DNA of 64,000 nucleotides from Utricularia gibba. Taxonomy: Eukaryota; Streptophyta; Magnoliopsida; Lamiales; Lentibulariaceae. The notes under the pieces are model-generated. The model saw nothing but the letters and a program-made list of their open reading frames with translations. It made no database searches and had not been told where the DNA came from. Positions 1 to 64,000 of the stretch are shown one piece after another (positions within the stretch are counted from its first letter, which is position 1; each line of letters starts with the position of its first letter). The translations under genes were made by a program, and so were the position numbers. The stretch spans positions 3,224,001 through 3,288,000 of the forward strand of contig CM007992.1 in assembly GCA_002189035.1 (NCBI GenBank), given 5' to 3'.

Positions 1-1515
1 CTGTTTGTTGCCCCAGATTGCTATGCTGCCTGCTACACTGTTTCCAGCAAACGCCAGACACACCTTGGATCTATCAACAACGTAGAGTGTTCCTGAAGCA
101 GGCAACTGGACAACAACGTTCCCCTTGAATGTGAAGGATACCTTGGGAACTTGTATGATTGTACTGCCTCCCACATCAAAGCAAGTGTCCAGTATGGAGA
201 AGGCAGGGGAAATCTTGTACCTTTGGCTCATCAGCCGCTTAAAAGCGGAGCTCAAGGCAGAGTAAGCATCTGGTGGGAGACGGGTGATGACCGTCCCAGA
301 ATCTATAATTGTCCCGGATGTACCGAAAACGCCTGGTTTGATGGATAATGGTATCCCACCTACGCTGATTCCTGTGATGGAGATGTAGTAAAATGATCTT
401 CCTTTGGAGGCATCAAATGGGGTGTACTGTACATTTCTTGAAGCCGCAGAGCTGCCGAAGGTTAAGTGCCCTGTTGAACTGGAAGTTGCAGGAAGACAAT
501 ATGAGAACACCTTCCCATATTTGGGGGCGGTCTGTGACACAAGGGATAAGCTGGATGGCCCGAGGCCTAGAAGCCCTGCTGTGGAACCAAACAATCCCTG
601 GTTGTTTTGGCCACAACCGAAGAGAAAGTTGTTGAACACATCACTTGATAGAGTCAGCTTATCCTTGGCGTAGAATCCTACAGTGAAAGATTGATCGCCG
701 TACACAACTCCATACAGGCAAGTTGCCTTAGAGCAGCCGGACGGAGATCCTGCAGAAGAGAGCTGAGCACACTGTGGAGAACCACAGGAGACGTTGGAGT
801 AAGAAGCTGAAGCAGAGGGATCAAAAAGGGGGTCCAGCTGCCGGTGACAAGATACCGAACAGGGTCGGCATTGAGTCCATGAGACATAGCTGCCGGTATC
901 GAAAATCACGGAGAGTGATCTCGTCGGTGTTCCCAATCCAATCGTCACAACGTAGTTGCCAGAGTTGTAAGAAGTGCCTGATCTAGCAGGCAGGGTCACC
1001 TTTTCATCCACTAGCTCGTTCTTTCCTTCTGATGACAGCTGCTTATGAATATACTTCACTCGTGACTCATCAGCAGAGAGAATTTGGCTTCGTGTTAGAG
1101 CTGAAGCATCTTTGTAACATGGACCATGGCGGTGAAGAACCTCCACTGTTGATTGTCTATTGATCGGAACTGATATCATATTTCATTCCATTAGTCAGCA
1201 TCGAACAAAGATGCAAACTTTAAGAGCAAAAAGCAACATAAAACATTAGAACTCGAAGCCTGATTGCAGGTTTCAATCATCAATAAGCATGATTCTTATA
1301 TGCAAAACTGCTGCAGAAATGTAAACATGCATACCAGTTGAGCGAGTACAGACAGAGGATGGCAAAAGAGAGCTGATTTCAACTGTATCGAACTGGGACT
1401 CCAAAATGGGCTCTCTCCCGTGTACAACATAGCCTTTTTGGCTACAAAAACATGAAAATAAAACCAGAAGAAGAAACAGGTAAGATGAGATCCAGGGAGA
1501 AGAGGAAGAAGCCAT
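1..1515 (-). CDS. Aspartic protease, At5g10770/pepsin-like A1 family (3' end outside window)
   Basis: Secreted pepsin-type aspartic endopeptidase of the plant nepenthesin-like family. Two coding exons are visible: 1335-1515 and <1-1169, joined by a GT-AG intron in phase 1. The protein starts with a hydrophobic signal peptide (residues about 8-28, rich in L, V and F). A propeptide follows with the family-typical HRHGPC stretch near residue 73. The first catalytic motif DTGS lies near residue 151, followed by WTQC and a cysteine-rich nepenthesin-type insert; the second catalytic motif DSGT is near residue 350. The reading frame is still open at base 1, within the last conserved part (IWGN), so only the C-terminal tail is missing. 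An earlier ATG upstream of 1515 would extend the signal peptide, but MASSSS gives the usual family start. The substrate cannot be told from sequence. Confidence 0.9.
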
Positions 1516-3144
1516 GAGTGAATGAATTTGGAGAAGGGTCACTCTCTGTATATATGCACAAAAGAGCACAAAAGATACCCATGACTTCACGCAATCTTCC
1601 TCCCAAGTTGGACTTTAAGTCCTTCATTTTCACTAGGCACAGCTTCTTCTATGGCTAGTTAAAAATGCCCGAATAGGAGGTATACTTCCATCTCTACAAC
1701 TCACTCTATGACTCTAGTTAAAGAATGAGATTTGACTCTTGTTTATCTCTCTAGGATTGCATACTGATTATCCCCCCCCCCCCCCTCCCGGTTATTTTAT
1801 GGTACGTCCACGGGACGTCGACAGTTTACTGAGAGTTCTTGACCATTTTCACCCCTTGAGACCTTAGCTTCTTTGTCATGCTTCACCATCAGATTTTTGA
1901 TGACTTCACAAAAGAACATCCTTTGCAAGTGTATTAGACATGGTCAAATTCTATTTTCAATCCATTAGACACGAAATACTGAGCATTTTCCCAACCCACA
2001 AGTGAACTTGACCTCATCAGACCTTTAAAGTTAATGGCACCAGACACGAATTTTTACATGTGAAGCCACAAGACGAGAAAACGTCAAACTGAAGAAGGCA
2101 GGTTGTGAGTTCTATCAGCTTATGTCATACGATTAAAAAACTGAAATTGATTATTATATTATTTGATTAAATTTAACATATCATAATCTTCAACCACTAT
2201 GTGAAAGGGGATGTAGGATCCACTATGACATTAATTGGATGTTAGGCTTAATTATTGGGGTAGATGGTACCCAACTACATGCCCACATTTTTAACTTAAG
2301 TAATCCTAATTTGCATTAATTATTTTGCATAGATGTCCTTTCCCCTATTTAATTATGTATTATTGCAAACATCTCGTTGCCAAACAAAGAAGAAGAAAGG
2401 AAAAATGAAAAATGAAGAAGAAGAGGATAAGTACCTCAAAGGGGTTCCAAACTCGTGGGGACCAACCAGCACCACCACCCATCCATGTTTGTGATTGCCA
2501 AGTTGAGTGTCTTGAAAGCGGCTTCCTACTTGTAATCACTAATCACTGCAAAAGACTCCTTCAGCAGCCCTCCACCCACTAATCATGTTGTGGGTGTGGC
2601 AATGAAGGCTAACAGGACGGTGATCAGTGGATCCAAGGCTACTGATGTGGTTCAGAATCACAGTTGAATTTGTGGGCTGGTTTTCACATAAGTGGCTTGG
2701 ACTTATTCGAGCAATCAACGAGTGGAAGAAATAATTGGCCTCCTCTCGTTTTCTTGCTTTTTTGATTGGTATTCAGCTGAAAACTTCGTAAAGCTAAAAA
2801 ACAAATAGAAGCGCGTCGATTCGTTGCGTATGAACCTAAGCCGCCGGTTCTGTTGATGAAAGCAGCTGCTAATCAGATGATAACCACATCTTCTTTTGGA
2901 GCCAACCGTTTTCTACCCGGCTTCTGGACTCCATCTGGCATCATAGTCTCTGTAGAATGAATGAGATTGAAAATCCTTTTCATGGTGTTTCCAGGTAATT
3001 GCACGATATGTACACATGTCGATAAATCTATAATGTAATCAAATGGGGTTGCGTGTTCGACTCACGTACCATGTGCACAGAACCAGAGTAGTTGTAGTGG
3101 TGCATCATCTGCCCTACCCACGTTGAAGAGAAAAGCTGAAGGTC
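1516..3144. other. Intergenic: protease promoter and PPR 3' flank
   Basis: No convincing coding exon. It holds a run of 14 C residues at 1772-1785, and just after it (1804-1818) a short inverted repeat of ACGTCC and GGACGT separated by three bases, an ACGT-core arrangement of the kind bound by plant bZIP factors. A TTCGACTC string near 3055 resembles a Pol III B box, but no tRNA fold surrounds it. Confidence 0.5.
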
Positions 3145-5322
3145 TCAAGAAATTGAGCTACGCGACACGCGTTCTCCTTGTATGGTTTCATCAGCAAAGC
3201 CATTCCAATATCCATGGAAAAGGACCTGATGATCATCAGGTGGCATATTTAAAGCAGCCAGATGTTCAGGAACTTTTGTTTCGAGAGTCAGGTCTCTGAG
3301 TGCTTGGTATATTTCTAAGCAGTTTGGATGAGAGCGATCCTCCGCATTGAAAGCATGCACCTTGTTGTGCAGTTCAATCCAGCTCCAACCTGGTACCTTT
3401 TTTATTCCTTCCTGCCTCATCAGCCGTTTCACGTTTGCCTTTGCGTCCCACCTCTTTAGGTTGCCGTACATATCAGACAGAAGAACATAAGTGCAATGAT
3501 CTCCAGGATCAAGTTGAAGGATGTGGGTAGCAACTTCAGTTGCAGTTTCGATGTCACCACAAGCCCTGCAAGAACCTAATAATGTTTTCCACACCATTAC
3601 ATCAGGTTGAAATGGCATTTCTCTGATGAGCTCCTTTGCTTCATCCAAACGTCCTGCTCTGCCGAGCAAGTCAATGGTACATGCATAATTCTCCATCCGG
3701 GGTGGAACTCCGTATTGAGTTTCCATTGATCTAAAAAAACGAAGACCTTCATCAACAAGCCCTATGTGACTGCATGCATTGATAACTGCAACAAAGGTGA
3801 TGTGATCTATGTTGACACCTCGCTTTGTCATTAGGTTGAAGATATCAAGAGCAACAGTGCCTTGCCCGTGCTGTGCATAAGCAAAAATAATGGAGTTCCA
3901 TGTAACAGAGCTCTCATCATGAGATGCCTCAAAGGATTTCCATGAATCCTCTACCATACCACATTTTGAGTACATGAATATCAAAGCACTGGCTATGTAC
4001 TCACTTTGTTCCAAGCATGACTTAATGACTAACGAATGAATCTGCCGGCCCAACTGGAGTGTGGCTAAATCTGAGCATGATCTTAAAACTGCCGCAAAGG
4101 CATATTGATCAATCACAGCACAATAAAGAAGCATATGCTGGAAGACCACCAATGCATCTTCACTCAGTCCATTCTGTGACAAGCCATTTAGAATTGTATT
4201 CCATGAAATGCGGTCCTTGAAGTGAGTACCATGGAACACTCTGCATGCATCTTCCACAGATTGGCTGGTCGATTTCAAGTACATGTGCATCAAAGAATTA
4301 GCTATTGGAGTTCTGTGTTCAAATCCCCTCTTAATCAATAAACCATGCATAGATTTTCCAAATCTCACCTGCACATCACCTATGCAAGGGCTTAATATGC
4401 TGCAATACGTATAATCATCCATGTGCACTCCTACTCCCATCATCTCAAGAAAAATTCTGAATCCGTGCTCCTGCAGATTAGATTCCATGAAAGCCGCTAA
4501 CATTGAGTTCCATGTCACTATATCACGGTAACCATCAGCAAAAGCAAACACCTTCATTGAGTCTTCGATGCATTCACAATCTGCATATGCAGTAATTGAG
4601 GCATTAAGCACAGTACTCTCATGCTCCAGACCATGCTTTGTTATTTTCCCATGAAGCTGCCTCATCAAATCATACTGCTGGGAACGAACATTCAGAGTCA
4701 GAAGTTGTGCAAACGTTGCATCATCAACTCTCACTCCCTCCTTCTCCATAGAAATAAAGAGGTCCATGCAACGTTTCGCATCCCCAACTCCGACATACGC
4801 TCCAATCAAAGCATTCCAAGACACCGAATTTCGCTCCGTCATATGCATAAACACCTTATATGCATACTCAACCCTGCAGTACTTGGCATACATGTCCAGA
4901 AGTGCACTAGCAGCATACACATTATCAGCCAACCCCATCTTCACAACATCCGAATGGACTTGTTGGCCACAAAGTAGGGTACCCCCGTTCGCTATACCCT
5001 TGAGGATGCTTCCAAATGTATAGGCATCAAACGAAAAATCGAGTCCCTTCATACATCTCAACACCTCCCATGCATTTAGAAAGCTACCCAGCCTCACGTA
5101 CCCTGATATAATTGTGTTCCAAGAGACAGTGTCCCTGTGAGGCATTTCGTCGAACAGCTTCAGCGCACTGCCCAAATGACCACATTCCAAGTAGCACCGT
5201 GTGAGGTTGTTGGAGGCGTATGGATCTGCGGTAAGCGACAACTTAATTGCTTCACAATGTGCAACTTCAACTCTCCACAGCGGCCAACATCCTTTCCCAA
5301 CAAAGCTGTGCAATACCCTCAT
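3145..5322 (-). CDS. PLS-class PPR protein with E/E+ tail, At3g25970-like
   Basis: Intronless gene for a 725-residue PPR protein. Members bind organellar RNA base by base, and the PLS class usually specifies C-to-U editing sites in mitochondria or plastids. The repeats run through almost the whole protein, with recurrent SWNT/SWNA, MYAKC and HGQG signatures. The end carries the E and E+ motifs (LLGRAGRLDEA, VPGWSWIE, DRSHP) but no DYW deaminase domain, so editing would need a partner deaminase. The start MRVLHS and the order of repeats match Arabidopsis At3g25970 closely. There is no strong transit peptide in the first 20 residues, so the target organelle is uncertain. The tail after E+ is about 30 residues longer than I remember for the family. 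Confidence 0.9.
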   Translation of the reverse strand: MRVLHSFVGKGCWPLWRVEVAHCEAIKLSLTADPYASNNLTRCYLECGHLGSALKLFDEMPHRDTVSWNTIISGYVRLGSFLNAWEVLRCMKGLDFSFDAYTFGSILKGIANGGTLLCGQQVHSDVVKMGLADNVYAASALLDMYAKYCRVEYAYKVFMHMTERNSVSWNALIGAYVGVGDAKRCMDLFISMEKEGVRVDDATFAQLLTLNVRSQQYDLMRQLHGKITKHGLEHESTVLNASITAYADCECIEDSMKVFAFADGYRDIVTWNSMLAAFMESNLQEHGFRIFLEMMGVGVHMDDYTYCSILSPCIGDVQVRFGKSMHGLLIKRGFEHRTPIANSLMHMYLKSTSQSVEDACRVFHGTHFKDRISWNTILNGLSQNGLSEDALVVFQHMLLYCAVIDQYAFAAVLRSCSDLATLQLGRQIHSLVIKSCLEQSEYIASALIFMYSKCGMVEDSWKSFEASHDESSVTWNSIIFAYAQHGQGTVALDIFNLMTKRGVNIDHITFVAVINACSHIGLVDEGLRFFRSMETQYGVPPRMENYACTIDLLGRAGRLDEAKELIREMPFQPDVMVWKTLLGSCRACGDIETATEVATHILQLDPGDHCTYVLLSDMYGNLKRWDAKANVKRLMRQEGIKKVPGWSWIELHNKVHAFNAEDRSHPNCLEIYQALRDLTLETKVPEHLAALNMPPDDHQVLFHGYWNGFADETIQGERVSRSSIS

Positions 5323-5768
5323 TCATGACCACCCCAAGCAGTGACAGAGTATTGCAATCTTGTTACTACTTTGCGAGCTCCTCGGTGGACTGTTTCATCA
5401 CATGCATAGCCATGAATTTCAATATAAAAATTAATAATTCTACAAAACATTATTGATATGTCATTTTTAAAATACTTTCTATTTTGATAAGTTATCCTAC
5501 GTCTATAAACATACATATGTGATAAATCTATTTTTTCATTACACGTATAATTTATAAAATATTTATTTTATTTTATGTCAAAAATAAATTATAAGTTTAC
5601 ATAATATGTATATAAGTTAATTATATACAACATCTTTATTTAAAGTAAATAATTCAAATATATCATTAATTAAAATTACATCAAAAACCTAATTATGCAT
5701 TTTCTAGTATAACAAAATAAGCCAAAATCAAAATTCTATGTAAACCAAAACCCCGAAGCCACACGACT
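5323..5768. other. AT-rich spacer between two minus-strand genes
   Basis: Promoter side of the PPR gene and 3' flank of the BRF1-like gene. It is very AT-rich from about 5400 to 5700; no exon or RNA gene is seen. Confidence 0.5.
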
Positions 5769-7141
5769 TCAAAAATCCCACAGCACTTCTTCATCAAGAA
5801 GCTGATCCTCAGTTTCTTGATTTGCGGTATCTTCCTCAGGTCTCTGCGTCTCCACAGGACAATCCCCCTGAAACATAACAGAGGTTTAGGAAAAGTAGAG
5901 TCTTGTTGCTGAAGAAGCAACAGCAGTAGCTTCTTCATGAGGAAAGGAATGGAGGTTTGTAGTAAGCACACTCACTAGCTCCTCCGTCAAGAGTTTCAAT
6001 GCATCACGATTAATCAGCGAGCGTTGTCCCTGGGGACAAAAATGTACGTTTTCAGAATGCACATTCAAGCAGAGGAAGAGAGTGGACTAGAAGGAGGGCA
6101 AGCAAGAAATCCTGATGCCTAAATGGGGAAGATATCATTGCTTTTTCAACAGGCAAAGCTGATGTCTTTTACCTCTGATTCTGCATTCTTCTTGGAAGAA
6201 CCTCGGCTCAAGGGGACGCTTTTCTTGGAATTGGATGTTGTTTTCCGCTTCTTGACCTGATTGTAAGTTCAAAAAGGTGAGAAGTAATTAGTCATTGAAG
6301 GGTAGTTCAATCACTAGAATATTCAACCATACAAAAAATGTATGCAGTATAAACCAGGAATCATAAGAATGAAAGGAGAAGTGTGAGCAGAGTCAAAGAG
6401 GGTAAAGGACAAGTACTTGGGCAGTTTTTCTATTCAGTGCTTTCCACAAAATCTCTTTCAGTTGGATCTCTTCCTTGGAGTTGAGGTACTTATCAACCTA
6501 AGAAGCATGACCACAAATCCAATTGGGGTCACTAATAAATCAAAGCAAAGTAACCGCATAAACAACAGGCGCAAAAATTCCAGCAGACTTATGCCAAGTG
6601 AAGCAATTACAACGAGAAAGTTCAAATTCAAATTTTAAATGCAAGCATTACTTCAATTGTCTGAAACACACACCTCTGCATCAAGAATGTCTGATAAGCT
6701 GTCAGGATTCCTCCTCTTCTTTCCTTTGTCACTCAGTTTATGATGTATAATCTCGGATGGAGTAGGATTACCTCCATCAAACCCCCTGCACAGGGACTTT
6801 CCAATCAACATCTGACACAACGAATTCAATAATCCATTCATTCATTCATATTCATTCTGAAAAAAACGGTTAAATTACCCTGAGACTCTTCCCTTCGTAT
6901 CTCAGAGCACTCGCTTCTTGACCTGCAAACATCAAAACTACACAGAACATGGAATCAGACGACGACACAAATTGAAAGCATAATATCGAAGAATCACCAG
7001 GGTATCCTTCAAAACTGAAAATGTATCGAACGAGATTATCAAAAGACGCTTCAAATCGATTGTCGTCCAGCAGAAAAAAAAAAAAAAAAAGAAAACATAA
7101 ACTTACTCAAGATTTGCGTCGGAAAAACGACGCACCGTCAT
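5769..7141 (-). CDS. Short BRF1-like protein (TFIIIB subunit C-terminal region only)
   Basis: I reconstruct eight coding exons, all with GT-AG borders and matching phases: 7107-7141, 6998-7014, 6879-6922, 6674-6811, 6417-6497, 6173-6256, 5976-6029 and 5769-5867. They encode 183 residues with no stop or frameshift. Three patches resemble the C-terminal half of plant BRF1, the TBP-binding subunit of RNA polymerase III factor TFIIIB: FDGGNPTP near residue 43 (BRF1 has a GGLDGG-DPPAF patch), SDILDAEVDKYLNSKEE near 72 (BRF1 DIDD-EVD-YLHNEEE, with a downstream W and NR), and INRDALKLL near 139. The N-terminal zinc ribbon and the two cyclin folds of real BRF1 are absent, and no upstream exons for them are visible to 9 kb. 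It could be a shortened paralogue or a diverged adaptor. The family assignment is tentative; the exon structure is firmer. Confidence 0.5.
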
Positions 7142-9349
7142 CGCCGATGTGTCCGGGTTCTAATTTCAAGTACGAGAGGCGGTTCTCTCCGACTACCACA
7201 TAGGTCTTGAAGCTTTTATATACATTGTTTTAATTACGTCATCATTATTTTATCTATTTTAATCCAAAATAATTTTATCTTTTATGTATAAAATTGTGGA
7301 ATTATTTTTCATATGATAAGGTGATGCTCTGATATCAAATATAACAATCAATATTCTTCTTGTACAATATTCTATGTTTCGAATATGCAAATCTTATAAT
7401 TTTTAAGTTTTATCATTTCGAAAAAAAAACCTTATATAAAATTTTAAAAATAACTCCATTTAAATACGTCTATTTCCTCATTTATAGCCAATCTAAAAAT
7501 AATGAAAACTTATAATTTTCAAAAAATGATCAAATTCTTCAACCCCTATCAATCATTACACAATAATAGGACCAAAATCCTAAAATTTTAGAGATATTTT
7601 AATCTTTAAAAAAAATCTAATATTTGACAGGAATAATCCAATATAAGAAGAGTATAGACTTGTCAATTATGTCAATAATTTAAATTTCAGAAATATTTTA
7701 TTTTAAAAAAACCGAAATCTAAAATTTTTTAGGAGTAGGTTAACTAATATACGATAGATTTTCCAATTACGTCCATAATCAAAAAAATGTTGGAATATTT
7801 CCTTTTTAAAAAATTAAAATCCAAATTTTTTCGAAATTTTATGGAAATTTGAAAAATTACAACCAACTAAACAATGACGGAGTTGGTCAAGGTAGCTTAC
7901 GCAAATAATTTATATTAGTTGTCTAAATGTCATAATTAGTTTATAATAAATAATATTTTAATCTTCAATGTTTGGAAACCCTTCATAATTGATTTCCACT
8001 GTTTCAAAGTCGAGTAAAAATAATCTCTATTATTTACACAAACGGCATAATTGATCCTCAATTTCAAACCCTAATTTTTTCCTAATTCAATTTTAATATT
8101 ACCATCCACTTGCGCCGGTGCCGTCGACCGTCTTCCGTTGCTCATTGCCTGCGTTCGTGCCAACACCCATCGCCCATTGAGCGCCAAGCGGCAAGTGCGG
8201 GCGTCGGTGATTTTATCAAATTATGAAATAATGGAAATCAAATATATTTTGATTTTTAAATATTGTAAATCAATTATAAGTGATATTTAAAATATAAAGA
8301 TAAAAACGATTGAAATAAAAAAGATTGAAAACTAAGTATACTCGATACCTCAAATTGTTGAAATTAAATATGTTTGGTGCATCAAAATGTAAAGATTAAA
8401 TATGATCAATACATCAAAGTGTGGGGAGTGAAGAAGTGTTCTTAAAAATTTTGTAAGCTATTTTTTATTTTTTAAAAAAATAAAAAAACCGTAAAAATAA
8501 AATATCACTTATAATAGATTGTAATTGTTTTATAAAATCGTAAAAATAAAATATAAAAAACAAAAATAAGATGTAAAAATATATTATTGCTTATTTTTCC
8601 AAAAATAATTTATGTAATGTAATTTTAAAAATATTTTTAATAAAATTATTTTTACAATTGATAATATTTTTGAATAAAATTATCTTTATTTTTTAAAAAT
8701 AGAAATAAATTTCAAAATTTTTCTAAAATAATATTTAAATATGTCAATAAAGACTAATTATGTTATCTTTGCAGTATTTGCTGATGTATGCGATTCAGTT
8801 GGAGAGTTGGTTGTGAGGTTCCAACAAGTAGAACTGTACGGCAACTTGAAGCCATTAGACTCAGCCCCTCATGGATGGAATACATCACTTAGGCGAGGCC
8901 CCAGACTACGCAGTTAGCGTGGTGCGGCTGCTCCTCTTCCCCAAGGCGAAAAACTGGAGTAAAAACTGGTGCAAGGTGGATTTTTTTTTCCCTTTTTCAG
9001 AAATCTAGACTCCAGTGAAGAATGTCGTGAACTCAAGTCTTTTTACAGCTGATCTGCAACAGTAATTTGTCGGAATTATGAGAAGCACCCTACAAATTTG
9101 AAGAAAGCGGTGATACTGTCTACGGAATCTGGAAATCCGCGCAACGGCTGATTCTTTTGCCCACAACCTACATGCCATTTTCCTTTCCCGGTTCCATCCG
9201 TTTCACGGCAACTGTTCAATAATTCCCGCAAAACCAAAACCAGCATTTAAAGCACTGCATAGTTTAAAGCCTCAAATTTGCACGTTCGTCTCACACGCAA
9301 ATGCTGTGCCCTCTTCTTTGATTCATTTAAGTCGAAGTTCCTTCTTTTA
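7142..9349. other. AT-rich intergenic region
   Basis: About 2.2 kb, mostly AT-rich with many short homopolymer runs and no coding signal. A GC-richer patch lies at 8100-8205. The last few hundred bases (about 9000-9349) are less AT-rich and probably form the promoter and 5' UTR of the transporter gene downstream. Confidence 0.5.
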
Positions 9350-11555
9350 ATGATGGGTTGGAGGTATAAAGCTGGTTTGGGGATGATTGGAGCTTTTGTC
9401 TTCGTATGGGTCGCTGCTGCTGAAGTTACTCAGGTGGGTTTTTCTTGAAATGAACTGAAACATGGTTCCTGAAAGTTTTAGTGATATGGGTTGCTTCCAA
9501 GTCTGAATTTTGGAGAAACTAGATGTGGTTTAGTGCCTTTTTGCAGAAACTTACTGTTTTTGTTTTTGCAGAAAATTTTTGTAGAGTACAGACAGCCTTT
9601 TGTTCTCACGTATCTGTGGATCTCTCTGATGGTGGTGTATCTCCCAATAGCAATATGCAGAGATTTTGTGTACAAGTTACTAGAGAAGTGTTGCGCCAGA
9701 AAGATTCTGAATTTGAGTTGGATGAAATGCTACGAAGCACAGGATCCTTCAGAAGCACTTTTGAGAGTCTACTCCATCAAAGATCCAGATTTGCATCAAA
9801 TAGAAGCTGGACGATCATTCCTGCTGAAGAAAGGAGAGAAATCACATGGACTAGGCTCTTGGGACGTTGTCAAATGCAGCCTTTGTCTGGCCCCTGTCTG
9901 GTTCATGACTGAGGTAGTTAACCAGCATCAGATCCTCCATTGTTGTCGCTTTTATCAGCTTCCTAGCCAACGTTGCTGCAAATTTCTGCAGTACTTTTCA
10001 AGCTCTGCCCTGGCGTTCACTAGTGTGGCCAGCACAACGGTGCTAACTTCCACCTCCGGTCTCTTTGCGCTTGCTTTTGGAGCCATCTTGGGACAGGACT
10101 CAATAAACATCGCCAAATTGTCAGCAGTCGTCATCACTGTGGTCGGAGTTGCAATGACCAGCGTTGGTAAAACTTGGGCCTCAGATGAGTCTCTTTGTGG
10201 GGGAGAGTAAGCATTCAGACCACTCTCGTTTTTGCACTTGATTTGTGCTCACTCGCACTAATCAGACAAGATTCAAACTCTCTTTTCCAGAACCGTAAAG
10301 CATTCTGTAATGGGAGACATCTTCGGTCTGCTCTCTGCAGTTTTCTACGGCTTGTATACAGGTAATGATCTCTTATCTTCTCCGACGCTCGATCAAACTG
10401 GGAAGCGTAATGCAGACGTCCCCATTGCAGTGCTTCTGAAGCGATACGCCGCATCCGGAGGAGAGCGAGTGGACATACAGAAGTGCTTCGGCTACATTGG
10501 ACTCTTCACCCTCGCCGGCTTCTGGTGGCTTGGTAAGAAACCATCCTTTCCACTCTGCTTGTGTTTAAATTAAAAACTCAATGGAGAACAATTATACACT
10601 TAAATTTCAAGTACATAGATTATATTAAAAAAAATTAGTTTCAATCAATTAATATTGATTCACACTATTTCAATTTCATTTATTAATGTATAATTTTTTG
10701 TTCTAATACTTGACCTCAAGTCAAATTGGTTTTTTATTTAATTAAAATTTGTTTTTTTTTTGTATGATGATAGCTAATACTCAAATTATAAATTAATCTA
10801 ATTTTTATTGCTTAAATTCAATAGATCGTGTTAATCTAATGCATGAAACTTATCTTAGTCATCCAAACTATATAGTAAGACAAATTTTATTATATCATAT
10901 TGAAATTAAGAATATTCGATAGAAAACAAATATTTAAGTACATAAAAAAACATAAATTATATTATAAAGTATTAAGTTCAATTGATTACTAATAATACAT
11001 AATATATTATATATTTATTATTTTATTTTCATCTAAAATTGTTTATTCTGATAGTTTTTTTTCATGTAACTCAAGTTGTTTCGATTCATGGCAGCTTGGC
11101 CACTTACTTTCGTCGGGATTGAGCCTCAGTTGAAGCTCCCAGGCTCATCATCAGTTGCAGAAGCCATCTTCTTCAATGGCCTCGTCGGAAGCGTCCTCTC
11201 CGACTACCTCTGGTACGCACCTGCACTGCATCTCTCTCAATAATTCAACAACACCATCAGCATCGCACTCCACGCCGGCGGTGATGAACAGGGCTCTTGC
11301 GGTTGTCTGGACGACTCCCCTGGTGGCGACTCTGGGCATGTCATTAACGATCCCGGTAGCCATGGCGGCCGACATGTTCCTGCACGGCCGGCGCTACTCC
11401 TCCGTCTACATCGTCGGCGCGGTTCAGGCGAGTATTGCAGTTACTTGTCTGAGTGTTAGCACTCGTTTGGGTCTGTTCTGAACTGGTTTTGCTGCGTTCA
11501 GGTGTTCGCGGGCTTCATCATTGCCAATGTCTCGGACAAGATTTCTATTGTCTGA
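9350..11555 (+). CDS. EamA/SLC35F-type multi-pass membrane transporter
   Basis: Eight coding exons: 9350-9433, 9572-9913, 9992-10206, 10291-10361, 10431-10532, 11095-11212, 11292-11427 and 11502-11555. They give 373 residues of the drug/metabolite transporter superfamily, close to the Arabidopsis EamA-like proteins At3g07080 and At4g32140 (MGWRYKAG start, EVTQ at the first exon border, SVASTTVLTSTSG, GKTWASDES, VWTTPLVATLGMSLTIP, and VFAGF-IANVSD near the end). About ten membrane helices are expected, with a polar loop of about 70 residues (encoded in exon 2) after the second helix. The substrate is not known to me. The first of two adjacent in-frame ATGs was taken; the second may be used. 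Intron 7 starts with GC (GTTCAG/GCGAGT) rather than GT. The frame closes only with that junction. Intron 5 (10533-11094) is long and AT-rich. Confidence 0.87.
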
Positions 11556-11945
11556 AATGACATAAATGGCTGTAGAATAATTGGTACTTAGTATCCACAA
11601 AAAAATTCATAAATAGTTAGTAGACATTTACCCTGGTTAAACCCATTGTTTTTTTTAGTCTTTTTACTATAGTTGAAAATACAACTAATTAAATTATGAT
11701 TAGATTATTATTTTTTATTCTATTTTAAAAGAGTTTTAATATAAGTTATATTTGAAAAAATCATTCTAAAATTTATTTTAACAAAATTGAAAATAATTAT
11801 TATACAATGAATTCATAATTTTTTACTGTAGTAAAATTTATTTGAAAAGAGTTGATATATATTTTTAAATATTTTTTAAAATGATTATTATACAATTAAT
11901 TAATTTTTAAAAATATAAAAATAATAAATTGATTTTAATAAATAA

Positions 11946-11982
<37 letters not shown>

Positions 11983-13769
11983 ATATATTATTAATATTTA
12001 TATTTTATAAATTTGTAATTTAAAAATATTTATTGTATATCATTCGTATTATAAAAATAAAAAATATTATATAAATGAGCAGCTCATTAGCATACTTGAA
12101 TTTAGGTCACCTAACTATGTTAATTTTTTAAACCCTAGACTCAAATTAAGTCATCCAACTATGTTAATGGGCAGCCCATCAACATAGTTGGTTTTAGGAT
12201 TTAATAAATGAGAATTAGTACTTAGTAGTGTAATAGCTTTTTTCATTCCTTTTCTTCTTCCAAATCCTCAAAGTAAACTTGTGGTTATGGAAATCTTTCC
12301 TTTAAATCATTATTAAACCAATGCAGCTTCAAATCGGGTTTTTGAAGAGTAGAAAACTTGAAAAAAAAAAAAAGTTTTATATACTTTTTTGAAGTTGTAC
12401 ATTTCTTTTTTTTTTTCTAGTTTTAAAGCTTCCTATTATGGAAACAAGCTGATGTTATTTTGCTATAATTTCTTGATTTTAAGAGGTGCATATGATTGAG
12501 TAATCATTCAATCTTTCTGTATCTTATCTTGTGGTTGATTTGGCTGATGAATCTGAATTTTTAAAAAATAATTTTGGAATTCCAGAGACTAACTCATCTT
12601 TAAACAAAAAAAATGTGAATTTTATTGATACGATCACTTTTTGTATAATTCGGTAAAAAGAAAGATAATATATAAATACTATCTTTATAAACTATGTGAA
12701 AAAATGATGATTATCAATTAAAAATTTTAGAATGAGTACTTGAAATCACCCTCGTCACTGTGACTATTGCCATAACCATGACTATCGTTTTCACCGCGTT
12801 GCCTGCTCTGCCACGATGCCCCACTCGTCAATGTCACGTGCCCCACTACGGAGCTGACTAATGGATCTGTTCAACAGCAACATAAAAATATAAAATATTT
12901 TTATAGATAATGTTATATTAATAATTTTATTATATTGAAATATTGAAAACCAATTTTGTCATTATTTTGAAAAAGTATAGGTTAATTATGTTAAATCGTT
13001 AAAACAGTGGAGATAAAACGGTAATCGATTGTAACTAATTTTACAAATCTCCAACACATTTTTTTGATGATTTTAGCAGCATTTTTTTTAAAAAATAGAA
13101 TTAACCCTTAATCTAAGAGTCAAAACCATGTTTAATTAATGAGAACACGATATAATCCCATAAAAATAATGGCATATTTTTATACATGGTAATAATTATT
13201 TTTCTAATTAATACACACGATAATAATAAATACAGGACATCTTGAATTCCACAAAAATAATGAATGCTGAATCTTGGATCCAATTTCAGATGTTTTTTAG
13301 TAAAATAAAACTTTTGTTTCACACATGTTTCAATTATAAATAAATATTTCATATATAATTTTGACACAGAAACAATTTTTGTTATAAAAAAATTAAAATA
13401 TAGAAAAACTTATTATTTTTTAGTAAAATAAGCTTTAGTAGAATAAAACTTATTATTTTTTTCAATTCTATTTTATCAAAATATTTATGAAAAAGTAATT
13501 TTAAGAAATTATAAAAGAAGCTTGAATTTTCATTAAGTAATTTTTATAGTTAATCCCAACTGTTTTAACTTAATGGTACGTTTAGTCCATACTATTTGAC
13601 ATAAAAAATACGTTTGGTCCCCATTAAAAGAATTAATATTTAATATTTTAACTTTAGGGTAGTCGTAACAGTGCACACTGTGAAAATTGTTTATCTGGTT
13701 TCTACTTCACAGTAAATCTACTGCCTCTTTGAATTTCTTTGCTTGCAGAGTGGCATTAGCAAGGAGATA
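11556..13769. other. AT-rich intergenic region with TA microsatellite and hairpin
   Basis: Contains a (TA)n tract around 11950-11980 and a near-perfect hairpin at 12155-12191. The rest is AT-rich DNA without exons. From about 13660 the sequence becomes similar to the region upstream of TPS copy 2, so the duplicated unit begins about here. Confidence 0.5.
12155..12191. repeat. 18-bp inverted repeat (hairpin) with 1-nt loop
   Basis: The left arm begins CCAACTATGTTAATGGGC and the right arm is its reverse complement with one mismatch; one base separates them. Diverged versions of the same words (CTAACTATGTTAAT, GCAGCTCATTAGCA) occur at about 12080-12130, so the hairpin may be the core of a larger, decayed foldback element. 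Confidence 0.7.
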
Positions 13770-16700
13770 ATGCCATTGGCTCTTCCGATCTCTTCCTTGA
13801 TTCGTTGTTAGTATACTCTGCGCATTTTTTAAGTGAGAAAAAGTGTGTGGAGAGTTATCTCCTGAGTTGTTGGTGTTTTTTTGCAGGTGATGCATACCCA
13901 AGCATACCAGCATGGAGGGCTAAGGGCTGTGTGGAGGTGAACTAGATGGGCTTTTTTTTTTTGTCATTTTGAGAAGCAGGTTTCATGTCTTCTTCCATGT
14001 GATCCAGAACAAAGAGGGGCTCATTGGAAGAATAAGGGAGAAGATTAACAGTGGGAAGGTGGAAATATCTCCATCAGCATATGATACGGCATGGGTGTCG
14101 ATGGTGCCAGCAGGAGATTATGAGCTGAAACCGCGCTTTAGAGAGTGCTTGCAGTGGATAGTGAAGAATCAGAATGAAGATGGGTCATGGGGGTTGAATC
14201 CAGGAGGCCATCCGGATCTGGTTAAAGACTCTCTTTCTTGCACCTTGGCTTGTGTTCTTGCCCTTCACAAATGGAAGCTGGACCAGACACTAATTGATAG
14301 AGGTAAGGTTGAGGTCTGTTTGGTGTAGTTCAAATAACTAACTCTAAAAAAGTGATTCTTTACGTTTAAGAAAATCTTTAGTTTTTATTGGAGTAAGAAT
14401 CCTTCAGTTTCTCAAAAAAATGAAACACTTTATTGTTTCAATTTCAAGTGGAACAAAAGCAATACGTGTTTTGTTCGAAAATTTTATTTAGAAATACTTT
14501 TATTGAAATTGAATCTGCACCAAACAAATTCCTAATATTTTGCTATCTGAACTTAGATCACATTGAAATGCAGTTCCTTATCTGGATTGCAGGATTGGAG
14601 TTCATAGCTTCACATGCTTGGGCTGTAACAGATAGAAATCAGATTTCTCCGGTTGGATTCGACATTACTTTTACTGGGATGATTAAATATGCCAACCAAA
14701 TGCATTTATCATTGCCATTGAACCAAGCTTTGGTTGCTTCACTACTAGAGATTAGAGACTCTGAGATGAGGTTGGTGCCTACTTCTTCCAGTTACATAGA
14801 GTTAACAAAGATATTCAACTTGTTTGGATCCTGTCTTTTAGAGGAAACCAAAACCTGGGATATGTATCAGAAGGATTAGGAAGTTCATGTAACTGGCATG
14901 CAGTCATATCATGTTTCCAAAGAAGCAATGGCTCAATATTGAACTCGCCGGCAACCACAGCAGCTGCTTTGATTCATGTACAAGATGAGAATTGCATGAA
15001 GTATTTGGTGTCTACTGTCAATGCTTGCAATGGATGGGGTACTACTCCTTCATACTAATCCTCTTGAATCCTGATTCAGTTGGTGAAATGATCATGTTTT
15101 TCTGGCTTGTCTTATGTCAGTGCCTACAATGTACCCCTTCGAAACATACAGCCGACTCATCATGGTTGATATGCTCGAAAACATGGGGATAGACCAGTAT
15201 TTTGAACAAGAGATTGAGAATATTCTTGATCAAGTGTATAGGTGAACAGCACAGCGATCCTCATTCATACGCATTTATCTTTTGATCCTCTGTTGTTGTA
15301 TTGCATCGACTTTGTGGCCTGAACAGAGGTTGGCTTATAAGAGAAGATGAGCTGTTTTCAGATATCTTTTGCCAGGCTCTCTCATTTCGCCTTCTAAGGA
15401 AGAAGGGATATGATGTCTCATCAGGTGCTGTGTTTTTTTCCTTCTGAAATAGACATTAAAGTTTATCTGCAACGTCTATTTCATGATTCAGATGAGCTGG
15501 CTGAGTTTGTGGAGCAGGAACACTTGCTCAAAAGGCTTGGCATGCAAAATGACTGCTTGAGTACTGCACACAAGCTTTACCAGGCTTCAAGGATAAAAGT
15601 CCATGAAAAAGAAGATGTTCTTGAGAGAATTCATTCATGGACTGCAATATATCTGCAACAGGAGATGAGCAACAACACTATTTTAGATGAAAACTTTTGG
15701 AAACAGATGATTAAGAACACATTTGATGAAATATTTGATCTCTGTGACGGAATCTCTGATATGTGTCTTCCGTCTTATCTGAAACCATCAAGCTGGAATA
15801 TGACCTGAAGAACTTTCATGGAAACCTTGATGCTATAAGAACCCGAAGAAGCATCGATTTATACAGCCTTCAAGATTTTCATGTTCTGAAAACAGCATAT
15901 AGGTAACTAACTACTGACTGGCTTGCAATGTTATGTTTCTGCTGGTTGATTTCCATGTGGTCTCTTGTATCTTCTATGTAGACTCCCACTGATTCATAGT
16001 GGTGGCATTCTCTTGCTCTCTGCTCAAGATTTCACAACTCATCAAGCTGAATACCAAGAAGAACTAAAACAGATGGAAAGGTATATGTGTATATCATAAC
16101 TTCTCTGATCCCCTCTACAAACTATGGAAGCTAATGTTATGCATTCAACATGCAATAGGTGGTTTACTGAATCCAGATTGGATCAACTAAACCAAGGAAG
16201 AAAAATACTGCACATTTCTTACTTCTCAACTGCTGCTGCCATTGTTGGTCTGGAGTTATCCTCGGTCCGAATAGCTTATAGTCAGACAATTGTTCTTATA
16301 TCTTGCATCGATGATTTTTTCGACCATTATGGGTCTCAAGAAGAGGCTCTCTCTTTAATAGATTTAGTGAGGAAGTATGCTGCCCACTTTTGCTTTCTTT
16401 CCGCCTAATCCAGATCTTAATAACCTCCTCTTATGCCTGGATTGCAGGTGGAATGTAGAGCCAGGAACTTCGTATTTCTCTGAAGAAGTTGAAATTTTGT
16501 TCACTGCATTGTATACAACAGTTAATGAAGTAGCAGAAAAGGCTTCTCACTAGCAAGGATGGTGCATGAGACAAGAACTAGTTAACATGGTAGCGGAAGA
16601 ATCTTCACATCTACTGTTTTCCCAACACTCTCTAACCATATGTTTTTCTTTTTTTTTTTGGAGTGGCATGAGCTTCTGACAAGTTTTGCAAGAGGAAAGA

Positions 16701-17305
16701 ACTCTTGGAGCAGCAGCAACAACATACAAAATGTTGATGAGTATATGGATTTTTCATCAAAAAGCCTGGGGTGCAAACTTTGTTTCTCCATGTCTGTTCA
16801 TTTTCTAGGAGTGAAAGTAGCCAAAGAAATGTTCACATCCAGAGAGTGGAGTTCCTTGTCCTACAGTGCATCTGTTGTCTGCAGACTTCTGAATGATCTG
16901 AAGACATACAAGGCATTGTGCTCTGATATGATGCATTCCTCCGAACACCTTCCCCGCATACTCTTAACATGTTGTTTTATGCAGAGAGAGCAAGAAGAAG
17001 GTGTTCTGAACATTGTGAGCGTGCTGATGATGATCGAGAATGCTTCAGAGGAAGAGGCTCTGTCAAAGCTCGAGCAAATTGTGGAATGCCATCGGCGCAA
17101 AGTGATGCAAATGGTTTATCAGAGAGAAGGAAGCAGCATTGCAAGAGAATGCAAACTACTCTTCTGGAAGTCATGCCAAATTGCTTATTTCCTGTACTCC
17201 CACACTGGAGGAGATGAGTTCACTTCTCCTCATGGTGTTGTTTTGGATATCAATGATGTGATTTGGGAGCCACTTAGGCCTTCCCTGCTTCCAAATCACA
17301 TCTGA
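13770..17305 (+). pseudogene. Terpene synthase TPS-e/f copy 1 (kaurene-synthase-like), disrupted
   Basis: Fourteen exon equivalents: 13770-13806, 13887-13936, 14008-14302, 14593-14770, 14842-15038, 15121-15241, 15327-15424, 15492-15706, 15793-15902, 15982-16080, 16159-16374, 16448-16589, 16664-16912 and 16985-17305. The gene matches copy 2 exon by exon and keeps the class I metal-binding motif DDFFD. Two lesions are visible. First, codon 16551-16553 in exon 12 is TAG where copy 2 has CAG. Second, the exon 8 donor reads ATGATT at 15707 where copy 2 has GTGATT; without it, exons 8 and 9 do not join in frame. Truncation at the TAG would remove the second metal-binding motif and the C-terminal helices. 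As in copy 2, intron 13 begins with GC (16913). I infer a recent pseudogene; an assembly error at either site cannot be excluded. Confidence 0.8.
13996..15598 (+). repeat. Tract apparently identical to 18703-20305 (TPS copies)
   Basis: From 13996 to 15598 this sequence appears identical to 18703-20305 at a constant offset of 4707 bases, introns included. Substitutions appear on both sides: C/T at 13995 versus 18702, and G/A at 15599 versus 20306. The tract covers exons 3 to 7 and the first half of exon 8. I compared all visible reading frames and sample lines, not every base by machine. Confidence 0.8.
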
Positions 17306-18484
17306 ATTGTTGAGCTGAAGTCAATGCAATTCTAAAAGCATTTTTACTCAGTTTTTGGAAATGCCGACATAGTATTTTCGAGAATTGAGTTATTAGGTTT
17401 TCGTTATGTTTGTATATATTTTCGGAAATCATAATATTAAAATAAATATTATAAATTATATTTTGAACTATTTTGAGAAGTAAATTGAGTTTCATTATTT
17501 CCATTTTCGTAAAAAATGAAAAAACAATATTACTCATTTCTGTAACATTTACTTCATTTCCAAAAATACCATATCAATATTTTTGTAAATGAATAAAGAT
17601 GATCTTTATAAGAGGATAACAAAAATGATAACTTTTTTCTATATAGATTCATATTTTATACAAATTTATCTATTCTATTTTTATTGAATAAATTTAGTAA
17701 GTATTTTAATATTATATTTTAGAAGAATCATAATAAAGTTTATATATAAACTATTGTTTGATTAATAATTTGTGTAATATTAGCATAATTTTTAAATTTA
17801 TTATATCTAATATATAAAATTTTATAAATAATAAAATATTTTTTATTATATACATAACATAATAATTACAAATCTAATGACGATTATAAAATACGATTTA
17901 CACTCTTTCTATTTATCTATTATTAATGTTATATAGATTTTATTCTTAAGAATTTTTTTAAATAAAATTTAGTTTTATATTTGATAATAAAACTATATTT
18001 GAATTATTGTCAGAGCCACTACCATGCATCTCGCAAAGATTCAAAACCTTGCCGGAGAAGCAGTCCTTTGAAGCTTTGAAGGTGTTCCGATGCGGCAGAG
18101 GACGATGCGCGAGCACCGATAGGGTGATGGGTCGAGAATGAGAGTGTGGGAAGATGGCTGGTTAGACACGGCCGGAGCTTTAAAGGTGTCCAAATACTCT
18201 TACCGGAAGTATCTGTGCACGTCCCAATGGTCTATAAACCTTTCCTCCTCTGGATGTCATGCCACTTTCTTTCTCTACCTAAACTTAGTTTTCTGTTAGA
18301 GTCAAGAAAAAGCTGACTTTCTATCTTTCTACTCATACACTGAGTATTGCACTTCAGGGAAGTTGTAACAGGGCGCTGTCTGAAAGTTGTTCATCTTGTT
18401 TCTTCTAAGCTCCAATGGAGATCACAATAAATCTACTGCCCCTTTGAATTTCTTTGCTTGCAGAGTGGCACTAGCAAGGAGATA
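17306..18484. other. Spacer between the tandem TPS genes
   Basis: AT-rich from about 17300 to 18000, then a more GC-balanced stretch that acts as the upstream region of TPS copy 2. Bases about 18360-18484 resemble the sequence before copy 1. No other gene is seen. Confidence 0.5.
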
Positions 18485-21400
18485 ATGTCATTGGCGCTTC
18501 CGATCTCTTCCTTGATTCGTTGTTAGTATACTCTGCGCATTTTTTAAGTGTGTGGAGCTTTATCTCCTGAGTTGCTGGTGTTTTTTTTTGCAGGTGATGC
18601 ATATACAAGCATGCCAGCATTGAGGGCTAAGGGCTGTGTTGAGGTGAACTAGATGGGCTTTTTTTTTTTGTCATTTTGAGAAGCAGGTTTCATGTCTTCT
18701 TTCATGTGATCCAGAACAAAGAGGGGCTCATTGGAAGAATAAGGGAGAAGATTAACAGTGGGAAGGTGGAAATATCTCCATCAGCATATGATACGGCATG
18801 GGTGTCGATGGTGCCAGCAGGAGATTATGAGCTGAAACCGCGCTTTAGAGAGTGCTTGCAGTGGATAGTGAAGAATCAGAATGAAGATGGGTCATGGGGG
18901 TTGAATCCAGGAGGCCATCCGGATCTGGTTAAAGACTCTCTTTCTTGCACCTTGGCTTGTGTTCTTGCCCTTCACAAATGGAAGCTGGACCAGACACTAA
19001 TTGATAGAGGTAAGGTTGAGGTCTGTTTGGTGTAGTTCAAATAACTAACTCTAAAAAAGTGATTCTTTACGTTTAAGAAAATCTTTAGTTTTTATTGGAG
19101 TAAGAATCCTTCAGTTTCTCAAAAAAATGAAACACTTTATTGTTTCAATTTCAAGTGGAACAAAAGCAATACGTGTTTTGTTCGAAAATTTTATTTAGAA
19201 ATACTTTTATTGAAATTGAATCTGCACCAAACAAATTCCTAATATTTTGCTATCTGAACTTAGATCACATTGAAATGCAGTTCCTTATCTGGATTGCAGG
19301 ATTGGAGTTCATAGCTTCACATGCTTGGGCTGTAACAGATAGAAATCAGATTTCTCCGGTTGGATTCGACATTACTTTTACTGGGATGATTAAATATGCC
19401 AACCAAATGCATTTATCATTGCCATTGAACCAAGCTTTGGTTGCTTCACTACTAGAGATTAGAGACTCTGAGATGAGGTTGGTGCCTACTTCTTCCAGTT
19501 ACATAGAGTTAACAAAGATATTCAACTTGTTTGGATCCTGTCTTTTAGAGGAAACCAAAACCTGGGATATGTATCAGAAGGATTAGGAAGTTCATGTAAC
19601 TGGCATGCAGTCATATCATGTTTCCAAAGAAGCAATGGCTCAATATTGAACTCGCCGGCAACCACAGCAGCTGCTTTGATTCATGTACAAGATGAGAATT
19701 GCATGAAGTATTTGGTGTCTACTGTCAATGCTTGCAATGGATGGGGTACTACTCCTTCATACTAATCCTCTTGAATCCTGATTCAGTTGGTGAAATGATC
19801 ATGTTTTTCTGGCTTGTCTTATGTCAGTGCCTACAATGTACCCCTTCGAAACATACAGCCGACTCATCATGGTTGATATGCTCGAAAACATGGGGATAGA
19901 CCAGTATTTTGAACAAGAGATTGAGAATATTCTTGATCAAGTGTATAGGTGAACAGCACAGCGATCCTCATTCATACGCATTTATCTTTTGATCCTCTGT
20001 TGTTGTATTGCATCGACTTTGTGGCCTGAACAGAGGTTGGCTTATAAGAGAAGATGAGCTGTTTTCAGATATCTTTTGCCAGGCTCTCTCATTTCGCCTT
20101 CTAAGGAAGAAGGGATATGATGTCTCATCAGGTGCTGTGTTTTTTTCCTTCTGAAATAGACATTAAAGTTTATCTGCAACGTCTATTTCATGATTCAGAT
20201 GAGCTGGCTGAGTTTGTGGAGCAGGAACACTTGCTCAAAAGGCTTGGCATGCAAAATGACTGCTTGAGTACTGCACACAAGCTTTACCAGGCTTCAAGGA
20301 TAAAAATCCATGAAAAAGAGGATGTTCTTGAGAGAATTCATTCATGGACTGCATCATATTTGCAACAGGAGATGAGCAACAACACTATTTTAGATAAAAA
20401 CTTCCGGAAACAGGTGATTAAGAACACATTTGATGAAATATTTGATCTCTGTGACAGAATCTCTGATTTGTGTATTCCGTTTTATCTGAAACCATCAAGC
20501 TGGAATATGACCTCAAGAACTTTCATGGAAATCTTGATGCTATAAGAACCCGAAGAAGCATCGATTTATACAGCGTTCAAGATTTTCATGTTCTGAAAAC
20601 AGCATATAGGTAACTAACTACAGACTGGCTTGCAATGCTGTATTTGTGCTGGTTGATTTCCATGTGGTCTCTTGTATCTTCTATGTAGACTCCCACTGAT
20701 TCATAGTGAAGACATTCTCTTGCTCTCTGCTCAAGATTTCTCTACTCGTCAAACTCAATACCAAGAAGAACTAAAACAGATGGAAAGGTATATGTATATA
20801 TCATAACTTCTCTGATCCCCTCTACAAACTATGGAAGCTAATGTTATGCATTCAACATACAATAGGTGGTTTACTGAATCCAGATTGGATCAACTAAACC
20901 AAGGAAGAAAAATACTGCACATTTCTTACTTCTCAACTGCTGCTGCCATTGTTGGTCTGGAGTTATCCTCGGTCCGAATAGCTTATAGTCAGACAATTGT
21001 TCTTATATCTTGCATCGATGATTTTTTCGACCATTATGGGTCTCAAGAGGAGGCTCTCTGTCTAATAGATTTAGTGAGGAAGTAAGTATGCTGCCTCCTT
21101 TTGTTTTCTTTCCCTTAATCCAAAACTTAATAACCTCCTCTTATGCGTGGATTGCAGGTGGAATGTAGAGCCAGGAACTTGTTATTTCTCTGAAGAAGTT
21201 GAAATTTTCTTCACTGCATTGTATAGAACAGTTAATGAAGTAGCAGAAAAGGCTTCTCAGCAGCAAGGATGGTGCATGAGGCAAGAACTAGTTAACATGG
21301 TAGCAGACGAATCTTCACATCTAATGTTTTCCCAACACTCTCTAACCATATCTTCATTTCTTTTTTGTTTTGGAGTGGCATGAGCTTCTGACAAGTTTTG

Positions 21401-22016
21401 CAAGAGAAAAAAACTCTTGGAGCAGCAGCAACAACATACAAAATGTTGATGAGTATATTGACTTTTCATCAAAAAGTGTGGGGTGCAAACTTTGCTTCTC
21501 TATGTCTGTTCATTTTCTAGGATTGAAAGTAGCCAAAGAAATGTTCACATCCAAAGAGTGGAGTTCCTTGTCCTACAGTGCATCTGTTGTCTGCAGACTT
21601 CTCAATGATCTCAAGACATACAAGGCATTGTCCTCTGATATGATGCATTCCTCCGAACACCTTCCCCGCATACTCTAAAATTCTGTTTTATGCAGAAGGA
21701 GCAAGAAGAAGGTGCTCTGAACATTGTGAGCGTGCTGATGATGATCGAGAATGCTTCAGAGGAAGAGGCTCTGTCAAAGCTCGAGCAAATTGTCGAACGC
21801 CATCGGCGCAAAGTGATGCAAATGGTGTATAAGAGAGAAGGAAGCAGCATTCCAAGAGAATGCAAACTGCTCTTCTGGAAGTCATGCCAAATTGCTCATT
21901 TCCTGTACTCCCACACTGGAGGAGATGAGTTCACTTCTCCTCATGGTGTTGCTGTGGATATCAATGATGTGATTTGGGAGCCCCTTAAGCCTTCTCTCCT
22001 ATCAAATCACATCTGA
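18485..22016 (+). CDS. Terpene synthase TPS-e/f copy 2, kaurene-synthase-like class I diterpene synthase
   Basis: Fourteen exons: 18485-18521, 18594-18643, 18715-19009, 19300-19477, 19549-19745, 19828-19948, 20034-20131, 20199-20413, 20500-20609, 20689-20787, 20866-21081, 21158-21299, 21376-21624 and 21696-22016. They encode 775 residues, about the length of kaurene synthases. The N-terminus ([13 protein letters not shown]) looks like a plastid transit peptide. The N-terminal helical domain has [14 protein letters not shown] and QNEDGSWGL, but I see no class II DXDD acid motif. The C-terminal domain has DDFFD (residues 518-522) and, across the exon 13/14 border, NDLKTYKKE (663-671), the NSE/DTE motif. 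It therefore probably ionises a prenyl diphosphate such as a copalyl-type substrate; the product is unknown, and a linalool/geranyllinalool-type function is an alternative. Intron 13 is GC-AG. Exon 8 splicing through GTGATT at 20414 (an 86-nt intron) is inferred from frame. Confidence 0.85.
18703..20305 (+). repeat. Second copy of the apparently identical TPS tract
   Basis: Partner of 13996-15598. Outside the tract the two TPS copies differ at several per cent of positions, with indels in introns and flanks. Confidence 0.8.
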
Positions 22017-22705
22017 ATTGTTGAAGTAAAGTAAATGCAATTCCTCATAAAAGTATAACAAAATGATAATTATTTTTTTTACACACTAAATATAGATGAT
22101 TACTTTTCTAATATATTCATTAAACTACATTCAATAAAGATAATTAGAAAAAGATTAGTATTGAAATCTTGAACTGAACCGTAATTAGAACAAGTACTAA
22201 CGGTTTTAATTCAAAATTGGAATCGAAACCATTGAATCAAATCGAAACTAGAACTAGACGGTTATCATTTAAATGAATAATGCGTTTAAAATTATGATTC
22301 AAGTGGATTACACTTGTAATAAAATTTCAATAAAATTCTTATCTATAGAGAAGCGTGACAAGTGATACTGAAATTAAATAAGAATGAGATAATATTGCAT
22401 TTACATTTATTTGTTGTCCAATCACACACAAATATTTTAACAAAAATAATAGTACATGTTGAATTTCAAACATTTTGAATAGGTATATAAATAACCAAAT
22501 ATGACTCGGCTCTTTAGAGTTCTTGATGAACTCTTTATGAACTTTATTTCATCTTATTTAGTGGTTTTTCTTTTTGGTGGTGGGTTTTGGTAGCCCTATG
22601 GTTTCCTGTTATAAAAATTGGGGCTTTTGAATTTGGCAATCTCTATGTGGGTTCAATGCTTGGATATTAGCGGTTTTTTCTAGGGATGCTTTTGGAGGCT
22701 CAGGT
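22017..22705. other. TPS 3' flank and PPR promoter
   Basis: AT-rich; the 3' UTR of TPS copy 2 probably occupies the first 100 or so bases. No other gene is seen. Confidence 0.5.
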
Positions 22706-24061
22706 ATGAATTCTGGAGGAAGTCTAGGGCATCCTTGTATCGTTGAAAATCTCATTAATCTAGCATCTCGAGGTCATCTGTGTGAGGCAATTGATAATTT
22801 GCCCATATTATTGCGCAAAGGCGTTCGTTTGAAATCCAAAACAATTGCCTTCCTGATTCATCAGTGCTCCCATGAGAAATCTATTGAACTTGCGAACTTG
22901 GTTTGCATGCACTTGAAGCGCACAGGTAGGAAACGTCTCAGTACATTTTTGTCCAATAATTTGATTGACATGTATGCCAAATGTGGTGATCATGTAAAGG
23001 CACGTGAGATATTTGATAAAATGGCTGATCGAAATTTGTTTTCTTGGAATGCTATGCTTTCGGGGTATTCAAAATTAGGGATGTTAAGGGCAGCAAAAAA
23101 ATTATTTGATAAAATGCCGGAGGAGAAGGATTTTGTTAGTTGGAATACGATGATGATGGCGTATGTACAGACCGGCTGGTTTGCTGAGGCATTTACGCTG
23201 TATATGGAGTTGAGAAAGAAGGATATTGGATTGAACGAATACAGTTTTGCAGGTGTCTTAAAAGCTTGCGTTAGATTGAAATATTTGTTCTTAGCGAGAC
23301 AATTGCATTGTCAGGTTCTTGTTGTTGGCTTTCTGTCAAATGTGGTTCTTTCCAGCTCTATTATGGATGCCTATGCGAAATGTGGTCAGGTGGGTGATGT
23401 CGAGAACATATTTCTTGGCATGACAACCAGGGATGCTTTTACTTGGACTATTCTTGTGTCGGCTTATTCCCAAGCAGGCTACATGGGATCAGCCCAGGAA
23501 GTTTTTGATGCGATGCCAGAGAAGAACACAATATCTTGGAATGCACTAATTGGGGGTTATGTAAACAATGATCTGGGGTACCATGCTATTAAATCATTTT
23601 CAAAGATGATCACATTTGGGCGTGAACCAGATCAATTCACTTATAGTGCTGTTTTGCTTGCTTGTGCCAACATCGCATCCCTTGAGTTTGGTAGGCAACT
23701 TCACTGTCATGTGGTGACTTCTGGTTGTAGGCTCAACGTACACATGGTGAGCTCTCTCATTCGCATGTATTCATCGTGTAAGAAACGAGGAATTGCTAAA
23801 AGTGTTCTCTACACTGCTGAACAACAGCACATCATGCCATGGAACACCATGATATCTACCTTATCAGATCAAGGATTTGGAAGAGAAGCAGCCAAGGTAT
23901 TCTTTGAGATGCTAGGCTTGGGTGTCAAACCAGAAAGCACCACGTTTCTCATTCTTTTTCATGCGTGTAAAAGGTCAGGACTTGCGAAAGAAGCAGTTTC
24001 CTTGTTTCAGTCTATGAAATCCGATTGCAACATTATTTCAAAGCTTAGGGTACATCTATAA
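22706..24061 (+). CDS. PLS-class PPR protein, shortened at the C-terminus
   Basis: Intronless reading frame of 451 residues. The PPR repeats are clear from about residue 60 to 440 (NLIDMYAKCG, NLFSWNAMLSGY, DAFTWTILVSAYSQAG, NTISWNALIGGYV, HIMPWNTMIS). The arrangement resembles the At2g21090 group of PLS PPR proteins that bind organellar RNA. The last recognisable repeat (KPESTTFLILFHACKRSGLAKEAVSLFQSMKS) is followed by about 10 unrelated residues and a stop. The E and E+ motifs that normally close such proteins are missing, and none is seen in any frame downstream; instead fragments of other genes follow. This suggests the 3' end was lost by rearrangement. The shortened protein may still be made. 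Confidence 0.75.
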   Translation: MNSGGSLGHPCIVENLINLASRGHLCEAIDNLPILLRKGVRLKSKTIAFLIHQCSHEKSIELANLVCMHLKRTGRKRLSTFLSNNLIDMYAKCGDHVKAREIFDKMADRNLFSWNAMLSGYSKLGMLRAAKKLFDKMPEEKDFVSWNTMMMAYVQTGWFAEAFTLYMELRKKDIGLNEYSFAGVLKACVRLKYLFLARQLHCQVLVVGFLSNVVLSSSIMDAYAKCGQVGDVENIFLGMTTRDAFTWTILVSAYSQAGYMGSAQEVFDAMPEKNTISWNALIGGYVNNDLGYHAIKSFSKMITFGREPDQFTYSAVLLACANIASLEFGRQLHCHVVTSGCRLNVHMVSSLIRMYSSCKKRGIAKSVLYTAEQQHIMPWNTMISTLSDQGFGREAAKVFFEMLGLGVKPESTTFLILFHACKRSGLAKEAVSLFQSMKSDCNIISKLRVHL

Positions 24062-24349
24062 GATACATGTTTGTTTCTGGATTTGAGAACAAGAAAGACT
24101 CACCAAAAAATCTAGCAATTCATCATTCATCTCCTGGTGAACAATAGATTGAGATTTGAAGGAAGCTCTCTTCTTATGTCCTTTAGTGAAAGTGAAGAGA
24201 AGAGAGAGAAGCGAAGGCTTGCATCTTGAGATGGATATTGTTACACTCAATATCGAGTCTTACACTCAGCATAGTGGTGCCTTGGGGGCTGCTGAGTGTG
24301 GGGCAGTGTATGTCTGCCGAGTGTCCATCACCGAGTTTAAGCAACCAAG
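24062..24349. other. Unassigned sequence after the shortened PPR gene
   Basis: No recognised coding content. It lies between the broken end of the PPR gene and the EXO84C-derived relic, and contains a repeated TTACACTCA word at about 24240-24270. Confidence 0.4.
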
Positions 24350-24632
24350 CGCCTCGGCAGTCCAGACCTTGCACATTGTTGTCAGTTTCCTACGGTAGGA
24401 CAGTGGTTCATGGAAGCTGGAAAAGAAGCAATAAACAAGCTACTCAAGGGATGTTCCGGCTTGGAAGTGTCGGAGGATGATGATTATAAACACATTAACA
24501 TAGAGGATGAGGTTATTTCCCCAGGATCTCTCTCGAGTGTTAAATCTCAGGCGACGTTTCCTTCAGCACGGTTGGAAGAACTGGATATTCTCGTCTTGAC
24601 AGATTCCAACAGTTGAACTGAAGCCAGCGGGT
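24350..24632 (+). pseudogene. EXO84C last-exon fragment (relic)
   Basis: Clearly related to the end of the EXO84C gene at 50525-50810 of this window: EAGKEAINKLL against [11 protein letters not shown], then the acidic SEDD stretch, DEVIS, SLSSV, ATFPSARLEEL and VLTDSNS before the stop. The relic also retains the last bases of the intron before that exon (CAGTCCAGACCTTGCA), so it came from genomic DNA and not from a spliced mRNA. At the start of the exon equivalent a GAG codon reads TAG (24395), and one base is lost just after it, so the frame is broken. No other EXO84C exons accompany it. Confidence 0.85.
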
Positions 24633-24759
24633 CTTGTAGTTTTTTTTTTTTCAATGACGAACCAGTGGCTCTTGTAGTAACTCGACCAACAAGCATGTAG
24701 TGCTTGTGTACTTGCCATTGTTTTTTAAAGTTTTTAAAGAAATTTTTTTTATGGGCTCA

Positions 24760-24930
24760 TGCGAAATTGCTCATTTCTCGTACTCCCAGAGGAGATGAGT
24801 TCTCTTCTCCTCATGGTGTTGCTGTGGATATCAATGATGTGATTTGGGAGCCATTTAAGCTTTCTCTCCTTCCAAATGACATCTGAATTGTTGAAGTGAA
24901 GCCAATGCAATTCCTCATAAAAGGATAACA
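24760..24930 (+). pseudogene. TPS 3'-end fragment (third copy relic)
   Basis: Resembles the final codons and 3' UTR of the two TPS genes: the residues around the [21 protein letters not shown] stretch match 21925-22010, followed by the same TGAATTGTTGAAGT after the stop. Only the last 40 or so codons remain, with a deletion in the SHTGGDEF region; no other TPS exons precede it. It shows that a third TPS copy or fragment once existed here. Confidence 0.85.
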
Positions 24931-25573
24931 AAAATGGTACAGATTCAGGTAAGCTGGCTGCAAAACGCAGAGTCTCAGACCTTCAAGGAGACCTCTTCAT
25001 TCCAAAACTTGCTTTTTTTTTTTTTTTTCTGATTCGTTTTCTTGTTCCCAGTTTTTACAGTAACAATGTGGCTACGAAAATCCCCAAGATTAGGAAGTAA
25101 CCGTTCTCCCTGCAACACCAGCAAAGAAGATAGTAAGCAACAACACGCTAAGTGTGCGTTATTCCGGACAAGTGAATGTGATCTGTGTTTACTATGGAGG
25201 AGCAATTCGGTTCCAAGGGCCTGTAGGCATTTCGTTGATCAACAATGGGAGCTTGGCCTTTTAGCAAACATTTTCTCCTCTGTCTCAAGAACCTGTGGAA
25301 TATTAAACACAGAGAGACACACATCATCGATGGTGAGTATTCCCAGATAACATGAGATTGATTGATCACACACGCACCTCACTTCACACAGAATTCTGTC
25401 TCTTTTTAGCATTGCAGTTCTCTTTTCCTTCTTCCTGCAAAAGAAGAGTCATTTGTATCTCTGCTTCCTCATTTTGTTAAGGTATGAACGGTTATCCATT
25501 GATAGATCGGAATAATACAACCCTCCATCCATCTGAGTTTCTTCCAACTGAGATGGCCTTCAAAGGCCTTGCA
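24931..25573. other. Intergenic: 3' flank of PGR3
   Basis: Contains a T run at about 25013-25028 but no supportable exon. The PGR3 3' UTR should occupy the right-hand part. Confidence 0.45.
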
Positions 25574-28500
25574 TTAATTTGGAAGCAGAGCAAATGTTCC
25601 AGAATTCGGGGTGCATCCATCCACGATCATCTCCTCGTATACAGAGTAGGCACGATCGAGGTCGCCGGAGACGCTGTGAACTCGAATAAGAGCATTATAC
25701 GTGAAGACGTCTGGTTTAAGGCCGACAAGGTGGAGTTCCTCGTACATTTTCAGCGCTTCCTCTGTCATTCCAGCATTCCCAAGATTGAGTATTAAGGTGT
25801 TGAAGGTATAAAGAGCTGGAGTCATTCCACAGCTCCTCATCTCTTCTACAATGGCCATTGCTTTGATGAGTTGCCCAGCCCTGCACAGGCCATTGATGAT
25901 GATGTTGTAACAAATGGAATCAGGATCAAACCCGGATGCCTTTATTTCCTCGAAGTAGAGAATAGCTTCATCCACCATTCCCACAGAGCAGAAGCAGTCA
26001 ACAAGAATGCTGTAGGACTTGAGATCAGGTCTGATCCCTTCACTAACCATTCTGTGAAAGAGCTCCTTGGCAGTCTCCATGTTGCCTGCTTTCCCAAAGC
26101 CATTGATGAGTATGTTGTAGATGGCACAGTTTGGTTTGCATCCATATTCCGCCATTTCGTCTAACAAATTCATGGCGGCATCAAACTTTTTGAGCTTCAG
26201 CAGACCATCTATCAGGGGCCCGTATGTACATGCAGTAGGAGAAAATCCTTCACCAACTAGATCATCATAGAGTTCTATTGCCTTCTCCACCTGGTTCGAC
26301 TTCACGAGACTGGAGATGATTATGTTGTGAGTGATGGTGTCCGGTTGGCATTTCAGATGAAGCATCTCGTTGTACAGTTGAAAAAGCTCATCCGTCTTCC
26401 TGCACTTTCCAAGATCATCAAGCAACAGATTATATGTGGGAGTGGTTGGTGTACAGCCACTAGTCCTCATGAAGGTGTAAGTATCCCAAGCGAGTTGGCT
26501 GAAGCTGATATTGAGAAGACCTTCTATTAAATGGTAATAAGCTTCCGGAGTAGGATGAAACCTCCATGAATTTGCCCACTTCTGGAATAACTTGTGGGCA
26601 TCAAGCGGCTTCTTTTGTCTGCACACTGCCTTGATAATGGGCTCCATGATCAAGTGATTCTGGCAAACACCAAGGGACACCAGAGTTTCTGCAAAGCAAG
26701 TGCAATGTGTTAACTCTGCTCCCTGCACAACTCCAGACATGAGGTTTTCCCAGAAGCATTCATCAAATGATTTTTTGTGCTTACTAACAAAATCTGAAAC
26801 AACTTTACAAGCTTTCTCAACTAAACCATGTCTCAACAAACCAGGGGTTAGTGTATAGATGGTTACATGGTCAGGATGCAATATTTTTCTCATTTGATTG
26901 AAAAGCCAGAAGGCTTCTGTCATTCTATCAGTTTTTACTAGTCCAGATATCAATGTGTTGTAACTATAAACATCAGGGAAGCAATCCATTTCTGTCATGG
27001 AATAAAGCTTTTTCAGCGCTGTATCAACCTCTTCATTCTTGCAAAGACCATCAAGAAGAGTATTGAAAGTTATTGTATTTGGAGCACATCCCTTATCTGC
27101 CATGGTTTTGAATAACTCATAGCCTTCTTTAAACTTGCCCTCCTTCACCATTCCAGCCAACAATGTATTGTAAGTCACAACTGTAGGGGCAAGTTTTAAA
27201 TCCTTCATTTTGCAGAACATTTCCCAGGCCTCATTTGGTCGATTCCCTTTGTAGAGTGTGTCGATCAAGGAATTCAAAACCATAACATCAGGATGACAGC
27301 CATTATCAATCATCTCATCAAGCAACTGAATTGCTTCATCAGTTTTCCCTGCACTACTGTAACACTTTATCAGCATGTTATAAGATATAGAATCTGGCAT
27401 CAGCCCAATCTGTTTCATTTCTTCAAATATCCTTTTCCCTTCCCCAAGTCTACCTGCTTCAGCTACGCTATACAAGGATGCATTGCAGGCAATGATATTC
27501 GGGACAATGCCATGCAATTTCATAAGCTCAAAGGTTTCAACAGCCTTATCTACCTCTCCCAATTTTCCATAACAGTCAATGAACAAAATGTAAGTGTATG
27601 CATCAGCTTGAATCCCACAAGATTCCATCTGATTTAAGAGCTCCAATGCTTCACTCAATCTTTGCAACCTTAGAAGCCCACAAATCATTGAGTTGTAAGT
27701 ATGAATGTTGGGCAGTATTCCCACCTCTCTCATTTCATTTAGCACAGTAAACGCTTCTCCAACTCGGTTCAACTTGAACAAAGCCTCGATAAGTATAGTG
27801 AAAGTAACAACATCTGCTTTATAACCATCAACCTCCATCAAATTTTTGTACTCCTTTAAAGAGTCCAAATCCCCAATGCTGCTGAACTTGTCCAACATAG
27901 TAATGTATGTCACACGATCAGGCCTATGGCTGCTGTTTCTCATCTTCATGAAGACCTCTTTGGCAACCGCCATTCTCTCTGCTCTACAAAGAGCATCTAT
28001 GAGAACAGTATATGTAATGACATCAGGCGGACATCCTTCCTCATTCATCCTATTTAATAAACCATATGCCTCATCAATCTTTCCAGCACGCCCCAATGCT
28101 CTTATGCAGATTGTAAAAGTGTATATATTTGGCCTCAAACCCAAGCTTTCCATCTCCTGTAGCAAGCTCAAGGTTGTCTCAATATACCTTCCCTTGCCAC
28201 TTGCTACCATTAAAGCGGAGTATGTCTTCATACTGGGTTTCAGCCCCTCTGAAATCATTCTTCTATAAATCAGCATAGCCTCACAATAACAACCAGCTTG
28301 AAGAAGCAAATGTATCAACCCGTTATAGGAATATGCATTCAGAACAAATCCACGCTTTCCCATCTTCTCAACTGCATATGGTGCCTTCCTAATACCTCCC
28401 CTGGCATCAACACTTCTAAATAGAATCAAAAAAGTATCTAAATTTCGATAAATAATTCGTTTCTGCATCATATCAAACACTAATACCATATCCTCCAATC

Positions 28501-28807
28501 TTCCTTCCACCCTCAGAAGCTCAAGCATATAGTTACAAGTCTCTGTAGTGTGCAACAAATGAGGCATATTATCTACAGATTTAAAAAAAGAAAAAGCATT
28601 ATCCAAGTCATTCATCGACTTCAAACGTGCAATTATCTTCTCCGACGACATGTTTTTTTTAGTACTCAGCGACAAAATCACTTCATCAGGGGCTTTGCCG
28701 ACACACCCACGAAAAGAAACGCTCTTTATCCTCATTTTCTTCCAGTCTATCACCGGGAGGTATCTTGAAACGGAAGGGGAGTCGATTTGTCTTTGAGATG
28801 AAGCCAT
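25574..28807 (-). CDS. PGR3: P-class PPR protein PGR3 (PROTON GRADIENT REGULATION 3)
   Basis: Single exon encoding 1077 residues; Arabidopsis PGR3 (At4g31850) is about 1110. Almost the entire length is made of 35-residue P-type repeats (VVTYNTLLAGMVKEG, DVYSYNTLISGLVKTD, ACTYGPLIDGLLKL, CAIYNILINGFGKAGN, DLKSYSILVDCFCSVG, DVFTYNALI). The C-terminal repeats and the end (TPNSGTFALLPN) match PGR3. In Arabidopsis this chloroplast protein stabilises the petL operon mRNA and promotes translation of petL and ndhA, supporting cytochrome b6f and NDH. The N-terminus (MASSQRQ, basic and Ser-rich) fits a transit peptide. Only 20 or so codons at the 5' end are uncertain. Upstream lies an imperfect tandem repeat. 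Confidence 0.93.
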   Translation of the reverse strand: MASSQRQIDSPSVSRYLPVIDWKKMRIKSVSFRGCVGKAPDEVILSLSTKKNMSSEKIIARLKSMNDLDNAFSFFKSVDNMPHLLHTTETCNYMLELLRVEGRLEDMVLVFDMMQKRIIYRNLDTFLILFRSVDARGGIRKAPYAVEKMGKRGFVLNAYSYNGLIHLLLQAGCYCEAMLIYRRMISEGLKPSMKTYSALMVASGKGRYIETTLSLLQEMESLGLRPNIYTFTICIRALGRAGKIDEAYGLLNRMNEEGCPPDVITYTVLIDALCRAERMAVAKEVFMKMRNSSHRPDRVTYITMLDKFSSIGDLDSLKEYKNLMEVDGYKADVVTFTILIEALFKLNRVGEAFTVLNEMREVGILPNIHTYNSMICGLLRLQRLSEALELLNQMESCGIQADAYTYILFIDCYGKLGEVDKAVETFELMKLHGIVPNIIACNASLYSVAEAGRLGEGKRIFEEMKQIGLMPDSISYNMLIKCYSSAGKTDEAIQLLDEMIDNGCHPDVMVLNSLIDTLYKGNRPNEAWEMFCKMKDLKLAPTVVTYNTLLAGMVKEGKFKEGYELFKTMADKGCAPNTITFNTLLDGLCKNEEVDTALKKLYSMTEMDCFPDVYSYNTLISGLVKTDRMTEAFWLFNQMRKILHPDHVTIYTLTPGLLRHGLVEKACKVVSDFVSKHKKSFDECFWENLMSGVVQGAELTHCTCFAETLVSLGVCQNHLIMEPIIKAVCRQKKPLDAHKLFQKWANSWRFHPTPEAYYHLIEGLLNISFSQLAWDTYTFMRTSGCTPTTPTYNLLLDDLGKCRKTDELFQLYNEMLHLKCQPDTITHNIIISSLVKSNQVEKAIELYDDLVGEGFSPTACTYGPLIDGLLKLKKFDAAMNLLDEMAEYGCKPNCAIYNILINGFGKAGNMETAKELFHRMVSEGIRPDLKSYSILVDCFCSVGMVDEAILYFEEIKASGFDPDSICYNIIINGLCRAGQLIKAMAIVEEMRSCGMTPALYTFNTLILNLGNAGMTEEALKMYEELHLVGLKPDVFTYNALIRVHSVSGDLDRAYSVYEEMIVDGCTPNSGTFALLPN

Positions 28808-28820
28808 TTTTTCGGTTCAG

Positions 28821-28990
28821 AATAAAGGGAATGCGTCACAGAAGAAGTTGAGGAAGGAGATGATTCAAAAGCAACCAACTTGGCATCAAGACTCACAATA
28901 AAGGGAGCGGAGTAGAGGGGAAATGGAGTCACAGGGGAAGTTGGAGAAGGAGAAGATACAAAAGCAACGAACTTGGCGTCAAGATTCCAG
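28821..28990. repeat. Imperfect tandem duplication upstream of PGR3
   Basis: Two units sharing AATAAAGGGA, GTCACAG, GAAGTTG, GGAGA, CAAAAGCAAC and ACTTGGC in the same order begin at 28821 and 28899. The second has about 13 extra bases near its start. They lie immediately upstream of the PGR3 start codon (28807), within the likely 5' UTR or core promoter. Confidence 0.75.
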
Positions 28991-29897
28991 ATTTTTGCAT
29001 CTATCTATTCTATGAACTTTTCCATCCACTTATTTTCAATTATCGGGAAAAATATCTCCCCAATGACCAGAAAATTGCAAAACTTGTCAATTTTGTTTTC
29101 TCCATTTATGATTTTAGATATTAGTGTTTTGTAATTTCAAAATTAATCATATCTGTTTAATTAATTAAAAAATACAACATTATTGTTTATAAAAAATTCA
29201 CAGATTTCAATCACTAATGATAATTCATAGTTAACTTATGCACACCTTATCATGAAAAACAATCTACAACCTTAAACATTGTGGAGTTGTTGAATATTAG
29301 TTGAGATTTGGCTTTGATCGTGATGGATCTCTAAAATTTTAGTTTCGATCATGTAACAAGATCGAATATATGTCAAAATTCAATTAGAATCAAACATAAA
29401 TTGAGTTATAGAAAATGAAAAATAGCAATTGGAGTTAAAAGATCTATTTCAATATACAATTCTAAACATGATGGAAGTTAAAATTTTAGAGACCAATCTT
29501 AATTGAAGCCAAATATCAATGCATATTTGATGGCTCTGTAGACGGTTAGAGTTCTAGATTACATGATATTTGAAAAAGGGTATGTAGGTTAACTATGCAT
29601 CTATAAATTGAAATTTGAAATTATTGTATTTTATAAACAATAATGTTACATTTTGAAACTAATATAGGAATAATTTTGAAATTATAAAATATTAATAACT
29701 AAAGTTGTAAACTGAGGAAACGAAATGGCAGATTTGACAATTTGTTTCTAACAATAACTCATTTCTCTTTTTTTTAAAAAAAGAAATGTTTTGACTATAT
29801 GCCACGTGGCATGCCTCCGGCATCCACGACCGACGCTTTTCTAGTAGTTACCTTTACCGGCACCTCTTCACGTTCTTCAACTCAGAGCACCAGGAAA
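28991..29897. other. Divergent intergenic region
   Basis: AT-rich; between PGR3 (-) and the small membrane protein (+), so it holds both promoters. An upstream in-frame ATG at 29799 would add 33 residues to the small protein. No other gene is seen. Confidence 0.5.
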
Positions 29898-30206
29898 ATG
29901 GCAAACGGTAATGGGGATGAGCTTAGGAAGAGCGCAGATACGCACAAGATGAGCCCAGAGGAGGTCAAGAGACTCGGACTTCAGGGATCCGTACGACCGC
30001 CGGGAACACATCCCGGCGGAATCCTTCATCAACGGCGGAGAATGCCGTACAGCATGACTACCATCCTACTCGGAGGCCTCGCCTTCTCCGGTGCACTCTG
30101 GTACTTGGCACTCTACATCAAGAAGAAGCCCGAGGCCTCCGCTGGTGAGGTCGCCAAAGTCGCCGCCGGAGTTGCGAAACCGGAGGACACTCATCCTCGG
30201 AAGTAG
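29898..30206 (+). CDS. Small single-pass membrane protein of unknown function
   Basis: 102 residues from MANGNGDELRK. The N-terminal half is hydrophilic, with KMSPEEVKRLG and a run rich in Pro, Gly and His (RPPGTHPGGILHQRRRMPYS). One hydrophobic segment (about residues 57-78, TTILLGGLAFSGALWYLALYI) follows, then a short Lys/Ala-rich tail. This layout is that of a small conserved plant protein of unknown role, perhaps of an organelle membrane. I chose this ATG because upstream residues look non-conserved; the ATG at 29799 in the same frame is possible. Single exon. Confidence 0.7.
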   Translation: MANGNGDELRKSADTHKMSPEEVKRLGLQGSVRPPGTHPGGILHQRRRMPYSMTTILLGGLAFSGALWYLALYIKKKPEASAGEVAKVAAGVAKPEDTHPRK

Positions 30207-30627
30207 CGCGCATTTTACTTACATGGTTCCCGTTACTTCCACAGTTTCAGTGTTAGATAATCTGCAGTCTTCGTTTTTACCTTGTTCGTATGAATTTGGA
30301 AAAATCACCGCGTAACTAGAGAGAATTGCAGGCCTTCTCTCTGAAGGCAATTATGGCAATTACCAGTGAGTTAATGGCAATGATTGCTGTGCATAAGCCA
30401 AGTTTGACAGTTTCTTAGCGAATTGATTCCCTAAAAATTCCGAGCAACATCAAACGGCCAAAAGATCAGAGTTTGGAGAGGCTAAGGTCAATATAGAAGG
30501 TAAGGTTGCAGGAAAAATGGCGATGAACCTTTATTGCTACTATACCACTATAATCCCACCTCCCCAGTTGATCTTTGCTGTCTAGAATGCATCCCCACTA
30601 AGCAGTTTCTGCTAAACGCAGCACGAG
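30207..30627. other. Spacer between two plus-strand genes
   Basis: 3' UTR of the small membrane protein and promoter/5' UTR of the PLD-like gene; nothing else is seen. Confidence 0.45.
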
Positions 30628-32645
30628 ATGAAACCTTCCGCCTTCCCGGCATCTGCAACCATTGCCTTATTGTTCTTAATTTGTATTCAGACTTGGGAAG
30701 TTCATTCTTTGTCTGTAGAACATGGCGAATGCAAGGCGTGGCTTGTCCAGTCCATCCCTACTGATATGCCCAAACTCCCCCTCGTTCCCGGCGTTCTTTC
30801 CAGTGGTAAACATCTCTAGTTGTTTTCTTTCTGTGGGTTTCTCGGAAGGCTCACTTTTCACCATTTTGATGGTGATTTGGTGTCCCCAGGTGATGTTTTC
30901 CGGTGGCTAGCGGGTAATTCTTCGCGCAATTTGGATATCATAGTACAGTACTGGCAATTGGTAGCCGAACCAGATAACCCTAATTCAGGGGATTACGGTT
31001 ATTCAAAAGAGGAGATGGAGAGTTTTGGTAGTGATCAAGGATTACAAGTGTATCAAGCACTAGAAAATGCAGCTCAGCGCAATGTCAGCATAAGGTAACT
31101 CTCCTTTTCCGATAGTTCTTCCTCCTCGCTGCATTGAGTCTCCCCATTTATGCTTCGAACCAGAATTGTACAGCACTCTGGTGTCTACCCAGACTACGCA
31201 AACGAATCAGCTGCACTTGCATCTGGCAGACCGAATGTGCAAAACATTACCTTGCTCTTGAGTGATTGGTGGGGATCTGGCATTGTTCATGCTAAGGTCT
31301 GGATATCAGATAACAGAGATGTATACATTGGTTCTGCTAACAATGACTGGAAATCCTTAACTCAGGTACACTACTCGAAAAATCTGACACTCTGCAACTT
31401 GTTTGCATACCAACTGTTTGGATAAATGCAGGTGAAGGAACTGGGGATATATCTAGTTGGATGCCAAAAGATCGCCAAACGGGTCGAGGTTTACATGAAG
31501 AATTTGTTAACACTATCGAAGCTGAACGCATCAGAATATGCAAAACCAGTGTGGGATGATCAGTGGCAGGTTGAGCGAAAGGTTCCCTGTTGGTCTCATT
31601 TCTTTCCTCCCAAAGAAAGATGCAGGTGCACCATACTAACTGGATTATGATGAGTTTGTGATAGTTCAAGGAGAAGAATGCAGAGTAGCCTATCTTGCTT
31701 ATGATCTACTGCTTGTTATGCTTCACAGGGCGCCTGTTCCAGAGTATGTGAATGTAGATCATGTAGCTGGATATCCGGTGCTATCCGACCCCGAAACTTT
31801 CCATGTTTCGTTGATCACCCCCGGAATCAATTCGACATCACAGCCCCAGGAGAATATCCACTACTTGTCCTTCGCTCCACCAGAGGTTTTCTTGTTTTGC
31901 ACTATGCTCTGTGAGAAGGCAAGAGGAACAACTGTTTATGCTATTTCTCCTTTTGCAGCTATCGTTTGGGAAGTATGCGGCGGACGAGCAGGCGTGGACG
32001 GAGACGATAAAATCAGTTCCAGTTGGAGGGACAGTTAGGATCAGCACTATGGATTGGCTTGGTCAGTCAGAATACGCATCACAGACTGTGTTTTGGCCGA
32101 CATTGTCTTCAGCCATATCTGAGGTGCTCGTTTCTGTAAGTAAGAATGCTTCACAGGCCTGCTTCCTCTGATAATCCCTCGCTGTGTAGGTTGTTTACAG
32201 CAAGAGCGCGAAGGTGAAGCTTCTCGTCGCCAAATGGGTGCATTCAATCAGCAACACAGATGAGTACCTGAAGTCTCTGCTCTACACCAACAACCTCTGT
32301 TCTTCCTCAAAGTACAACCAGTGCAATGGGAAAGTTGAGATAAAGTATTACATTGTCCCTGGGTTCAACGTCACCGGTCCGGCGATCTACAACGGAGCTC
32401 CCACCGGAAATGTGTATCCAGGTTACACAAGAGTGAACCATGGGAAATATGCTGTGAGCGACATAAGAGCACATATCGGCACCAGTAATCTCATATGGGA
32501 TTACTTTTACAATACAGCAGGAGTTAGCTTTGGAACATATAACCTTGGCATCGTGGGGCAACTTCAGGGTATCTTCGACGCCGATTGGAGTTCGCCGTAT
32601 GCGGTGGCTGTGGAGCCACTGGAAGAGGGTACAAGATCAAGCTGA
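30628..32645 (+). CDS. Phospholipase D-superfamily protein, PLD3/PLD4 type
   Basis: Seven exons: 30628-30805, 30890-31094, 31164-31365, 31432-31625, 31729-31885, 31959-32123 and 32190-32645, giving 518 residues. The first 27 or so residues form a signal peptide or anchor (ATIALLFLICIQ). Two HxKxxxxD catalytic motifs are intact: HAKVWISD at 170-177 and HGKYAVSD at 451-458, followed by IGSANNDW and IGTSNLIWDY. It lacks the C2 or PX/PH domains of the plant PLD alpha to zeta enzymes. The layout matches animal PLD3/PLD4 and similar plant proteins annotated as phospholipase D Z-like. PLD3/PLD4 act as lysosomal 5' exonucleases on single-stranded nucleic acid, so lipid hydrolysis should not be assumed. 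Several N-glycosylation sites (NITL, NLTD-like) fit a secretory route. The 3' end faces the KCS gene 116 bp away. Confidence 0.87.
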
Positions 32646-32761
32646 TACCTTTTTCTTCTGTGATGTCTTTGATTACACTTGATATTATATCAAAGGTTTG
32701 GACAATAAACAACACTGAAAGGATGCAACGACACTGAGCTGTTTTGGCTTCACAATCCCAT

Positions 32762-34523
32762 CTAAAAGTTTCGCTGAGGATACCTATCGATTGAATCGAG
32801 CCAGGGGTTCCTCTCCGGCCGCCGGATGTGTCTAACCGCCTTCCAGGTGACACTGTTGCACTTGAACCCGGAGCCGAAGGCCAGTTGCCAGACACGGTCA
32901 CCGCGCTTGACGCGCTCCTTAGCTTCCAGGTACGCGAGCTCGTACCAGATGCTGCTGCTGGATGTGTTCCCGAATCGGTGGAGTGTAGCGCGCGACGCCT
33001 CCAAGTTTTCGTCGCTCAGTTTCAAGTTCTTCTGCAGCTCGTTGAGAGCTGTTTTGCTTGCGGCGTGCATACAGAAGTGCTCGAAAGCGAGCTTGTAGTC
33101 GGGGATGTATGGTTTCGTCGGCGGTGACTTTGCTCCGGACAGGAGTTTCCAGGCGAGGGTGGAGAAGAACAGGAGCTGCTCAGATAAGGGGAGAACCAGA
33201 GGACCAAGTGTAGTGATGTTCGTTTTAATGGCGTCCCCTGCAACTTCGATTATATCCCTGCTGATCTTCAGCCCTTTGAACCTCTCTGCATCTTCTTCTT
33301 GATAAATGCTCCTGTCAACGAATCAGTATAAATACACCAGTCGATTGATAGGACAGAGATCCAGTAGGAATCAAGCTTCAATGGGTACCTGAAGCTGCGG
33401 TCATCGGCGCCTTTGTGAGTTCGCACGATGTGCTCAAGCTTGTAATTCGCGCGATGGAAGTCGCGGCGGCGGTTGGAGAGCAGCACGGCGGAGCAGCCCA
33501 TTCGGAAGTAACAGTTTGGGATGAGCATCGATTTATCCTTCCCAGGATACCAATTGTAGCCGACCATCTCCGTGCTCACAACCACCGCGTAGTTACTGGG
33601 ATTCGCCTGCAACATATCTCTGGCCAGATCGAGGGCGATTATGCTGGCGCTGCAACCCATTCCGCCCAAATTGAAGCTCAAAATATTTCCCCTCATCTTA
33701 TACTTGTTGATCACCATCGCCGACAACGAAGGAGTCGGATTGAAGATGCTGCAGTTGACGACGAGAACCCCGATATCCTTAGGGCGGATGCGCGTTTTCT
33801 CGAACAGCTCATCCAAGGCGCCGAAAATAACTGTCGACGCCTCCGCCCGGCCTTCTTTCATCGTCACCGTGTTTTCCAGTGACCCAATTGATTTCGGAAC
33901 GTAGGTTTCGTCCCCGATGCCGGAGCTCTGCAGTATTCTCCTCTGAAACTCCACGCTTTCTTCGTCAAACTTGCCGGATTTTCTCGCCAACTCAATGAAT
34001 TCCTCCTTGCTCACCTGCATGCATGATCATCGAAATCCAGTCGGTCAAAGGATTTGGGTTTTTCAAATCCAAGCTCTGACACCCGATTAAGAGAACTCCG
34101 TACCTTGAAATCATCTGCGGGTTTGTAGCAAGCGAAATCAAGAAGATAAACCTGACGTGGGCGAGACAAGAAATAGACCGAGAGAGTTACAACCAGAAGA
34201 GCAAGAAACCCAACAATAGTAGCAAGATCGTAGCCAGCGGCGCTGTCCCAGATCTTCCGCCACAGGTCCTCCTTACTCAAACTCCCGACCTGAGCCCCAA
34301 ACACCACCACCAAAAACGGCACCGTCGCCAGGTACACCGCGTGATTCATCAAATAATGGTACCCCAGCTTCACATACTTGAGCTTCACCGAGTTCAGAAA
34401 ATCCGGCAACCTCCGGCGAACCCTAACCGAAAAGGCCATAGATCCGGCATCGGGGCCCGACGATTCCACCCCCCGGTTGAGTATCTCAGTAGACAGACCA
34501 TCGTGCTCTGCGGCGATCGCCAT
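32762..34523 (-). CDS. KCS: 3-ketoacyl-CoA synthase (very-long-chain fatty acid elongase)
   Basis: Three exons: 34104-34523, 33389-34014 and 32762-33311; 531 residues. It condenses malonyl-CoA with a fatty acyl-CoA in the ER elongase that supplies wax, cutin and sphingolipid precursors. The N-terminus has two hydrophobic segments ([29 protein letters not shown]), then the FAE1/CUT1 domain ([16 protein letters not shown]). Catalytic Cys261 sits in GGMGCSAS, the second catalytic residue His431 in FCMHAASK, and Asn464 in FGNTSSSS; all three are present. The glycines after the His, normally HAGGR, are replaced by AAS, which is unusual. Overall similarity is highest to the KCS4/KCS9 group, but I cannot name the member. 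Confidence 0.92.
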
Positions 34524-36722
34524 TCTGGATCCGCGTCTCCGTTTCGTGGGATGCAGGAGAAGGTGAAGGCCCTCTGTATTTATGGCGAGTTAAGGAAGTA
34601 GTTGGGGAGATGGCAGAGGGCTGGAGAAATGATGACGACCAAATGGGCCGGGCGAGGGAAGCAGCTACGCAGTTAGTCGCTGGTTAGCCAGCTTTAAAGA
34701 TCAACGTAGCTTCTTGGATGCATTAATGGCGAACGGTTAGGGGAGGAGCCGAGGAGGAATCTCATATTCCACCTCTGCATCATTTTCAAAACTCCGTGCA
34801 TGCCATTGCGATTGATGGCTGTGGCTCAGCGCCTCTTTTATTCTTATTTTTAATAAAATCTTATTATTCAATTTCATGATTTTTTAAAATTCTGCTCAAA
34901 ATCAATATTACAAATTTGGAAAACTTTAGATTTCGAATTGGGTTCAAAAATAGAAATTTTAGAGAAATAAAAAAAATAGTCTATTTTAAAAGTCAAAAAT
35001 TCATAATATTAATAAAAATATATTTTTAACAGTTTTTTGATAAGTAAAGTAAATGTAACTTATTAAATAAGTTAAGTTTTAAGTAGAAATGTAGGAAAAT
35101 TTAAATAAGTAGAAATTAAGTATAAGTTTGAATAGAAATTATAAATAAGTAAAATTAAGATGGTTCTATAATAAATAATTTTAAATTTTAATTAAAATCA
35201 TAAATTAGAAAATAAATTGTGCAGAATATACCATAAGTGAATGAGCATTGGATGCCACTAGTTCTCATATTTTGGAGGTTTTCCTAAATCAGTCCCCAAT
35301 AATGACTGTTTACTGTTCATCTCCACTGTATTGGGGACTATTTTTACTAGAAATCAAAATATTGAGACTATCACAAATGTTAATAATGTATAAATATGGG
35401 GACCTATTGTGTCAAAACTTTGAGAACTAATTTTGTATTTTAAATAAAACTATGAAGATCAATTATGCCATTTATCGTAAACATTGAAGACTAAAGTTGC
35501 CAAAATGATAAATTTTGGAAATTTTTTTATTCATTTTTCTCATAATTGAATTCTATTAAATTAATAGTAATAGTTTTGAATAATATTTCATTTTTAATAA
35601 ACTGAAATATTTAAATTCTATTTTATTAGATTATTTCTCAAAAAAATATTTAATATTACTCGCTGATTGAGTCAAATGCAACTGAAAGCTATAGCACGAG
35701 TTGCGGGTTTACACAAATTTATTATTTTTATTTTGTGATTAAAAAAACAAAGTTATATTATTTAAAAAAATTAAATTGGAGAAGAAGACGAGTCCAAAAT
35801 GCTCTTGAATTCTATAGATTTTTTCGTTTGGGCGACTGCCGACCCTCTGTTTGTCGGATTATTTGCATTATCTGCTTAATAAATATTTATTTCAATCATT
35901 TTGATAAAATAATCGGCCCTTTTCAACAGTGTTTTAAAATAATGAGTTCAACAGGTTAGGTTTGAACTGATATTTCAGTGAGTTGGATCTAATTATATTG
36001 TTATTAAAAAAACTTTAAAAAATAATTATATATTGTTTATTTTATTTTCTTATTTTTTTAATTTTTTTACTGGGTGAAAAGCAAATAGAAAATATGTTGT
36101 AAATATTTGACGTATATATTTTAAATAAATCTTTAATAATTATATATATATATATATATATTTGTATTAATAATATAAATTACTGATTTAGATTTGGATT
36201 ACACATTATTTGAATAAAATATGGAATGATCAAGATGACTTTTATATTTTTAATATTTTGATAGATTAAGTTATAATTTTATAATTATATTCTAATATTT
36301 TTGATAAGTACAATTAAAAATTAATGAATCCAAAACCATAAATAAACGTTCAATCTATTTAAGCCATTTTTAAAACACTTATTTTCAAATTTGGGCCCCA
36401 AAATATTGCATTCTATTTTAAAAAATGGTCATTAATTTAATTTTCTTATTTTATGTCTTGTGGGGTGAGTTAAATAGGAATAATTATTAAGACTAGCGCA
36501 ATTAAAACCTAATATTTTTGCAAAAGAAAAAAGAAAAATAAAAAGCTGGTTCTGGACTAAGGTTCTAGGGCTAATGGTTCGGAAGCTACAGCGCAGCACA
36601 AGATGAACATGCAGAAACTTGACGACGCTACTTCATGTCTGTCTAAGCAGCCAAAATTGACTCCTCCTCCTCCTCCTGCTTCTCTCTCTCTCGAGTCCCA
36701 AAATGGAGAATCTTCAGACCTA
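34524..36722. other. Intergenic AT-rich region with MITE-like repeat
   Basis: The KCS promoter lies next to 34523. From about 34850 to 36530 the DNA is strongly AT-rich, with a (TA)n tract near 36140-36163 and the MITE-like repeat at 34990-35235. No coding exon is seen. Confidence 0.5.
34990..35235 (-). mobile_element. MITE-like dispersed repeat, copy A (partial)
   Basis: The reverse complement of about 35030-35235 aligns along its length with about 62405-62605: the words GGTATA, CTTATTAAATAAG, ACATTTCTACTTAAAAC and ACTTATACTTAA occur in the same order and spacing. One end is missing relative to the other copy. No coding capacity, so a non-autonomous element is likely. Confidence 0.6.
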
Positions 36723-37278
36723 TCAGAAGGTGGATTTGCTGCATGATTCCCGAGGTGCATTGCACCTGAAGCACTCCATCCTGCTCGCGAAGTTGTGCTC
36801 GTTGCAGCCCAGTCTGCAGCACCCATTCTTTCATCGTTTAGAATCACTCAACTTACTGGAAAAGTAGCTGCGATTTAAAGCATACAGAGGGAGGGTTCGT
36901 TCACCTTGAGCAAATCCAGTCGCCGGACTTCCACCCGGAGCGGCTGCCACCGCCACCGCCGAGGACACCGTTGCCGAAGACGAAGCTCCGGACGCGGGAG
37001 AATTCCGCGTCGAAGCCAAGTCCGGGTTCTTCCTTTAGAGCTCCGCATTTGAAGCAGCTGGAGCGGCTAGCGAAGTTGTGCGCGCCGCAGTTCCCCACGG
37101 CGCAGTACCAATCGCCGGGCCTGACGTCAGGGCCGGTGAAGGCGAATGCAGCCGCGCCGCCCCTGGAGCCGAAGCCGTCGCCGGGGCGAGGATCGCCGCA
37201 ACGCTGGCAAGAGTCGCGCCGCTGGAAGTTGAGATGGTGGCATGAACTGCAGTTCCAATCTCCTGGTCTACTGCTCAT
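36723..37278 (-). CDS. RanBP2-type zinc finger protein (three fingers), At5g25490-like
   Basis: Two exons: 36905-37278 and 36723-36813; 154 residues. Three RanBP2-type zinc fingers are visible: RPGDWNCSSCHHLNFQRRDSCQRC (residues 3-27), RPGDWYCAVGNCGAHNFASRSSCFKC (about 57-82) and KSGDWICSRLGCNEHNFASRMECFRC (about 118-145, split by the intron). Each has four metal-binding cysteines. Between fingers 2 and 3 lies a Gly-rich linker. Such fingers bind single-stranded RNA or proteins; the plant members are poorly studied. I chose the start MSSRPGDWN because the family begins this way and a likely 5' UTR splice acceptor (TTTGCAG) lies just upstream; a start seven codons earlier is possible. Confidence 0.9.
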
Positions 37279-38477
37279 TTCCGGCGTCTCTCTCTGCAAA
37301 GACGATGCTCATCAAACCATTGAATTCTGTATAATTATATACTTGAGAACTCAGGCACCCTTCTCGAGGCCAATATTTTTGCTAATTTTTAATAATTTAT
37401 ATTATATGAAAGTAAAATTACTATTCTATTATATTATTAATTTCTAATATTCAAATCTCATAATTTTACATCATTTTCATGTTCATATAAAATTAAGATA
37501 GTTATTCTATTGAATCACATTTATTCTTTCATTATCTTAATATTGTCAGCAAGCACCTTACCTAACAAATAATTTATTTTTTCAACATCTTAAAATATAA
37601 TTAAAACTTATTTATGTATTAAATGAATTTTGGCTGGTAGGCAACCTTGGCTGGCCGGAACTTTCATTATTAAATTCATTTTTTTTAAAAAAACATCGAT
37701 TTTAGCGTAAAAAGAGTGAACAAAGAAAAGGAAAAGAATAAAGAAAAAGAAAAAAGATTAAAGCCCTGCTTTTAAGGACATACGTCGTAGTAGAGGTGGT
37801 GGAAAAAAAGGAAAATTGCAAAAAAATATATTTATCTACAGGATTTTATTTTTAAAAAATAGCATATTTTCTAAAAATAGAAGTCACATTTTGGATCGCT
37901 AATTAAATGTAATTATCAAATTAATAATCCATTTTAATTGATTTTGGTGAATATTAATAAACATGAAAAATAGTTTGAGTATTAAAAGAAGAGAGAATTT
38001 CGATAAAGACATAAGTAGTAGTCTTCGAGGCCAAATTTTGACCATCTTTTCTTTTCAAGAGGCTTTTTGGGCTGTCTTGCTTTATCATCATTATTAAGAA
38101 TATTAATACTAATCTTTAAATAGTAGAACAAGGATTTTTTAATTTAATTATTAGTTCACTAGAAATGTACTTGCATGTGTATTTTTTAAATAATTTATTA
38201 ATTAAATAAAACCCCCTAATAATTTAATGATAGTGATATTTTGAATCGAAGTAATGATAAATATTTGAAGCAATTTGAATATTGAAAATATTAAAAAAAG
38301 ATAATTTTACGCTATACAAAAAACCTATTTATTTAATAATATACATTGATATAATTAAATGAGTAATATTTTTAAAAAATATTTAATTTAAAAATAAAAA
38401 AATATTTATTAATAAAAAACGAATGATTTTTAAAATAAATAAAAAAAGAAAAGAAAAGAAAAGTTGTGGCAAAGACG
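37279..38477. other. AT-rich divergent intergenic region
   Basis: Promoters of the zinc-finger gene (-) and the unknown plastid gene (+). Purine-rich AGAAAAGAAA stretches occur at 37700-37760 and 38440-38462. No exon is seen. Confidence 0.5.
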
Positions 38478-39846
38478 ATGTCGTTTGTTGCGCCTCTTCC
38501 GCTGTCTCGGGCTCATCGTCTTCACGCTTCGAGGCCGAGGAACCCGAGGCTCCGTTTTCGAGCTTGCTCCTCTGACGTTCCTGATTTCCTCTCCGCGGAT
38601 TGGTGATTCGTCTATTCCACTTTCCTTGCTTTTATTTTTTGTAGAGAGATCTTTAAGAGGATGCTCATTTGAAGCTGTGTGTGTGCTTGATTTTGGATTG
38701 GTTTTGAGGTCCAGATTTGTTGATTCGGTTGAAAAAAATTAAGAAATTAGGTAAGGTACTGTTGTATGTTAGGTTAAAGTGAAGAGTTTGGGGATAAGTA
38801 ATTTCGTAAGTTCTTAGTTGTTGTAGTTAGCAACACTTTCTTTCTATTGGCTGAATGAATTAGCGGAATCCAGTTTATGCTACATGATGGAGAACCTTGG
38901 TGGAAAATGGGAGGATTGGATGAATTCAGTACATTTTTTTTCGCAAGTAACTGTTGTCAAATCCCTCATTTCTTCTTGGATTTCCGTGTTTTTCAGGCTC
39001 GAGTCTAGAAACAAAGGACATTTTGGTCCACGATTGAGTGTAAAACCTGCTGATCACTGTCATCAAGTTTTGTGCCTTCTCATCCGTTGCATGATGATGA
39101 CTATGTTTTGTGCCTTTATAGTTTAGTTATGAAGAAGCTGTTAGACATCAGCTTGATGCGCTGATGTTCAACAACCAGCCTCACCCTGATCACGGCATCG
39201 AAGTAATGTACAGGGTAAATTTACCAACGCTAGATTTGTGCTTCATTCTTTCGTTCATGCAATGAATGAACTTCTTGTTCCATGTTTAAGCAGTTTGCTG
39301 GCTTTGATCCATTTCAAAGATCTACGTACTTTGGACCCTTTTTCGACTTGGGTCAGGTTGGTGCATGCTCGACCCAGCTGGTTTCTGCTGCTGTTTACTC
39401 ACTTGTGTTCCTAGCTTCAATCCCATGATGCTGCAGTTTGAAAGATTTCGACGGATCTTTCACCACTCAAGCTACAGAGTTCTTCTCTGTCATCGAGAAA
39501 GGAAGATCCTGAGCAGTCTCAACGTAAACGAGGTTCGAAACTTGGACTGTTTCAGCTTCTCTTTTGTGCAGATTCATGACCACTTCACTCGAAACAGCAT
39601 TGCTACAAGCAGCGAGTCTGGATCAGGGGTACGCGGCCGGAAGAAGAAGGAACATTTCAGTTCACCATGATTCAGGTCTGGTTCTCAGCGTTCTAGCATT
39701 GCTTACTACTAGAAATGAAAGTTGATTTGTGATAATAGCCGTCTACCAATCTGAACCAGAGAGTTGGTGGTGTGTGGGACGGTTATTGGCTGACGGAGTC
39801 TCTACTTCACGACGGAGATAGCTTTTCCGGCGGCCTGGCGTACTAA
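38478..39846 (+). CDS. Conserved plant protein of unknown function, probably plastid
   Basis: Seven exons: 38478-38602, 38997-39039, 39122-39214, 39294-39356, 39437-39532, 39598-39675 and 39760-39846; 194 residues. The N-terminal 35 residues are rich in Arg, Ser, Leu and Ala with almost no acidic residues, like a chloroplast transit peptide. The mature part is strongly patterned: SYEEAVRHQLDAL, HGIEVMYRFAGFDPF, STYFGPFFDLGQFERFRRIFHHSSYRVLL, KQRVWIRGTRPEEEGTFQFTM and a closing VGGVWDGYWLTESLLHDGDSFSGGLAY. All exons join in frame with GT-AG borders. I recognise it as a conserved family of land plants but know no function. No transmembrane segment is evident. Confidence 0.75.
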
Positions 39847-40504
39847 ACGGTAACCTCGCCGCCGGAGTTGTGTATATAAAATATGTCTATATTCCGTACA
39901 CGTGGTTGTAAGGAGCATCAAACTCCATGTCTGTGATGTTCACCGAACGAGGGACTTGGAACACCGGCTCAGCCTTCCAATAGCCTCCAAGCGCCGTCGA
40001 CGCGATTCCCTGCCGATGAAGGAATTGGGAACCGGTGGGCGCCCATTTCCTGCTGCTATCCACAACTCTACTGCACTTATTTCCAATCTTAGATTTGATT
40101 AATATCATTTATTTTTATTTAAATATTATAAATAAATGAATACAAAAAAAAATTTATATTTAACTAATTTAACGAATAAATGTATGTGTTCATTGACCAA
40201 TTGTAAACCCTAATTAGCTATTGACTTTAGTACCCAATTCGGGGAATAGGGTTTTAATACTTAATTACATGCGATTCAATCGATAAATAAATCAAGGAAT
40301 AGAATTAACTTATTTAAATACCATTTTTTAATTTTTTTTATTATAAGAAAATTCATGATTAAATCAAAAGAATGAATTTAATCTATTTTTAAAATAATTG
40401 TTCGAAAAAAAGCCCCTGAAATATTTATAAATAGATATTTTCTACATTAAAATATTAATCAATGTACGATCATCGTTACCTTGAAATTCAGACTTGATTC
40501 TCCT
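39847..40504. other. Spacer between convergent genes with an orphan minus-strand reading frame
   Basis: The 3' ends of the unknown plastid gene (+) and DRG (-) face each other. On the minus strand, 39887-40072 reads as a coherent stretch (AP-GSQFLHRQGIASTALGG, VFQVPRSVNITDMEF) ending in TAG. I do not recognise it and see no flanking exons. The remainder is AT-rich. Confidence 0.35.
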
Positions 40505-43192
40505 TCACGTCTTCAGAGGAGCTTTCTTTTCCCTATCGGAAATACGCGCAGGAGCGTTTGAGTGTGACTTGAAGCGGCCTCTGCCTCCTCCATCCTCCTT
40601 GTCCTGCAGTATCTCCCACACTCACGGTAAATTCTTACAGTTCCCAACTGAATTAACGGTACTGCTGCACTGTCTATGGTAAAGATAAGGAATAAAATGT
40701 ACCTTTTTCTTGACTATCTGCACAACATCCTCGTCCTGAAGGACGTGGCCAAGGCCACAGTGTTGTGGGTAGTGCCTAGAACTCATCCCCCACACCAGAA
40801 CGTACTTCACGTCCTTCACCAGGCTGCGATGAATGTGGTTGCAGAAATCTTCAACGGTGCATCCACCTCTGCCCTGATGGATGATCAGATGTTGCGGCGC
40901 AAATCGAGCATTTTCGGATCAAAATGATCATTCACAGAGGGTATGAAAATTGGAGAACGTACCGCAGAAAGAACTACAGGCTCTGTGAAGTCGGGCTGTT
41001 GGCCCTGAGGCTTTGTGTAGATCCTGACCAACCCCATGTCTTCCCACATCTTATCCAATAGTCTATCGAGATTCAGCTGTTGAAACGGGGAACCGTTGTG
41101 TTGGTGAGAGGCATGTGTGATGGTGTGTAGAATGGAGCAAAGGAGTGATACCTTCAAGTTACAACTGATGACAATGGAGTTTGGTTGCCTTGCTAATCTG
41201 TCTACATCGTCGATCCCGATGACATCGATTTTGTTGTATACATATACACACTTCATGTACTTGCGGTTTCCCTCAATGACATCGATGAGATCATCCACGG
41301 TTGCATCTTCACGAAACAAAACCTAAACACAACACATGTGGATGTTCACCTTATCAGGAAATCCAAGGACTTGATAATCAAATTGATCCAATCATATTGA
41401 TGGCAACACTTGGGCATCTAAAAAATAGATCAGATCTCACAGATTTAGTTTATGAATACAGGATAATATTATGGGGCAAACACATTGAAATGATTATACA
41501 GGGGAGCACGCACCTCAGCATTGTGAATCTTGTACTCGTGAAGTATCTGATAACAAAGCTTCTCATCAACATGAGTTAAGGCAAGGGTACTGTTGAAAGA
41601 AATCCCTCCAGTTTTTTTCTTCTTGAAGTATATCTGGCATCAAATGGAATAGGGATTGGTGAGCGACTCTATGGACAACAGGAGAAACTAATGTAAAATC
41701 CTCCCATGGAAGCCCACTTCGGGAATGGTCCATTTCTATGAGCATCACCTGAGGAGGTCTTTTGTTCAAGCGCAGGCCAACTGCCTCTAGTTCACGTGTT
41801 AGAATTTGTCGATGCCCTTCACTCTACGTATTAAAAAAATGAAACAAATTCAAATAAGATATCTAAAGCTATAAAAGCTGGTGACAGAACACAGCTATTG
41901 AAGATAAACTTCGTGGAAACTCATGCACTTGTCATAAGGCAAACCACCCATGGAAAGTGTATGAAGTTAAGAAAGCAAGCCAAACAACTGAGCTGAAAGG
42001 CCAAAGGAGTCACAAATAGTATGAGGATGGCATAGAAGTCATTCATAAAAGCATGTATCTGAGTGAATAAAATTGAGTTACAGCAATCAACATAAGTTTA
42101 ACGCGGGTGCTAAGCTATGGGAGAAGGCATCACGAGCTCTTACTTTTGAAGCATCAAGAACCATTAAGACAAGATCAGATGATTTGGCAACTGCAATGAC
42201 CTGCAAAAAAATCGAGGAATATTTTCCATTCACATCATTTCAACACATGCCAATAACTATTGAGGTTTATTAGCCAAAAAAAAATTGTTTTTTACCTGTC
42301 TACCGCGCCCCTTTCCTTCAGATGCGCCTTCAATAATTCCAGGGAGATCAAGAAGCTGTATTTTAGTATCATTGTAGTTAATAATACCGGGGATGCAGGT
42401 GAGTGTGGTAAACTCGTAAGATGCAGCTTCAGAATGTGTTCCGGTCAGCATGGTCAAAAGTGTTGATTTTCCAACACTGAAAAAGAAATAAAATATGGTA
42501 AAATTAAAAATGAATGTTTGAGTAACTTTCATGGAGAGAACCAACCGTTAATCGCTGTTAGAGGCCAAAATGAAAACAAAACACTTTAATAAAGCTAATT
42601 TATTGAAAAAAAAAGCAACATAACGTTTTTGTCGCAATTTCAGCCAACCTCGGAAAACCAATAAGTGCAACACGGCCATGACCAAATTTTGTAACTTCAA
42701 ATCCCTCCCCAGCTCCACTAGATCCCTGTTCCAATCATGCAAATCACACATGAAACACCGGGAAAGAATTAGAATGTGCAATGAGACCATGACTAAGAAA
42801 AAGAAGTGTACTTTTGGGGGCTCCAATAGCTGTGTCCTTAACTTGGCTATCTTCGCCTTGAGCTGACCCAAATGATATTCTGTGATGTGAAATCAGACAT
42901 CCAAAATACACGACAGTTAACTCCTACAAAATGCAAGTGAAACCACTCAATGGAAGATGCGACCCATTCAGACTATGAAAATCAGGAAGATAAGACTAAC
43001 AGTCAAGTTCTTCAACAATCTTAGTTGTTTCAACCCATGCTGTCAAGAAAACAAGACCGTACATACTCTCACTAGTATTTCTACAATCCAAAGCTGAACT
43101 CAAAAATAAAATAGGCAATAACCTGTGGCCTTGTTCTTCTGCGTCCGCGCCATCTCAGCTTCTATTTCTCTAATCTTTTCGATGATACCCAT
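40505..43192 (-). CDS. DRG: Developmentally regulated GTP-binding protein, DRG2 class
   Basis: Eleven exons: 43123-43192, 42812-42879, 42649-42725, 42296-42476, 42144-42200, 41749-41823, 41514-41633, 41152-41322, 40963-41076, 40703-40873 and 40505-40603; 400 residues, as in Arabidopsis. OBG/DRG-superfamily GTPase, ribosome-associated and linked to translation and growth. Visible parts: helix-turn-helix start ([23 protein letters not shown]), P-loop GFPSVGKST (residues 69-77, split by intron 3), DLPGIIEGA (G3), NKID (G4) and the C-terminal TGS domain (KYVLVWG, VQIVKKK). The RGRQV and [14 protein letters not shown] stretches identify the DRG2-type branch rather than DRG1. One oddity is GRGGCT where Arabidopsis has DRGGCT, at an exon border. 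Head-to-head with LEUNIG. Confidence 0.95.
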
Positions 43193-44384
43193 CCTCTTTG
43201 CACAATGACCTGAAAACATATACGGCACTGTGAAACAATTCCCACTCACCGAAAAAAAAAAAGCTATGTAGCGAGTAACCTCAATTCAATCTTAACCCAA
43301 CCTAAAAGAATCCGTAAAAACAAGTTCAAGTTTTCCATTCCGACCAAAACGAAACAAAACCAAAAACCACTGGACGCTTCAGAGGGAAGTAACATCGACA
43401 AATTAACTGTAAAAACACATACGAATCACTTAGCAAAGAATCTGCCGAGGAGGTGATTGGCCGAAGAGTCGTTGCCGGAAAGAGCTCAGGAGTCGAAAAG
43501 CTTCTCGCCAATTGACTTAAATACATTTCATATTATGGGCCGCGGATTCTGAGCCCAATAATCTACTACGCAGGCCCAAAACGGCAATATCCGTACTTTT
43601 ATTCAGAATTGGGCCCATGAAGTCGTTGACCGTTGGACTCAAAAGCCTACCGAAGAATATCCAGGAAGTTGGGGATATTTTTTAAATTATCAAGGACCAA
43701 AAACAAATACTGAAGAAAAAGGGACTGATCGGTAAATACTTAAAACTACGACTCCTATATGGAAAAGGCTGCCCAAAAAGCTGAAAAGTTTAAGGAATTG
43801 ACAATTACACCTCTGGTCCGTGGCGATACATGGAATTTGTCCGGACTGGATGGTCATTTCACCAGCACTTCTCCTGCAAAATGACTTCCATCGCGAAAAT
43901 TCGACTTAGTTTGAGGGGCTTATTGTAAATATACAAACGGGGGGCCATTATGAATCTGCTGCGGCATTGTTCAGCTCACCAAACGGAGCTTAATTAACCG
44001 AATTTATTCCACTTCGCTGCTGTTCAGACAACTGCCGGTTGCGCCTGGATTTCTTGAAGAGAAAAAAAAAAGGAGGAGAATTGAAAGAGAGAGAAGCTTC
44101 TCTCATTCGTGGTGTTGGTGTTTGTGGGGTTCAAGGTAAATATAGTAACATCTGCTTGTCTGGTGTGAATATTCTAATGGTAACCGACCTTATGTTGCTC
44201 TGGTTTTTCGAGAATTCTCTGGGACCCGGTTTTTACAGCTTGTCTGAAGTTTAAGGAATGATCGGAAAGAGCTGGTCTTCACTCTTTATCTTCTTTTTTT
44301 GTGAAAAAAATATTGCTTTACCCTTTTGGAGGTTCAGAGGAGAATAAGTTGGAAGCTCAAGTGACCTTATGAGAGCTCGGAAAC
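43193..44384. promoter_or_regulatory. Shared divergent promoter region of DRG and LEUNIG
   Basis: About 1.2 kb separates the two start codons. The DRG side (43193-43500) probably contains a 5' UTR intron. The LEUNIG side holds GA-rich UTR sequence (44055-44100) and a likely 5' UTR intron from the GTAAAT at about 44134 to the acceptor GGAGGTTCAG at about 44338. Being head-to-head, some regulatory sites may serve both genes; this is inference. Confidence 0.5.
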
Positions 44385-47300
44385 ATGTCTCAGACCAACT
44401 GGGAAGCGGACAAAATGTAATCTTTCTTTGTTTTTGAGTAGCTTTTCTCTCTGTTTTAGCAAAAAGCTTTTTTCCGTGTGTACTCGAGAATGGCTTTTTT
44501 TCATTTTTTTAAGTGGAATTTTTGGCATTTGTGAGCGTCTTCCGTCAAGTCGTTCTTGGTCAATTTGGGTGGTTAGTGTCTTGTGTACTGCTCGGATACC
44601 AGCACAAGATGACTCTTGCTTTCCCTGTTTCTCTTCTACGGGCTAAGTGTTTTCTTATGTCGATTTTATTCAGAGCTCTGTTTCTCTGCTACATTTGTTC
44701 GATTCATTCTGCATTTGGAATTCTGTTTTCTATGTCTAGTAATGCATATGTTTCACTAGGTTGGATGTGTACATTCATGATTATCTAGTCAAGAGAGATT
44801 TGAAGGCCACTGCTCAGGCTTTTCAAGCTGAAGGAAAAGTATCATCTGATCCTGTTGGTGCGTTCTGGAACCTGAAATCTATAAATGTAGAGAAGAAAGA
44901 CAATATTAAGCTGCATTCACGTTTCTTTATATTTGAATTGAGTTATTTGTATATGTTTCAGCCATAGATGCGCCAGGTGGCTTTTTGTTTGAGTGGTGGT
45001 CAGTGTTTTGGGATATATTTATTGCCCGGACAAACGAAAAACATTCTGAAGTTGCTTCTTCGTACATTGAGGTGAATCTAAGGCCTTCATCTATGGAGCG
45101 AATCCTTTTGCTCTTTCATTATGCAATCATTTCTAGTTGGAAATGAATCATCTCCTTACATATGTTTGTGATTTAAATCCTATCTTGAATTCTGTTTGTT
45201 TAAGTTCGCTTCGTTTCATGATAAGACTCAGCTGATGAAGGCAAGGGAACAGCAGCAGCAGCAACAACCCTCCCAATTTCAACATTCCCAACAGCAGCAG
45301 CAGCAACTTCAGATGCAGCAGCTTTTAATGCAGAGGCAAGCTCAACAGCATCAACAACAACAGCAGCAGCAGCAGCAGCAACAACAACAGCCACAACAAC
45401 AGCAGCAGGCACATCAACCACAGCGGCAGGACAGTGGCCATCTCTTGAATGGTGCTGCAAACAGCATGGTTGGAAATGATCCTCTCACGAGGCAAAATCC
45501 AGGAACTGCAAATGCAATGGCAACGAAGATGTATGAAGAAAAGCTTAAGCTGCCTGTTCCAAGGGATGCTATGAATGATCCAGCATTGAAGGTAGTGTTT
45601 AAGGTTTTCTATGTAAACTAGAAGTTTGCTTACCATCTCTGAGTGCCTTTGATTTGTTTCCAGCAAAGATATGGTGACAATGTTGGACTGCTCTTAGATC
45701 CAAATCATGCATCATTACTGAAATCAGCTGCGGCAACAGGACAACCACCAGGGTATGGTCATTTTCCATCTGTTTATTAGAAGAAAGTGTCTTTTACATT
45801 CAATGGGATTCTCCGTTTTTTTCCTACATCCCTTATTTACTCTGATTTTAGGCAAGTGTTGCATGGAAATGCTGGTGGAATCTCTCCCCAGATTCAGGCA
45901 AGGGGCCAGCAATTTCCAGGATCTTCACCGGTAAGTACTTATGTTTTCTTGTTTATTCCCTGCTGTGTTTACTCACTGTGTATGCGTTTGTGAATTATTC
46001 CCAGGACATCAAACCAGAGATTACTCCCATAATGAATCAAAGAGGCCCAGGGCCAGAAGGATCATTAATTGGAATGCCTGGTATGCCACTATCTATGGCT
46101 ACCTCCTGTCAGTAATTCATTCCTACCTACAAAGAGAATCATATTATTGTCAACAGAGAACCTTGTAATGCTTCCCATTTTCTTGTAATTAATGTTCTTT
46201 TGAGAAATGGTTTACAATGTCATCTCCTTTAGGTTCAAGTCCTGGAGGTAATAATTTGACACTCAAGGGGTGGCCCCTAACAGTAAGTATCTTTGTGTTG
46301 TATTGGATTTCTGATGAACTCATCTAGCACTGTAATATTGGACCTTCAAATTTTTTTATATAAAGTCTTAATAAGATCCGAGGAGTGATGGATTATGCTG
46401 AGATGCATCATGAAACTTGTTGTATCAAATACTATAGGCAACTTTCTTGCATTGTTATCATGATTTTCAGTTATTTTTCTACATGTTTTCAGCTTCAAAT
46501 GTTGAAGCAGATGGGTGCATATGCCATTCTGTTTCACTGGCTCTCTGCACATCCTGAAAGTTCATTCCTTTATGGTGTAGGGTCTTGATCAGTTACGGTC
46601 CGGGCTTCTCCAGCAACCAAAACCATTTATGCAGGGTCCTCAGCCTTTCCATCAATTGCAAATGCTAGCATCTCAGCACCAGCAGCAGCTTATGCTTGCA
46701 CAACAAGGCTTAGCATCCCCATCAGCAAATGACTTGGAGAACCGAAGGCTCAAGATGTTTCTGAACAACCGAAGTTTATCCATGGGGAAAGATGGCTCCT
46801 CAAATTCAGCTGGCGACATTGCTTCTCATATCGGATCCCCTTTGCAGGCTGGTTGCCCTGTTCTGCCTCGTGCGGATCCTGAGATGCTGATGAAGGTACT
46901 CCTTATCCTTCTGGAGTATTTACAGCTTTGAGTTTATTTCTCTTTTTTTTTTCCTGTTAGTAACTATGTTTTTGTCATCTTGTAGTTGAAGATAGCTCAA
47001 CTACAGCAACAGCAGCAGCAGATGCAGCAACATAATCAAACACAACAGCTGCAGCAGCAACAGCAGCAGCATGCTCTCTCTGCTCAGCCACAGAACTCCA
47101 ATCACAATCTGCAGCAAGATAAAGTTATGGGTTCTGGAAACGTTGCTGCAGATACAAACATGCCAAATTCTCTCAGAGGGAATGATCAGGCACACTGTTT
47201 CCTGCAACTCTTTTCGACCCTTTAGTTAGTTTCATGTGGTTACATGCTACAAACCAAGCTACCCTTATGCTGATTTCTGGTGTTCTATATTATTCCAAGG

Positions 47301-49177
47301 CTTCAAAAAACACGACTGGGAGAAAGAGGAAGCAACCTGTATCGTCTTCTGGCCCTGCCAATAGCTCGGGAACAGCAAACACGGCTGGCCCATCTCCAAG
47401 TTCTGCTCCATCAACTCCCTCAAATCACACTGCAGGGGACGCTATGTCAGTCCCAACGTTGCCACACAATGGGGCAGCTTCCAAACCAATGATGATGTTT
47501 GGAGCTGATAACAGTAGTTCCCTTGCATCACCAGCGAACCCATTGGTAAGTAAAGTCTTGTTATCCCATGCAAATCCCAGTCCAGTTTATGTGGAGTGCT
47601 TGCTTCTCAGCCATCTGCTTTGACAGTGGGATGAAAAAAGTCTCGTTGAAGCCAATATGGATCAGTTTGTGGATGATGTTGAAGATAATGTAGAGTCTTT
47701 TCTATCACATGATGATGCTGATCCTCGAGATGCTGCTGGCCGATGTATGGATGTGAGCAAGGGTATGCACTGAGCTTTCTGCAACCCTGTGAATCTGCAA
47801 TGCTGTACTGACTGAGCAACATATTTGATTCTGTGGCATATTCATTCAGGGTTCTCGTTTGCTGAGGTGAACTTCGTTCGGGCAAGTGGTAGTAAAGTTT
47901 CATGCTGCCACTTCTCTTCGGATGGGAAGTTGCTTGCCAGCGGTGGCCATGACAAAAAGGTGAGTTCCAGGAACCAGAAGAATCACATGTTTTCTCTCTT
48001 GATTCCAAGAAGATCACTGTTTATCTGATGCTGGCAGGTGGCTTTATGGCATACAGAGACTCTGAAGCCCAAAGCTACACTTGAGGAGCACACATCACTC
48101 ATTACTGATCTTCGATTCAGTCCTAGCATGACTCGCCTCGCCACATCATCTTTCGACAAAACCGTCCGTGTCTGGGATGCTGATAATGTTAGTGAACCTA
48201 ATGCCTGTGCAGCGGCAACGGCCCTTGTTTTCTTGAATAGTGTTCTCACATGGAAAGCCTATCACTAATAGATTTCCCTGCTCACTTGGTGTTTTTGAGA
48301 GCAGCCTGGCTACTCTCTCCGTACCTTCACAGGGCATTCTGCTGGTGTAATGTCTGTGGACTTCCACCCCAACAAAGAAGATCTGATTTGCTCATGTGAT
48401 GGAGATGGTGAGGTTCGCTACTGGAGTATCAACAACGGAAGTTGCACCAGAGTTTTCAAGGTACAAATTGCAAAACAGGAACGTACCTCGACCAACATCA
48501 GTGTCCTGTTCCAATGTTAATGACTTTTTTTCCACTTTCACTTCAGGGTGGTACAGCTCAGGTAAGATTCCAACCCAGGATCGGAAGATATCTCGCTGCT
48601 GTAGCTGAGAATGTTGTGTCGATACTCGATTCTGAGACACAGGCGTGTAGACACTCGTTAAAGGTTGCTTCTCCTTCTCATCAGGACTTGTAGTTGCTAC
48701 ATTCTGTAATAAAGATGACCATATCTGCTTGCTTCTGGCTTTCAGGGACATACCAAACTGATTCACTCTGTTTGCTGGGATCCCACCGGGGAGCTACTAG
48801 CATCAGTCAGTGAGGATTCAGTTCGGGTGTGGACGATGAGGAACGGCAATGACGAAGGCGAATGCTTACATGAACTCCGGTGCAACGGCAACAAGTTCCA
48901 CTCTTGTGTTTTTCATCCCACATACCCATCTTTGCTCGTCATTGGCTGCTTCCAGGCAAGATCTCTCATCTAGTTGCAATAAAAAATGCCATCAACAAGC
49001 GCATTCTAACATCAATGAGTCAACACTTGGCAGTCTCTGGAGCTGTGGAACATGACAGAGAACAAGACAATGACACTCCCTGCACACGATGGACTGATCG
49101 CATCATTAGGCGTCTCAACTGCAGCTGGCCTCATCGCTTCTGCAAGCCATGATAAAACCATCAAACTTTGGAAGTGA
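44385..49177 (+). CDS. LUG: Transcriptional co-repressor LEUNIG (LUFS domain, poly-Q, WD40)
   Basis: Eighteen coding exons: 44385-44416, 44760-44857, 44962-45071, 45226-45591, 45664-45752, 45852-45930, 46005-46080, 46233-46282, 46581-46895, 46986-47189, 47300-47545, 47627-47762, 47850-47959, 48038-48187, 48305-48460, 48547-48663, 48746-48955 and 49034-49177; 895 residues (Arabidopsis about 930). Groucho/Tup1-like nuclear co-repressor that binds SEUSS and represses AGAMOUS in flowers. The N-terminal LUFS domain ([32 protein letters not shown]-like [15 protein letters not shown]) mediates SEUSS binding; glutamine-rich blocks follow in exons 4 and 10. The [22 protein letters not shown] block precedes about seven WD40 repeats ending in IKLWK. 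It is LEUNIG rather than LEUNIG_HOMOLOG by these blocks. Introns 10 and 17 begin with GC. Confidence 0.95.
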
Positions 49178-49837
49178 ATTCAGATTCAGCCCCTTGTACC
49201 TGGTGCTTTCCTGTATGTTGATCCCAACTTTTCAACCGCTTTCTTTCTTCGTTAGTGGTAGCAGCACTTCTGGCTTCTGTAGTGGAGACGTTTGTAGTTT
49301 TTGAAAAACTAGTTGCCCTTTATTTCGCTAATCTGAAAGTAATTCTTTTGTGTGAATTTCACACAGCGGACAAGACCTGGACTTCAAATATAATACTTGC
49401 GAAAGTTAGAGAGAATCATTTCTCCCTTCGATGCTAAAAACATCGAAGCTCTCGTAGCAACTCTTTTGAAGCCCTGGAGCTCCATCCTTAACCTGTTGCA
49501 ATTTTTCAGTACCTGGAATTCACTTGAAGCTTGCAGATTTCTAGCTAAACAGTGGAGCTTGCAAAAACATCAAGAAAAATAAAATCAAAAACCAAAATAG
49601 ATGCATGCTATAACTGAACAGAGCATATCAATATGCCCCATGCTGATTGGAAGCATGGCTTTTATGAGATCTCATCAACAGCTAATGGAAATCGAAGACA
49701 TAGTTCTCAGGCTACTGTCCTTATTTGAGTTTCAGAGACAACAATATTAAAAGCCTTGCTCCATGGTGGCTTAGATTTCCATATCAGGAGCGAATAGAAA
49801 AAGGCAAAAACTTTCAGGATGTCATCGGGAGGGATGT
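49178..49837. other. Convergent 3' flanks of LEUNIG and QCR10
   Basis: Holds the 3' UTRs of both genes. No further gene is seen. Confidence 0.5.
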
Positions 49838-50321
49838 TCACTTATCCTCTTGCACAGGCTTCTCGAAAAATGTCTTCCTAATCCAATCGAAAGGCTGTGA
49901 ACAACACATGAAAAAACACAAGAAATTAGAGCACACTTCGTTTGCAACAAACATAAAGGTATGAACACCATAATATACTTCCTCGGTGCAGACCGATTTT
50001 TTCATGCACATCCCCTAAAAAATTAAATTTTCCATCCCTAGTCTAAAACTGCATTCGGCGACAATTCATCCAGAAATCCACAACAATCGCAGCAGGTACA
50101 CACGCAGGCCATCTCACAGCCTTCGAAAATAAAAATTCAGAACACTCTAAAGACCCAAGATATATATCCGCGCACATGAGGAAAAAAACGAGGCGGATCA
50201 CCTGAACAAGATAGAGCCCTGCAGTCCCCGCGGCGATGCCCCAGGTCGCGGCGGCCTGAATATCTCCAGCTTGCAGCCGGCCCGGAATCAACTTCAGTAA
50301 TCCAGATCTGGGTGTAGGCAT
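49838..50321 (-). CDS. QCR10: Cytochrome b-c1 complex subunit 10 (QCR10-like, complex III)
   Basis: Two exons: 50202-50321 and 49838-49894, encoding 58 residues, about the length of the Arabidopsis 6.7-kDa subunit At2g40765. The first exon has a basic start (SGLLKLIPGRLQ), then GDIQAAATWGIAAGTAGLYLVQ, the single membrane helix. The second carries PFDWIRKTFFEKP and the charged end. This accessory subunit sits at the edge of mitochondrial complex III in the inner membrane. The gene is too short to be found by length alone, but both exons match the family in order and join in phase 0. Confidence 0.92.
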
Positions 50322-50524
50322 TCTCCGATTTCTCGATTCGATTCAACACGGAATTGTTTGAAAACCGTATTGTTCTTTACCGTCAACTTGCAGTTTTTGT
50401 ACCAAAATTTAAAAAAAAAAAAAAAAACCAAAAGGAGCCCAGTTTAAGCCCAAACTCTAGGCCCATAAAAATAAATATTTTTTAATTAAAAGATTTAAAA
50501 GAATACAAAATACTGGCTTCAGTT

Positions 50525-53500
50525 TTAACTGTCGGAATCTGTCAAGACTGGAGTCTCCAGTTCTTCCATCCGTGCTGAAGCAAACGACTCCTGAGTCTCA
50601 ACACTCGAGAGAGACGATGGGGAGTCATCGGACTCAGAGATAACCTCATCCCCCAAGATAATGTGTTCGTCGTCGTCGTCTTCGTCGTCCTCCGATATAT
50701 CCGAGCCAGAGCCTCCGTTGAGGAGCTTGTTTATGGCTCCTTTTGCAGCTTCCATGAACCATTCGTCCTCCCGGAGGGAACTTACAAGAATATGCAAGGT
50801 CTGGACTGTTAGAGGAGCTTGGTTGTTGCAAGAATAAGAGAAGATAAGTTTTTCTTTTTTTGGTTACCTCTGTGGGTCTATTCCCCGGGCTGAGAATGCT
50901 TTGATGGCACGGGCGATTATGCCTGATGATATCTTGTGTACGTTTCTCGAGGGGTAGCCGGCAAAGCGGGCGATTTCAACGGTGAAGTGCATGTCAAGAA
51001 CCAACTGCAAGTGCAAGGTAATTGAGGGATCATTTATTGGAAACATTATGGATTGCAGAAAAGCAGATGATTCAGGATATATTTAGTGGTGTTTGAAAGT
51101 GGTGAAAAGGAAAGAACCTGCTGTAGCCCAAGAGGGCGAAGGGGAACTGAACTGTTCTCAAGGACATCCCAGAATTCCTGCTCATCCGAGAGCCATATGA
51201 CCACGGTTTCCATAAGCCGAGCAAGTAGAACTTTCTGTATTTTTTCTCTTCCAAGTAGCACATCTCCAGCAACTGTAGCAAGTTGCTCCAGCTTCCCGAA
51301 TAGCGCCTGTAAAATGGGTATCGATCAAAAGGCATCAGACTTTGTATGTGTGCACACAAGATAGAATGAGGTGCGGGAAGGATGTACAATACCTGGAATG
51401 GGAGAGAGGGAAAAGGGTCAGAATCCCATATCAAATCCTGTTCTTTACCGCCTAAATATATCTGGGCATCGAGTTTAGTCTCCCCATCTCTTGAATAAAT
51501 AAAACTCAATACATATTGCCGGCAAAAATGATCCCTGAGTTTGTCCAGGGAGTGCTGAAGCTGGCGCCTCCATTCCTTAGGATCAAGGGAAATGCTCACA
51601 GGAGGCAATAAATTATCAGAGAGATCATTTCCAGCTTCCTTGCTTTCATTCAAGACATTCCATATTCGAGAAACCACCATAGGCAATAATTCCTCCGCAA
51701 TGGTGAAAGCAGTGCCCAACAATGCAAGCTGCTGGGCATCAGTCTCTGCTTTAAAAGGCACCGGATCCTTCAGCTCCATTAGATTATCATCCTCGGTTGC
51801 GCCAGTTAAGGATCTTCTCAAGATGTCAATATAGTTATCAAAAAGAAGCGAAATTCTGGTCAGTACGTTCCCTCCAAAATGCAGGATGGCCAACCGGGAA
51901 AGCTGGTCGATTATCTCCTGGAAACATGAGCAGCAACAGCAAAATCTCAGGGGCTTGTCTAATCTCATGCAAGAAGATAGTCTACTAGTGAAAATTGGCA
52001 TGAAAAATATACATGAAGTAGAAAAATAGAAAAGAAACCACGAAGACAAAAATAATTAAAAATCCAATGATGATATTAGGTGATAAACAGATGCCAATAA
52101 AAAAAAGTAACAAAAAGGTTGCACCTTCACAACAAAGATAAATCTCATTCCACCATCAACATGTGTCCTATCAGATGATTTCACCAAAGCAGAAAGTGGA
52201 GAAGCGAAACGAGGTGACAAAGGCATGCTCTCTTCAGTTCCTTCCAAATCAAGAACCCTTTTTCTGGCACGTCTGAAATTTAATTCCAGAACTTCTTCAA
52301 CATATGGCTGCAACAGCACCAGAAGTAACTTTTTCAGCTTCAGACCTTGTGCTTCCAATGCAGAGCAGTGATTAAGTGTCGCCTGAACACACACACATAC
52401 TGCACGTAAAGCAGAAGAAGTCTCCGGGGTGGTGCATTTTCTATTACCAATCTCACGAGAGATTCAATTTCCCACTCTGCCCATTGAACAATTTTATTGC
52501 TATACACAGGATTATCACCAAACATGCGACCAGAGTCCCTTGATGCTGATGAAATCATACTGAAAACAAGGTTAGACAATGTGGCTGAATAGGTTTCAGG
52601 AAAGCAAGGGCATATAGCAAGAAAGTCTTCAATGCTTCTCTGCAAATGTGAACCATAGGATTTCAAGAATATTTGATGTGCCATTGGACCTTTCCCAAGC
52701 TTTAACAAACCAGATAACGCCTTCTTCAATTCCAAAATACCAACAGATGGTTGTTGGCTGAACTCAATCAACTGATTTTCAAGCATTGATTTCCTCTCCA
52801 TAAAAGAAGACTTAAATGATGAGCATTCATCAGCATCAACTGTTTGTTTCAGTTCCAAGTTATTCCGCTCCTCAGACTCAATTGCATCTATTGCTTCCTC
52901 TATTTTATGCTCTGCTAAAAGGACATCAACATGCTCCAGGAATTGGATCCTGCGATTCTCTTTTTCATTTGGTAAAATAATGTCAGTTTCAGGAGCCTGA
53001 GAATCATCATTGGCTTGCAAAACATCACCCACAGCATGACTCCAACGTTCCAGTTCATGGAATACGCCCGTAAGTATATCCTGCACCAAAATTCCTTGCG
53101 CAGATATGTGCTTTTGAAGCTCCCTTAACTCGTGTTTCATCTCAACCACCTCAACTGGTAACCTTCAGTTTTGTTTGCAAAAATAAGAAAACCATTTGAA
53201 AAAGGAAAAGATCAACCAAAACAGAGAGCTGAGTGCAAGAAAAATTTATGACAGTTACACGGATGTAAGTAAATGGCTTTATAAATAATTTCAACAAATC
53301 CAGAACACGGAAAACAAGCTAAAATCTTATATCCGCATTCTCAGGTAATGATCCATTTTCACACTTAGAGAAAACTTCGCCCCTACCTCATGAATGCCAT
53401 GTACTTCGTGCGTGTATTGCTGCACAAGTTCTCCACTGCATCTTTCAGATCCAAAAGCTCAAAGCATATCTTTCTGATGCCCTGCGAGAAAATAATATTG

Positions 53501-53916
53501 TAGGGGCAACACACAGAACCTCAGAAACTAACGAAATTGATGCGAATTTGCAACGGTCGACTAGTATCTATTGTTGGGCAAGTGCACAGAAAATCTCAGT
53601 TTCACTACAGCATTTACAAAAGCAAATTATGCGCACATCTAAGCGTTCCTTCCCAACTATGCATACATAAGCAACAGTGCAAATCATCATGAAACCAGAA
53701 CCTAAACCTACAAACGCACGAGAAGAGCTCGTATCAGAGAAAAAATGGCATATACACAAACCCAAAAAAAATGTAATTATTGAGCATCTTTTCTTATCAG
53801 AAGTTCCCATTTGTAACCTTCTCAGTTTTGGACTGGTAAATAGTGTCGATTTTGGACTGAGGTGTGACACTTTCCATGGAAGGGAAGTCTTCCTCTTCTT
53901 CGCTACTCTCCACCAT
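50525..53916 (-). CDS. EXO84C: Exocyst complex component EXO84C, with apparent 1-nt frameshift
   Basis: Seven exons: 53818-53916, 53387-53481, 52125-53162, 51393-51917, 51118-51306, 50868-51004 and 50525-50780; about 779 residues if the frame is restored. It is the Arabidopsis At1g10180 type: [88 protein letters not shown], and an acidic DE/S-rich tail. Exo84 is one of eight subunits of the complex that tethers secretory vesicles to the plasma membrane. In exon 3, reading switches by one base between ENAPP and ETSSALRA, at the GGGG run 52426-52429 (CCCC on the coding strand). Five Cs would keep the frame, and the exon is one base short of the length its phases require. This is either a true mutation or a homopolymer error. 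A 65-nt intron at 52383-52447 is a weaker alternative. Confidence 0.85.
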
Positions 53917-54983
53917 TCTAGTCCTCTGTTGCCCCATCCACTCCAATTACTGCAAGAGTTAAACTACCCAAGGAAAAAGACAGCAAACAAAAGCAAAACC
54001 AGCACTTTCTTCTTCGTGTTGCTTTCTGGCCTGTTTCAGAGCAAGGTTGGGTTCTTCAGGAACCACCAACGTCTGAATTGGTTCCTTCTTCTTGCCGTAC
54101 GGTACGGTACAACAGGCCAATTTTATTACATTGGGCCCATTACAAAGCCCAAATACCCTCATATGAGCTTGTCGGACTTTTTGTGGGCCTGATGAAATTT
54201 GGCCGAATTTTCTTTTTCATGTGTTTTTCAATAAAATAAATATATTTTCAGTTTAACAATATGAAACTGCTCTCACAGCTCAATGACTTACTACCTATAG
54301 ATCATACGATACTATGTAAATACGTAATACGTTATTACGGTAATATGATAATATTCAAATATTAAAAAATACATGATAAATATGTTTAATTCCAAAACAT
54401 TTTATAATTTTTTTATTTAATAATAATATAATTCATATATAAAAATAATAATAATAATTGACATATAATTTTAAAAAATCATATTAAACATATAATAATT
54501 GATGTTTCAATAGTTTTGAAAGTAGAATGTTACCAACCAAATAACACGTTTTTTTAATATATATTGTACAAGTATTTAAATATTGTTTGTATATTTAATA
54601 CTTTTTATATGAAATATTTTCGCAATTGGTACACCACAAGTTAATTATCATAACTTATAGGCCTCATTCCACCATTAACAATTAGATTTAATTTTGATAT
54701 CAAATATCATAATCTATCCATTTTTATATAATATCATATTTAAACGTTAATTTTTATGATTTTACGCTTTCCTATTTTAAGAAAAAAAACTCATACAAAA
54801 TTAGAAATATTACTATATTTAAACAAATTCATTTTGACATGTTTCCCAAAAAAAGTCTGATTGATATCATTCTGTTTGCACTTGTCTATTCTACCATGCT
54901 TAAATTTCAAGGCAGGCAAACTAAGGTTCAGCTATATTGTAAGCACAAAGCTGGAAAGAAGATGGGCAGGAATGGAATCAGGA
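53917..54983. other. EXO84C promoter and ZPR1 3' flank
   Basis: AT-rich from about 54200 to 54840, without exons. GGCCCA-type elements, common in plant housekeeping promoters, occur at about 54133 and 54185. Confidence 0.5.
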
Positions 54984-57900
54984 TCAAGTTTCCCCGGCCG
55001 GGTGTGCAGAAGATATGTCCATGTCGTTCAGACCAAGCTCCTCATTCTGCTCCCAGCTTCTCTCATATTCCTCAACTGTAAAGCCAACAACCCAACAAGA
55101 GAAACATCAACTTCATAGCTGCATCCCAGAAGAGATTCATGAAGTCTTACATGTTAGCTGAGTGTCATCCTTGAGTTGATCAGTCACAGGGGCCACGAAC
55201 GAATTTGCAAGAGGATCATCGATAACCAGAGACCAAGGTTCTTCCAACTTTACTAGCTATTGAAACGCCCACAAAACTTGTTGCAGGGGAATTGATACTG
55301 GGAATTTGAAGTTGGAGAAGTATGCAAAATGTCGTGTACCTTGTCGATTTTTGCTCTGAATTCCTTCCACTTGCTTTTCCGAGTATCTTCGAGGCTGTCG
55401 CCGAATGTGAACCCATGCACTCGCTCAAGACCTGCGATTTGAAGGTAGTTGGAGGGTGGCAGTTGAAAATAGCCGGAAACAACTTAAGTGGTTGAAAGGG
55501 AAGCATGCTTTCTCTACACATAGGCCTCCTTTTTTCATGTTTATTTCAGAAGAGTGAACTGTTAACCGTTTTTCCAATGCAACATACTTACTTTCACTGA
55601 TCTTGGTGATCAAGCCTTCAACAGTTGTAACAAGTCCACCTAACGTTCCAGCAGTCAGTTCCAATTCAACTTCCGGAATTTCCACAGAGGATGAATCAGA
55701 CTGCAATAATTGAGACATAACAATGTCAGGAAAAAAAAAAAGCAAAGCCCGATGCACATGAGGTCAGTGGTATCCTTTTTCATGTTTCATGGGAGCTCGA
55801 GGATTAAATCTCCAGGAGTAATGGCATGTAAGCAGTGTATTTCTCAAAGAAAAAGATTATAGAACGAAGACAATGTTACTTCAGGGTACAAAAACACGTT
55901 GTGACAAGAGTTAAAACCATGGTTGGACATCAAAAAGGAAATCAATGGCTTGCTTAAGAGATGTTAGAATAATGGCAATGAATAAAGTAGCCACTTCTGT
56001 ACCTTTATCACATCCCGGGTAAGATCTTTTATGCTCTTCACTTGAACACTTATCCTTTTACCCTTCTCAGGAATGCGTCCACCGGGTTTTACCTGGAACA
56101 TGAAACAAGGAATCACCACTCTTGGAGAATGAAATTGCAGTCACATCAAAGCAAACATAGGTAACAAGGTATGAAATGACCAAACCTCAGAATTACGGTA
56201 GCCACAGGAATCACATGAGGATGCCATCACGATAACCTCCTGGAAGTGAGGAATATCTGACTAAAGTTAAGCAAAAAAATTGACAGAATGATCTCTGTTC
56301 CTCAAGTGCACAGCTAACCCAGCGAATTTTCCAAAGTTACTGATCAAACATTTTCTAGACAGGGAATCACCGAAAGCAACAAAAAATGCATTTACACCAC
56401 AAGATAACTTTCACTAGCATTATTCAACTTCATCATATTGAAGGAAATGCAAAAAGGATACTCATGACAAACATGCGACACTCACAACTTCCAGCACAAG
56501 CTCCACAAGTTGATGGAAAAGTCATAACCTGTCCACAAAAATTATGTCAGACATGCAAAAACTGAATTCAAGAATCAGGAGTGATGAATGATACCTCTTC
56601 TGGAGGTGAATATCTAGACAACCCATCCACAATTTCTGCACTATTACTCTGTGCAATAGCTCTAAGGCAAGCTCTAGCCCCCACAGAACCATGCTGCTCT
56701 TCAATCCTTTGACTAATAGCTTGAGATCCCTCTAAATAAGTTTTTGTGCTGGCTACTTCTTTTGATTTGTCAACCAGGTACCCTAAGGCAGCTTGTTGAT
56801 CAGGGGTCCGATCATAGAACTTGATAATCAATGATGGATCAGGTGATGGCGCATTGCTGCTCAGACAAGGTTAACGTCCCTCACAAAAGCAGATAAAGTT
56901 ACCAGAATTTAAATCATATGTGCAATCCTCTTACAGATTCTCAATAAAGCTGTTTCCCGCTGGATCATCGATAATAAAGGTAAAATGCATCTCTCCAGCG
57001 ACACAAGCTCTCAACTTTGCCAAGAATGCATCTATTGCGTCAGCTGTAACAGGATCTTCTTTCTATAGAAAAAGCAAAAAGTGAAAAGTTTTAACATCGA
57101 ATAAACAAAATACATGAGAAACCCCACCTTTCTTTCTTCCTGAAGGGATTCCAGTGCATCTGCAGCTCTTGTCAGTATGCCTTCGACCTACAATTGCACA
57201 AAAAAAAAAAAAACCCATAAAATCATGAGGACAGTGCCGAAGTAGGAGATGTGTGACCTTCAGGTGCATATAGCTGAAGGCTATGACCACAAATGCAAAA
57301 TTCCAAGAATATGTTCAATTCCAAAATATATATTTGAGGGAGAACACAAGACGTGGCTGATTCATCATTCCTAATTGAAGAATAAAAAAATCCAAGAGAA
57401 AACATATTTATTTAAGAAAGATGAAGAGCGCACCGTTGACAAAGAACCTCGCTGTGACTCAGGAGGAATTTCAAAGTCCAATTCAGGAATCTGAATGGTA
57501 AGCAGAACAAAGAGGGTTACAGGTTATCAACATACCCAAGCAAGGAACAAAAAAAAAACACGCATTCAATAGTGGTTAAGGAAATCTAATACAGGATAAG
57601 CAGCCATTAATGCAAGTCAGTGAAGAGAAGCACCTTAATTGTTGCACTTTCTGATTTCACAACCTGACGAGTAAACATCTGCGCATAAAAGTCAGCCAAA
57701 AAACCCAGTTATACGAAAATTCCGTGCTGTGTGGCAAAAAATGAAGCTCTATCCAATAGTGGAGAGCTAATGAAATGAGATTTGGATCCTGAAATAGTTT
57801 TGATATTAAGCAGATTCTGTAAGACCAAAAACGGGCATATGAACAAATAATCCAGAAGATGAGATGCCCTGATTACCAGTTGATGAGTAAAAAATATATC

Positions 57901-58761
57901 AAAGAGGAAACACACCTAGTAACATTACACAAACCCACACCAGTAGGAAATCAAAGCAAGAATTAAAAACACGCTATCACACAATACTATTCAATCCCAT
58001 TATCGACGAAATACTAACATTAAGATCAAAGTTTTCAGAAGAAAACCTTCTGGTCACCTGTGGGAACATCTAGGATGTAGATGCAACCCATAGGTTGGAT
58101 TTCACCAGCAAACTGCACTTCATTGTTCCTACAAAAAAAAAATTAGGGGCAGCGGTAACAATCCCATCATTCTGTATCTTATTCCGAAATTAAAATCGAT
58201 TACCTCTCGCCACAATGTGGACATTCAAAGGCGGATAACAGTATCTGAGACAGCGAATACAAAGAATGAAGCAGAGGAACCAACAATGTATCGCACAAAA
58301 TACTATTTTTTTACGGAAAATCCATTTTTTCATCACTGTATTCAAGATATAAGGGCATTGAGAAGCTCTTGCAGATCGTTCGACTAAAATTTACCTTTCT
58401 GAAATGCGGAATAATAGTCAATAAAAACCTAGTCACACCCTGCCAACACGAGCAAAGTTAGAAACAACGGATAATACACACACAAGGGTTTTTTATTAAC
58501 AATTCCGAGACCACCAACATAGAACTAGCACCTAAGGAACAATCATTGAACTAGAAAACGAACTCCCATTCCTTTAAAAAAAACATCCGAAAACTCTGCG
58601 GCAAAAAGAAAGATAAAGAATCATACGTTCTCCCCACAACGCATGCAAAGGCTCTCGATTTCATAAAGAGGAGCATCGGAAACTTCAGCAGAAACAGCTT
58701 CAACTACTGAACCAACGTCAACTATCGGAGACGCCGTCTGGGTTGTGGAGTTCCCCTCCAT
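54984..58761 (-). CDS. ZPR1: Zinc finger protein ZPR1 (duplicated ZPR1 domain)
   Basis: Sixteen exons: 58627-58761, 58395-58439, 58204-58244, 58047-58128, 57634-57678, 57434-57490, 57128-57187, 56935-57062, 56595-56856, 56462-56528, 56186-56256, 56003-56092, 55592-55700, 55340-55431, 55151-55256 and 54984-55075; 493 residues. The first zinc finger has C39, C42, C68 and C71 (CMRC...CPHC), the second C293, C296, C322 and C325 (CGAC...CDSC). Each is followed by its double-psi beta-barrel domain with AGEIQP/KPGGRIP and the [16 protein letters not shown] box. In yeast and animals ZPR1 is a chaperone-like partner of translation factor eEF1A and moves to the nucleus on growth signals. Every intron is GT-AG and every phase closes. 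The start ATG at 58761 fits Arabidopsis; one 18 codons upstream is in frame. Confidence 0.95.
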
Positions 58762-60130
58762 TCCAGCCCAAAAAAGCTTGACAGTGGGACTGTTTACCTT
58801 CTGGTCCAACGGCACAACAGCAGTTCAGTTGAGAATGAAGGACGAATTCAAGATGTCGTCGACGAAAACCTGAATTGGGCCTTTCCGATGGGCTTGGGCC
58901 TTTACCAACGAGCTATAGATGGAGTTGCGAATTGCGATTGATTCAAAACCAAATCAGAATTGGCTGTCGACTTCAATTCTGATTTTAATTCGTAATCAAA
59001 TTTTTAAACCTTCAATCAAATTATAATCGGAATCAGAATCGGATGGTTTCGATTCGAATTTCGAACAACAGTTTTAAAAATGAAAAATGAAAATTTAATT
59101 ATGAAATAAAATAAATTTTATTTTTTAAAAAATGTAGATTAATTTCAAGGCACTTACATGAGCTCTTGCAAATACCTACAAAATGCATTTTTTTATGATT
59201 TTTTAAGCTATTAAAAAAGTTGTTAAAACTATCTAAAAATGATATTAAATGAGTGTTCTGTAAAATTTTTAAAATCTATTTCTATTTTTCAGAAGTAAAA
59301 ATATTTTTATTTTAAAATAATTTTAATTATAAAAATAATTATATCAAAAACATTTTAAAAATTATAACTACAAAAGTTATTTTTGGAAAATTAAGTATTT
59401 TATTTTTTTTATTTTTTATTTCTATTTTTCAAAAATAAAAACAATTTTCAAAAATTTTACAGAACACTACTTAAAAATAAAGAATGTTTCGTCGAAGGTA
59501 CTTAATAAATGTATCTTTTTTAAAAATATTTTTTCACTCTCATAAACGATGTTAAGGATACTTGATATCATTTAAAAATGAAATTGACGATGCATCGATT
59601 TCGAACTGTCGATTCCATCAATTTTGCACGCAGTTTACTGATTCCAATTATGTTGGACTATATCAAAACTGTATATTGATGTAACTTTGAATCGAAAATC
59701 TAGGTGTCATCATCATATCAGTCATGCGGGCCCTGGATATCATTTTTTACCAAAATTGTAAAAATAATATACCTAATATAAATAATCAATCGAACAAAAT
59801 TAATCTCTATTAATTAGAAAAATCACATTTTTATCTCCTATAAATAATTTTATTATTTTTATAAATCCATATAATTAATCCCCAAAATGTAATTAATTTT
59901 TACAAAAACTGATTAACCCATTCATTAATTCTCCTAGAGATGCGGTCCGTAACACTTTTGCCATCAAAGATACAACAAATCTTGTACATATGTGCTCAAG
60001 AATAAGCCCAAATCGCTTGGTCCCTTCCAAATCATGCTGTTGCAGGAGGAGAAAGAATTTGACAGAAACAGAGAGATGGTACCGTATAGGTGTATGCACA
60101 GATATGAATTTAGAGCTATTCCCAGAAATT
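58762..60130. other. ZPR1 promoter and AT-rich spacer
   Basis: GGGCCT and GGGCTT-like words near 58877-58895 are close to the ZPR1 start. From 59050 to 59900 it is AT-rich and without exons; 59900-60130 is probably 3' UTR of the O-fucosyltransferase-like gene. Confidence 0.5.
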
Positions 60131-61465
60131 TCAGCCGCAAAGAATGTGGTTAGTGCCATAGCTAATAGCTTCAAGGTTTGGATCTGACATGTTGGTTACC
60201 CAGGGGCGAGCACCTTGTGATTCCCCTGCTAAGTTGTAGGCATAAGAAGGCCACTTAGCATTCATTCCACACATTTGTCTCCCACCCATGGCTATCATTC
60301 TCTGTGTTCGTTCCAGAACGATGAGGCTCGAAAAGGTTGAAAAGCTGTTGCCCACGAACACAGATGATCTAAGACAGACTTCATAATCAATAGCTGATTG
60401 AATCAGATATGGATGGTTTTTGTACAAATCAAGAACCCCCAGTTTTTTCTTTTCGAATGGGAATACTCCCTTGTCCCAGCCACTCAGTATGGAGTTATCT
60501 TCAAGAAGATCATCAGCAACTGCTAGGTAGACAGGGATAGGAGTTTTCAGGTCTGGAATGTTTGTCACTCTTTGCATAATCTGCGCCTTGCTGCTACATA
60601 TTTCACTTACATTGAGTCTTTGCTCTAGTTTCTTGCAGTGGATCATCCAATCCTTTTCGATTCTCATGTGAACCGCGACATACGGTACTTGCTCCGGCAT
60701 CAACTTTTTATTGTTGTTTGATAAACTGGATCCATGGGTTCCCTTGAATCCAATTTCCCTGATCCTTGACACCACTTTATCGGCTTCTTCTGATATTTTT
60801 CCATTCAATGCCAAGCACTGGAAGATCGTAGCATAATCTTTAACAGGCCATTGATCATGCCAAAGAAAAGGGTTCTTACCAACAACCTTGATGATCTCGT
60901 GTTTATCATAAGGATGGTTTCCAAACTGCTTCAACTGATCTAAATCTCTCTCAACCGTCCATCTCCTTCCACTCCCCTTTTGCATCTCCTTCACGTCTGT
61001 TAGGTTTGATACTTGAGAGTATCGCCCAAGTTGAACAAATCCCTTGCACGCAGAGTTGAAGAACTCAAATTGGAAGACCTCATCAAAGGGTATTGGTTGC
61101 AAAAGATCCATCTCCTTGTAAAACAGAGATGCACTCAAGCTAGGCATCAACAGTGTTCGATTGAGCATTCTTGCAGTTAAGCAAGCTCTAGCAAACGCAA
61201 TCTTTTGATTGTTCAAACCCCATACTATCTGAGGAACCTCCAAGAACTTGGATTTCTTGCTATAAACTTCTGAATGTAGCAACGCAGATGGCTGATAGAC
61301 AACAGCAACAAGACTGCTATCTAATATTCCACCACCCAAATCAAAATAACTGGAGAAAAAAGCCATACGAATAACCACAACAAAAACAACAAACATCCCG
61401 CATTTGCACAACGGGGATTTCAAAACCAGTCCAACGAATCTGAGCAGATCACGACTGAAGCTCAT
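60131..61465 (-). CDS. O-fucosyltransferase family protein (GT65/GT68-like, plant)
   Basis: Single-exon gene of 444 residues. The basic N-terminus is followed by one hydrophobic segment (about residues 20-40, CGMFVVFVVVIRMAFF), the type II anchor expected for a Golgi glycosyltransferase. The family motif for GDP-fucose binding is HMRIEKDW at residues 266-273 (HxRxExDW). Conserved patches GLNNQKIAFARACLTARMLNRTLLMPSLSASLFYKE, WPVKDYATIFQCLALN, SAIDYEVCLRSSVFVGNSFSTFSSLIVLER and a closing NLEAISYGTNHILCG support a complete protein. Acceptor substrates of this plant family are mostly unknown; some act in cell-wall assembly or adhesion. A 5' UTR intron is likely upstream (about 61480-61640). Neighbours give no hint of the pathway. 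Confidence 0.88.
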   Translation of the reverse strand: MSFSRDLLRFVGLVLKSPLCKCGMFVVFVVVIRMAFFSSYFDLGGGILDSSLVAVVYQPSALLHSEVYSKKSKFLEVPQIVWGLNNQKIAFARACLTARMLNRTLLMPSLSASLFYKEMDLLQPIPFDEVFQFEFFNSACKGFVQLGRYSQVSNLTDVKEMQKGSGRRWTVERDLDQLKQFGNHPYDKHEIIKVVGKNPFLWHDQWPVKDYATIFQCLALNGKISEEADKVVSRIREIGFKGTHGSSLSNNNKKLMPEQVPYVAVHMRIEKDWMIHCKKLEQRLNVSEICSSKAQIMQRVTNIPDLKTPIPVYLAVADDLLEDNSILSGWDKGVFPFEKKKLGVLDLYKNHPYLIQSAIDYEVCLRSSVFVGNSFSTFSSLIVLERTQRMIAMGGRQMCGMNAKWPSYAYNLAGESQGARPWVTNMSDPNLEAISYGTNHILCG

Positions 61466-63090
61466 CTCATAGCAGAACCCAGATCACACCCACCTCAAAA
61501 TCCTCGAAAAACCACGGTTCCAAACAACAGATCCCACCAGCAGCCCATTCTCCCAGTAGAATCAAGATCCAAACGCCTAGTCTCCAAAATAACCAAACGA
61601 ATCCCGCACAAATAAACAAATCATTGAGCGCCTACCTCAATTCCCAGCCGAAATCAACAGAACTGCCTGTGAAGAAGGCAGCGGACGCTAATTGGGCTAC
61701 AAACCTCGTCCGAAGCTGCGGTGTCAGGATCCGCCCTGAATCTGAACTGTGCAGATGATTTCCGATGAAATATCAAACGTGGGCCAAGCAATAAATAACC
61801 CAGAGAATGAAGTATGCAACGTGGGCCAAACAATGACCAATTTGGACACCCAGGCCCACTTTAATCCACCATGTCAGTTCCCCCAATTTAGCAAGTCAAA
61901 TTTACATTTTTGTATACATTATTTAAATACATGACTTCATAAAGTACACTGACAAGTCAATGTATATAATAAGTAATATATTTCTTTTAAATGAGTCCGT
62001 TCAAAATTAAGTATAATTATATCAATTTTCGTATTCCACATTATAATTTATATAAATATTACACAATATCTAATTTGCATTATTGAATTCTCATGTGGTA
62101 TGATTACAAAAGATGAATTTGTAATGTCTAGATTAATCACATAACCGAAATAATAATGCAATAATCACGTAATTAAATGATATATATTATACAATGATCA
62201 AAAATCTTATAATTATGCGAAGTAAGTTCTCCAAACGTTATTATTCGAAATTTTGAATCATATATACTAACAACATTTCTAAAACAATATTTGTGCTTTT
62301 ACTTATATTAAAACTTATCATTTTTCTAGATTACAAACTATTCAAAACAGTATTCATAGGCATTATTTAGCACTAATAAGCAGCATACAAAGTAGTCTAA
62401 TGGTATAATCTGTACAACTTATTTTTCAACTTATGATTTTAAGTAGAAGTTAAAATTGCTTATTACAAAACCACTTGACTTTTATTTATTTATAACTTCT
62501 ACTCAAACTTATACTTAACTTATACTTATTTTAAATTTGCCTACATTTCTACTTAAAACTCAACTTATTTAATAAGTTACATTTACCTTACTTATCAAAA
62601 TAAGTCACCAACTTATTCCAACAAATGCATTCGCTTCCAATAAATCAAATCTGAACAAAATCGAAATATATTTGTTTCTTTATAAATAAATAATAAGTTG
62701 TATAGACCACAACTACTTATTTAAATTCTACTTATCAAATAGATTCTACTTATGAATTAAGTATAAGTTACAAAATAAGTGGTGTAGACTAAGTGTCAAT
62801 TAAGGATAATAAACAGTGTTTAGAACTCTTCTGAGCACCACTTAGTGATTATTACCAATGTTCATACTTCTGTCGATGCTGTTTAGTGATAAATAAACAA
62901 CATCCAAACCCCTTCAGTAGAAGGCTGGAAATTTCAAAACTATGTTGGGACAGCAAAAACTGAGAGGGGAAAACATTCCTGCAAATGACTAGGAGATATA
63001 GCCATTCAGAAAGCACAGTTCATCAAGAATGGCACCTGATCTTAAGAGAGAAAGTTAAGATAATGTCCACAGACACAAGGAAGTGAGGCT
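61466..63090. other. Promoter of the O-fucosyltransferase gene and AT-rich spacer with a MITE
   Basis: 61480-61760 is less AT-rich, probably 5' UTR and core promoter. The remainder is AT-rich and contains a MITE-like element (62405-62790). No exon is supportable. Confidence 0.5.
62405..62790 (+). mobile_element. MITE-like element with terminal inverted repeats, copy B
   Basis: The left end (TACAACTTATTTTTCAACTT) and the reverse complement of the right end (TACACCACTTATTTTGTAAC) form imperfect inverted repeats of about 40 bp. The body is AT-rich and non-coding. Its first 200 bases match about 35030-35235 on the opposite strand. No target-site duplication could be fixed by eye. Confidence 0.6.
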
Positions 63091-64000
63091 TTAAAATAGA
63101 GACCTGGATTGATCTTTTTTCCCAAGGATTGCTTCCCAAACAGAAGATGAGAACGGCCCTTTCTTGTCCAAATACTCCCTAGCTGCTTTCCCATCCACAA
63201 AGAAGCCTTTTTCCTTCATCTGTTCTACCAAAATTTTAGCTTCTTCCAGACCCTTTTCCTTGCAATACCCATCGACCAAGGCCGTGAAAGTGACCAAATT
63301 TGGTGAAAATCCAGCCTCCAGCATTCCAACTGTAAACCCCACTGCATCATCCAATCTTTTTCCACTGCATAGCCCCTGAATCAAAACCTGATAAGTGAAG
63401 GCGTTTGGGGTCACCCCATTTGACAGCATTTTCTTGAAAACTCTCATGGCATCATCATGCTTGTGAGCTTTGCAAAAACCTTCCACCACAGCAGTGTACA
63501 CGACCACCTCCGGGATTGAACCCTTCTCGCGCATCAGACCGAACAGCTTAAGGGCATCTTGCACCAGTCCGTCTTTACATAAACCATCAAGCATAGCAAC
63601 GGCATTTGGGATCAAACCCGTCTCCTTCATCTTCCTGAATATCTCCTCTGCATCTTCCGGAGGTGGTAAAGCTTCCTCCTTCTCAGATTTCTGAGGCTCA
63701 GAAATCTTGTCCGCAGAACTGACATCCCGACCCTCGGAACGACGATCGAAGCCAAGTTTGAATCTTTCGAGAAAATCGGCATCACTCTCCCCCTTAAAAG
63801 AACTCAGGCTCCCAGAAACATCACGAACGCGGTTGGTTTTCGGGAATCGGTCGTTCCGAGGGGGGTTTGACTGTCCTCTCAGTGGGCGATTGGGAATTGG
63901 TTCTGGGGGTGGGTGAGAATGCCCAGAAGCATCATCAACCAAGGAAAATAATCGTAAATTCCGACCAAATTGAACCACAGAAGGGACTCTAAGCTTCGTT
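63091..64000 (-). CDS. P-class PPR protein, At4g38150-like (5' end outside window)
   Basis: The reading frame is open up to the window edge, so the true start lies beyond base 64000; about 300 residues are visible. The first part is low-complexity and basic (Pro, Ser, Arg), fitting an organellar targeting peptide. From about residue 110, P-type repeats follow: EEIFRKMKETGLIPNAVAML, DALKLFGLMREKG, VVVYTAVVEGFCKAHKHDDAMRVFKKM, NAFTYQVLIQGLCSGKRLDDA and NLVTFTALVDGYCKEKGLEEA. The end (FSSSVWEAILGKK) matches Arabidopsis At4g38150, which has about 300 residues. The likely role is RNA binding in a mitochondrion or plastid; the target is unknown. Intronless in the part seen. Confidence 0.88.
   Translation of the reverse strand, partial: TKLRVPSVVQFGRNLRLFSLVDDASGHSHPPPEPIPNRPLRGQSNPPRNDRFPKTNRVRDVSGSLSSFKGESDADFLERFKLGFDRRSEGRDVSSADKISEPQKSEKEEALPPPEDAEEIFRKMKETGLIPNAVAMLDGLCKDGLVQDALKLFGLMREKGSIPEVVVYTAVVEGFCKAHKHDDAMRVFKKMLSNGVTPNAFTYQVLIQGLCSGKRLDDAVGFTVGMLEAGFSPNLVTFTALVDGYCKEKGLEEAKILVEQMKEKGFFVDGKAAREYLDKKGPFSSSVWEAILGKKDQSRSLF

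Follow-up and report, generated by a model that had tools for sequence, protein, structure and literature searches.

A predicted BRF1-tail paralogue in Utricularia gibba with a partial TBP-binding domain and a replaced Pol III-contact segment

The locus studied here raises the question of whether Utricularia gibba carries a gene for the C-terminal part of BRF1 only, and whether its product could bind TBP without recruiting Pol III. The window, which is the whole 64,000-nucleotide stretch of DNA that was analysed, contains one such candidate, described in the initial annotation as a possible stand-alone BRF1 C-terminal paralogue. The span 5769-7141 on the minus strand corresponds exactly, from stop to start, to a predicted eight-exon gene with a spliced frame of 552 nt encoding 183 residues. 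As had been stated, the eight small exons splice cleanly: all seven introns (67-176 nt) are GT-AG, the G+C content is 28-43% in introns vs 45% in exons, and an in-frame stop is found upstream of the exon 1 ATG in the genomic frame. The predicted features are as follows.

7216-7222, minus strand: TATATAA resembling a TATA box, 81 nt ahead of the ATG, matched by consensus only
7107-7141, minus strand: exon 1, ATG, residues 1-12, start inferred
6998-7014, minus strand: exon 2, 17-nt micro-exon with a weak donor (CTG/gtgatt), the least certain part of the model
6879-6922, minus strand: exon 3
6674-6811, minus strand: exon 4, residues 33-78, ending in DSLSDILDAE, the start of the BRF1 TBP-binding motif
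6417-6497, minus strand: exon 5, residues 79-105, 81 nt, core of BRF1 homology block II
6173-6256, minus strand: exon 6, residues 106-133, K/S/T-rich with an NLS-like KKRK, replacing the C34-contacting helix of BRF1
5976-6029, minus strand: exon 7, residues 134-151, 54 nt
5769-5867, minus strand: exon 8, residues 152-183, acidic tail and stop

Exons 1-3, the micro-exon included, and residues 1-67 are putative and were placed by splice-site logic alone. Six matches of the TATATAA kind occur within 2.2 kb upstream of the gene, and the one listed is consistent with a promoter rather than proof of one. As for the neighbourhood, an intronless-looking gene of pentatricopeptide-repeat type lies directly downstream (3090-5320, minus strand), and the next gene upstream, on the opposite strand, resembles an SLC35F-like membrane transporter (9350-11560, plus strand), both as judged by eye. 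Farther along the plus strand, a 3.6-kb unit is tandemly duplicated (13707-17332 and 18422-22043) with 96.6% identity, and by eye its frames suggest a kaurene/copalyl synthase-type terpene synthase (AYDTAW..., DDFFD).

A BRF1 profile search, proposed as a check in the initial annotation, was run with Pfam on the whole protein and matched PF07741, the Brf1-like TBP-binding domain, over residues 72-135 (26.3 bits, E 9.3e-6), just above the curated gathering threshold of 25 bits. The match is partial, covering profile positions 1-64 of 99 and leaving 65-99 unmatched, and a complete homology block II including the C-terminal helix is not present. The best PDB match by phmmer was chain B of 1NGM, the fragment of yeast Brf1 that was crystallised together with TBP, although this match is weak (E 0.017). 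Neither the zinc ribbon (PF08271) nor the TFIIB repeat (PF00382) was matched in the protein, which agrees with the annotated absence of zinc ribbon and cyclin folds; it thus lacks the marks of a full BRF1/TFIIIB subunit, a zinc ribbon at the N-terminus followed by a pair of cyclin folds. Matches to PCF11 (E 0.15) and ClpC1 were weak and were dismissed as chance. For residues 1-67, no established homologue emerged from the Pfam, phmmer, BLASTP and MAFFT comparisons. Two weak alignments of this region to BRF1, one pairing RGFDGGNPTPS with GGLDGGSEPPA (BLASTP, 0.29) and one pairing QEAS...LC with QEAS...LC (MAFFT), are mutually incompatible, and neither is therefore claimed.

The relationship to BRF1 is most apparent in comparison with the full-length BRF1 of the same genome, on contig C413. 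In the core motif, 16 of 34 residues are identical between the window protein (DSLSDILDAEVDKYLNSKEEIQLKEILWKALNRK) and the BRF1 tail (DTLSDIDDHEVELYLHNEEEKKLKKVVWEEMNKE), with a BLASTP E value of 3e-8; the local alignment of the protein to the BRF1 C-terminus scores 93, while none of 2000 shuffles scored above 73. Moreover, on either side of the 27-codon core exon both genes have their introns at exactly the same base, codon and phase, one before the V of VDKYL/VELYL and the next 27 codons on, so that exon 5 is identical in length (81 nt), phase and boundaries to the corresponding BRF1 exon. Two such shared positions would arise by chance with a probability of about 1.3e-4 for two random introns each. 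Exon 7 is likewise 54 nt long and in phase 0, as is the BRF1 exon RLSKKVRFDVLEKLFDEL, with a similarity that is weak and above chance (block P 0.005). Since the core motif aligns and both flanking introns are shared, the gene belongs to the BRF1 lineage as a paralogue of the BRF1 C-terminal part, as first annotated, and we consider it very probable that it is an intact one.

The full-length gene, whose existence elsewhere in the genome had been a matter to check, lies at about 4263942-4268638 of C413 (locus L021, 2443-7139). It has the zinc-ribbon cysteines, the TFIIB repeats (PF00382, 106 bits) and a tail that matches PF07741 completely (1-99 of 99, 87.7 bits), whereas the window gene has only PF07741 positions 1-64. 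Because an intron interrupts its zinc ribbon, this real BRF1 escaped the genome-wide search with the zinc-ribbon profile; similarly, the whole-genome PF07741 search came back empty, controls included, since the domain is divided between exons, and this result is not proof of absence. Searches of the contig of the window gene with PF08271 and PF00382 also gave no match, but these were run exon by exon and can miss domains split by introns, and for this reason the exons of the genome's own BRF1 were taken as queries. With its N-terminal exons, tblastn found no credible match in 7142-9340, upstream of the window gene, so that neither profiles nor BRF1 exons detect the upstream zinc-ribbon exons that the initial annotation had named as evidence against a stand-alone gene. 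Genome-wide, the BRF1 N-terminal pieces and the tail match C413 only, except that the cyclin repeat weakly matches two TFIIB-type genes and that one further match is at chance level; the window gene sequence matches only itself. These searches thus gave a single full-length BRF1 and a single tail-only gene, in an assembly that may be incomplete and with further copies possible.

These results also bear on whether the predicted gene is the 3' part of a longer one, with zinc-ribbon and cyclin exons farther upstream or split off by rearrangement. The start is an ATG picked from sequence alone, and a split would produce just such a tail-only remnant. Nevertheless, besides the empty interval, the transporter-like gene on the plus strand begins near 9350, the genome search turned up a single BRF1 N-terminal half, which on C413 runs on into a full tail of its own, and the TATA-like site is located 81 nt ahead of the ATG, which together make this explanation highly improbable.

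The paralogue is well diverged. Over the 42-residue core block, 17 of its residues are identical to those of its own BRF1 and 14 to those of the yeast protein, compared with 19 identities between BRF1 and yeast, and judged from these values the tail-only copy is old or fast-evolving. The copy is single and divergent, and its missing N-terminal domains are what a truncated duplication predicts; the gene might be a decaying, untranslated partial duplicate of the BRF1 3' half. However, despite a core-block divergence at about the level separating plant and yeast BRF1, all 183 codons are free of stops and no splice site is broken, while simulated neutral drift to 44% amino acid identity left a mean of 5.8 stops, and none of 200 outcomes was free of them. 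As neutral drift that far would leave several stops, the reading frame is probably under selection, a judgement from simulation rather than from dN/dS, and a pseudogene is quite unlikely.

Homology block II, as seen in the Pol III pre-initiation complex of yeast, lies along the convex surface of TBP, where together with the Bdp1 SANT domain it covers the site used by TFIIA in the Pol II system, and its C-terminal helix (Brf1 492-509) touches the WH2 domain of the Pol III subunit C34 (PMC6066478). Compared with yeast Brf1 homology block II (PDB 1NGM, 6EU0), the window protein aligns over about 455-495 and, by this alignment, retains the part that traverses TBP. The annotated conservation of TBP-contact patches applies only to the initial part of homology block II, and there yeast D466 is replaced by Leu in the window protein; in the yeast brf1-II.6 mutant, D464 and D466 are both changed (PMC7077510). 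Six more positions common to plant and yeast BRF1 also differ. The 492-509 helix is unrecognisable, and at its position BRF1 has KEYLEEQAAKEAA vs RKTAQVKKRKTTSNSKK in the window protein, a basic stretch of different sequence without the pattern common to plant and yeast BRF1. This stretch is probably disordered, and by eye it resembles a nuclear localisation signal.

It is possible, though somewhat doubtful, that the tail-only protein is made and no longer binds TBP, its homology-block-II motif being a relic with another role. The core block identity of only 33-40% to yeast and own BRF1, the lost D466 equivalent, and the missing second part of a Pfam domain whose score barely passes the cut-off would all fit such a protein. 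On the other hand, the TBP-binding motif is the best-kept stretch, with W, N, L and acidic positions in common with yeast. We give about even weight to the reading of a real BRF1-tail paralogue of the AtBRF4CTD kind that binds TBP, and TBP binding taken by itself is a similarly balanced expectation.

Under the TBP-binding reading, the gene would encode a small protein, presumably expressed and nuclear, of which residues ~69-102 would lie on the convex, TFIIA-side surface of TBP. The annotated proposal that it binds TBP without recruiting Pol III is a fair hypothesis on the sequence, because the C34 helix is replaced and the zinc ribbon and cyclin folds are absent; lacking these three elements, the protein should be unable to bring in Pol III. 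It might then influence the division of TBP between TFIIIB, TFIIA and further partners, and a role as competitor is a tentative suggestion. If the protein does bind TBP and hold back tRNA and 5S transcription, it would represent a plant means of tuning Pol III. Extended to plant tail-only BRF proteins in general, the retention of the TBP-binding strand and the loss of the C34-reaching helix could suggest dedicated TBP-surface competitors, whose natural effect would be to inhibit TFIIIB from assembling or TFIIA from reaching TBP, although this broader idea is unlikely.

The layout itself has a counterpart in Arabidopsis, AtBRF4CTD (AT4G19550), which is reportedly traced to Knutson 2013. Contrary to the statement in the initial annotation that no protein of this layout had been described, AtBRF4CTD was already reported as having BRF1 C-terminal sequence without zinc ribbon, linker or cyclin folds (PMC7865254, PMC11319285). 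AT1G30455 was also considered as a stand-alone tail and was rejected, since under the name AtBRF5 it is recorded as having both a linker and a cyclin fold (PMC7865254). A literature search for separate Brf1 C-terminal fragments returned only work on Leishmania Brf1. Although counted in Arabidopsis, AtBRF4CTD has been set aside as an improbable TFIIB-like factor in a 2024 paper (PMC11319285). The window gene adds a second tail-only BRF, this one from a plant whose genome is very small; its frame is open, it has BRF1 introns, and its Pol III-contact segment is altered. Compared by published description, both are plant genes with similarity to the BRF1 C-terminus only, the window gene likewise having no zinc ribbon, linker or cyclin folds, and since AtBRF4CTD is already listed, the window gene is another member of an uncharacterised tail-only kind rather than a new layout.
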